Shown here in pieces: positions 1 through 39,728 of a stretch of DNA of 39,728 bases. The stretch is from Chloroflexota bacterium. GTDB lineage: Bacteria; Chloroflexota; Dehalococcoidia; UBA2247; JAUWOP01. The position numbers and the translations under genes are program-made. Under the pieces are notes generated by a model that worked only from the letters and a program-made list of their open reading frames with translations, was not told the DNA's origin and made no database searches. Location of the stretch: contig JAUWOP010000008.1 in NCBI GenBank assembly GCA_030612045.1, positions 1 through 39,728 on the forward strand, read 5' to 3'. Position 1 is the first letter of the stretch. The number at the start of each line of letters is the position of its first letter.

Positions 1-224
1 TGTCCACGACTAAGGTCTATACTCGGCTCGTAAGCTAAGAACCTCTCTGATGACCCTCTTATAGTGAGCAGCATCTTGGCATAAGCATTATCCCTGATTA
101 TACAGGAAATACTAACCAGAGAATCAGGGATAAACTGCCCCCCGACTTCATACAAAAGAGGGGATTTGGGGCAAGCTTCAAGTATGGAAATCGCTAAAAC
201 CCCGATGTAGTAATCTAACAGTCT
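1..224 (-). pseudogene. Fragment of an unknown protein, cut by a hairpin repeat
   Basis: The minus strand is open from about position 224 to the window edge and encodes about 74 residues with a coding look, including LLYEVGGQFIPDSL and MLLTIRGSSERFLAYEP. It has no clear start. Reading backwards, the frame meets a TGA at 225-227 inside the half hairpin element, so the N-terminal side seems to have been lost where that element sits. The rest of the gene, if any, lies left of the window. I do not recognise the family. A chance open frame is possible, but the composition argues for a real fragment. Confidence 0.35.
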
Positions 225-249
225 TCAGCCTTCAGCCTATCTACCTGGT
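219..249. repeat. Half copy of a ~60-bp hairpin repeat
   Basis: The sequence CTTCAGCCTTCAGCCTATCTACCT matches one arm of the hairpin element seen in full at 11339-11398 and 32945-33001. Only one arm is present, next to coding fragments on both sides. It probably marks a past insertion or deletion. No transposase is associated with it. Confidence 0.7.
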
Positions 250-320
250 TATCATGTTTGGATGTTCCTCATCTCTCCTGAAGAATTAGCCCGGAGAAGA
301 ACCTTGAAGCTGAACACTAG

Positions 321-530
321 GAGATAACAGAAGAGGATTACAAGGTTAACATCAAGAATTTAGAGGAAGAGCAAAGGGTGGTGAGCGGCATCCACGATGT
401 GTACGGGAGGTTATTTCACGAGTTGGGGGGGGGTAAGGCTGAATTGGGGCAGGGCAGTGGTAAGGATAAGAACAAACTTAGTGAGTCCATTGCCATAGTA
501 AAAAACCTTCTCAGCAAAATGCCAGACTGA
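321..530 (+). pseudogene. Decayed fragment of a charged helical protein
   Basis: An open frame of 69 codons with no start ends in TGA at 528-530. It encodes a charged, probably helical stretch (ITEEDYKVNIKNLEEEQ), then a Gly/Lys-rich linker and a leucine-rich end (IVKNLLSKMPD). An in-frame TAG lies just upstream at 318-320. The 'ITEEDY' pattern is common in short C-terminal helical domains that follow a membrane or zinc-ribbon domain, but I cannot assign a family. Best read as the remains of a gene truncated on its 5' side. A coding piece in another frame follows at once, which suggests a frameshift or two adjacent relics. Confidence 0.3.
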
Positions 531-700
531 GCGACACCCCTTTTCCTGAAATTACCTTCTCTGAGCACAGGATTCTCTTTGGGTTTACTCTACGCAGTAT
601 TGAAGTTATGACGTTTGGCATTAGTGATAATTCAGGAGTGTTACAGGTAGAGGTTTCTGAGGCTGCATTTACCTTATGGCTTTCGCGCCACGAAAGCTAA
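521..700 (+). pseudogene. C-terminal fragment of an unknown protein
   Basis: In a different frame from the preceding fragment, about 59 codons read to TAA at 698-700. They include FPEITFSEHRILFGF and SGVLQVEVSEAAFTLWL. The pattern of alternating hydrophobic residues looks like a beta-rich domain end. No start or ribosome-binding site is visible. It overlaps the 3' end of the convergent methyltransferase gene by 27 bases. The family is unknown. It could be the continuation of the 321-530 fragment after a frameshift. Confidence 0.3.
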
Positions 701-1348
701 TATCAATCGGAATGCTCTGGGAGTAATCTCAATTATCTTGAAGTCGCTCAACAGTGACCGTAGTTCACCAAATGAGTATGAGTGGTGGAATGGTTCTGGA
801 ACCGGACTTGTAGTAGGTAGAAATCTACGGAACTTCCAAATGGGATTCCTGCTTGGAATTGAGCCTATCAAAAGTCCCCCCACTTTGAGAACTCGAGAGA
901 TCTCTTCTATCATCCTTTCTGGTTGTGGTAAGTGCTCAAGGATTTCTGTGCAGATAACCACATCAAAAACACCTGGCATTAAGGGAAGAGTCTCAGCATC
1001 ACCAGTAATAAACTCAGCCTGCGGCGAGTGGAGCTTAGCCCTTTCAATAGCCCACCGATTGATGTCCAACCCTACTGCGAGCTCGCAATCCAGATGGCGG
1101 GTAATTAACCCGGTGCCGCAACCAATATCCAATACTGCGGATCCTGTAAAATACTTCTTGACGAGTTTTGCAGTCTCACTCTCCCGCCGCCGATGATATA
1201 CGCCACTGAGGCGCTTAGGGTCAGTGACCCAATCGTATCTCTCAACATCAATATAATGCCGCTTTATCTCGTCTAGCTTTTCCACCTGATTAACCAAAAC
1301 TAATTGTATATTCAGCAGGTTTATCTTGTCAATAGACACTGGGCTCAT
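674..1348 (-). CDS. Class I SAM-dependent methyltransferase
   Basis: This 224-residue protein has the Rossmann glycine motif LDIGCGTG near residue 75, an acidic ribose-binding position (VGLDINRWAIERA), GDAETLPL (motif II) and the DVVICTEILEHLPQP segment typical of the UbiE/Methyltransf_11 group. The family moves a methyl group from S-adenosylmethionine to a small molecule or sugar; the substrate cannot be read from sequence. Its ATG overlaps the TGA of the upstream DUF2079 gene (ATGA), so it is probably translationally coupled and is the last gene of the glycan operon. Methylation of a sugar or polyprenyl-linked glycan is a reasonable inference from this context. Confidence 0.85.
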   Translation of the reverse strand: MSPVSIDKINLLNIQLVLVNQVEKLDEIKRHYIDVERYDWVTDPKRLSGVYHRRRESETAKLVKKYFTGSAVLDIGCGTGLITRHLDCELAVGLDINRWAIERAKLHSPQAEFITGDAETLPLMPGVFDVVICTEILEHLPQPERMIEEISRVLKVGGLLIGSIPSRNPIWKFRRFLPTTSPVPEPFHHSYSFGELRSLLSDFKIIEITPRAFRLILAFVARKP

Positions 1349-2868
1349 GGCAGGTTAATGAGGGGTCCTTCATAGTCTAGTTTATAGAGACTTACACTAC
1401 CTGCTTGAGCCAGAAGCCCGTATTTCCCCTCAAGATAGCTTACTATCTCATCCTCCCAGCAACCACCCTGGTATTGGTGCCTTTGCTGCCAGTCTATTAC
1501 TACATACTCTGTTTCCCGATAGGGGACTCCGAAATCTCCGTAGTCTTCATTTGCCGGCTGCAGACAAGGGGCTAAATAGGCATCTGTGCGGCAGCAGAGG
1601 TGAGGGAGGATGCGTCGCTGGGCTGTTACTGTGGCATCATCAGGAACAAGGGAGATCATGCTATCAATTGCCTCCACCTCCGATGCTGGTAAGGACGAAA
1701 ACGAAGAATCTCTGAATACACTCGTTGGATATAAATTTACCAGGACAGCAGCTAAAATCATAACAGCTAGCAGAGGCCTCCATATTCTCCTCAGGAGCAG
1801 CATCAATCTTCCCTTTTTCATCTGAGCTAGACCTATAATCAGTGCTGTAAATAGAAACGGAATCGCTGCCGTATGGTATTGGCGCAGGCAATGCTGGTTA
1901 ACATTCGTGGATAGCATGCCCATAATCAGGATGAGAAGAGCAGGTGCAACCCAAAGTGGGGACAGTAGTGGCAAGAAGGCAAGGGGCAAGAAGTAGGCAA
2001 AAATCAGGAATAGCGACGATACACTAAAGAAGGCGCATAGGGCATCAGGGATTGCCTGAGCAATAGGCTCATCTATATAAGCGTACCTGATACTGGCATA
2101 CGCTAGTAAGGGAGGGCAATCTAGTCCCGAAGCTGCTCTTGCTACTACTGCTGCTATGCCATAAGTTGCTATAGATGCTAAGATGACTACTAAATATACC
2201 TTTTCCACCTTCTTACTTCTCAAATAGCAGGCAATAAGCATGACCAGCCCAAATACAAGGAGGATAAGAGCAATGGTCTCCTTGGTCATCAGTGCCAGGA
2301 TAAGACCCAGCGTGAAGAGCCTCCACCTCCTCTGTACCAGTCCCGTAATCATAATGAGCAACGCAGGTACAGCAAAGACCACAGGATGGAAATCATAGAA
2401 ATTTACACCATAAACCAAGGGGTTAATGAAGAATAAAAACTCGATGGCCAGTGTCACTTTATGATTTAGCCCCTGACTCCGTCCCAGGTTATATACCAGA
2501 TAGCCACCTAAACCTAAAGCTAAACTCTGCACTATGAGCAGTGTCTCGCAATGCGGTGCCAGCCAGAATATGGGTACAAGGAGCAGGAGAATTGGTGTGA
2601 AGTGATACCCAAAGGAAGACATACCATCTATAGAGCTGTAAAGGATGTCTCCTTGCAGTGTGGATTTCAAGGTCTGGGCAAATAGCCCTAAGTCCAGGGC
2701 ACAGGTTTGGTAGGACTGATGGCGTAAAATAGAAACGAAGGATGCTATAGCTGCATATGCTACAGCTAACAAGACAGCTTGAAATATAGGATTATGGACT
2801 AGCCCGCCAAGGTGTGGCAATGCCCCTTGGAACCTTGCTCTCAAATATGGCTGTCCCATTTTATGCAA
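1345..2868 (-). CDS. DUF2079 multi-spanning membrane protein (predicted GT-C-like)
   Basis: A 507-residue protein with about ten hydrophobic segments. Family signatures are CALDLGLFAQTLKSTLQGD near residue 57 and FGYHFTPILLLLVPIFWL near residue 86, followed by NFYDFHPVVFAVP near 155. DUF2079 proteins are predicted integral-membrane glycosyltransferases that use lipid-linked sugar donors; the activity is mostly unproven. The acidic residue in LDLGLF and the histidine/acidic positions of the first outer loops are where GT-C enzymes carry catalytic residues. The C-terminal 100 residues are soluble. It is a paralogue of the next upstream gene and is separated from it by 10 bp. The start at 2868 is TTG; an ATG three codons later (2859) is an alternative. 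Confidence 0.8.
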   Translation of the reverse strand: MHKMGQPYLRARFQGALPHLGGLVHNPIFQAVLLAVAYAAIASFVSILRHQSYQTCALDLGLFAQTLKSTLQGDILYSSIDGMSSFGYHFTPILLLLVPIFWLAPHCETLLIVQSLALGLGGYLVYNLGRSQGLNHKVTLAIEFLFFINPLVYGVNFYDFHPVVFAVPALLIMITGLVQRRWRLFTLGLILALMTKETIALILLVFGLVMLIACYLRSKKVEKVYLVVILASIATYGIAAVVARAASGLDCPPLLAYASIRYAYIDEPIAQAIPDALCAFFSVSSLFLIFAYFLPLAFLPLLSPLWVAPALLILIMGMLSTNVNQHCLRQYHTAAIPFLFTALIIGLAQMKKGRLMLLLRRIWRPLLAVMILAAVLVNLYPTSVFRDSSFSSLPASEVEAIDSMISLVPDDATVTAQRRILPHLCCRTDAYLAPCLQPANEDYGDFGVPYRETEYVVIDWQQRHQYQGGCWEDEIVSYLEGKYGLLAQAGSVSLYKLDYEGPLINLP

Positions 2869-2878
2869 CGAAGGGTAA

Positions 2879-4399
2879 TCATAGAATCACCAGGGGTTCC
2901 CCTTCGTATCCTCTCTTATACAAATATATCCCATCACCCTGGGCATATATCCCATATTCCCTCATCAGTCTATTCAGGCTCTCCTCATCAGCCTGTTTGA
3001 ATGCAGAGAATCTAGTTGTTGAATCCACCAGAATATAATCATAGCTGCCGCTATATTTCCAATGATATAGCTTGCCCTCCTGTGAAACCGGGAACTGGTA
3101 ATATTCAAAGAAGTTCGTTCTCTCAGTAGTGAGGGTAGAATAGGCATGTAACCTATGGCATACATGAGGGAAGATATCATTCTGGGTGTATATTGAGGCA
3201 TTCTCTGGGATAAGCTCAATTACCTGGTCCAGAGCCTCGTCGTGAGGAGTTACCTGGGGCATATCATGAATCAGTGATATAGGGCTATAGCTTAAGAGCA
3301 GCACGGCAATTAGTAACACAGGGAGTAACACATAGGGGAGCCTGGCGTAGATAACTCTGCGCTTTACCACCAGCCACTTAACCCCGTAGATGCTGGCAAT
3401 AAAGAGCCACGGGATAAGTATAGAGGAATGCTGGTTAGTAATAACATACATTCCTGAACCACTAGCGAAGAGATTTTGAGCCAGAATAGGGAGACCGATT
3501 AAAACGACATGGTGGAGTAGAGATGTAAAGCATAGAGGGGCTAAGAGGTAGAATAGATAAAGCACCTTCATATCTGCATCCACAAACAGGCTATGCAGGG
3601 GTGTCTCATACCGCTGAGAGTAGACAAAGCTCCCCTCCGGGCTAAAGTAAGGAATTATAACCAGAACTGCCACCAAGAACCATACTATGCCACCCAAAAT
3701 CAGGAGCGAAGGGAAGATTATCTCCCGCTCCTTGGGAAAGCTTTTCCTTCTCAGGCAGCTCTTAACACTCTCCCTCTCTTCCCAGAGCCAATAAAGCCCC
3801 ATAAATATTACAACCAGGGGCACATTCTCCTTGCACATCATGGCAAGCACAGCAAGTGCCATACCCCATTTATATCGCTTGTTCCTGAACATATAGAAGG
3901 AAAATAGCAGAGGAGTTATGGCTAAGGCACTGCCGTGAAAATCAAAGTGATTAACCCCATGTAATGCAGGGTAGAGGAGATATAGTGCAGCGAAGGCAAC
4001 GCCAGCCTTTCCCCCCAGCTCATCCCTGGCTATCCAATAAATGGGAAGTGCTCCCAAAGCCAGAACAAGCGATTGTAGTATCAGCAAGGTTTCAGCCCGG
4101 GGGAAAATAGCATACAGCGGGAGGATAAAAAGCATGATTGGCTCAAAGTGGCTGCCCCAGCGTGAGCCCTCCCACAGAGCAGTATAGAATAAACCATCAC
4201 CGTGTAGAGTTGTCCATAGTGACTGCATATAGATGCCAAGGTCGTAAGCATATGTGTGGAAGGAGTAGTGATTCAGGATAGTGTAGTAGGAGAAATATGC
4301 AGTATAAAGCGCCATGAGGACGAAGACTACATAGACAGGTTTATCCTTGAATTTTTGCAGTAACTTATGAATATTACGACCTCTATTTCTTCCAGACAA
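2879..4399 (-). CDS. DUF2079 multi-spanning membrane protein, tandem paralogue
   Basis: This 506-residue membrane protein matches its downstream neighbour along its length: AYDLGIYMQSLWTTLHGD near residue 55, WGSHFEPIMLFILPLYAIF near 87, NHFDFHGSALAITPLLF near 150, many transmembrane helices and a soluble tail ending in LYKRGYEGEP (compare LYKLDYEGP in the neighbour). The two genes are therefore a tandem duplication that has diverged strongly. It probably transfers a sugar from a polyprenyl-phosphate donor on the outer face of the membrane, and the adjacent GT2-GtrA protein would supply such a donor. That role is an inference. The start overlaps the end of the GT2-GtrA gene by 17 bases, so the genes form one operon. 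Confidence 0.8.
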   Translation of the reverse strand: MSGRNRGRNIHKLLQKFKDKPVYVVFVLMALYTAYFSYYTILNHYSFHTYAYDLGIYMQSLWTTLHGDGLFYTALWEGSRWGSHFEPIMLFILPLYAIFPRAETLLILQSLVLALGALPIYWIARDELGGKAGVAFAALYLLYPALHGVNHFDFHGSALAITPLLFSFYMFRNKRYKWGMALAVLAMMCKENVPLVVIFMGLYWLWEERESVKSCLRRKSFPKEREIIFPSLLILGGIVWFLVAVLVIIPYFSPEGSFVYSQRYETPLHSLFVDADMKVLYLFYLLAPLCFTSLLHHVVLIGLPILAQNLFASGSGMYVITNQHSSILIPWLFIASIYGVKWLVVKRRVIYARLPYVLLPVLLIAVLLLSYSPISLIHDMPQVTPHDEALDQVIELIPENASIYTQNDIFPHVCHRLHAYSTLTTERTNFFEYYQFPVSQEGKLYHWKYSGSYDYILVDSTTRFSAFKQADEESLNRLMREYGIYAQGDGIYLYKRGYEGEPLVIL

Positions 4400-5474
4400 G
4401 GTTCAAGCTCGCCACATAGTTCCATATCATCACTATTATTATAGCTACCAGGGCAGAGAGTATGTAATATATGCCGAGGAATTCGGTCAGGCAGTAGAGG
4501 ATGGCTAAATTCATTGCCAAACCAATCAATCTAACAGCACCAAATCTTAGCACCCTCCCGGGGATGTTAGAGAATCCTTGCTTCCTCAGGTCCCTGAATG
4601 TCCAGAGATCATTCAGGGCGAAGTTAGAAAGTACTGCCCCCATCCAGCTAAGGACTGCGGAGATAAGATATAGCAAACCCAATTTATCAGTTAGTAAGAA
4701 AAGCAAGCCTAGATTTATGCCTACACCACTGCCTCCAACTATACAGAACTTGACTATGCGCTCAAACTCGCCTGATGCCATCATAAGATGGAACACATGG
4801 CTCAAATAGGCAAAGTAATCCCTCAAACTGAACTTACTCTTCTCACCTTTGCGTTTCTCAAAGGTGTAAGGAACTTCAACAACGCTATCGTAGTGACCCT
4901 TAACCAGAAGCTGGAGGAGAAATTTAGCCCCGATAGATATATTACCCGAAGGTATTGTGGATAGCACCTGGGTGTCTGTGATGACCTCTTTCTTGAAGAG
5001 GAAAAAACCAGACATGGTGTCCTTAACACTCCTAATCCTGGGAAGGAGAAGATGAGCGATTGTCCCTGCCCCCCTAGACACAAGCCCACGCCAGAAACTT
5101 CCTTTGTTATGCCCAGTATCAATATATCGGCTGGCGATAACTATGTCGTGCCCTCTAGCTTGCTCTAACATGAGTGGCAAAAGTTGGGGAGGATGCTGCA
5201 TATCAACATTGAGAGTGCCAATCACATCCCCGCTGGCAATCTTTACCCCCTCAGCTATAGCCGAGGCTACCCCCAATTTCCTTTCTCGATGGATAACCTT
5301 TATATTGCCATATCTATACGCCAGTGCCTCAGCCACTTCACCCGTACCATCAGGGCTATTGTCATCAACTATTATCAACTCATATTCTGTAGTATTTAGT
5401 GAGCTTCTAACAGCCGTAGTGAATCTGGAGAGATTTTCAGCCTCTTTGTATGTAGGCACTACTATAGAGAGCAT
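4383..5474 (-). CDS. Polyprenol-phosphate mannosyltransferase-like GT2 fused to GtrA domain
   Basis: Residues 1-225 are a GT-A type family 2 glycosyltransferase: VVPTYKEAENL at the N-terminus, IIVDDNSPDGTGEVAE (first nucleotide-sugar aspartate), TLNVDMQHPP (the DxD-like metal site) and VIASRYIDTG. This matches dolichol-phosphate mannose synthases, which make polyprenyl-phosphate sugars on the inner membrane face. Residues 235-363 contain four hydrophobic helices of the GtrA family (KFCIVGGSGVGINLG; NDLWTFRD), thought to anchor or flip the lipid-linked sugar. The domain order equals that of the split pair encoded at 9696-10421 and 8774-9292. It overlaps both neighbours by a few bases and is part of the operon. 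The sugar specificity is not certain. Confidence 0.87.
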   Translation of the reverse strand: MLSIVVPTYKEAENLSRFTTAVRSSLNTTEYELIIVDDNSPDGTGEVAEALAYRYGNIKVIHRERKLGVASAIAEGVKIASGDVIGTLNVDMQHPPQLLPLMLEQARGHDIVIASRYIDTGHNKGSFWRGLVSRGAGTIAHLLLPRIRSVKDTMSGFFLFKKEVITDTQVLSTIPSGNISIGAKFLLQLLVKGHYDSVVEVPYTFEKRKGEKSKFSLRDYFAYLSHVFHLMMASGEFERIVKFCIVGGSGVGINLGLLFLLTDKLGLLYLISAVLSWMGAVLSNFALNDLWTFRDLRKQGFSNIPGRVLRFGAVRLIGLAMNLAILYCLTEFLGIYYILSALVAIIIVMIWNYVASLNLVWKK

Positions 5475-6349
5475 AACTGACCCATATGACTGGACGTCAA
5501 GGGTATCTTCTTCATCTCCTCATTTATCTTAGCCACTGTCTCGAAGAGTTTGGGGTCGATGCCCTGCTCTTTAATGAAGGTGATAGAAGCAGCTAAATCC
5601 TTAGGCAGGCATTCCCCCCCAAAAGCCCAGCCACCTCTAGTGTAATACTCAGCATTGCGAATACCCAGGGAGCACTTAGATAATGCTTGTGATATTATCT
5701 CGTGGTCAAGACCACTCCTCTGTGCAATGAGGTATAGCATATTAAAAAAAGAAACCTTTGTCGCATTATAGACATTAGAAAAGCACTTGATTGCTTCAGC
5801 ATTCCCTAATGTGGTCCGGAATTGTGGTGACTGGAATGGGGCATACAACTCTGCTAACATATTGCCGCTACGTTCATCAACCTCCCCTATTACAATCGCA
5901 GGTGGTTGAAGAAAGTCCTCCAAAGCATATGCTTCCCTCAGGAACTCTGGATTATAGCATATGCCGTAATCTCTACCTAATCTCAGAGGGCAGCAGTTCT
6001 GCAGCAAGGGGATAACCTTTCTTTCAGTAGTAAACGGTAAAAGAGTGCTCCTGACAACCACTGCCTGATACGCATCTTGCTGAACCAATACCTCTGACAA
6101 CTCTGTGATAGCTGCTTCAAGGGGAATTATATCGAATTTGCCGTCCACTAAAAGACTAGGAACACAAATCATGTGGATGTCGAAGCCCCTCGCACTCTTA
6201 AGAGTCTCAGTCACTCTGTACCCTTGCTCAGCAAGTATTTTGAGCTTCTGTTCATCAACATCATAAAATAGTACATCATGCCCATATTTATGCAGTCCCA
6301 TGCCAGTAGCTTTCCCAACTACTCCTGCTCCTATTATTGAGACCTTCAT
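5462..6349 (-). CDS. UDP-glucose/GDP-mannose dehydrogenase-like protein lacking the C-terminal domain
   Basis: The N-terminus has the NAD-binding fold (KVSIIGAGVVGKATGMGL), VRSTLLPFTT and YNPEFLREAYALEDFLQPP, all typical of UDP-glucose 6-dehydrogenases. The catalytic motif FGGECLPKD is present with the nucleophile at Cys247. These enzymes oxidise a nucleotide sugar to its uronic acid using two NAD+. The protein is only 295 residues, against about 420-450 for the family: the C-terminal UDP-binding domain is absent and the frame ends cleanly, overlapping the next gene's start by 13 bases. Without that domain, sugar binding must differ or the protein must work with a partner. Short versions without this domain may form a natural subfamily; I cannot tell whether this one is degraded. 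Confidence 0.75.
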   Translation of the reverse strand: MKVSIIGAGVVGKATGMGLHKYGHDVLFYDVDEQKLKILAEQGYRVTETLKSARGFDIHMICVPSLLVDGKFDIIPLEAAITELSEVLVQQDAYQAVVVRSTLLPFTTERKVIPLLQNCCPLRLGRDYGICYNPEFLREAYALEDFLQPPAIVIGEVDERSGNMLAELYAPFQSPQFRTTLGNAEAIKCFSNVYNATKVSFFNMLYLIAQRSGLDHEIISQALSKCSLGIRNAEYYTRGGWAFGGECLPKDLAASITFIKEQGIDPKLFETVAKINEEMKKIPLTSSHMGQLCSL

Positions 6350-6530
6350 TTTGTTATAACTTCCTTCTAGTCGAGATAAGTCTCTACCCCGGACTCAGCT
6401 ACACCCCACAACACCAGTAAAGTCTACATTGGGTTTAATTCCTCTGTCAATCCATCTTCTTCCTGAACCACCTTACGCAGAAGAAACCTGCCATAATACC
6501 TACCAGGGTAAGGAGGCTAATATTACTCCT

Positions 6531-7643
6531 TCACAACCCCATCCTACTCAAAGATGAGATAGCTTCAGAAACTCTAATTACATCCTCGTGGCTTAACTTA
6601 ACACTGCTTGGAAGGCTTATACCTCGGCGAGACAAGTCCTCAGCTATAGGGAATCTCTCTTCAGTTCGATACATAGGCATGAAGTGCACCGGATAGAAAA
6701 ATGGCCTTGTCTCTATCTCCCTTTCCCTCAACTCCTCGATAAGTTTGTTCCTGCTGAGAGCAAATCCCTCCCCCAGCAGAATAGAATACATCCAGTAAAC
6801 ACTCCTCGCCCAGGGCATCTTAGGAGGCAGTTGTACTAATCCCTGCCTCGATAGCTCTCCCAGATACTCCCCATACCACCCTGCTACCTGCCTCTTTATC
6901 TCAATAAATCGGTCAATCTTCCCCAGTTGAGCTACACCCAATGCTGCCTGCAAATTGGTCATTCTGTAGTTGAAGCCAACGACATCGTGCCAGTAGGGCT
7001 TCCCCGGCGTAGTGCCATGGTCCCGCAGAATCCTTATCCTCTGAGCTAATCCTGCATCATTAGTGAGACACATCCCCCCCTCACCTGTAGTAATAATCTT
7101 ATTACCAAAGAAGGAAAAACAGGCTATATCACTGAAGGAACCCGCTCGCCTGCCCCGGTATTCTGCCCCGTGAGCCTCGGCAGCATCCTCAATAACATAC
7201 AGATGGTGAGCCTGTGCCGCCTCAATAATTGGCTCCATATCGCAGGGGTGCCCGTACAGGTGTACTGGAATAATCGCCCTTGTTTTGCTGGTTACCTTTG
7301 ATTCTATCCTCTCCGGGTCAATACACCAGTATTCGGGGTGAGAATCAATACAAACAGGAGTAGCACCAGTGAAGGTAACTGTATTTGCTGTGGCTATAAA
7401 GGTGAGCGAGGGGATAAGAACCTCATCTCCACTCCCAATTCCCAGAGCTGCCAGGGCAAGGTGAAGGGCAGTAGTGCCACTGGAAGCAGCAACACCATGC
7501 CTGATACCGCAGTAGGCAGCAAACCCTTCCTCAAATTGGGGAATATACTCTCCTATAGAGCTAACCCAACCAGACTCGACTGCTGCTTTTACATTAGCTA
7601 CCTCCTCCTCACCAATCGAGGGCTCGGCAACGGGAATTCTCAT
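6531..7643 (-). CDS. DegT/DnrJ/EryC1/StrS sugar aminotransferase, perosamine-synthase-like
   Basis: A full-length 370-residue PLP-dependent sugar aminotransferase. Motifs in order: SSGTTALHLALAALG near residue 54, HLYGHPCDMEPI near 128, VIEDAAEAHGAEYRGR near 150 and CFSFFGNKIITTGEGG with the PLP lysine at K182, then NYRMTNLQAALG. It lies immediately downstream of GDP-mannose 4,6-dehydratase, whose product GDP-4-keto-6-deoxymannose is the substrate of GDP-perosamine synthase. I therefore infer that the pair makes GDP-perosamine, but 3-amino sugars cannot be excluded. The 181 bp between this gene and the next gene hold a short in-frame hydrophobic stretch after the stop (LLTLVGIMAGFFCVRWFRKK), possibly the relic of a membrane protein end. 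Confidence 0.85.
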   Translation of the reverse strand: MRIPVAEPSIGEEEVANVKAAVESGWVSSIGEYIPQFEEGFAAYCGIRHGVAASSGTTALHLALAALGIGSGDEVLIPSLTFIATANTVTFTGATPVCIDSHPEYWCIDPERIESKVTSKTRAIIPVHLYGHPCDMEPIIEAAQAHHLYVIEDAAEAHGAEYRGRRAGSFSDIACFSFFGNKIITTGEGGMCLTNDAGLAQRIRILRDHGTTPGKPYWHDVVGFNYRMTNLQAALGVAQLGKIDRFIEIKRQVAGWYGEYLGELSRQGLVQLPPKMPWARSVYWMYSILLGEGFALSRNKLIEELREREIETRPFFYPVHFMPMYRTEERFPIAEDLSRRGISLPSSVKLSHEDVIRVSEAISSLSRMGL

Positions 7644-7660
7644 TACCTACACTTTCATCA

Positions 7661-7737
7661 AATCCCCCTTCCCCCTTTTCTAAAGGGGGAAGGGAATGGA
7701 AGCCCCCTTTTTTCTAAAGGGGGATTTAGGGGGATTA
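7661..7737. repeat. Palindromic AATCCCCC/GGGGGATT repeat
   Basis: Two nested inverted repeats: AATCCCCCTTCCCCCTTTT with its partner AAAGGGGGAAGGG, then CCCCCTTTTTT...AAAGGGGG and a terminal GGGGGATT. It lies between the aminotransferase and gmd genes and touches the gmd stop codon. The same motif forms the core of the repeat at 33101-33242. It could act as a transcription attenuator inside the operon, but it is mainly a dispersed palindromic element. Confidence 0.75.
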
Positions 7738-8763
7738 TTCCTTGGAGGGATAATTGATAGCATCCCAGGAGAACTGCTCTCCCCGGAGCCACCTGCGCCA
7801 ACATTCAAGGTCAGCCTCTACCATAATCTGTACCAGTTCGTCAAACTTCACCTTCGCTTTCCACCCCAGATGTTCCCCTACTTTAGAAGGGTCTCCCCTC
7901 AGAGAGTTAACTTCCAGGGGACGAAGTAACCTTGAACTACTTCGGGTATACTCCTCCCAATTCAGATTGACACACTCAAATGCCCTGCGGACAAGCTCCT
8001 CTACAGAGTGGCTCTCACCAGTAGCAACAACATAGTCACCTGGTTTATCCTGCTGCAGCATCAGCCACATCGATTCCACATACTCAGGGGCATACCCCCA
8101 GTCCCTCTTCGCCTCCAGGTTACCCAGCACCAGCTCCTTCCCCAGTCCCAGAGCAATCCTTGCCACCGCATTAGAGACTTTCCGTGTAACAAATTCAAGT
8201 CCCCTGAGGGGTGATTCGTGATTGAACAGGATACCATTGCAGGCAAAAATCCCGTATGCCTGACGGTAAATTTTAGTCATATGATAGGCATAGAGTTTAG
8301 CAGCAGCATAAGGACTGGCAGGCACAAAAGGGGTAACTTCGTTTGATGAACCATCATTACCATTCCCATACAGTTCACTGGTAGATGCCTGGTAAAATTT
8401 AACCCCAGGGTTGACCTGCCGCACTACCTCCAGTATTCGTGAGGTTCCCAGTCCCGTAATCTCAGCCGTAGCCAGCGGCTGGTCAAAGGATGCCTCTACA
8501 AAACTCTGCGCCGCCAGATTATAGATTTCATCCGGCTGAGAGAGGGTTACTACCTGCAGTAGTGAAGTAGTATCAGTCAAATCTACTGGCAGTAGTCTGA
8601 CCTCGTCATATATGTCAAGGTTAATAAGCCTCCAGAAGTTGGGGGTGGATAAACGTCGGTAAGCCCCAAAGACATCACAGCCCTTGCCCAACAGGAATTT
8701 TGCCAAGTAGGCTCCATCCTGACCAGTTACCCCTGTTATCAATACTCTCTTCGTCACTGACAA
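7735..8763 (-). CDS. gmd: GDP-mannose 4,6-dehydratase
   Basis: This short-chain dehydrogenase/reductase of 342 residues starts with the NADP-binding motif ITGVTGQDGAYLAKFLL and carries ASTSELYG near residue 126 and the catalytic pair Tyr152 and Lys156 in SPYAAAKLYAY. The FNHESPLRG motif near 205 and RDWGYAPEYVE are hallmarks of GMD. It converts GDP-mannose to GDP-4-keto-6-deoxymannose, the branch point to GDP-perosamine, rhamnose and fucose. No fucose synthase is nearby, while a sugar aminotransferase follows, which points to perosamine. The gene is 10 bp downstream of the GtrA gene and in the same direction. Confidence 0.92.
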   Translation of the reverse strand: MSVTKRVLITGVTGQDGAYLAKFLLGKGCDVFGAYRRLSTPNFWRLINLDIYDEVRLLPVDLTDTTSLLQVVTLSQPDEIYNLAAQSFVEASFDQPLATAEITGLGTSRILEVVRQVNPGVKFYQASTSELYGNGNDGSSNEVTPFVPASPYAAAKLYAYHMTKIYRQAYGIFACNGILFNHESPLRGLEFVTRKVSNAVARIALGLGKELVLGNLEAKRDWGYAPEYVESMWLMLQQDKPGDYVVATGESHSVEELVRRAFECVNLNWEEYTRSSSRLLRPLEVNSLRGDPSKVGEHLGWKAKVKFDELVQIMVEADLECWRRWLRGEQFSWDAINYPSKE

Positions 8764-8773
8764 CCTCTTAGGC

Positions 8774-9292
8774 TCAATTCAGGGTTTGCTCGCTCTTATG
8801 AGATGATTTCCAGACCCATAGAGTACTGAGAAGGAAATTAACCGGGAATGCCGCCACAATCGCACACAGGCTAGAGATAATGTAATGTAAACCAACAACC
8901 TGTGTCAACAGAGTTAGGACGCTCAGATAAGTAATCGCCACTCCGAGACATGAGAGCTGAAATTTTAGCCAGCCCTTAAAAAGAATCGAGGGAATAAGCT
9001 TTGGATTTCTATCCCTAAATGTCCAAAGTTGGTTCCAGGTAAAATTGTTGCTCACCGACAATATATGGGCAATCACAGCGGAGAGAAGATAAAAGAATCC
9101 CACTACATCGGTGAACAGCCATAGAATACCAATGTTTACCCCTACCCCACTTAATCCCACCAGCCCAAATTTCACCACCCTAAACACTTTCCTCAATACT
9201 TCAGATTTATGCTCAAGGTAGAAACGCCTCAGATAACCCACATTCAGTTGATGGCTATTTGCAAACTCAATCTTCCTCTCATCTACAGCCAT
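8774..9292 (-). CDS. GtrA family membrane protein
   Basis: A 172-residue protein with four predicted transmembrane helices after a charged N-terminus of about 35 residues. GtrA signatures are FGLVGLSGVGVNIGILWLF and NFTWNQLWTFRDRN. GtrA proteins are thought to take part in moving polyprenyl-phosphate sugars across the membrane or to anchor the partner GT2. It corresponds to the C-terminal half of the fused protein at 4383-5474. Its natural partner is probably the separate GT2 at 9696-10421, from which it is separated by a 403-bp segment holding a repeat and a sigma-gene relic. ATG start at 9292; the coding frame ends just before gmd. Confidence 0.85.
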   Translation of the reverse strand: MAVDERKIEFANSHQLNVGYLRRFYLEHKSEVLRKVFRVVKFGLVGLSGVGVNIGILWLFTDVVGFFYLLSAVIAHILSVSNNFTWNQLWTFRDRNPKLIPSILFKGWLKFQLSCLGVAITYLSVLTLLTQVVGLHYIISSLCAIVAAFPVNFLLSTLWVWKSSHKSEQTLN

Positions 9293-9430
9293 ATAATCTC
9301 CGGGAAGAAATTACTTACCGCACTCTCTGCAAGGTACATCGTTCACATATTGTATAGGAGTATAGCATTTCCCACTAAGGAAATCTAGGAATTGCACTCG
9401 TTCAACCTCCTTACACAAAGCTGCAACTAC

Positions 9431-9519
9431 TCACCCTAATGTCATTCTTCGGTCGCTACGCTCCCTCAGAATCTTAGAGACCCTTCACTATGCTCAGGGT
9501 GACATTAGCAAGTGGGTGA
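9431..9519. repeat. Dispersed palindromic repeat (CACCCTAATGTCATTC ... GGGTGACATTAG)
   Basis: The ends are inverted copies (ACCCTAATGTCA and TGACATTAG), and the inside contains CGGTCGCTACGCTCC and GACCCTTCACTATGCTCAGGG. It is of the same general type as the repeats at 10451-10538 and 33101-33242 and ends in GGTGAAC, as those elsewhere do. It is non-coding and probably forms a strong stem. Confidence 0.7.
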
Positions 9520-9536
9520 ACACTTACAAAATATAG

Positions 9537-9629
9537 GTGTCGCCCACTATTAGATAAACGGTCTTGAGGTCCATGCCCTTGTGATGATGAAAGCGCTTCA
9601 AACTCCCCTAACTCAAATTGCCTCGTCAA
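9537..9629 (-). pseudogene. Relic of the 5' end of an ECF sigma factor gene
   Basis: The minus strand matches the first ~30 codons of the intact sigma gene at 29303-29827: a TTG start at 9627-9629 preceded by GGAGACTATAGC, then CAA..GAGTTA.GGAG.TTGAAGC, CATGG.C.TCAAGACCG.TTA and GGGCGACACC. After one small gap the reading frame is lost, and homology stops at about 9537. The copy includes the upstream promoter (see 9658-9684). It is therefore a truncated duplicate, not a working sigma factor. It sits between the GT2 and GtrA genes in the same orientation as them. Confidence 0.8.
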
Positions 9630-9657
9630 GCTATAGTCTCCCTATCTTCTACTATAA

Positions 9658-9684
9658 TATACGCAAGCTTGGCGGAAAGGTTCA
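9658..9684 (-). promoter_or_regulatory. Second copy of the ECF-type promoter, facing the glycan operon
   Basis: On the minus strand TGAAC is followed by a 16-base spacer and CGTATA, exactly as at the intact sigma gene (29856-29882). The spacer bases differ between the copies while both boxes and the spacing are kept. The pattern resembles ECF consensus promoters of the TGAAAC-N16-CGTA type. The closest genes downstream in this direction are gtrA and gmd. A housekeeping -10 (TATTAT) overlaps it, so activity without the ECF factor is also possible. Confidence 0.5.
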
Positions 9685-9695
9685 TTAGAAACCTA

Positions 9696-10421
9696 CTATT
9701 CCCACCCCATCCTCAGCTTGAGCGCCCTGAGTCCATAGGAGAAACCAGTCTGGAAGAAACCCGTCTTACTCATTCCTTTTCGACGCGGATGATAAGCAAA
9801 TCCAATCTCTTTCATGCGCCAGTCTTTCCTGCACCCCTGGTACAGCAGCACAAAACAGTAGTCTCCATACCCCTTAAAGATGGACTCCAGATCTAGACCA
9901 TCAAGCAAGTTCCTCCTCAGGGCTATGAAACCACCAGTAACATCCTTCACCGGTATCCTGAGCAGCGTCCTTATAAAGCTGTTCAATACACAGCTGCCCC
10001 ATACCAGGTGACGAGAAGAGTTCATCTCACCGCTTTCAATATAGCGAGAGGCTATGGCAATATCCACTCCATTAACCGCCTCTTCTACCAGAGAAGGAAT
10101 GATGTCAGGGTCATGACTCATATCAGCATCCATTATAACCAGAATATCCCCTCTCGATTCCTCTATGCCCCGCCTTATGGCAGTCGCCAACCCTCTCTCG
10201 CACTCACGAATCACTACCTTCAGAGCAGGATATATTCCCATCAGAGAGCAGCATAACTCCCCTGTCCCATCAGGACTGCTGTCATCTACTACTATCACCT
10301 CACATTCAACACTGTGCAACATGTTCCCCCACTCCAACCCCAGCACACTCTCTATAAGTGAAGAGATGCCATAACATTCATTATAGGTAGGGATTATTAC
10401 CGACACCTTATGCTCTTCCAT
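9696..10421 (-). CDS. Glycosyltransferase family 2, dolichol-phosphate mannosyltransferase-like
   Basis: This 241-residue protein has the GT2 core VSVIIPTYNECYGISSLI, EVIVVDDSSPDGTGEL, a central ILVIMDADMSHDPDIIP (the DxD metal-binding site) and IAIASRYIESGEM near residue 135. It resembles polyprenol-phosphate mannosyltransferases and is close to the N-terminal half of the fused GT2-GtrA protein at 4383-5474. It lacks its own membrane domain, and the GtrA protein 403 bp downstream is the likely partner. It probably transfers mannose or a related sugar from a nucleotide donor to polyprenyl phosphate on the inner membrane face. Sugar specificity is inferred only. Confidence 0.85.
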   Translation of the reverse strand: MEEHKVSVIIPTYNECYGISSLIESVLGLEWGNMLHSVECEVIVVDDSSPDGTGELCCSLMGIYPALKVVIRECERGLATAIRRGIEESRGDILVIMDADMSHDPDIIPSLVEEAVNGVDIAIASRYIESGEMNSSRHLVWGSCVLNSFIRTLLRIPVKDVTGGFIALRRNLLDGLDLESIFKGYGDYCFVLLYQGCRKDWRMKEIGFAYHPRRKGMSKTGFFQTGFSYGLRALKLRMGWE

Positions 10422-10450
10422 TGGTGGGTATTATACACCCTTTCCCTCTT

Positions 10451-10538
10451 GTCGTTACAAGCGAAGCGAAGACGCAAAGCTAATCTCGCTCTCACCCCAC
10501 CGCTGAGATTGCCTCGTCGCTACGCTCCTCGCAATGAC
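10451..10538. repeat. Palindromic GTCATTGCGAGGAGCGTAGCGACG repeat
   Basis: Reading the minus strand, GTCATTGCGAGGAGCGTAGCG, then GAGGCAATCTCAG and GAGCGAGATTAGC, ends in CTTCGCTTCGCTTGTAACGAC. The two halves are imperfect inverted copies. The same unit occurs at 33101-33242 (TCATTGCGAGGAGTGTAGCGACG). It fills the gap between the ABC permease and the GT2 gene and may form a transcription-blocking stem. Confidence 0.75.
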
Positions 10539-10549
10539 TTTAGGGTGGT

Positions 10550-11320
10550 TTAGATATTCTCCCTGATGCGGAACATCATTGTCGCTAAGATTATCATTAC
10601 CGCAGCAAATATAGCCAGGATGACCATATTCACTATCAGGAGATGCCAATCGTAGCCGCTGATAAACAGAGTTCGGACGGATTCGACAGTGTAGTCAATA
10701 GGGTTAAACCTTCTGGCAGTATCTATCCAGTCAGGGAGCATTTGAATCGGCATCATCGATGAGGAAAGAAACATTAGAGGCAGTGTGAGGAAACTGACCA
10801 CTGCTATAAGAGGCTCTGCCTTTTGGAACAGAATTGCCAGGGCGTGTGATAAGCCAGCAAGCCCCAATCCCATAAGGATTACGAAGAAAATACTGAGTAG
10901 TATTCCTCCAGCACCAGTAGCAGGGCTAGCACCCATTATCCATGCTATCAAAAAGATAATTAGTACCTGTACGACTAATGGAACTACGGTAGCCAGCACC
11001 TTGCTCAGTATGATGGAGACACGGGATACTGGTGTTGCCAGCATCTTGGTTAATATACCCGTATCAATCTCACGGATAAGCCCCATTCCTGACCAGGCAG
11101 ACCCAAAGAGGGCTGTCATCACCACTACGCCGGGAGCGAAGAATTGCAGGTAGCTGCCAGTGGGAAATCCTGGCATGTTACCCAGGCTCTCAAAAAGCTG
11201 GCTGAAGAGCACAAGCCAGATTATAGGCTGTATCAGGTTCATGAATATCCATACTGGCATACGGAGCTGGAGCCTGATTTGCCGCACAAAAAGATACCAG
11301 GTATCAGAAAGATAGTTCAA
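10550..11320 (-). CDS. ABC-2 type transporter permease
   Basis: This 256-residue protein has six hydrophobic segments and the ABC-2 membrane pattern: a charged N-terminus (FVRQIRLQLRMPVWIFMNL), PGVVVMTALFGSAWSGMGLI, REIDTGILTKMLATPVSR and FLTLPLMFLSSSMMPI near residue 180. It resembles the DrrB-like exporter family, in which the permease works with a separate ATPase to export drugs, lipids or polysaccharide. The partner is the gene upstream at 11504-12539, which is broken by a frameshift. A 180-bp gap with a hairpin repeat separates the two. The substrate is unknown; nearness to the glycan cluster does not prove a link. Confidence 0.85.
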   Translation of the reverse strand: MNYLSDTWYLFVRQIRLQLRMPVWIFMNLIQPIIWLVLFSQLFESLGNMPGFPTGSYLQFFAPGVVVMTALFGSAWSGMGLIREIDTGILTKMLATPVSRVSIILSKVLATVVPLVVQVLIIFLIAWIMGASPATGAGGILLSIFFVILMGLGLAGLSHALAILFQKAEPLIAVVSFLTLPLMFLSSSMMPIQMLPDWIDTARRFNPIDYTVESVRTLFISGYDWHLLIVNMVILAIFAAVMIILATMMFRIRENI

Positions 11321-11338
11321 TCTTGCCTCCTACCAACT

Positions 11339-11398
11339 AGGTGGATAGGCTGAAGGCTGAAGACTGTTAGGTTGCTTCAGCCTTCAGCCTAACTACCT
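11339..11398. repeat. Complete 60-bp hairpin element
   Basis: AGGTGGATAGGCTGAAGG and CTGAAG form the left arm. The right arm CTTCAGCCTTCAGCC with TAACTACCT is its near-perfect inverse, with an ~12-base loop. Related copies are at 219-249 (half), 32945-33001 (full) and near 35596-35616 (half). It has no coding capacity and sits between the permease and ATPase genes of the ABC transporter. It looks like a MITE-like or REP-like mobile repeat. Confidence 0.8.
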
Positions 11399-11448
11399 GA
11401 GTAGTTACCAAACTTCACTATGTTTAAGGCACAGATGGTCGGAACAGT

Positions 11449-11482
11449 AACCCACCACCCTTTCATGTTTGCAAGGTGGGTT
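11449..11482. repeat. Inverted repeat AACCCACC/GGTGGGTT
   Basis: An 8-bp perfect stem with an 18-base loop lies just downstream of the ABC ATPase coding region. On the minus strand the second arm is followed by ACTGTTCC rather than a T-run, so it is not a standard intrinsic terminator. It may still weaken transcription from the ATPase into the permease gene. Confidence 0.4.
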
Positions 11483-11503
11483 TCGTTTCACTCCACCCAC
11501 ACC

Positions 11504-12539
11504 CTACGGCTTTCTTCTCCGAGGTTGGTGCTGAGAAGAGGGTTTGCCCTCTTCATGCCTGATAGTTCTACCGGTATATTTCAGGAAGACATCATCCAGT
11601 GAGGGACGGGCTAGAGATATAGTTTCAACTACTATATGATGGCTCTCCAGAATACGCATAATTTGTGGGATAGCTGAGTCACCACCATCCACATACACCT
11701 TCAAATTACCATCTTCCTGCTGCAATCGCTTTACAAAGGGCTGATGTTGCAGAAGGTCACAGGCCCGCCGGGTAACACCCCCAACCTTTTCATTTACAGC
11801 AGGGGAGTCGAGAGCAGATTCATTTAACACTATAGTTAAGGTAACTACATCCCCGCTGATACTATCCTTGAGTTGAGTTGGTGTCCCGGTGGTAACAATC
11901 TGCCCATAGTCAATGATAGCAATTCTATCTGCCAGGTGGTCTGCCTCATCCATATAATGAGTACTGAGGAGAATGGTCATACCGATTTCCCTGCTAAGCC
12001 CTTGAATATAGTCCCAAATGTGCCCCCTTGTTTGAGGGTCAAGACCAGTCGTCGGCTCGTCCAAGAAGAGTACCTCAGGGTGATGGACGAGGCCCATGGC
12101 AATGTCCAGCCTCTTACGCATTCCCCCTGAATATGCTGATACCATGCGGTCCTCCTCCCCTTCCAAGACCTACCAGGGCAAGAAGTTCCTCTACCCTTCC
12201 CTTTACCGTGTGGCGCTTTAAGCGGTACAGGTGACCATACATACTCAGGTTTTCCCTACCGGTAAGATTCTCATCAATACCTACATCCTGTGCCACATAT
12301 CCTATTCTGTCTCTTACCCTGCGGGGATATTTGGTAACATCATAGCCGGCTACCTCTGCCCTACCACTGGTAGCCTTGAGCAGGGTGGCAAGTATCTTGA
12401 TAGTAGTTGTCTTGCCAGCACCATTCGGTCCCAAGAAGCCAAAGACTTCGCCCCTTTCAACCTGAAAGGTAACGCAGTCAACTGCTTTGATTCCCTCACC
12501 ATATACCTTTGTCAGCTCTTTAGTAATAATCATTGGCAT
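11504..12539 (-). pseudogene. ABC transporter ATP-binding protein, frameshifted
   Basis: The N-terminal part (12539 to about 12160) holds Walker A GPNGAGKTTTIKILATLL and the Q-loop region GYVAQDVGIDENLTGREN. The C-terminal part, in another frame, holds the signature SAYSGGMRKRLDIAMGL, Walker B VLFLDEPTTGLDP and the H-loop STHYMDEADHLADR. They join at LVGL/EGEEDRMV: one extra G in the minus-strand run CTTGGAAGGGGAGG (near 12163-12164) breaks the frame, and removing it restores a normal protein of about 344 residues. It may be an assembly error, a recent mutation or, less likely, programmed frameshifting, since no classic slippery site is visible. It is the partner of the permease at 10550-11320 and of the DrrA-like drug/lipid exporter group. 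Confidence 0.85.
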
Positions 12540-12584
12540 GGCACGCTACCCCCCTTTCCGTAATATAGTAGAATAGGCAAGCAG

Positions 12585-13580
12585 TCACCAAAAATTAACA
12601 TAGGTCCCAACAATAAATACTCCCATTAAGGCGAGAGCATACCAACTGATACCAAGGGGGGTCTTGCGCTGCGGTTGTAAAGTAAGCCCGGCAATAAATA
12701 CCCCTGTCATCACTAGTACTATCAGTGCAGTGAAGATATGGTCTCCTGAAACTGCAGCGAGGACTGGTCCTTCCCAATAAAAGAGGTCAACTATCCCGAT
12801 AATAGCCATATTAAACAGGTTGCTGCCTATTATATTACCTATACTCAAATCTATGGCGCCTGAGCGCAAAGCAGAAAAAGATACCACTATCTCAGGCAAG
12901 GAGGTGGTAAAGGCAATAAAGAGGGTACCTACAAGACTTTCCTCCCACCCTGTAATCTCCACAATCTCCCCACCAATAAATGCTAGCCATATTCCTGCTC
13001 CAATAACAAATAATGCTGCTACAGCAAAATAGAGGTAAGTCCGATGCAGAGACAGTGATTCATCTCCCAGCTTAACCTCTACAGTAGCGGATGGATGGTG
13101 ACGCTCATAGTTAAAAATCATCCCTATCATAAACAAGAACAGAAGTATAATAATTGGGGTGTAGATTCCAATCCACCCTATACCCAGGTTAGAAAAGTGG
13201 ATACTGATGAAGATACAAGCTGCCGCAAAAACTACCAGCACCATGCTCAGCCAAGCTGTAAGTCGAAGTCCTCTACTTGCTACTCCTAGCAATGGACTCC
13301 CACGATAAGCAATATCCAGCAGAGCTATAATTAATAGATTAACAGCATTAGAACCGAAGAGGTCACCTATCGCTAAATCAGGGGCTTCCACCAGAGCAAC
13401 AGCGCTTATACCAGTGAACAATTCAGGTAAAGAGGTAACCACTGCCAGTAAGACTACCCCAATCCACACTCTCCCTAATCCAGTCTCCACCGCAATAACA
13501 TCCCCGTATTTGGCTACTCTATTCCCCGCAATAGCAATAATGGCTACGCAAACAGCAAACTTTATCCACAGAAGCACCAC
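12585..13580 (-). CDS. Calcium/sodium:cation antiporter (CaCA family)
   Basis: A 331-residue membrane protein with about ten helices. The two alpha repeats of the CaCA family are clear: VLLAVVTSLPELFTGISA with IGDLFGSNAVNLLIIAL in the first half, and LFIAFTTSLPEIVVSFSA with IGNIIGSNLFNMAII in the second. The acidic residues in the two SLPE motifs bind the cation in this family. It exchanges Ca2+ or another cation for Na+ or H+ across the cytoplasmic membrane. It follows ispC by 10 bp, so it may be cotranscribed with the core operon although it has no functional tie to it. Confidence 0.88.
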   Translation of the reverse strand: MVLLWIKFAVCVAIIAIAGNRVAKYGDVIAVETGLGRVWIGVVLLAVVTSLPELFTGISAVALVEAPDLAIGDLFGSNAVNLLIIALLDIAYRGSPLLGVASRGLRLTAWLSMVLVVFAAACIFISIHFSNLGIGWIGIYTPIIILLFLFMIGMIFNYERHHPSATVEVKLGDESLSLHRTYLYFAVAALFVIGAGIWLAFIGGEIVEITGWEESLVGTLFIAFTTSLPEIVVSFSALRSGAIDLSIGNIIGSNLFNMAIIGIVDLFYWEGPVLAAVSGDHIFTALIVLVMTGVFIAGLTLQPQRKTPLGISWYALALMGVFIVGTYVNFW

Positions 13581-13590
13581 TACCTTTCCC

Positions 13591-14787
13591 TTACCCTTCT
13601 CGCTGCTCTTTATCTGAAGTCATAGATGACGACGAACTTAACCTGTTTCTACCACATCTCCCTTCACTAACCAACCTGACAGACTGTTCCCTTGCCCATG
13701 CATCAGCATGTAGTATATCTTCAAGAAGGGGGTGGGATATACACTGGTGCTGCTCCAGTACACTTTCCACCAGTAATGGTATATCCATAAAACCGATCTT
13801 TCGTTGCAGAAAGAGGTTCACAGCTACCTCGTCGGCAGCACAAAGTACCGCGGGGTAGGTGCCCCCTTTTTTACCACACTCAGTAGCCAGACACAAGCAA
13901 GGAAAGCGCTTCCAGTCCGGCAGTTGAAAGGTGAGTGATTCGAGCTTATCCCAGTCCAAAGAGGGAAGAGCAAGGTTAGATTTCCTTGTTGGGTAACAGA
14001 GAGCATATTGGATAGGGATACGCATATCCGGAGAGCTGAGTTGAGCCTTGAGAGACCCATCAGTAAACTCTACCAGCGAATGGATTATACTTTCGGGATG
14101 AAGTATCACAGATATGCGCTCAAAAGGGATATTGAATAACCAATGTGCTTCTATAATCTCCAGCCCCTTATTCATCATAGTAGCAGAATCAATAGTCACC
14201 TTCTTCCCCATCTTCCAAGTAGGATGATGCAGCGCTTCTTCTGGTGTCACCAAAGCGAACTCTTCACAGGTGTGGTAACGAAAGGGGCCTCCTGATGCAG
14301 TCAGGATGAGGCGAGAAACCTCGTCCTTCTGCTCGCCGCGCAGGCACTGCCAGACAGCACTGTGTTCGCTATCAAGAGGGAGGATTTCGGCATGGTATTT
14401 CCTTGCTTCAGCCATGACAATTTCCCCTGCCATTACCAGCACCTCTTTGTTAGCGAGGGCGACCTTCTTACCTGCATGTAGAGCACTGAGGGTAGGCATG
14501 AGCCCACTGGCTCCTGCGGTAGCAATAACCACAAGGTCAATATCGGGATGACTGGCTATCTCCTGAGGTGGAAGAGGTTGAATGGACTTCTGGAAAGTAG
14601 TAGAAGATGTTCCGCTCTGAAGAAAAGTAAAGCGGGGATGGAATTCATCTATCTGATGCAATAACAAGTCGGCATTTGAACCCGCTGTGAGAGCAATAAC
14701 CTTGAATTCACCAGGCAGGTGACGAATTACATCGAGTGTCTGCTGTCCTATAGACCCTGTTGAGCCAAGAATGGCGATTCGTTTCAT
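13591..14787 (-). CDS. ispC: 1-deoxy-D-xylulose 5-phosphate reductoisomerase
   Basis: All hallmarks are present: NADPH-binding ILGSTGSIGQQTLDVI at the N-terminus, ALANKEVLVMAGE, the metal/substrate motif LPLDSEHSAVWQCL, LTASGGPFR, HPTWKMGKKVTIDSATMM and NKGLEIIEAHWLF, and VILHPESIIHSLVEF with the PDMRIPIQYAL segment. It converts DXP to MEP with NADPH, the committed step of the non-mevalonate isoprenoid pathway. Length (398) is normal; the last ~20 residues are a serine-rich tail. It follows cdsA in an operon that also contains uppS, which uses isoprenoid precursors. Confidence 0.96.
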   Translation of the reverse strand: MKRIAILGSTGSIGQQTLDVIRHLPGEFKVIALTAGSNADLLLHQIDEFHPRFTFLQSGTSSTTFQKSIQPLPPQEIASHPDIDLVVIATAGASGLMPTLSALHAGKKVALANKEVLVMAGEIVMAEARKYHAEILPLDSEHSAVWQCLRGEQKDEVSRLILTASGGPFRYHTCEEFALVTPEEALHHPTWKMGKKVTIDSATMMNKGLEIIEAHWLFNIPFERISVILHPESIIHSLVEFTDGSLKAQLSSPDMRIPIQYALCYPTRKSNLALPSLDWDKLESLTFQLPDWKRFPCLCLATECGKKGGTYPAVLCAADEVAVNLFLQRKIGFMDIPLLVESVLEQHQCISHPLLEDILHADAWAREQSVRLVSEGRCGRNRLSSSSSMTSDKEQREG

Positions 14788-14802
14788 TTTATCTAAGGGC
14801 TC

Positions 14803-15603
14803 CTACATCAACTCTATACAATAGTATGCTATAAATCCTGTAAGCAGGATACTGTCCATTCTATCAAGGATACCACCATGTCCAGGGAGAATCTTACCTG
14901 AATCCTTGGTCCCCGCAGTCCGTTTCAGTAGAGACTCGACAAGGTCTCCCAACTGAGCAAATATACCAATAAGACATCCCGTGAATGCCATTTTGGGGTA
15001 GGATGCTGGTGCTCCTACGGTGAAGTCGAATATCATTCCCAGTATCAGAGCAGATGCTATGGCTCCAAAGAATCCCCCAACTGCTCCCTCACGGGTCTTT
15101 GCAGGGCTGATATCCGGCATAAAATGGTATTTACCCCATATTCTACCCGCCAAGAAAGCAGCAGTATCACACCCAAAAGTAGAAAAGAAGACAATAATAG
15201 TCCATTCTCTTCCATGAGGCGCTCCTCGTAGTAATACATAGTAGCTGATTAGCCATCCAATGTAGAGAATACCCGCGACTGTCCACGACCAACTAGTAAT
15301 AACATTTCCCCTGCGGAAGAGCAAAGCTCCGATTGCAGGCAGAGCTATAGCTGTGGGGAGCAGTATAAGGGTATAACTACTTTCGAAATGGGCATTTAGG
15401 ATACAGAGAAGAATCCACACTATACCAAAAGTAGCGAGGGGTTTACCATTGGCAAACGAAGACAATCTGAAGAATTCTATTCCAGCCCAGAGGGCAGCAA
15501 TGGCAATAAGGATGGTCAAGGGGTAGAACCAAGGAGTCTCAACCCAAATACAAATTATTAGGAGAGGCAACCCACATAGGGCAGTGACGATTCTCTGCTT
15601 CAT
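14803..15603 (-). CDS. cdsA: Phosphatidate cytidylyltransferase
   Basis: An integral membrane protein with about eight helices and the CDP-alcohol signature near its C-terminus: KDSGKILPGHGGILDRMDS. The upstream segment DISPAKTREGAVGGFFG is also typical. It makes CDP-diacylglycerol from phosphatidate and CTP for phospholipid synthesis. I place the start at 15603 (MKQRIVTALCGLP). The longer open frame to 15642 adds 13 polar residues with no family match. Length is then 266. It sits between uppS and ispC, as in many bacteria. Confidence 0.93.
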   Translation of the reverse strand: MKQRIVTALCGLPLLIICIWVETPWFYPLTILIAIAALWAGIEFFRLSSFANGKPLATFGIVWILLCILNAHFESSYTLILLPTAIALPAIGALLFRRGNVITSWSWTVAGILYIGWLISYYVLLRGAPHGREWTIIVFFSTFGCDTAAFLAGRIWGKYHFMPDISPAKTREGAVGGFFGAIASALILGMIFDFTVGAPASYPKMAFTGCLIGIFAQLGDLVESLLKRTAGTKDSGKILPGHGGILDRMDSILLTGFIAYYCIELM

Positions 15604-15744
15604 ACACTGATATATTGTGTGGGCTGAGGAAGCTCCTGTCAAGTCTGCTGCAATTGATAGCTACCAGCCCTGAATAGCCTTACAACATCTATCCCAAGGA
15701 TACCAGCCAGATTGACATTCTCTTACCTGGTTGATGCTTAACGC

Positions 15745-16437
15745 TTAGGCCAGACCGCCAAACCGTCTTTCTCTTTCACTGTAGGCAGTGAGTGCCTTCT
15801 CAATCTCTGTCCTATCAAATTCCGGCCAGAGGGTAGAGGTGAAGTAGAGTTCACTATATGCTGCTTGCCACAACAGGAAATTACTCAGACGCATCTCCCC
15901 TCCAGTGCGGATTATGAGGTCAGGCTCAGGAAGCATAGAGGTATAGAGATATTTGTTAAAGACGGTTTCATTAATAGACCGAGGGGAAACCTTATCTGCT
16001 ATAATTCGACGTACTGCTTGAAGAATCTCACCATGGCTACCATAATCAAGCGCAATAGTAAGAATTAACCCTTTGTTGTCCTTGGTTAGCTCAATAGAAT
16101 CCTGAATCAAATTCTGTAGCTCTGAGGAGAGGTGTTCCCTTTCACCTATATACAAAATTCGAACTTCTTCGGCATGGAGGATTTTAACATCTTGCATCAA
16201 TACCTTATTCAGGAGAAGGAGTAATCCCTTAACTTCTGGTTCAGGTCGCGACCAATTTTCAGTGGAGAAGGCATAAAGAGTAAGGTACTTCACCTGATGG
16301 TCACTGAATGTCCTTACAACCTGATGTAAATTATCTACCCCTGCACGGTGTCCCTCAACACGAGACAACCCACGCCTCTCTGCCCAACGCCCATTCCCAT
16401 CCATAATAATAGCTACATGAGTAGGGATTTGCTGCAT
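15745..16437 (-). CDS. uppS: Undecaprenyl diphosphate synthase (cis-prenyltransferase)
   Basis: The 230-residue protein carries the family signature HVAIIMDGNGRWAERRGL with the catalytic aspartate D13, followed by GHRAGV, TLYAFSTENWSRP and, towards the end, PEPDLIIRTGGEMRLSNFL and LWPEF. It adds isoprene units to farnesyl diphosphate in cis form to give the C55 carrier used for cell-wall and surface glycans, such as those built by the first region of this window. The last hallmark aspartate/glutamate position is kept. It lies 16 bp downstream of frr. Confidence 0.95.
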   Translation of the reverse strand: MQQIPTHVAIIMDGNGRWAERRGLSRVEGHRAGVDNLHQVVRTFSDHQVKYLTLYAFSTENWSRPEPEVKGLLLLLNKVLMQDVKILHAEEVRILYIGEREHLSSELQNLIQDSIELTKDNKGLILTIALDYGSHGEILQAVRRIIADKVSPRSINETVFNKYLYTSMLPEPDLIIRTGGEMRLSNFLLWQAAYSELYFTSTLWPEFDRTEIEKALTAYSERERRFGGLA

Positions 16438-16453
16438 AACTGGCTGGATGTCC

Positions 16454-17011
16454 TCAAATTTCCATTATCTCGGCTTCTTTAGTTCCATCTATCTGATTGA
16501 CTTGTTCCATGAAAGCATCAATAATCTTCTGCAATTGTGCCAGAGCACGATGATATTCATCTTGAGAAATCTCGCTGTTCTTTTCCGTGCTCTTTAATTT
16601 GCCAACGGTATCATGGCGTATGTTACGCAGAATTACTTTCCTCTCCTCTATCTTCTTCTTTACCATCTTGACAAGCTCTCTACGTCGCTCCTCAGTTAGA
16701 GGTGGAATAGCCAAGCGAATAATAGTCCCATCATTAGAGGGGTTGAGTCCCAGGTCTGATTTGAGGATAGCTTTTTCGATATTAGACAGGACAGTTCTAT
16801 CCCACGGCTGTATAATCAGCAATTGAGCTTCTGGAGCCGCGACAGAAGCAATCTGATTAAGAGGAGTGGGGACACCATAATAATCCACTTTCACAGAATC
16901 CAACAGCACAGGACTAGCACGGCCGGTACGAATAGTGGCTAGTTCCTTGACTAATGCCTCAATTGCCTTCTCCATCCTGGTGTTGGTTTCTGCTAAGATT
17001 TCTTCAATCAT
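16454..17011 (-). CDS. frr: Ribosome recycling factor
   Basis: The 185-residue product has the typical length and motifs of [25 protein letters not shown] near the N-terminus, [43 protein letters not shown] and [21 protein letters not shown]. It splits post-termination 70S complexes with EF-G. Its start overlaps the last codons of pyrH (8 bp), which suggests translational coupling in the rpsB-tsf-pyrH-frr operon. Confidence 0.96.
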
Positions 17012-17729
17012 TACTATCTACCACTGTTCCAATTGATTCACCCCTCACTACTCGCTCAATACTGGATGATAATTGGATATTAAATACAATTATTGGCAGG
17101 TTATTTTCCATACACAGAGAAAAAGCAGTAGCATCCATAACATTAAGATGCTGGAGCATCGCTTCCTTGTGGCTTAGATGGTGGAATTTCTTTGCCTGGG
17201 GGTTCTTAGAAGGGTCTATATCATAAATGCCATCAACATTATTCTTTGCCATAAGTAATGCTTCAGCACCAATCTCTGCTGCTCGCAGGGCAGCAGCAGT
17301 ATCCGTTGTCATATAAGGATTACCTGTACCTGCGGCAAAAATTACTACCCGCCCCTTTTCCAAATGCCGAAGAGCACGACGCTGAATGTAAGGCTCTGCC
17401 ACTGACTGAATAGGAATAGCAGAAAGAGTTCGGGAGACAACCCCTTGCTGCTCCAAGATATCCTGCAGAGCAAGAGAGTTTATCACAGTGGCTAACATCC
17501 CAATATAATCAGCAGTAGCTCTATCCATTCCCCTATTAGAGGCAACCACTCCTCTCCAGATATTACCACCTCCTGGTACAATAGCTACCTCAACACCTGC
17601 CTCATGTACTTGCTTAATTTGCCGGGCTATCTCAGTGAGTACAGAAACATCAATCCCGAAAGACTCTCTCCCTCTTAGAGATTCCCCACTAAGTTTAAGC
17701 AAAATGCGCTTGTATTTGATATACTGCAT
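17004..17729 (-). CDS. pyrH: UMP kinase
   Basis: A 241-residue amino-acid-kinase-fold enzyme: [11 protein letters not shown] at the N-terminus, [14 protein letters not shown] near residue 50, [18 protein letters not shown], and [22 protein letters not shown] near 140. It phosphorylates UMP to UDP for RNA, DNA and nucleotide-sugar synthesis. It lies between tsf and frr, as in most bacteria. No frameshift or missing key residue is seen. Confidence 0.96.
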
Positions 17730-17749
17730 TTCCGCTTGATGCTTGAAAT

Positions 17750-18256
17750 CTACTCCAATCCTACCTCAAATCGCACAAACCTTCGCACCTCTATCTTTTC
17801 ACCAGTCTTAGCTACAGCTTCATCAATAAGATCCTGTATGGTTTTAGACTCATCCTTGATAGAAGATTGGTGTAAGAGACAAACTTCTCCTGGGTCAAGG
17901 TTTTTCCCATCGGGAATTTCCTCCTGAGAGAGATAGTGAGGTGCAGTAGCAGCAACCTGTAGTGCTAGTTCATGAGCTAGTTTCTTAAATTCATCAGTTC
18001 TGGCAACAAAATCCGTCTCGCATCTCACTTCTACCAACACACCAATATGCCCCCCCGCATGCACATAGGACTCAATCAGTCCCTCTAGAGTATTACGGCC
18101 ACTCCGCTGCCGCGCCTTAACCAACCCCCGCTCATACAGAAGCTCACAGGCCTTATCTATATCTCCACCTGTTTCCAAGAGAGCATTTCTACAAGCCATT
18201 ACGCCTGTGCTAGTCTTCTCCCTGAGCTCCTTTACTATTTCCGCTGTTACTTGCAT
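17750..18256 (-). CDS. tsf: Elongation factor Ts, short form
   Basis: The start at 18256 ([19 protein letters not shown]) is chosen because GAGGAG lies 8-9 bases upstream and the EF-Ts N-terminal UBA-like domain begins there. The open frame to 18292 adds 12 unrelated residues. The protein has about 168 residues with the motif [15 protein letters not shown] and the core [16 protein letters not shown]. The length fits the short EF-Ts of some deep lineages, which has one core domain rather than two. It exchanges GDP for GTP on EF-Tu. The start lies 47 bp inside the end of rpsB, an unusually long overlap. Confidence 0.93.
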
Positions 18257-19109
18257 CGGTATTATCTCCTCGCTCCCCATCTTCAGAGGCAAAAGCTATA
18301 GGCTCAAGGGTTGCCTCGATAACAGAAGCAGGCTGACTGACATCACTCAACACCATGTATTCTTCACCAAGCAGCCCCGCAGCACCCTCAACTTCACCAT
18401 AATCAACCTCGCCTATTGCCTTACCCTCTATAACAGCATTAGCAATAGTGTTACACATGAGCTTTAGTGCTCCGATGGCATCATCATTAGCAGGGATAGG
18501 ATAGTCAATCTCAGTGGGGTTACAGTTAGTATCGACAATAGCTACAATGGGTATCCTTACTCGTTTAGCCTCAGCTATTGCGATGTGGTCCTTAATAAGG
18601 TCAACAACGAAAAGAGCACTAGGTAGCCGAGTCATCTCTTTAATACCTGCCATTTGACGATTCAGCCGTTGAATCTTTTTATTCAACAGGAGTGCCTCTT
18701 TCTTCGTCAGAAGGTCGAACTCACCCTGCTCCTTCCGGCTTTCAAGTTGAACCAGATAGTTAAGGCGTGCTTGAATAGCGGCAAAGTTAGTAAGTGTTCC
18801 TCCTATCCACCTTTGATTGACATAGGGCATGCCACATCGTGCTGCTGCCTCCATAACAGGCAACTGAGCCTGCTTTTTTGTACCCACAAAGAGAACCTCT
18901 TCCCCCTGCGATACCATCTCAGCAATAAGGCTACACGCTTTTTGCAGCAATGAAAGTGTTTGTTCTAAATCAATAATATGGATACCATTGCGTTGGGTAA
19001 AGATATATCTTTTCATCAAGGGATGCCACCGAGAGGTCTGATGACCAAAATGTGCTCCTGCCTCCAGCAGTACCTTAATTGAAACATCCTGAATCAGGGC
19101 TTCTACCAT
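18210..19109 (-). CDS. rpsB: 30S ribosomal protein S2
   Basis: A 299-residue S2 protein: LLEAGAHFGHQTSRWHPLMKRYIFTQRNGIHII at the start spans the RNA-binding face (quoted only for its key residues GHQTSRW and NGIHIID), then VLFVGTKKQAQ, YVNQRWIGGTLTN, and VVDLIKDHIAIAEAKR with AIVDTNCNP. It has an extra C-terminal tail of about 50 residues, acidic and Gly/Ser/Asn-rich, beyond the usual ~240. The tail overlaps the tsf start. It belongs to the classic rpsB-tsf-pyrH-frr operon and follows hslU by 18 bp. Confidence 0.95.
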   Translation of the reverse strand: MVEALIQDVSIKVLLEAGAHFGHQTSRWHPLMKRYIFTQRNGIHIIDLEQTLSLLQKACSLIAEMVSQGEEVLFVGTKKQAQLPVMEAAARCGMPYVNQRWIGGTLTNFAAIQARLNYLVQLESRKEQGEFDLLTKKEALLLNKKIQRLNRQMAGIKEMTRLPSALFVVDLIKDHIAIAEAKRVRIPIVAIVDTNCNPTEIDYPIPANDDAIGALKLMCNTIANAVIEGKAIGEVDYGEVEGAAGLLGEEYMVLSDVSQPASVIEATLEPIAFASEDGERGDNTDASNSGNSKGAQGED

Positions 19110-19127
19110 CGTTTCTCTTACATCTCC

Positions 19128-20525
19128 TCACAAAACATAATGACTAATGCGATTATCTTCGACCAGATTCTGCGTTCGCTGACGAACATACTCAGCGTCT
19201 ACTACTACATTCTCCCCTCGTCTCTCGGCAGCAGTAAAATTCAGCTCTTCCATAGTCTTCTCCATTATAGTATGGAGCCGGCGTGCACCAATATTATCGG
19301 TAAGCTCATTCATCACTGCCGCCATATGAGCTATCTCATGGACACCATCAGGAGTAAAGGTAATGTCCAATCCTTCTGTTGCTAAGAGTGCCTGGTACTG
19401 CTTTGTCAAAGCATTTTGTGGACATGTGAGGATTTGCTCCATGTCTCCCTCTGAGAGGCTTCCAAATTTTACCTGAATAGGAAACCGCCCCAACAACTCT
19501 GGCATCAGATCAGAAGGCTTACTCTGTGAAAAGGTGCCTGCAGTAATGAACAAGATATGGTTACTCTTCATAACACCATATTTGGTTAGCACTGTCATCC
19601 CTTCAATAAGGGGAAGTAAATCCCGCTGTACACCTTCTCCTGATATATCCCTACCGATTTCTACTCTTGGCCCAACGAGTTTATCAATCTCGTCAATGAA
19701 CACAATACCCCTCTCCTCAGTTTGAACCACCGCCTCGTCTATTACTTCATCAAAGTTAAGCAACCTAGCAGCTTCTTCTCTGGTGAGAATACGCCTTGCT
19801 TCTTTGACAGGAACCTTCCTGCGCCTGCATTTCTTCTCAGAGCACTTGGGACCCTCCGACATTTCACTGATTAAATCACCAATCTCTTCAGCATCTAATC
19901 CCATGGCGATGTTCTGAGCCACCTTCCTTCTTTCCACTTCATTGTCGACATCAATCTCAATGACCTGCTCCTCCAACTGTTCATCATCCAAAAGATTAGC
20001 CATTTTCCGCCGCGTATCAGCAGTCGGTTTGCCACTTTTCGTCATTACTATAGAAAGGCTGCTACCTCCCCGCTGACTCTTGGTTACCGCTCGTCTGCTT
20101 CCCTTATTCAACTGCTGACATAGATAACTGATTATTCTCTCTGTCGCCAGATGCTCTGCCTTGTGTTCTGCCTCATGTAGTTTTTCCTCATATACTCTCA
20201 CGACAGCAGCTTCCACAAGCTCATGGATGATGGACTCCACATCTCTCCCCACATAGCCTACCTCGGTAAACCGGCTTGCTTCTACCTTGAGGAATGGTGC
20301 AGCAACTATCATTGCTGTACGGTGAGCCAGCTCAGTTTTACCACTTCCCGTCGGTCCAACAAACAAAACATTCTTCGGTACTAAATCACCCTGTAACTCT
20401 AAAGGTAGTTTCTTACGACGCTCACGATTACATAATGCTATTGCTACTGCCTTCTTTGCCTCATTCTGCCCTACAATATACCTACTTAATTCCAAGACAA
20501 TAGCTTGCGGTGTTAAATTGTTCAT
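19128..20525 (-). CDS. hslU: ATP-dependent protease ATPase subunit HslU
   Basis: A AAA+ unfoldase of 465 residues from the ATG at 20525, chosen for its GGAGG ribosome-binding site and because MNNLTPQAIVLELSRYIVGQ matches family starts. Walker A is FVGPTGSGKTELAHRT, with the pore region EVGYVGRDVE, a divergent I-domain in the middle, Walker B GIVFIDEIDKL and the sensor GRFPIQVKF. The C-terminus RISHYVL fits the conserved tail that inserts into HslV to activate it. No hslV gene is adjacent; it must be elsewhere or absent. It directly precedes rpsB with an 18-bp gap, so heat-shock and translation genes share an operon. Confidence 0.95.
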   Translation of the reverse strand: MNNLTPQAIVLELSRYIVGQNEAKKAVAIALCNRERRKKLPLELQGDLVPKNVLFVGPTGSGKTELAHRTAMIVAAPFLKVEASRFTEVGYVGRDVESIIHELVEAAVVRVYEEKLHEAEHKAEHLATERIISYLCQQLNKGSRRAVTKSQRGGSSLSIVMTKSGKPTADTRRKMANLLDDEQLEEQVIEIDVDNEVERRKVAQNIAMGLDAEEIGDLISEMSEGPKCSEKKCRRRKVPVKEARRILTREEAARLLNFDEVIDEAVVQTEERGIVFIDEIDKLVGPRVEIGRDISGEGVQRDLLPLIEGMTVLTKYGVMKSNHILFITAGTFSQSKPSDLMPELLGRFPIQVKFGSLSEGDMEQILTCPQNALTKQYQALLATEGLDITFTPDGVHEIAHMAAVMNELTDNIGARRLHTIMEKTMEELNFTAAERRGENVVVDAEYVRQRTQNLVEDNRISHYVL

Positions 20526-20721
20526 GTGCGCCTTCCTCCACAGGAATAACTCAGAATTAGAGTCTAGCACAGAAGTAGTCAAAAAACAAGGATATGTGCT
20601 CGTTCAGGTAATTGGCAAATAAACTAACCTCGCTATACTATGTCTAGTAACACAGCATGGGTAATTAGGCAGACATCAGGGCTCTCTTGCTTCATCTGCC
20701 TGTTGTAAAAAGGATGGAAAT

Positions 20722-21031
20722 ATGGTTAGAATAGTAATAGATAGTACCTCTGATATATCACAGGAGCTAGCCCACAGGTTGTATATTGCTGTAATACTGT
20801 TTGTGGGTTCATTTTGGGAATCAGGCATATCGTGATGGGATTGACATTCACCCTCCACAGTTCTTTTCCAGGTTGCTAGAAGATACTGCCGTGCCTAATG
20901 AGGCATAGTCTCTGACACAACGCCTGAAACTTCTGGTACCTGACGGGGATGTTCTCAAGTTCACTTTTGGTGCCGTAATAGGTGCTCATATTGGGGCTAA
21001 GAGACTGGGAGTAGCTGCTGTTGAGAGCTAG
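20722..21031 (+). pseudogene. DegV family protein, decayed relic
   Basis: An ATG at 20722 with AAGGA upstream opens VRIVIDSTSDISQELAHRL, the DegV N-terminus (family: xIVTDSxxDLPxEL). A second piece in another frame reads QFFSRLLEDTAVPNEA (family: EFYxxLxxxxxxPTTSQ). A third piece, KFTFGAVIGAHIGAKRLGVAA, ends at TAG 21029-21031 and resembles the DegV C-terminus (VIGTHxGPGxxG). Only about 100 of some 280 codons remain, with stops and frameshifts. DegV proteins bind fatty acids and feed fatty-acid kinase. The relic fills most of the 585-bp gap between hslU and korD; the rest shows no gene. Confidence 0.75.
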
Positions 21032-21090
21032 ACTCCCCTGGATTGACTGGGGGGGGGCGGAAGGCGCTTTCCTTTTACCGCAACATGAAG

Positions 21091-21096
21091 TATAAT
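21091..21096 (+). promoter_or_regulatory. -10 box of the kor operon promoter
   Basis: A perfect TATAAT lies 15 bases before the first ATG of korD. No strong -35 box is seen at the expected distance (TTTCCT at best). With a start site near 21103 the ATG at 21111 would be almost leaderless, whereas the TTG at 21132 would have a leader containing GCGAGGAAT as ribosome-binding site. Confidence 0.45.
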
Positions 21097-21110
21097 ACTA
21101 TTTAAGTAGT

Positions 21111-21401
21111 ATGCGAAGCGAGGAATCTGACTTGGAAACTAACAGTAAGACCCATATTGAGGCAGTAAAGGCATGCCCTGGAACTACAGAGAAGGTCGAG
21201 TTCAACTATAATTGGTGTAAGAGGTGTGGAATATGTGTCACCTTTTGCCCCCGGGGAGCGCTGGACTTAGATAGAAGTAATGGGATGAGGCCATGGTTGG
21301 CTAACCCAACACAGTGTACCTGTTGCGGTCTATGCCAGGTTCTGTGCCCAGACTTTGCTATTCAAGTGTTCAAAACTCCATCTCGAGGGGGTAAGAAATG
21401 A
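21111..21401 (+). CDS. korD: 2-oxoacid:ferredoxin oxidoreductase delta (ferredoxin) subunit
   Basis: A 96-residue protein with two 4Fe-4S motifs, CKRCGICVTFCPRGAL and CTCCGLCQVLCPDFAI, the bacterial 8Fe ferredoxin pattern. It passes electrons from the oxidative decarboxylation carried out by the next subunits to an external ferredoxin. The N-terminal 30 residues before VEFNYNWC are not conserved, so the real start may be TTG at 21132. It overlaps korA by 4 bases (ATGA) in the order D-A-B-C typical of 2-oxoglutarate:ferredoxin oxidoreductases. Confidence 0.9.
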   Translation: MRSEESDLETNSKTHIEAVKACPGTTEKVEFNYNWCKRCGICVTFCPRGALDLDRSNGMRPWLANPTQCTCCGLCQVLCPDFAIQVFKTPSRGGKK

Positions 21402-22552
21402 GCACAAGCGCAGGTATTACAGAAAAGGTGAGGGTTGCCGCCCGCCTGATGCGGGGGGATAGGGCAGTAGTTGAAGGTATGCTGGCAGCAGGTATTGAGT
21501 TTTACGCCGGCTATCCTATAACACCGGCTAATGATATCGCACGGTGGCTCTCTGAAGAGCTTCCACAACAGGGCAGCATTTTTATTCAGATGGAGGATGA
21601 GATATCCAGTCTGGCTGCCGTCCTTGGAGCCTCATTGACCGGACTTAAGTCAGCCACGGCTACCAGTGGTCCTGGTTTCTCACTAATGCAGGAGCACATT
21701 GGTTATGCTGCTATAGCAGAAATCCCTTGCGTTATCATTGATGTGCAGCGGACGGGTCCTAGTACCGGACGTCCCACACAACCATCTCAGGGAGATGTGA
21801 TGCAGTCACGGTGGGGAACTCATGGGGACCATCCCATCATTGTGCTCTGCCCTTCTTCAGTACTAGAAAGTTATACCCTCGCTATTCGTGCCTTTAACTT
21901 GGCGGAGAGGTATCGCACTCCGGTTATACTCCTAATGGATGAGGTGATTGCCCATATGAGGGAGAAGGTCAGGTTACCTCTCCCTGAGGCTGAGATATAT
22001 TCCCGCCCTAAGGTTACAACCCCACCGCAGGGCTACCGTCCTTATTCTAATGATTGGGGTGATGTGCCACCTATGGCTTCATTTGGTGATGGCTATCGTT
22101 ATAATATCACCGGGCTGTTTCATGACGAGTCCGGATTCTATACTGCTGACCTCGCAAAGATTAATACCTGGCTGGAAAGGCTGTTTGGTAAGATTGACCA
22201 GCATCTGGATGATATAGTGCAGGTGCAGACAGAGGATGTTGAGAATGCTAGCGTTGTGGTGGTTTCCTATGGGGCAGCAGCCCGCTCAGCACGTTATGCT
22301 GTGAAGCAGGCACAAGAGAATGGGGTAGCAGCAGGGATGGTGAAGCTTCTTACCCTCTGGCCCTTTCCTGAGGCAGTGATACGGCAGCTTGCTCCTAAGA
22401 TAAAGCGGTTTGTGGTAGTAGAGATGAACAGGGGACAGATTCAGTTGGAGGTGGAGAGGGTAGCAGGTGGTAAAGCAGAGGTAGTTGGGGTCAACCGCAT
22501 GGATGGAGAGATGGTTGAGCCCGGAGAGATTTTGAAGGTGATAGAGGAGTAG
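21398..22552 (+). CDS. korA: 2-oxoglutarate:ferredoxin oxidoreductase alpha subunit
   Basis: A 384-residue subunit with FYAGYPITPANDIARWL near residue 37, QMEDEISSLAAVLGASLTG, the TATSGPGFSLMQEHIGYA motif and DVQRTGPSTGRPTQPSQGD near 120. These are characteristic of the alpha chain of 2-oxoacid:ferredoxin oxidoreductases, which holds the substrate-pocket and pyrimidine-binding parts. The GPSTGRPT motif is the form seen in KorA/VorA-type enzymes; 2-oxoglutarate is the best guess, and other 2-oxoacids cannot be excluded. Supports an incomplete or reductive TCA route in an anaerobe. Confidence 0.92.
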   Translation: MSTSAGITEKVRVAARLMRGDRAVVEGMLAAGIEFYAGYPITPANDIARWLSEELPQQGSIFIQMEDEISSLAAVLGASLTGLKSATATSGPGFSLMQEHIGYAAIAEIPCVIIDVQRTGPSTGRPTQPSQGDVMQSRWGTHGDHPIIVLCPSSVLESYTLAIRAFNLAERYRTPVILLMDEVIAHMREKVRLPLPEAEIYSRPKVTTPPQGYRPYSNDWGDVPPMASFGDGYRYNITGLFHDESGFYTADLAKINTWLERLFGKIDQHLDDIVQVQTEDVENASVVVVSYGAAARSARYAVKQAQENGVAAGMVKLLTLWPFPEAVIRQLAPKIKRFVVVEMNRGQIQLEVERVAGGKAEVVGVNRMDGEMVEPGEILKVIEE

Positions 22553-23362
22553 GTGATGGATTCAGTTATTGTAGAGAATTACCCTTCCCACCTGCGGCAA
22601 CTTCCTAGTTTATGGTGTGCTGGGTGTGGGTGTGGCATCGTCATGGGAGCAATGTTGAGGGCAATAGAGAATGCAGGACTTGATGAGACTGAAGTCACAA
22701 TAGTCTGTGGTATCGGTTGTAGTGGTCGCATGTCAACCTACACTGATTTCAATACTCTGCACACCACACATGGACGTGCTCTGGCATTTGCTACCGGCAT
22801 CAAACTGGCTAAGCCTGAGATGACAGTTATCGTAATTATGGGTGATGGTGATGCCCTGGCTATTGGGGGGAATCATTTTATTCATGCTGCCAGGCGCAAT
22901 ATTGACCTTACAGCCATAGTGGTTAACAATATGATTTATGGGATGACGGGAGGACAGCTTTCACCAACCACCCCGATGGGTGATAAGGCTGTTACTGCCC
23001 CATGGGGGCATATAGAATCTCCCTTTGATGCTATCAAGCTGGCTGAGGCAGCAGGAGCATCCTTTGGTGCTCGAGGCACTGTGTATCATGCCCTGGAACT
23101 GGAGAAGCTTATCTCTCTTGCTATGCAGAAGAAAGGCTTTGCCGTAGTAGATGCTCTTTCTAGTTGTCCTCTCTACTATGGTAAATTTAATGAATTGGGC
23201 TCACCCTCAGACATGCTGGAGTGGTTTCGGGAGAATACTACTCCAGCGGGAAAAGAGACTGAAGATAAAATTCCGCGTGGCGTTCTTCTCGACCGGGAAC
23301 TTCCCGAGTTTACCGCTGAGTATGAGAAGTTAGTAGCACGCATTCAAAAGGAGGAGAGATGA
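22553..23362 (+). CDS. korB: 2-oxoglutarate:ferredoxin oxidoreductase beta subunit
   Basis: The 269-residue beta chain carries the thiamine-diphosphate domain: WCAGCGCGIVMGAMLRA near residue 20, a second conserved CGIGCSGRM, HGRALAFATGIKLA, and VIMGDGDALAIGGNHFIHAA with VVNNMIYGMTGGQ, the GDG-(X)n-NN motif that binds ThDP-Mg. The Cys residues near the N-terminus hold a proximal 4Fe-4S cluster in this family. A GTG at 22553 precedes an ATG at 22556, and either could be the start. It abuts korA and overlaps korC by 4 bases. Confidence 0.93.
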   Translation: MMDSVIVENYPSHLRQLPSLWCAGCGCGIVMGAMLRAIENAGLDETEVTIVCGIGCSGRMSTYTDFNTLHTTHGRALAFATGIKLAKPEMTVIVIMGDGDALAIGGNHFIHAARRNIDLTAIVVNNMIYGMTGGQLSPTTPMGDKAVTAPWGHIESPFDAIKLAEAAGASFGARGTVYHALELEKLISLAMQKKGFAVVDALSSCPLYYGKFNELGSPSDMLEWFRENTTPAGKETEDKIPRGVLLDRELPEFTAEYEKLVARIQKEER

Positions 23363-23910
23363 ATTCCCGTTATGAGATTCGACTGGCAGGTGAGGGAGGA
23401 CAGGGATTGCTCTTGCTAGGAGACATCCTTGCTGAGGCTCTAACAGTCTCTGATGAACGAAACTTATCAGTCACTACGAGCTATGGAGCACAGCAGAGAG
23501 GTGGTGACAGCCGTGCTGAGATTATCCTCAGTCCGGAAGAGATTGACTATCCCGAGGTAATCGAGGCAGATTTTCTCCTCGCTCTGGGTGGCAACTCCCT
23601 GAAGCAACATGAGCATGAAGTAAAGAAGAACGGACTGATTCTGGCTAACTCCTCACAGGTAGATGGAGCATGCCCGTCACAGAGGATACTACGTCTGCCC
23701 CTCATTGCAACCTCACAAGAGGCTACCGGCACTGAGCGTAATGTCAATATGGTAGCCCTGGGAGCAATAACGGAGCTTACCGACATTGTATCCCCTGAGG
23801 CGAGCCTTGAAGCAATGGAACGGATTCTCCCTTCTAAGTTTCTGAAGGATGGTAAGAAGGCATTCGAGGCAGGACGCCATATTGCCCGTCAGCTTAGTCC
23901 TTCTTCGTAG
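23359..23910 (+). CDS. korC: 2-oxoglutarate:ferredoxin oxidoreductase gamma subunit
   Basis: A 183-residue gamma chain: IRLAGEGGQGLLLLGDILAEA at the N-terminus (the family GxGGQG motif), VTTSYGAQQRGGDSRAEI and DYPEVIEADFLLALG. In four-subunit enzymes the gamma chain helps bind coenzyme A. It closes the korDABC operon. The convergent DUF212 gene begins its stop only 8 bp beyond, with no obvious terminator between them. Confidence 0.92.
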   Translation: MNSRYEIRLAGEGGQGLLLLGDILAEALTVSDERNLSVTTSYGAQQRGGDSRAEIILSPEEIDYPEVIEADFLLALGGNSLKQHEHEVKKNGLILANSSQVDGACPSQRILRLPLIATSQEATGTERNVNMVALGAITELTDIVSPEASLEAMERILPSKFLKDGKKAFEAGRHIARQLSPSS

Positions 23911-23918
23911 TGCTTGCT

Positions 23919-24365
23919 CTAGTGGGATATCGTTATCCATAGCCAAGCTATAAAGATACCTAATGTAGCACCGGCGACCACCTCAAGGAAGGTGTGACCA
24001 ATGAGCTCCCGCAGGCGCTGGTCTGAAATAGGACGTCCTTTGAAGAGTTCCTCTAACATGTGGTTGAGAACGATAGATTGGTTTTTTACTACCTGTCGTA
24101 CCCCTGCTGCGTCATACATTACTATCGTAGCGAGCACAACAGAAATAGCAAAGAAGGGTGAGCTCACTCCCTCCAACATAGCTACCGCCGTAGCCAGAGC
24201 ACAGACTAAGGCAGTGTGTGAACTGGGCATCCCTCCACTGCTGATTATATAGTGCAGCTCTAAATGTCCTTCCCTGGCCAGGCAGACAAATACCTTCATT
24301 ACCTGTGCCACAGCCCATGCGCAGAAGGGAATAATCAGTGCTTCATTGTGTATGAGCTCACTCAA
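23919..24365 (-). CDS. Divergent PAP2 (DUF212) family membrane protein
   Basis: A 148-residue membrane protein with SSGGMPSSHTALVCALATAVAMLEG near residue 42, the hallmark of the DUF212/divergent PAP2 family, then VMYDAAGVRQVVKNQS and LRELIGHTFLEVVAGATLG, which contains the last conserved histidine. These proteins resemble acid phosphatases acting on lipid phosphates. The activity of this one is unproven. The TTG start at 24365 has AAGGAG four to five bases upstream. It is convergent with korC and divergent from comEC. Confidence 0.87.
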   Translation of the reverse strand: MSELIHNEALIIPFCAWAVAQVMKVFVCLAREGHLELHYIISSGGMPSSHTALVCALATAVAMLEGVSSPFFAISVVLATIVMYDAAGVRQVVKNQSIVLNHMLEELFKGRPISDQRLRELIGHTFLEVVAGATLGIFIAWLWITISH

Positions 24366-24490
24366 GATACTCCTTCATCAAATCCAGCCCTTTGCAGAGG
24401 ATTGATTACCTGTAACAGTCAGGAAAGACTATGAATCTAGCTTATATTAGCACTTTCTTTGCCAGATAGCCCTTACCTGTAGGTAGAGAC

Positions 24491-24510
24491 CCATTGCTGT
24501 TATGCAATGG
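24491..24510. repeat. Perfect 7-bp hairpin CCATTGC/GCAATGG
   Basis: A 7-bp stem with a 6-base loop lies in the 276-bp intergenic space between the divergent DUF212 and comEC genes, about 75 bases before the proposed comEC promoter. No T-run follows, so terminator function is unlikely. It could be a binding site for a dimeric regulator. The rest of this gap shows no gene. Confidence 0.35.
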
Positions 24511-24564
24511 CAAGTTTAATAGAGTATATTAGAAAGGCGTGAGCGGGGCAAGGATGAATAGTTA

Positions 24565-24594
24565 TTGACCCTATCCTTCTTAGCCTCATATTCT
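24565..24594 (+). promoter_or_regulatory. Candidate comEC promoter
   Basis: TTGACC and TATTCT are separated by 18 bases. A start site near 24601 would give an ~40-base leader before the GTG at 24642. There is no strong ribosome-binding site before that GTG, so the true start or promoter may differ. Confidence 0.45.
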
Positions 24595-24641
24595 CTATAG
24601 TAGGTGCTTAGATAAGGCTATTTCTCTTTAGTTGTGCATGG

Positions 24642-27032
24642 GTGGTAGGTATCTATCTGGGTTCAATACTGCTGAAGACTCACCTCGGCGATTTCTCGCA
24701 TTTCTATATGGTCCTCCCATTATTCCTTCTTCCTCTGATTCTCATCCTTCTCTTCTGGCATGAGAGACATAAGCAGGGTAAAGAACGCAAGGTTCTCCTC
24801 TGGAGTAGCATCTGCCTCACTATCCTTCTCTGTGGCATACTACGCTTTCCACCTCCACCAACCTATGATATTCATCTCTACAATGACCAGGGGGTAGTGG
24901 AGTTGCTAGGCACGGTAGAGGGGAATCCCCGCATCGAGGGTGGTTCAACCCGAATCTGCCTTGCTATTGAAGAACTCTCTCTGGGTAACGAGCAGAGAGA
25001 AGCATCAGGGCAGGTGATGATATATACCAGTGGGCTTACCACCTATAGTTGTGGAGACCTGCTCCGAATTACGGGTGAGCTTCAGTCTCCACCCTCAGAG
25101 GAAGAATCAGGCTATGGTGCTTATCTGGCAAAGAAGGGCATCGGGTCTATCATGTTCTATCCCAGGATAGAGCTAGTAGAGAGAAGCTCTCTCTCTGCTC
25201 TACGAGAGAGGCTGTCTCAATCCCTCTCTGCTGCCCTGCCTGAGCCACAGTGCTCACTGGGGCAAGCGCTGCTCCTGGGCATACGCACCCATATCCCCGA
25301 ATCCCTGATGGAGAGTTTTCGTCTTACAGGTACAGCTCACCTCATCGTTATTTCAGGACTTCACATAGCCATCCTCGGGGGCATTACCCTGGTGATAAGC
25401 GCGTGGCTGTTTGGTCGGTATCGCCCCACTTATATCATTCTCGCCCTCGCTGTGGTGTGGTTCTATGTCATGCTGGCTGGGATGCACCCCTCATCCGTAA
25501 GGGCAGGAATTATGATGAGTTTGGTGTTCACCGCTCTATGGCTAGGAAGACCAAGCAGTATCCTGCCTTCTCTGGGTTTTGCCGCTGCTATCATGGTAGG
25601 CATTGACCCCTCGATTTTATGGGATGTATCCTTCCAGTTAAGCTTTACCGCTATGGTAGGACTTGCCATCGTTACCCCTCATCTGCGGAACATAGGAGAG
25701 AGCGGCGCAAAGTTTCCCACCACCCTTGTCAATCTGACGCTGGATAGCATTGCTGTCTCACTGGGAGCCATAATAGCTACCCTGCCTCTTATCGTTTACT
25801 ATTTCGGCTATACCTCTCTTGTGGGACTTCCTGCTACTCTTCTGATATTATGGATGTTGCCTGGCGCCATTATCACTACACTCCTCGTTGCTCTGCTGGG
25901 TCTCTTTAGTCCATTTGTGGCATGGGTTGTTGGGTGGCTTGGCTGGCTCCTCCTCAGCTATATCATCATGATAGTAGAGGGATTCGCTACCCTGCCCTTC
26001 ACCTCTGTAAATCTCGGCTCAATTGAGGGCTACTGGGTCTGGTGTTACTATGGGGTGCTCGCTGTGCTTCTCTACCTTATCTCCCGCAGGAAAGCAGGAG
26101 TCAGGGAGTCAAGGCTCGAGAGTCAAAAGTCAAGAGGAGGGTCCTCCAGACACAAAACTAAGGTGTTCTCCCGCCTACCTTACAAGGCTATTCTGGCGTG
26201 TCTTCTGGTGCTATCCATAGGAGTCTGGACAGCAAACTTTGTTACCGCACCAGAGAAACAACTGGAGGTCTCGTTCATCGATGTAGGTCAAGGAGACGCC
26301 ATACTGATTCAGACACCTTCAGGACAACAGATACTCATTGATGGTGGACCTGACCCTGAGAGGATATGCCTGGCATTAGGAGAGAAGCTTCCCTTCTGGG
26401 ATAGGAGTATAGATATGATAGTGCTTACTCATCCCGAGGAAGACCACCTGGCAGGACTGGTAGAGGTATTGCGGAGATATGAAGTAGGACAGGTTCTGGA
26501 GCCGGGGACTCATAATGAATCCTCTATCTATGAGGAGTGGCTCAACTTGATTGAAGAGAAGGGCATCACGCGAACTATAGCTCAGGCAGGGCAGCAGATT
26601 GACCTGGGGGATGGGATAAGGATAGAGATACTCCATCCCCAAGAGGAACTCATGGAAGGGACTGGCTCAGACCTAAATAGTAATTCTGTGGTGCTGCGCC
26701 TGGTCTGGGATAAGGTGAGCTTTTTGCTGACCGGCGATATTGGGGAGGAGGCTGAGCGGGAACTTCTCCATCAAGAAGGAGAGCTAGAGAGCGCAGTGCT
26801 TAAGGTAGCTCATCATGGCAGCAGCACCTCCACCTGCGAGCAATTTCTAAGAGCAGTCAGTCCTCGGGTAGCAGTCATCTCAGTAGGGGAAAACAGATTC
26901 GGGCATCCCAGTTCCGAGGTAATAGAAAGGCTAACAGAACAAGTAGGTAATGAGCTATATCTTACCTCAGAGCGGGGTACTATCACCCTCACTACCGATG
27001 GCGAGAATCTATGGGTGGAGACGGAGAAATGA
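24642..27032 (+). CDS. comEC: ComEC/Rec2 competence DNA-uptake channel protein
   Basis: The 796-residue protein has the full three-part plan. An N-terminal DUF4131 region with two helices runs to about residue 200. The Competence core of roughly ten helices follows (HLIVISGLHIAILGG, MHPSSVRAGIMM, PSILWDVSFQLSF). A C-terminal metallo-beta-lactamase-like domain runs from about residue 545 (SFIDVGQGDAILIQ, LTHPEEDHLAGL, LLTGDIG, KVAHHGSSTST). It forms the channel for single-stranded DNA during natural transformation. The start is uncertain: an in-frame stop lies at 24609 and GTG 24642 is the first usual start. Residues near 485-505 are encoded by a run of AGTCA-type repeats. Confidence 0.92.
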   Translation: MVGIYLGSILLKTHLGDFSHFYMVLPLFLLPLILILLFWHERHKQGKERKVLLWSSICLTILLCGILRFPPPPTYDIHLYNDQGVVELLGTVEGNPRIEGGSTRICLAIEELSLGNEQREASGQVMIYTSGLTTYSCGDLLRITGELQSPPSEEESGYGAYLAKKGIGSIMFYPRIELVERSSLSALRERLSQSLSAALPEPQCSLGQALLLGIRTHIPESLMESFRLTGTAHLIVISGLHIAILGGITLVISAWLFGRYRPTYIILALAVVWFYVMLAGMHPSSVRAGIMMSLVFTALWLGRPSSILPSLGFAAAIMVGIDPSILWDVSFQLSFTAMVGLAIVTPHLRNIGESGAKFPTTLVNLTLDSIAVSLGAIIATLPLIVYYFGYTSLVGLPATLLILWMLPGAIITTLLVALLGLFSPFVAWVVGWLGWLLLSYIIMIVEGFATLPFTSVNLGSIEGYWVWCYYGVLAVLLYLISRRKAGVRESRLESQKSRGGSSRHKTKVFSRLPYKAILACLLVLSIGVWTANFVTAPEKQLEVSFIDVGQGDAILIQTPSGQQILIDGGPDPERICLALGEKLPFWDRSIDMIVLTHPEEDHLAGLVEVLRRYEVGQVLEPGTHNESSIYEEWLNLIEEKGITRTIAQAGQQIDLGDGIRIEILHPQEELMEGTGSDLNSNSVVLRLVWDKVSFLLTGDIGEEAERELLHQEGELESAVLKVAHHGSSTSTCEQFLRAVSPRVAVISVGENRFGHPSSEVIERLTEQVGNELYLTSERGTITLTTDGENLWVETEK

Positions 27033-27056
27033 AGACTAGGCATTGACCTATCGTGC

Positions 27057-27062
27057 TATAAT
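27057..27062 (+). promoter_or_regulatory. -10 box upstream of the AbiEi-like gene
   Basis: TATAAT lies 23 bases before the ATG at 27085 and 25 bases after the comEC stop. No good -35 box sits at 17 bases. The same CTATAATA context recurs at 30058-30066, downstream of the comEC-end relic. Confidence 0.4.
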
Positions 27063-27084
27063 ACTTGCGTCTGAGGTAACTGTT

Positions 27085-27576
27085 ATGGCACAAACTATAA
27101 GAACGCTTGGCGATAAGGGAAGCAATCTCCTCACAGAGTTGTCCCGTCAGGGGAAGTGCCTTTTCACTTTCAAGGATGCCGCCGAAATCTATGGCAGAAG
27201 CAATGGTGGATTGCATAAGTTGCTATTCACATTAGTCAAGCGGCGGTGGCTTCAACGTGTGGAAAAAGGCAAGTATCTCATACTGCCATTTGAAGCCGGG
27301 CGTGAAGGTGAGTGGACGGAACATGAGTTTATAATTGGCTCCTACCTTATTGAGCCCTATTATATTGGATTCCGCAGTGCACTGAATTACTATGGATACA
27401 CAGAACAAGTCAGTCGAACTGTCTTCATAGTATCAACGCGCCGTAAGTTAAAGCCATCCCTTGAGGTTTCTGGAGTAACTTATCGATTTGTCTATATGAC
27501 CAACCGAAAATTCTTCGGAGTTTCTGAAGTAACTCTGGATGGGTATGGTGTAAATATATCAGATTGGCAACCTTGA
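27085..27576 (+). CDS. AbiEi-like antitoxin/transcriptional regulator, C-terminally truncated
   Basis: About 163 residues from the ATG at 27085 (AQTIRTLGDKGSNLL), preceded by GAGG. The N-terminal part looks like a winged helix (LFTFKDAAEIYGRSNGGLHKLL, VKRRWLQRVEKGKYLILP). The middle part matches the AbiEi core (SYLIEPYYIGFRSALNYYG, then VFIVSTRRK and RFVYMTNRKFFG). In full-length relatives the protein continues after a 'V.ISD.EKT' motif for another ~80 residues; here it ends at YGVNISDWQP. AbiEi proteins are the antitoxins of type IV abortive-infection systems, but no AbiEii nucleotidyltransferase gene is adjacent. It is either a solitary regulator or a remnant. Confidence 0.65.
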   Translation: MAQTIRTLGDKGSNLLTELSRQGKCLFTFKDAAEIYGRSNGGLHKLLFTLVKRRWLQRVEKGKYLILPFEAGREGEWTEHEFIIGSYLIEPYYIGFRSALNYYGYTEQVSRTVFIVSTRRKLKPSLEVSGVTYRFVYMTNRKFFGVSEVTLDGYGVNISDWQP

Positions 27577-27602
27577 CTAATACGAGTGTCTCTTCTTGTG
27601 TT

Positions 27603-28205
27603 TTACGAAACAAAAGTAGCCATCTCTCCCACCTCCAGGGTGGTGGTGCCACGAAGGACAAAGATGGTATTCGAGGTATACTGGAAGTTAACTTCATCAT
27701 CTGTTTCAGTAGCTAAGGTAACGGTATCCGTCTCTGAGGAGACGGAGGTAACCGTGCCATTAAGGTGCTCATCAAAAATCCAGGCAGGGCATATTAGGTG
27801 TCGCCTCAGACATGGACGGTCACAGACCTGTGGTCGGCAGCGACAAATATTTCTCGGTTGAAGGCACTTATGTGGCACAAAATCCTCCAGGACCTCCGGT
27901 CGATCTTGCCACCACTCACGAATCTCATTAGCCTGCTCTTCAGTAAGCTCACCACTGTTAATAGCTTCTTGGAGTCGCTGCTCCCAGGCTTCATCACGCA
28001 TCTCATGACGTGCCTGCTTAAAGGCATCAGCTACTTGCTCTTCTTCCAGCCCTAGAATACTTGCTACCTTGCTGATGAAGGTCTGCGCTGGACCATTGCC
28101 TTCTTTACTGGATGACCCTGAGGCAAAGGCAACAGTGGTAAATCCAGCCGCAAGAACAAGGACTGCCACGATGGCAATTACTAGAAACTTAGTGTACTTT
28201 CTCAT
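27603..28205 (-). CDS. Secreted protein with helical N-domain and DUF5666-like C-domain
   Basis: A 200-residue protein with a signal peptide (MRKYTKFLVIAIVAVLVLAA, cleavage likely after AFA). A helical region follows that reads like DUF2680/YckD proteins (VASILGLEEEQVADAFKQA, INSGELTEEQANEIREWW). Next comes a cysteine/arginine-rich stretch (CLQPRNICRCRPQVCDRPC), then a beta-rich segment (GTVTSVSSETDTVTLAT, TTTLEVGEMATFVS) like DUF5666. The end is abrupt: one base shift at the stop would allow KTQEETLVLVKV, so the C-terminus may be frameshifted. The function is unknown; it is probably extracytoplasmic. A strong GGAGGTGAT-type site precedes the ATG. It lies downstream of the sigma/anti-sigma operon. 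Confidence 0.65.
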   Translation of the reverse strand: MRKYTKFLVIAIVAVLVLAAGFTTVAFASGSSSKEGNGPAQTFISKVASILGLEEEQVADAFKQARHEMRDEAWEQRLQEAINSGELTEEQANEIREWWQDRPEVLEDFVPHKCLQPRNICRCRPQVCDRPCLRRHLICPAWIFDEHLNGTVTSVSSETDTVTLATETDDEVNFQYTSNTIFVLRGTTTLEVGEMATFVS

Positions 28206-28316
28206 CTCCTTATATCACCTCCTTTCTTTGCTATTTCGTAACTACTCAGGCACACTTTAGACAGGATTTACCAGGATTATAGTTCCTCTCGTAATATGCA
28301 AAACCAAAGGACTGGC

Positions 28317-29306
28317 TCATATCTCTATCCGCTCGAATGTAGAGCTGACTGTTAACTTGCCATCCATCATTCCAGGTACCACATCAGTTCTGATTGCTGT
28401 TGTTTGAGACTCATGTGACTTATCAAGCATGTATACCTTTACTACCTCTCTTTTGCCCCAGTCTATTTTCACAAGACAGAGTTCCTTATCATCCTGCCGC
28501 AGAGCTAAACCAACGAATTCCTTTTCAGGAGAAGATAAATATGCGGTTCTGCTTACCTCGGCGCCAGCATCAAGGAAGCCTCGAACTTCAGGATTACCAC
28601 GAGCTACATTAATGACAGCATCCACGCTCACTCCCTCGGGTAGACCCGATGGTCGTAGTGTATAGCTCTTGCTAGCCTCAGTTAATTCAATTCGGATAAC
28701 TCTTCTCTTTCCCTCCTCTACATCTACCGTGGCAATCCCTATCAATGTTTTATCTTCTGGGCGCATAAGATGAACATAATAAATGTTTCTCTTATCTGAC
28801 TTGAACGCCACTACATACACTTTGGAGGAGACAGAGAAGCCCTTCTCTGCCAGCAAAAGCTGGACTCCTGGGTCTTCCAAAGCTATGTTCTCTGCCATGG
28901 CTTCCGGGGACTGCCCCAGCAGCGATGGTATTGTTAGGCACAACCCCACAATTAATGCCACACTCAATGCGCAGGCAAGTGCTTTCTGCCAAACAGGTTG
29001 CTGCCTTAGCCTATCTATTCCTCTTTTTACTTTTGACTTCACCATTATTAAAATAGGAATCCTGCGATGCTCCTCTCTTTCTAGTGGCTGCTTGATAGTT
29101 GCCCAGGCATAGGAGGAAGGGGAAACCCTTGCTGTGATTACCTTAAAAGCATGGCGAAGCTCTCTCTGGGTGCTGGCAAGAGCCTCCAATTCCTCCCTGC
29201 AACTGGGACAAGCAGACAGATGAGCCACAATAGCATCTCGTTCCTCAGTGCTAACCTCATTATCGAGGTAGCTGAGGAGTAGTTGGTTAATTTCCTTACA
29301 ATTCAT
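28317..29306 (-). CDS. Anti-sigma factor with zinc-finger (zf-HC2) domain
   Basis: The 329-residue protein opens with MNCKEINQLLLSYLDNE and HLSACPSCREELEAL, the HxxxCxxC zinc-binding anti-sigma domain. One transmembrane helix follows near residues 110-130 (ALACALSVALIVGLCLTI) and then a ~190-residue outside domain. It overlaps the sigma gene by 4 bases (ATGA) and so is coupled to it. By family knowledge it holds the ECF sigma factor inactive at the membrane until a signal arrives. The outer domain contains two similar stretches (VYVVAFKSDKRN and EFVGLALRQDDKE), which may be sensor repeats. The signal is unknown. Confidence 0.87.
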   Translation of the reverse strand: MNCKEINQLLLSYLDNEVSTEERDAIVAHLSACPSCREELEALASTQRELRHAFKVITARVSPSSYAWATIKQPLEREEHRRIPILIMVKSKVKRGIDRLRQQPVWQKALACALSVALIVGLCLTIPSLLGQSPEAMAENIALEDPGVQLLLAEKGFSVSSKVYVVAFKSDKRNIYYVHLMRPEDKTLIGIATVDVEEGKRRVIRIELTEASKSYTLRPSGLPEGVSVDAVINVARGNPEVRGFLDAGAEVSRTAYLSSPEKEFVGLALRQDDKELCLVKIDWGKREVVKVYMLDKSHESQTTAIRTDVVPGMMDGKLTVSSTFERIEI

Positions 29307-29827
29307 GGTGTAAGCTCCTTGCGCAAGGCCTTAATAGCAGTGTTAAGTCGAGATTTGACTGTTCCCAAAGGGATTTTTAAGACTTGCGCTATCTCATCAT
29401 AAGAGAGGTCATCAAAATACCTGAGAGTAAGCACTGCACGATGTTTTCTATCTAAGGACTTCATTGCTCGCTGTATCCTCTCACTTTCCTCCTGCTTTAT
29501 TAAAAGCTCTTCAGGAAGCTGAGAAGGGGCTCCCGGCGGGTCAAAATCCCCTTCTTCAAGCCTTTCATCAAGAGAGAAGAAGGGCAAATGCTTCTTGCGG
29601 CACTTAGAGATACATTGGTTGACAGTGATGCGATGGAGCCATGTGTTAAATCCCCCTTTCTCAGGACGGAAGGTGTCACCTGCTCTATAGACCTTGATAA
29701 AAACCTCTTGCAAAACATTCTCAGCTTCTTGGGTATCGCCTAGAATTAAGTAAGCGGTCTTGAAGACCATGTCTTTGTGACAATGAAAGAGTGCTTCAAG
29801 CTCCTCTAACTCAGATTGCTTCGCCAA
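29303..29827 (-). CDS. ECF-type RNA polymerase sigma factor
   Basis: A 174-residue group 4 sigma factor. Region 2 includes LFHCHKDMVFKTAYLILGD, ENVLQEVFIKVYRAGDTF and FNTWLHRITVNQCISKCRKK. Region 4 includes AVLTLRYFDDLSYDEIAQVL and PLGTVKSRLNTAIKALRKEL, a complete helix-turn-helix. It starts with TTG at 29827, preceded by AAGGAG at 8 bases. Its own promoter (29856-29882) has the ECF type, so it is probably autoregulated. It is cotranscribed with the membrane anti-sigma factor. A truncated copy of its 5' end and promoter lies 20 kb away at 9537-9684. Confidence 0.92.
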   Translation of the reverse strand: MAKQSELEELEALFHCHKDMVFKTAYLILGDTQEAENVLQEVFIKVYRAGDTFRPEKGGFNTWLHRITVNQCISKCRKKHLPFFSLDERLEEGDFDPPGAPSQLPEELLIKQEESERIQRAMKSLDRKHRAVLTLRYFDDLSYDEIAQVLKIPLGTVKSRLNTAIKALRKELTP

Positions 29828-29855
29828 GCTATAGTCTCCTTATCTTCTACTATAA

Positions 29856-29882
29856 TATACGCAGAGTTAGCAAAAAAGTTCA
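29856..29882 (-). promoter_or_regulatory. ECF-type promoter of the sigma/anti-sigma operon
   Basis: Minus strand: TGAAC, 16-base spacer, CGTATA, close to the SigW-like consensus TGAAAC-N16-CGTA. The same boxes and spacing occur in the duplicate at 9658-9684. It lies 29 bases upstream of the TTG start. Autoregulation by the encoded sigma factor is inferred. Confidence 0.6.
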
Positions 29883-29940
29883 TTTATATTTTACTATCGT
29901 ATTAAAAACTGGTATACCCAAGACACTACTGGAGTAGCTT

Positions 29941-30070
29941 CTTAAGTAATGAGCCATATCTTACCTCAGAGTGAGGTGCCATCACCTTCACTACCGATGG
30001 TGGGAAGCTGTGGGTGAAGAACAGAGGGATGAATACCCGAATAGCTGTAGCCTATCTGCTATAATAGTAG
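29941..30070 (+). pseudogene. Decayed copy of the comEC 3' end and downstream promoter
   Basis: About 130 bases match 26945-27070. The reading frame gives SNEPYLTSE-stop-GAITFTTDGGKLWV, against GNELYLTSERGTITLTTDGENLWV at the end of ComEC. The following spacer keeps CTATAATA. Both copies point the same way and lie about 3.0 kb apart, bracketing the AbiEi-like, secreted-protein and sigma/anti-sigma genes. It is a relic, with a TGA in place of an arginine codon. Confidence 0.8.
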
Positions 30071-30134
30071 GTAATGGGGGTTCAAATCACTTCTCGAGGA
30101 CCATGTGGTTCATCTACTTTGTGGGGTGTTCTAT

Positions 30135-30245
30135 ATGGTATGGATTCTACTAGTAGACTTAGCATATAAATCTTATGGCAATTTTAGCTTCTGTTTGCTG
30201 GGGGAATCAGTTGGGGGAATAGTGAATATCCTGCAGGTAGGAAAA
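30135..30245 (+). pseudogene. Possible relic of a membrane-protein N-terminus (PlsY-like)
   Basis: After the comEC-end relic, an open stretch from ATG 30135 reads VWILLVDLAYKSYGNFSF then CLLGESVGGIVNILQVGK. This faintly resembles the first helix and the 'GxIDIRxVGSGN' motif of the acyltransferase PlsY, which in some relatives might follow comEC. The match is weak and the stretch soon runs into the convergent jag gene. No other gene is seen between 30070 and 30247. Confidence 0.25.
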
Positions 30246-30247
30246 CA

Positions 30248-30958
30248 TCAATGCCTCTTAGGCAGGATAATTACCTTACGTGAGTCCCCCTCTCCTACAC
30301 TTTGAGTGGTCACCAGTGGATTATCCCTCAGTGAGATGTGGATGAGCCGTCGCTCGCTAGCAGGCATTGGCTCTAGCGTTATTGACCTCCCTGTAGTGTT
30401 TACTTTTTGAGCCAGGCGTGTTGCTAGGACACCCAGGGTTTGGTAACGACGCTGCTTATAGCTCTCCACATCAATAACTATAGGTACTTGCTCTCTAAAA
30501 TGGCGAGCAGCTATCACCCTCACTAAATGCTGTAGAGAAGCTAATGTCTGCCCGCGACGCCCAATAAGAATACCCAAATCATTCCCTACGATATTTAGGG
30601 TAACAGAGGCATCTTCATTAGTTGTGGGTGTATTTACTACCTCTACCTGAGCATTTACTCCCATTAGTACTAGTAACTTTTCGAGCACACCCTTGACTAC
30701 CATAACGGATTCAGAAGGTAAGCTAGCTATGGTACGGTCGTCTTGTCTATCAAGTATAGTCTCACCTTCCTCCTCTTTGGCATCCTGGAGCAGAGGCCGA
30801 ACTAAAATTCTGGCATCCTGGGCACCTAATCCCAGAAGGCCTGACCTGCCCTTCTTTACTATGGTAATTTCTACCTCTTCCTCTGAAAGCCCTAACTGTT
30901 CTAAAGCCTTCTCCACTGCTTCATCAACTGTTCTTGCGCTTACTTCTATTTCTTCCAT
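30248..30958 (-). CDS. jag: RNA-binding protein Jag/KhpB (SpoIIIJ-associated)
   Basis: The start at 30958 (MEEIEVSARTVDEAVEKAL) is supported by AGGGGAG upstream and by family N-termini; the longer open frame to 31210 only overlaps yidC. The 236-residue protein has an N-terminal Jag_N domain (VEITIVKKGRSGLLGLG), a KH domain with the GxxG loop (ILIGRRGQTLASLQHLVR) near residue 140, and an R3H domain (YKQRRYQTLGVLATRLA, then HISLRDNPLVTTQSVG) at the end. It binds RNA and affects cell-shape control in other bacteria. It lies downstream of and overlaps yidC by 35 bases. Confidence 0.92.
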   Translation of the reverse strand: MEEIEVSARTVDEAVEKALEQLGLSEEEVEITIVKKGRSGLLGLGAQDARILVRPLLQDAKEEEGETILDRQDDRTIASLPSESVMVVKGVLEKLLVLMGVNAQVEVVNTPTTNEDASVTLNIVGNDLGILIGRRGQTLASLQHLVRVIAARHFREQVPIVIDVESYKQRRYQTLGVLATRLAQKVNTTGRSITLEPMPASERRLIHISLRDNPLVTTQSVGEGDSRKVIILPKRH

Positions 30959-31850
30959 GTTTTGATTTCTCCCCTTGTCTAGTATAACCATCCTTCGACA
31001 CCACAATGTCTGCACCTTGGGACAGAGCTGCCTTCTTTGTCTTCTTGCCAACAGACTTTGGGTCTGCTGCCAATGGCTGAACTGGTGATGGTGAAGGGCG
31101 AAGGTTACTCCATCCATAAATGAAATACTGTATTCCGATGCTAATAACATTAGAGACCAGCCAGTATAGAGGAAGTCCGCTATTAGGTAGTGTAAAGGTA
31201 ATGAAGCCAAACATCAGTGGCATCATCAGCTGCATCATCTTGTTCATCTGTGCCTGTTTGGGGTCAGTAGCCGGCGGAGTTACCATCTTCTGGGAGACCC
31301 ACATGCTGATTATTATTAGGACAGGTAAGATAAAATAGGGGTCTCGTGCTCCCAGATCAAGCCAGAGGAAATCACGAGCGTACTCCATTGCACCCTCTCC
31401 TAAAGCCCATTGTACCAGGGACCATGAATAGAGAAACTCAGAGAGATTCTCAAGAGAGGTATCTAAACCTTTGTTGATTGCTTGGTATAGAGCAATCCAG
31501 ATGGGCATCTGAATAAGCATAGGAAGTACCATAGGTGATGAGAGACATCCTAGCGGACTCATACCCATCTCTTTATACAGCTTCATTGTCTCCTGGGAAA
31601 GCTTCTGTTTATCCCTGGCGTACTTCTTCTGTAATTCCTGTAGCCTGGGCTGCAGATCCCGCATCTTCTCTGACATAACTTTAGAGGCACGGAGTTGCTT
31701 GATAGTAAGAGGAAGTAAGACCAGACGCACCACAATAGTAAATATTATGATGGCATAACCTAGATTCTGACCCAGCATACCAGCCAGTGCTATCAGTAGA
31801 TTTAGGATAGGATTAACTAGAATGAAATCCCATGCGGCACCTATACCCAT
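30924..31850 (-). CDS. yidC: Membrane protein insertase YidC/Oxa1
   Basis: A 308-residue Oxa1-type insertase of the short form without the large periplasmic domain. The N-terminal helix starts at VNPILNLLIAL; the cytoplasmic hairpin is LQPRLQELQKKYARDKQKLSQE with MKLYKEMGMSPLGC; further helices include MVLPMLIQMPIWIALYQAI, PLMFGFITFTLPNSGLPLYW and VSNVISIGIQYFIY. A lysine-rich tail follows. It inserts proteins into the cytoplasmic membrane with or without SecYEG. It lies in the conserved rpmH-rnpA-yidD-yidC-jag order. A 144-bp gap before it, after yidD, shows no gene. Confidence 0.94.
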   Translation of the reverse strand: MGIGAAWDFILVNPILNLLIALAGMLGQNLGYAIIIFTIVVRLVLLPLTIKQLRASKVMSEKMRDLQPRLQELQKKYARDKQKLSQETMKLYKEMGMSPLGCLSSPMVLPMLIQMPIWIALYQAINKGLDTSLENLSEFLYSWSLVQWALGEGAMEYARDFLWLDLGARDPYFILPVLIIISMWVSQKMVTPPATDPKQAQMNKMMQLMMPLMFGFITFTLPNSGLPLYWLVSNVISIGIQYFIYGWSNLRPSPSPVQPLAADPKSVGKKTKKAALSQGADIVVSKDGYTRQGEKSKHGRNRSKRKNS

Positions 31851-31994
31851 CGCAATACATCACCATAGGAATTTTCAGCAGGGCATAAAGTGGCAGCTAG
31901 CAGAGGCACATCAAGTTTTACGAAGCCTAATCCCCCGCACCTCACCCTCAGGAGTAACCCACATCTACTGGGGGTAAACCTACAGAAAGACATA

Positions 31995-32204
31995 TCAGGG
32001 TACAGGGTCATATCCACCAGGATTAAAGGGATGACAGCGACATATTCGCTCGATTGCCAGCCATCCTCCCTTAAAGAGTCCAAATTTCTGAATAGCTTCA
32101 TAGGCATACTGAGAGCAGGTAGGTATGAAGCGACAACATGAGGGGGTAGCTCTTGACCAGGTAACCTGATACAACCTAATTAACCCTAGTGCTAACCTAT
32201 TCAT
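31995..32204 (-). CDS. yidD: Membrane protein insertion efficiency factor YidD
   Basis: A short 69-residue protein with the YidD pattern [19 protein letters not shown], then [15 protein letters not shown] and [19 protein letters not shown]. YidD is a small membrane-associated protein that helps YidC-dependent insertion. The start at 32204 overlaps the end of rnpA by 8 bases. Its place between rnpA and yidC is the usual one. Confidence 0.93.
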
Positions 32205-32547
32205 GCTTCTTCTTCAGGGTATACTTCAGCATTCCGGTGCTACGGAACAAATCTACCATAGATTCTCTGAGTCTAATATAATCTGCTGTAGCCGCTGCTG
32301 GACGAGCAATAAATACCACATCCCACCCTTCTTGAACATCTATTGACCACAAAGCTCCACGCAATCGCCGCTTTACTCGATTACGTACCACTGCATTACC
32401 TACTCGCTTACTTACTGAAAATCCATACCGGTTAAAATCCCCTCCATTAAGGATTGCCTTCATCACCAGCAAACTATTTACGCTAGGTTTCCCTGCTTTA
32501 TAGACTGCAACAAACTGAGCATTTTTGGTGAGATGACTTTGCTTCAT
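32197..32547 (-). CDS. rnpA: Ribonuclease P protein component
   Basis: A basic 116-residue protein with the family motif [17 protein letters not shown] near residue 50, preceded by [10 protein letters not shown] and followed by [21 protein letters not shown]. It helps the RNase P RNA bind pre-tRNA. It starts with ATG at 32547, 45 bp after rpmH, and overlaps yidD. Length is within the family range. Confidence 0.94.
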
Positions 32548-32592
32548 AGTTGATAACTAAGCTAAAAACATATCTTACATGCATATTGGAAA

Positions 32593-32730
32593 CTACACCG
32601 TTAGCCGATAGCGTCCCTTAAGACGGCGTCTCTGTAATACCCGACGCCCTCCTTTGGTACTCATCCTCATCCGAAAGCCATGTACCCGCAGGCGTCGCCG
32701 CTTCTTTGGTTGATATGTCCTTTTAGGCAA
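32593..32730 (-). CDS. rpmH: 50S ribosomal protein L34
   Basis: The minus strand from TTG 32728-32730 to TAG 32593-32595 encodes 45 residues beginning [19 protein letters not shown] and continuing [19 protein letters not shown], a textbook L34. The TTG start has GAGAGGATGTGAA just upstream. It is the first gene of the rnpA-yidD-yidC-jag cluster. No dnaA is divergent from it in this window; the neighbouring space is taken by mobile-element relics. Confidence 0.95.
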
Positions 32731-32756
32731 TTCACATCCTCTCGATTATTAGTTAA

Positions 32757-32786
32757 ATGATACCCTAACCCTTATCACTAAGTCAA
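32757..32786 (-). promoter_or_regulatory. Promoter of the rpmH operon
   Basis: On the minus strand TTGACT (32781-32786) and TATCAT (32757-32762) are separated by 18 bases and lie 26 bases before the TTG start of rpmH. The fit to the housekeeping consensus is good. The transposase-relic repeat begins only 6 bases beyond the -35 box. Confidence 0.65.
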
Positions 32787-32791
32787 CAAGC

Positions 32792-33106
32792 AGTCTCTTC
32801 CAACACAAGGTGAGTCTGAAAGACTTAGGACAGCTTGTTTATGATTGGGACATACGACTGATTATGAACGAATGCAGACGATAGAACAAGCCAGGCAATT
32901 TCTAGAAGGGGGGTGAGACAGTAGAGTTCAGGGGTTCATCTAAGGGGTGGATAGGCTAAAGGCTGTTAGAGGATTGCCTTCAGCCTTTAGCCTAACTACC
33001 TAAGAGCGGTATATACAGAAGGTTACAGGGTATTCCAGGGGCAGGTATCCAGGACTGATAAGAGAGTACAAACAGACGGGGCAACTGAAGAAAACAGGTA
33101 ACCGTT
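32792..33106 (+). pseudogene. Transposase/integrase N-terminal relic, interrupted by small repeats
   Basis: The first 175 bases are shared with 35438-35616. From ATG 32872 the frame gives MQTIEQARQFLEG, then (after a one-base insertion in a G run) SETVEFRGSSKG. After the hairpin element at 32945-33001 the reading resumes as RYIQKVTGYSRGRYPGLIREYK then QTGQLKKTG. Together this is the helix-turn-helix N-terminus of an IS481/IS3-like integrase-type transposase, with its middle replaced by the hairpin and its end cut by a second palindromic repeat at 33101. The catalytic DDE part is missing. Confidence 0.7.
32945..33001. repeat. Complete hairpin element inside the transposase relic
   Basis: GGTGGATAGGCTAAAGGCTG and its inverse CAGCCTTTAGCCTAACTACC flank a short loop. 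It is the same family as 11339-11398, with A in place of G in both arms (compensatory change). It replaces an estimated 30 codons of the transposase gene. The compensatory change suggests that the stem itself is kept. Confidence 0.8.
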
Positions 33107-33242
33107 CACCCGCTCTCATGTCATTGCGAGGAGTGTAGCGACGAAGACGCAAGCTAATCCCTTTAATCCCCCTTAGTCCCCCTTTAGTAAAGGGGGACTA
33201 AGGGGGATTGCTTCGCTTCGCTCGCAATGACACAGGTGAACG
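33101..33242. repeat. Composite palindromic repeat with ACCGTTCACC/GGTGAACG ends
   Basis: The outer ends ACCGTTCACC and GGTGAACG are inverted. Inside are TCATTGCGAGGAGTGTAGCG and CTTCGCTCGCAATGACA, and in the core AATCCCCCTTAGTCCCCC with its inverse GGGGGACTAAGGGGGATT. Thus two repeat types seen singly at 10451-10538 and 7661-7737 are nested in one unit. The rest of the 33243-33394 gap holds no clear gene. Confidence 0.75.
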
Positions 33243-33394
33243 ATCACCCCAAATTGGAGAGCGGGCGAAACCGGATCCGAAGGGGCAGCCTGGTTATATC
33301 CGGATAGACACAGCGTGGACACAATCGAGCAATTCCCCTTTACCCTGGAGAGGGAACTTGCCCTATCCAAAAAACCATCTCTGGCAGGCAAGCG

Positions 33395-34266
33395 GTGAAA
33401 GCCTATCTCGAACCCGGGGACGTAGAGCGCCTGGAGGAAGCAGCTACTTGCCAGAAAGATAAGCTACTCATCAGGCTCCTTTTTCATTTGGGTTGCCGCA
33501 TCTCGGAAGCTTTGGCTCTGCGGGTGGGAGATGTGGACTTCGCCAGAGGCACAGTGATTATCCTTCATCTTAAGAGGCGTATCAGCTTGTCTTGTCCGAA
33601 GTGTGGGGTAAAACTGGGCAAAAGGCATCACTTCTGCCCCGAGTGTGGTGAGGAGGTGAGTGAGGCTACGATGTGGCAGCAACAGCATCGCCGAATGAGG
33701 GTGCTGCCTATATAGATAGTGACACACTGGATATGCTAGGAGGGTTTATAAAGGGGCGCGATGGGAACGATATTATCTTTGGCATCAACCGCCATAGAGC
33801 CTGGCAAATAGTGAGAGGGTGCGCTAGAAGAGCTGGCCTTCCAGATTTGGTCAATCCTGATACAGGGAAGGTAAGAGGTGTAAGTCCCCACCGCTTAAGG
33901 GATGCCTTCGCTGTCCATGCGGTGAAGTTAGATGATTCGGGGGGTGGTCTAAGACTCCTCCAAGAGCACCTGGGACATGCCAGCTTCAATACCATGGCAA
34001 GGTATAGAAAGGTAGCTGGTGAGGAACATCGTGAATGGTATCAAAAGCTGTGGCCCAGAACTCAAGAGAAAATTGTTCACCCATGTAATCGACCTTTCCT
34101 TGTAGGGTGCAAAACAGCCAGCGTAAAGGATGCGAGACCAAAAACGGCAAGCACCACCAAGGGTCAGTTGCTCACTGTCATTCCTGCGAAAGCAGGAATC
34201 CACATTGGAGCGGAGATAGATTCCCGCCTACGCGGGAATGACATAGGTGAACGGTTATATGATTAA
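33395..34266 (+). pseudogene. Tyrosine recombinase with zinc-ribbon insertion, frameshifted
   Basis: The first frame (GTG 33395) encodes AYLEPGDVERLEEAA, then FHLGCRISEALALRVGDVDF with the first catalytic Arg. It also has an insert with two CxxC pairs (SCPKCGVKLGKRHHFCPECG), a zinc ribbon. The second frame continues IDSDTLDMLGGFI and holds SPHRLRDAFAVHAVK (HxxR), LLQEHLGHASF and the nucleophile region NTMARYRKVAG. The join needs removal of one TA in CCTATATAGATAG near 33710-33714. The N-terminal SAM-like DNA-binding domain is absent. The end reads on through a palindromic repeat (VIPAKAGIH ... SRLRGND). Probably a dead integrase of a mobile element; with one frame correction it would be almost complete. 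Confidence 0.78.
34177..34242. repeat. dRS3-like palindromic repeat
   Basis: GTCATTCCTGCGAAAGCAGGAATC and GATTCCCGCCTACGCGGGAATGAC form two small hairpins that are inverse of each other. The core ATTCCCGC-NNN-GCGGGAAT type is widespread in bacteria and was first known from Neisseria. Here it overlaps the 3' part of the recombinase frame and gives it an artificial tail. GGTGAACGG follows, as for the other repeats of this region. Confidence 0.8.
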
Positions 34267-34325
34267 AGCCAAATCGGCGGTGCAACTGGGTCTCTTTTAG
34301 GCAGGATTGCACGAAGTGGACTACT

Positions 34326-34422
34326 GTTTAACGTTCCCAGCACATACGACGTTGCGACCAAAGGGAACACAATGTCCCGAAGGGCAAGGGCATAAACCCG
34401 CAGCGTATATGCTGTGTTATGT
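34326..34422. repeat. attC-like imperfect inverted repeat
   Basis: GTTTAAC at the left fits the integron R'' core (RYYYAAC), and GTTATGT at the right nearly fits R' (GTTRRRY). Between them CAGCACATACG and CGTATATGCTG are inverted arms with GTTGCG/CGCAG bulged inner boxes, and a ~40-base central part that can itself fold (GGGAACA...TGTCCC). The 97-bp length is in the attC range. The nearby recombinase is not an IntI by its features. It could instead be the end of another mobile element. The remaining parts of 34267-34461 show no gene. Confidence 0.4.
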
Positions 34423-34461
34423 AAGACGGCACATCATTATAACTGGCTCTGCCGCTCTAAG

Positions 34462-34680
34462 CTATGCCGAAGGCGCTTTCTTTCGCCTCCAGGAGTATTT
34501 AATTACTTCTTCTGGGCAATTATCAACACAGGTGCCATATAGAATACATTCCGAATTCTCCATGGAACCACTTTGCACCATCTTACTAACCTCTAAACTC
34601 ATTGGGCAATTCTTCTCGCATGTCTTACATTGTTTGCATTTATCACTTACAGCCTTGGTGTCCCGGTTCGCGACCCATCA
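34462..34680 (-). pseudogene. C-terminal relic of a 4Fe-4S ferredoxin-domain protein
   Basis: The minus strand reads VSDKCKQCKTCEKNCPMSLE, a full CxxCxxCxxxCP motif, then SECILYGTCVDNCPEEVIKY with a second, altered motif (CxxxxxCxxxCP) and SWRRK before TAG at 34462-34464. This is like the C-terminus of NapH/polyferredoxin-type membrane proteins. The upstream part hits a TGA near 34690 and no start is present, so most of the gene has been lost. The segment 34681-34810 upstream shows no clear gene. Confidence 0.65.
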
Positions 34681-34810
34681 GGGCAACAACTCAAACATTC
34701 CCTCAAGCCTGCATCAGGCATGGCTAAACAATTCGCCCTTTAGTTTAATGCCTATTCAGAGATTCGGGAAAAACAAGATTGCTCCCCGAGCTAACGAGCT
34801 TTGCATTAGG

Positions 34811-35071
34811 TCATGGCTTTTTCAACACCTTGTCATGCTCCTCCACATTGCGCATGAAGATGATTTCTCCGACCATCTCAAAAGTCATACGCAATCTCTT
34901 TGAAGGACGAGCTTCCCAGATGTTCTTCCTACCTTCCATTTTCTTGACTCGGAGACCAGGGTATTTTGGGTTATCACCTAATAGAGTAAGTGCCTTACGA
35001 ACGCTCCGCTTTTCAGCATTAGTGAGTTTCCCATATGCCTGTTCAAATTGCTCAGTGAAGAGGATCTCCAC
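34811..35071 (-). CDS. RelE/ParE family toxin
   Basis: An 86-residue RelE-fold protein: ILFTEQFEQAYGKLTNAEKR at the start, KALTLLGDNPKYPGLRVKKM in the middle, and IWEARPSKRLRMTFEMVG, then IIFMRNVEEHDKVLK with the C-terminal histidine. Such toxins cut mRNA on the ribosome or poison gyrase. GTG start at 35069-35071, two bases after the end of the antitoxin reading frame, so the pair is one operon. The toxin gene is intact, although its antitoxin has a premature stop. Confidence 0.82.
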   Translation of the reverse strand: MEILFTEQFEQAYGKLTNAEKRSVRKALTLLGDNPKYPGLRVKKMEGRKNIWEARPSKRLRMTFEMVGEIIFMRNVEEHDKVLKKP

Positions 35072-35073
35072 AG

Positions 35074-35358
35074 CTATACTTTGCCCTCAAGATACTTGAC
35101 TGCATCAGTGGCTGACTCGAATCTCTTCACCCGTCCAGCTTTTATGTCTTCGCCTGCCTTGCGTTCCCCCTTTTGTCACTCTTCAGTCCAGAAGTAAGCC
35201 TGGCTGGCGTCCACAAGCTTCTTCGGCGTCAATACTATGCGCCCTTCTTCATCAAGCTTGACCTCAACAAAATCGCCGGGTTGCATGTTAGTCTTTATCC
35301 TGATTTCTTTAGGAAGAGTAACCTGCCCACCACTGGTTAACTTTGTTAGTGCACCCAT
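35074..35358 (-). pseudogene. AbrB/MazE-like antitoxin with an in-frame TGA
   Basis: From ATG 35358 (GGAGGA upstream) the product is GALTKLTSGGQVTLPKEIR, a SpoVT/AbrB DNA-binding domain of about 45 residues, ending in ASQAYFWTEE at TGA 35176-35178. The same frame continues past the stop for 33 codons, QKGERKAGEDIKAGRVKRF then ESATDAVKYLEGKV, to TAG 35074-35076. The latter part is the toxin-binding tail usual in this family, and the TGA stands where relatives have Trp (TEEWQ). The gene is thus either a nonsense mutant or a site of read-through. The DNA-binding domain alone could still bind the operator. Confidence 0.75.
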
Positions 35359-35382
35359 TGAAATTTCCTCCATCATTGGCTC

Positions 35383-35419
35383 ATTATATCATTATTCAAT
35401 GAAATCTTACCATATATGG
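35383..35419 (-). promoter_or_regulatory. Toxin-antitoxin promoter -10 and upstream palindrome
   Basis: TATAAT on the minus strand (35383-35388) lies 25 bases before the antitoxin ATG. The perfect palindrome CCATATATGG at 35410-35419 is at the expected position for the -35 region and could be the AbrB operator. No clear -35 box is seen. Confidence 0.4.
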
Positions 35420-35437
35420 TTTGCCAGGACAAGAGGA

Positions 35438-35616
35438 AGTCTCTTCCAATACAAGATGAGCCTGAAGAGTTCAGGCAGTTCGTTTATAATTGGGACATGT
35501 GACTGATTATGAACGATGAACGAATGCAGACGATAGAACAAGCCAGGCAATTTCTAGACGGGAGTGAGCCACTAGAGTTCAGGAGTTTATCTAAGGGGTG
35601 GATAGGCTAAAGGCTG
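35438..35616 (+). pseudogene. Second transposase N-terminal relic (repeat copy)
   Basis: It is about 85% identical by eye to 32792-32965. From ATG 35524 it reads MQTIEQARQFLDGSEPLEF then RSLSKGWIG and stops at 35610. It is cut at the same point as the first copy by a half hairpin element (GTGGATAGGCTAAAGGCTG). So the truncated, hairpin-bearing unit was itself copied, or both copies were hit at the same site. It has no catalytic domain. Confidence 0.7.
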
Positions 35617-35630
35617 AAGGCATCTCCACA

Positions 35631-36077
35631 TTAGAAACTATTCCAATGAAGAACTGTCTCCAGTTTCTTCTTGGGAACATGAAGCACGCCATCTTTATCC
35701 TTCCAATATTTCACCGAGCCCTCAGATGACTCTTCGACCGGACTTTCGTCAGGATAACCCAAAGCCAGGACCAATGAAATTTCGTAATCTCCAGGGATAT
35801 TCAGTATTTTTCTCAATTTATCCCTGTCCACGCTGGCAATGGGACAGGAACCTATGCCTTCCTCCAGTGCCGCGAGTATCATATTCTCCATTGCTGCTCC
35901 AATGTCATATGAAGATGATGGCACTCCGATATCCCTGTTTTTAAGTATGACAATGTAGGTTCTGGGTCTCTTGCCCTGAGGCGGGTGACCCTCTGGGCTG
36001 ATGTATGCCGCTCATTTCAAGGTAGAAAACACTTGAGATAACAGACGGTCATCATCTATTATGATGTATTTCAGAGG
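35631..36077 (-). pseudogene. Nitroreductase family protein, 5'-truncated with an in-frame TGA
   Basis: The intact part (MPSSSYDIGAAMENMILAA) holds the FMN-binding segment ALEEGIGSCPIASVDRDKL and EISLVLALGYPDESP. The frame extends upstream as YISPEGHPPQGKRPRTYIV, then a TGA at 36012-36014 where relatives have Trp (TLK-W-AAY), and further to PLKYIIIDDDRLLSQVF. The N-terminal ~60 residues are missing and the frame runs into the fragment of an AAA ATPase at about 36077. It is therefore a pseudogene of an NAD(P)H:FMN nitroreductase-type enzyme. If translation began at an internal start, only 97 residues would be made. Confidence 0.78.
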
Positions 36078-36691
36078 ACATCATTGGACATGAGCAAACC
36101 AAGGAACTTCTAAGAGCCGCTCTACTAGCTGAGCGTCCTGTTCATGTGCTCCTTACCGGGCCCCCCGCACTGGCAAAGACCCTGTTTCTATGGGATCTGG
36201 AGCGTGTCGCTGGTGAGGCTGCCCTGTGGCTGGTAGGCTCAGCCACCTCAAAGGCGGGATTGTGGGACCTGGTAGCCGAGCGAGAGCCCCAGGTCTTGCT
36301 CATTGATGAGCTTGACAAGATGGGGGCAGCGGATACCGCAGCGCTGCTCAGCCTCATGGAAGGTGGTAGGCTGGTGAGGGCTAAAAAGGGCAGGGAACTC
36401 GATGCCACTGTTCCCATCCGAGTGGTGGCAGCTACTAATAATGACGGCAAGCTATCGCCGGAGCTGCGTTCCCGTTTTGCCATACGCAGACTTCAATCCT
36501 ACACCAGAGAGGAGTATCGCACAGTAATAAAGGGGGTGCTCACGCACCGTGAGGAGGTCGCTCCAGAGATAGCTGAGGAGATTGCCCACAGGCTTGATGG
36601 CAGGACCCAGGATGTGCGGGACGCCGTCCGAGTCGCCAGGCTATCACCCCAGGTAGGGGTGGAGAAGGCAATTAAGCCTGTGCCGTGGTAA
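36065..36691 (+). pseudogene. AAA+ ATPase, N-terminally truncated
   Basis: The open frame begins without a start (SEDIIGHEQTKELLRAALL) and has a Walker A in the form LLTGPPALAKTLFL (A replaces the usual G), Walker B VLLIDELDKM, sensor 1 RVVAATNN and arginine finger ELRSRFAIRR. The small lid domain follows (VRDAVRVARLSPQVGVEKAI). It resembles RuvB/MoxR-like single-domain AAA proteins. The normal N-terminus is lost at the junction with the nitroreductase fragment. If a start at 36146 were used, Walker A would be at the very end. Function is unknown and it is probably dead. The 125 bp after it hold no clear gene. Confidence 0.65.
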
Positions 36692-36816
36692 TCGAGGATT
36701 TCATCTTTAAGCACCGGTTGCAGAATACGCCCTAATGTTCAGCCTGTTGATATTAGGCGGCATATGAGTATCGCTGCGTCTAGCTGCTCAAGTGATGGGA
36801 GACTGTGTTAACTTAA

Positions 36817-37633
36817 TCAAACGCGAGCGGCTAGCCAAGTCTCCATATCGGCCAAGACCTGTTCATGTTCTGGCTCGTTAAAGATTTCGTGGTAGAAACC
36901 CTCGTAGAGCTTCAGTGTTTTATCGCTTGAGCTTATCCGTTCGTATAACATCTGGCTGCCTTCCGGATCAGACAACCGGTCAGCGGTTCCGTGCATAATC
37001 AAGGTAGGCAAGTTGATTTGTGGCATTCGGCATGGCAGTTCCTGCCATGTCTTAATCAGTTCGGCACCTAACCGGGCACGGACCTTACCTCGGTAGACAA
37101 GCGGGTCATTCACATAGGCATCCACAATAGCCTTGTCCCTGCTGATAGCAGAAGCATCGAGGACGGTGACGCCCATTTTGGGTAGCAGTACTGAGAGCAG
37201 CCGACCCGCTGCTATGACTACTGGCGACAGGCTAGAGCCTACCTTCAGACTTGCCCCAGACACCAGGAGCCCAGCTAGTTCATGTTGATGATCTATAGCG
37301 TAGGCAGTAGCAATTGTTCCTCCCATACTATGACCAAAGAGAAAAATCTTGGTGTCACCATGCTCACCATGTACTACATCGAAAAAGGTTTTAAGGTCAC
37401 CGAGGTAGTCAGAGAACCGCTCAACATGGCATTGTAAACCCTCGGTGGTCAAAGCCATAAACGGCATAGCCTTTGGCTATGAAGTAGCCAGCCAAGTTTG
37501 CATAGCGCCCGCTGTGCTCATCTAGTCCATGGACGACTAGCAATATCGCCTTGGGATCTCTGTCTGGTAGCCAATACTGGTAATATAGGTTAAGGTTCTT
37601 GTATTCTCTGAATCTACTTTCTGCATGTTTCAT
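36817..37633 (-). pseudogene. Alpha/beta hydrolase (monoacylglycerol-lipase-like), broken by a small deletion
   Basis: The N-terminal part reads LLVVHGLDEHSGRYANLAG and VYGFDHRGF. The C-terminal part, in another frame, reads GLQCHVERFSDYLGDLKTF, nucleophile elbow FGHSMGGTIATAY, LIMHGTADRLSDPEGS (acid) and EGFYHEIFNEPE (histidine). At 37446-37460 about five codons of the normal HRGHGxSEG loop are missing together with a frame change. All catalytic triad positions remain. Family enzymes split lipid esters such as monoglycerides. Upstream, 37634-37897 shows no gene apart from a hairpin. Confidence 0.8.
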
Positions 37634-37820
37634 GCTTCTGCTTTTCTTCTCTGGAAATAGGATCTAATGGGTATATCTCCGAACAGCAGGATATCTTCGT
37701 CCGCTATCATTTGTCAGCATCCTATCAACTCGTAACTATCAAGCCTACAGCATATTATTTTGGGTCTGGGCAAACAAGAAATAATAAGAAACAAACTATC
37801 GCGGTTTTACATTGCACGTT

Positions 37821-37838
37821 CCGTCAGATTATTGACGG
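37821..37838. repeat. Perfect hairpin CCGTCA/TGACGG
   Basis: A 6-bp stem and 6-base loop lie in the 264-bp gap between the broken hydrolase and the broken unknown gene. No T-run follows. A second imperfect stem, GGGCAAAGCCC, is close by at 37863-37873. Function unknown. Confidence 0.35.
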
Positions 37839-37897
37839 AGTGACATAGCCAATGGATACGCACGGGCAAAGCCCTTGGAACTCCGCCCTTCGGGTTA

Positions 37898-38417
37898 TTA
37901 GAGCTCTTCCTTCAATCGTTTAGAAGCGTAAGAAAACAACGCTGTCTCTATATCGGCGACAATTCAAATTCCCTTCTCACGTAAACCGATAGCAATGTAA
38001 GTAGGCCCCATTCCTTTAATATTTTTTCGTAATGATCTTAGATGAGTGGAGAAATCAATCTTGGGGGATTCAGCTAAATCACCACCATCGTATAGTGATA
38101 TTCTTATATGCTCAGGACAGTGAACTCCCCTTGTATTTCTCAAACCTCCTCATTTGGCGACTCTTGTAATGAGGGCTTTGGTCAAATATCCATGCTTTGC
38201 CGCCATTGTCAAATCCGCCTCGAGTTGCCGCATCTCAGGGAAGCCATTCTCCCATGTATCCCGAGCCCAGTTTATATTCCCTGTACAAGGAGCCTAAATC
38301 GTGGTCAGCTAGAAAGCTCTCTATCCGTTCCTGAAGCTGGATAGATAAAGGCATGTCCCGATGCCCCCCGCTAAGATTGCCTGCATCTGGAGTGATTTTG
38401 CCATTTATCAACCCCAA
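37898..38417 (-). pseudogene. Unknown gene with one frameshift and one or two in-frame TGA codons
   Basis: From ATG 38417 the frame encodes PLSIQLQERIESFLADHDL and YREYKLGSGYMGEWLP. After removal of one C in CCC near 38240 it continues EMRQLEADLTMAAKHGYLTK, VAK, TGA (38150-38152), GGLRNTRGVHCPEH, IDFSTHLRSLRKNIKGMGPT and YIAIGLREKGI. A second TGA at 37964-37966 is followed by IVADIETALFSYASKRLKEEL and TAATAA. The first TGA seems to replace Trp. I do not recognise the family; it looks soluble and helical. It is broken unless TGA is read through. Confidence 0.6.
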
Positions 38418-38457
38418 GGGTGATAATCCCCAAAGCTACATGAATACCAATACATTT

Positions 38458-38688
38458 TTATCTCCTTCCTCTCGGATTAAATTGTTGGAAGAAATTTCCA
38501 ATTCTGCTCAAAAAACCTCCCTGACTTCGAGACTCAAGAGAACTTTGATTTCCGCCTGTGCCTTTTCTTCCGCCAGTCATCACTCCCGATCCTCTTTGAG
38601 AGCTTGACTGGCCTCTTCCACCAAGACGTCTACCTCTACCGTCTCTGGCTCCTCCTCCGATAGGACCTGTACCATCTCCTCTTGGCAT
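38458..38688 (-). CDS. DUF5320 small glycine-rich protein
   Basis: The 76-residue protein starts MPRGDGTGPIGGGARDGRG, the N-terminal signature of DUF5320 proteins common in anaerobic bacteria and archaea. The middle is Gly/Ser/Arg-rich and the end is FLSRIGNFFQQFNPRGRR. The function of the family is unknown; it is often beside iron-sulfur or NifB/Mrp-like genes, and here it is downstream of a 4Fe-4S protein and an ARMT1-like gene. A GGAGGT ribosome-binding site precedes the ATG. Confidence 0.75.
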   Translation of the reverse strand: MPRGDGTGPIGGGARDGRGRRLGGRGQSSSQRGSGVMTGGRKGTGGNQSSLESRSQGGFLSRIGNFFQQFNPRGRR

Positions 38689-38700
38689 TTTAACCTCCCT

Positions 38701-39555
38701 CTAATGATAGTTTGTAAGATTACTTTTCAGTATCATGTCATTAACCTCACATCCGATATCCTCAGCAATCACTGGGCATTTTACCTTAAGCAAGAAGAAT
38801 ATAGGTGCCCTGTCCTCTGATAGTGTTTCGAAATTGCCTTGCCCTTTGCTAACGATTAATGGCGCCTTATGATAAATTTCAAGAAATTCTTCTGAGCAAA
38901 GTTTTAGAACCGTGCCAGGGGCATCTGAGCCATTAGATATAACCCTAGCTATTTTATCTATCCCGCAATCGTGGGCATCTTCAATCAAGACATCATTGAT
39001 GATTGGTTTATTCCTCACTACATAGATTATCTCCTTTTGCAACTCTTCGATCAGAAGTTTATCGAATACTATTTCCCCAGCATTATCTCCTAAATAGAGG
39101 ATCGATTCAGCATTATCTAGAGCTTGTTTGAACTCAGGATAGTCGAAAACAGCGAAGTCGCTTTTTAGGCAGTTTGCCACTTCCTTTTCAATATCGAAAG
39201 ATGTTGGCGTGCCATAGTCGATGATATTGCCGGCGGTAGCCAACCTTATCGCGGTGAGGATCCTGTCTTTCGAATTTTCAACCATCATCTTCAACTTCGG
39301 GTATAGATTTAATATAAGTTGATTACTGTCTTTTTTAATCTCCCTGAAAGGGTCCTCATTACCAGTTAGCTTGTTAACTGACTGGTAAATAATTCTCCCC
39401 ATCTCCGGAGGTGTACTTTCTAGAGGAAACTCAGGTACTAATTTGGAAACCTCACCTAATATCTTCTTTTGCATATTTTCATTAGCACCGGCAATCCTTG
39501 CTGCCTTTAGTGCCTGTGAAAAAAAACATGGGATACAATCTAAGTACGTTCTCAA
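38701..39555 (-). CDS. ARMT1-like/DUF89 damage-control phosphatase
   Basis: A 284-residue protein with the DUF89 features: the N-terminal CIPCFFSQALKAARIAGA (CxxC), the metal site ESILYLGDNAGEIVFDKLL near residue 150, VRNKPIINDVLIEDA, RVISNGSDAPGT and LIVSKGQGNFETLSE, then KCPVIAED at the end. Family members remove phosphate from damaged sugar phosphates or other metabolites with a divalent metal. The start is TTG at 39555, overlapping the TGA of the preceding ferredoxin-type gene (TTGA), so the two are coupled. DUF5320 follows 12 bp downstream. The precise substrate is unknown. Confidence 0.87.
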   Translation of the reverse strand: MRTYLDCIPCFFSQALKAARIAGANENMQKKILGEVSKLVPEFPLESTPPEMGRIIYQSVNKLTGNEDPFREIKKDSNQLILNLYPKLKMMVENSKDRILTAIRLATAGNIIDYGTPTSFDIEKEVANCLKSDFAVFDYPEFKQALDNAESILYLGDNAGEIVFDKLLIEELQKEIIYVVRNKPIINDVLIEDAHDCGIDKIARVISNGSDAPGTVLKLCSEEFLEIYHKAPLIVSKGQGNFETLSEDRAPIFFLLKVKCPVIAEDIGCEVNDMILKSNLTNYH

Positions 39556-39728
39556 TGCCGTTCCTTTCCGACCTCGCTTCGCTTTTCCTTTAGCTTATCA
39601 ATTCTTGCTATGATGCCATCCGTCTTGCTTCTCAGCCCGGTAATGGTTGCCCTCAGTTCGCCCTTTGACACGGGGATCAGTTCTACAATTGCCCCCTGCG
39701 GGCAGACATTAAGGCAAATACCGCACTC
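39552..39728 (-). CDS. 4Fe-4S binding protein, C-terminal part (cut by window edge)
   Basis: The minus-strand frame enters from the right edge with ECGICLNVCPQGAIVELIPV, the second half of a ferredoxin motif, then a charged helical tail LRSKTDGIIARIDKLKEKR and ends at TGA 39552-39554. The N-terminal part lies outside the window. Such proteins often are MinD/Mrp-type ATPases with ferredoxin inserts or small ferredoxins; the visible part does not decide. It overlaps the ARMT1-like start by two bases. Confidence 0.7.
   Translation of the reverse strand, partial: ECGICLNVCPQGAIVELIPVSKGELRATITGLRSKTDGIIARIDKLKEKRSEVGKERH

Follow-up and report, generated by a model that had tools for sequence, protein, structure and literature searches.

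The Sigma Operon

The window analyzed here is a stretch of 39,728 nucleotides from a Chloroflexota bacterium, within a draft genome of 1.62 Mb in 85 contigs that is 97% complete. On its reverse strand lies a presumed operon headed by the gene for an ECF sigma factor, with the following features.

29856..29882, reverse strand: ECF promoter of the sigma operon, TGAACTTTTTTGCTAACTCTGCGTATA; −35 TGAACYTTT, −10 GCGTATA; conserved before sigma orthologues of the class
29303..29827, reverse strand: ECF sigma factor gene, SigW-like, with a TTG start (Pfam Sigma70_r2 and Sigma70_r4)
28317..29306, reverse strand: anti-sigma factor gene with an N-terminal zf-HC2 domain (Pfam, E 2.3e-11), overlapping the sigma gene
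27603..28205, reverse strand: third gene of the presumed sigma operon, an open reading frame (ORF) with an N-terminal hydrophobic segment

The sigma protein is 174 amino acids long and contains Sigma70_r2 (residues 13-79) and Sigma70_r4 (residues 121-170), with no further Pfam domains. Its best NCBIfam model is SigW (129 bits, cutoff 209), and the SigW equivalog cutoffs of TIGR02948 and NF007223 are both missed (115.7 vs 243.1 and 129.1 vs 209 bits, respectively). As expected of an ECF (group IV) sigma factor, its stop is overlapped by the gene of an anti-sigma (zf-HC2) protein, and it has its own promoter with AAC and CGT boxes that are conserved upstream of the orthologues. The NCBIfam anti-sigma models score below cutoff for the anti-sigma protein, and neither Pfam nor NCBIfam has a family for the third gene. 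Judged from ORFs, the order of sigma and anti-sigma genes is the same in three relatives (G005, G138, and G228). The anti-sigma ORF of G005 (L119, 10489-12810) encodes 773 amino acids with a long extracytoplasmic-looking region, compared with 329 amino acids here. A contig scan for relatives of the sigma factor returned matches of 32-40% identity only. At E ≤ 1e-3, a threshold that picked up many other ECF sigma factors in relatives, the sigma protein had no second match in the genome.

The Copied Segment and the Glycan Genes

About 20 kb away, among sugar genes on the same strand, the start of the sigma operon recurs.

9696..10421, reverse strand: GT2 glycosyltransferase gene upstream of the copy (Pfam Glycos_transf_2, E 9e-31); it ends 9 bases ahead of the copy
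9658..9684, reverse strand: copied ECF promoter, TGAACCTTTCCGCCAAGCTTGCGTATA; exact match to the class-wide motif
9630..9657, reverse strand: copied 5' leader to the start codon; matches the original at 27/28 positions and keeps a Shine-Dalgarno-like GGGAG
9536..9629, reverse strand: copied sigma codons 1-32, now decayed (19/94 mismatches and a 2-base deletion)
9430..9520, reverse strand: repeat-like palindrome CTAATGTCA...TGACATTAG in the gap from the copy to gtrA, with no T run
8774..9292, reverse strand: gtrA, GtrA/DPMS transmembrane domain (Pfam PF04138, E 7e-25), with GGAG just before the ATG
7735..8763, reverse strand: GDP-mannose 4,6-dehydratase-like gene, gmd (Pfam PF16363, E 5e-117; TIGR01472 389 bits, cutoff 415)
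6531..7643, reverse strand: DegT/DnrJ/EryC1 sugar aminotransferase gene, degT (Pfam PF01041, E 2e-129)
674..6349, reverse strand: rest of the sugar cluster, comprising genes for a nucleotide-sugar dehydrogenase, a GT2-GtrA fusion, two DUF2079 membrane proteins, and a methyltransferase

An earlier reading of this DNA, made from the sequence only, had proposed that the promoter and 5' end of the sigma gene were duplicated here, that the coding part of the copy had decayed, and that both promoter boxes and their 16-base spacing were intact while the spacer had changed; it had also suggested a genome search for TGAAC-N16-CGTATA. All of this was borne out. When positions 9301-9800 were compared with the window by BLASTN, 9536-9686 aligned with 29732-29884, both on the reverse strand, over 154 columns at 81.8% identity (E 1.4e-31). 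The donor comprises the promoter, the leader, and the first 32 codons of the sigma gene. With the copy as query, the whole genome matched at these two places only; there was no third copy, the next match being 17 bases long (E 0.07). TGAAC-N16-CGTATA occurs at exactly two genomic sites, 9658-9684 and 29856-29882, both on the reverse strand, i.e., in the copy and before the sigma operon.

The differences between copy and original are unevenly spread. None falls in the boxes (AATGAAC 0/7 and CGTATA 0/6, together 0/13) and one in the leader between the −10 box and the start codon (1/28), compared with 7/16 in the spacer and 19/94 in the coding part. The coding mismatches are distributed 6/7/6 over the three codon positions, 12 of the 19 alter the amino acid, which is near the neutral expectation, and the 2-base deletion shifts the frame. 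The coding part of the copy is thus a pseudogene that has been decaying neutrally. Polarized by the orthologues of G005 and G052, 8 of the coding changes belong to the copy and 7 to today's sigma gene; the other 4 are unclear. The seven changes on the sigma-gene side imply that the copy is no recent offshoot of today's sigma gene, and the duplication predates several changes in that gene. Since about half of the coding differences arose on the original's side, the copy's own decay amounts to only ~0.10-0.13 per site. The decayed sigma start still keeps GGGAG and a TTG start, from which a frame stays open for 51 codons (9474-9629, reverse strand) and ends inside the palindrome at 9474. This frame is possibly a leader peptide.

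The sugar genes behind the copy share one strand and either overlap or are separated by short gaps. The −10 box and the start of gtrA are 366 nt apart, with the palindromic repeat in between; at the other motif sites with a clear gene, the start codon lies within tens of nucleotides of the −10 box. On the copy's strand, no intrinsic terminator or sigma-70-like promoter was called in 9293-9695, and no known RNA family was found in the window. In folding energy the leader does not surpass shuffled sequences (z −0.3). The earlier reading was right that the copy is oriented toward gtrA-gmd and the rest of the sugar cluster; it does not stand at the cluster's head, however, as the same-strand glycosyltransferase gene (stop at 9696) lies upstream. 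Because that gene ends 9 bases before the copy, the promoter would lie inside a longer series of sugar genes.

The gtrA-gmd-degT order recurs in G014, an order-level relative, with a galE-like gene preceding gtrA there, and gtrA could plausibly head an operon. Neither a close sigma orthologue nor the motif was found in G014, and therefore control by the sigma factor would be specific to the present lineage. The best GtrA match in G005 is only 29% identical. Two further observations concern the architecture of this region. Repeat-like palindromic elements at 10440-10550 and 9430-9520 flank the glycosyltransferase gene (9696-10421) and share pieces such as GTCGCTACGCTCC; the element at 10440-10550 also has a 25-base match at 33120-33144. 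Moreover, the domains encoded by the glycosyltransferase gene (9696-10421) and gtrA (8774-9292) are found fused in one protein at 4383-5474, and the copy sits between the two halves.

A Promoter Motif of the Sigma Lineage

Searches with the sigma protein turned up 19 matches (E ≤ 1e-32) in 12 further genomes of the class. Most of the orthologues examined are preceded by TGAACYTTT, with a spacing of 16-17 bases between TGAAC and CGTATA; a related form, CGAAC or GGAAC, takes the place of TGAAC in some paralogues of G052 and in one of G138. The pattern TGAACYTTT-N11..14-GCGTATA was found 13 times in 393 genomes of the class, while a reversed control pattern was found 0 times. Eight of the nine motif-bearing genomes are among the 13 that encode a sigma orthologue (P 9e-13). 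On the strength of these results, the motif is a property of this sigma lineage and its predicted target.

Copy and original both match this pattern exactly. A T-to-C change after TGAAC in the copy retains the conserved TTT, and the same C is present in G138, G237, and G340. Against a profile of the family, the copy scores 29.3 and the original 38.2, with training sites spanning 27.3-42.4. The looser pattern TGAACNTT-N11..15-CGTA marks the sigma operon and the copy, and no others, in this genome; further loose matches there fall in or against coding sequence.

In some relatives the motif is also found away from the sigma gene. It lies 18-22 bases before genes for a serpin, an exported propeller protein, and a 60-amino-acid membrane protein in G052, and ~30 bases before a lipoprotein-like gene in G360. 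Since the motif precedes genes of exported proteins in relatives, the sigma factors of this lineage are likely to control extracytoplasmic targets in addition to their own genes. G005 is the nearest genome that encodes a sigma orthologue, and the motif occurs there only ahead of the sigma gene. The serpin of G052 (L201, G052:C17, 1501-2798) has an N-terminal signal-like segment and lies directly behind the sigma-family promoter, a placement which suggests an envelope or protease-defense target. G052 also carries five related sigma genes (L176, L186, L190-L192), several of them with CGAAC or GGAAC and GCTAT or GGTAT variants, suggestive of diverged promoter specificities. The class-wide motif offers a ready means of finding the targets of this sigma family in uncultured genomes.

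Is the Copy Under Selection?

Neutral decay of the original was simulated at 0.20-0.10 changes per site. The full family motif survived 3-20% of the runs, the two boxes 9-31%; at the copy's own decay of ~0.10-0.13, intact boxes are expected in 22-31%. A profile score at least as high as that of the copy arose in 7-43%. Retention of the boxes was therefore not upheld as proof of selection in its own right.

Boxes and leader taken together are harder to account for by chance. With 1/44 positions changed, P is 0.06 at a decay of 0.10, 0.02 at 0.127, and 0.0007 at 0.20, and the contrast with the spacer (7/16) gives a Fisher P of 2e-4, in a partition to which the leader was joined after the data had been seen. 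The case for selection on the copy is thus less strong than the earlier reading had implied; what supports it is the retention of boxes plus leader. With ribosome-binding site and TTG start included, the leader is better conserved than a promoter requires, and promoter function does not account for this. The relatives available for these comparisons are order-level genomes at closest.

Alternative Explanations

A stub in another genome shows how a similar arrangement can arise. In G124 the motif is found between rplT and pheS (named from translated ORFs), followed by only ten sigma codons (L197, G124:C50, ~1400-1530). In G065 a complete sigma gene adjoins pheS in the same divergent arrangement; the promoter plus gene start is 87% identical between the two genomes over 75 bp and the pheS DNA 80% identical. 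It follows that G124 holds the stub of a deleted sigma gene, from the −35 box through codon 10, with intact boxes aimed into the end of rplT and no target. Intact boxes can thus outlast their gene in front of no target, and this makes a relic a live rival for the copy.

Accordingly, the copy could be the inert remnant of a second sigma gene, either a duplicate or formerly complete, that was truncated and is decaying, its boxes being intact only because too little time has passed. Expression of gtrA would then depend on a different promoter or on transcription continuing from the glycosyltransferase gene upstream. The low decay of the copy, at which intact boxes are expected in 22-31% of cases, fits such a remnant, as do the stub of G124 and the 366-nt leader. 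It is harder to reconcile with the conservation of boxes plus leader beyond the neutral expectation (P 0.0007-0.06, depending on the rate), with their heterogeneity relative to the spacer, and with the correct orientation of the copy toward a conserved operon head. Moreover, the remainder of the sigma gene and the anti-sigma gene have left no trace above chance between the stub and gtrA. We regard an inert remnant as a serious possibility, though on balance a doubtful one.

Another alternative is that the promoter is active and yields a short leader RNA or the 51-codon peptide ending in the palindrome, rather than transcripts of the glycan operon. What is best conserved in the copy is the leader together with its ribosome-binding site and TTG start, the frame remains open after the deletion, and the palindrome follows it. 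The peptide, however, is merely a frame-shifted sigma start in which drift ignores codon position, no terminator was called at the palindrome, and the folding is no more stable than in shuffled sequences, which leaves this explanation very unlikely. Finally, that the similarity is an artefact of assembly or chance was rejected with near certainty even for a draft of 85 contigs, since a match of this length and E-value is not fortuitous and the 27 differing sites argue against one sequence assembled twice.

A Regulon Possibly Extended by Duplication

The most likely reading, and the one toward which we lean, is that a promoter born by duplication places the glycan operon under the sigma factor. 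The presumably autoregulated promoter of the sigma gene, its leader, and its first ~32 codons were duplicated into the gap before gtrA-gmd-degT, after which the protein-coding part decayed freely and the promoter stayed recognizable. Positive autoregulation and release by an anti-sigma factor are general features of ECF systems. By analogy, the membrane anti-sigma factor would release the sigma factor, and RNA polymerase would then start at both promoters: a start at ~29850 would give more sigma and anti-sigma factor, and one at ~9650 would lead to transcription of the surface-glycan genes. This presumes that the copy is active and that transcription reads through the 366-nt leader. If this reading holds, which we think somewhat probable, the glycan operon would be the one additional target for which this genome has a strong site.

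The earlier proposal that glycan synthesis is placed under the sigma/anti-sigma pair has accordingly gained and lost ground. In its favor, the boxes correspond to the target motif of the lineage, they occur at only two sites in the genome, and the gtrA-gmd-degT run is conserved; its weak side is the presumed activity of the copied promoter, given the long leader, the G124 stub, and the little weight that intact boxes over a changed spacer carry by themselves. A more specific version can be put forward only tentatively, its prospects being nearly balanced: that the regulon grew by copying the sigma gene's own 5' end, with promoter and leader kept by selection, to give a two-promoter regulon of a single ECF sigma factor of its kind. 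If true, this locus would be a snapshot of a sigma factor gaining a target by copying its own autoregulated promoter and not by point mutation of random sequence, and the sigma stub still attached would be the birth mark of that event. It would also provide a first clue to the role of the lineage's only ECF sigma factor of its kind, namely switching on surface-glycan synthesis.

Comparison with Known Systems

In Bacillus, SigW recognizes promoters with a −35 AAC and a −10 CGTA and has envelope-related targets; its anti-sigma factor RsiW is released by proteolysis. The system described here resembles SigW in its best named NCBIfam model, in the same boxes 16-17 bases apart, and in the envelope-related nature of its putative targets. 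It differs in that the score falls short of the equivalog cutoff and that the genome has only two strong sites.

Hallmarks of ECF operons include AAC and CGT boxes, a co-transcribed anti-sigma gene, and positive autoregulation (PMC8103513). The present operon shares with such autoregulated operons the sigma2 and sigma4 domains, the overlapping anti-sigma gene, and its own AAC/CGT promoter. Unlike in those operons, the promoter and gene start recur here as a decayed copy before a glycan operon. In a literature search of limited extent, no report was found of an ECF regulon growing by copying of its own promoter.

Regulatory rewiring by moved or copied promoter DNA is known from mobile promoters and from the transfer of noncoding DNA. 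As in those cases, a promoter-bearing segment is found before a new operon. In contrast to them, the copied DNA comes from the same genome, from the 5' end of the sigma gene itself, and the copy carries the target of that very sigma factor.
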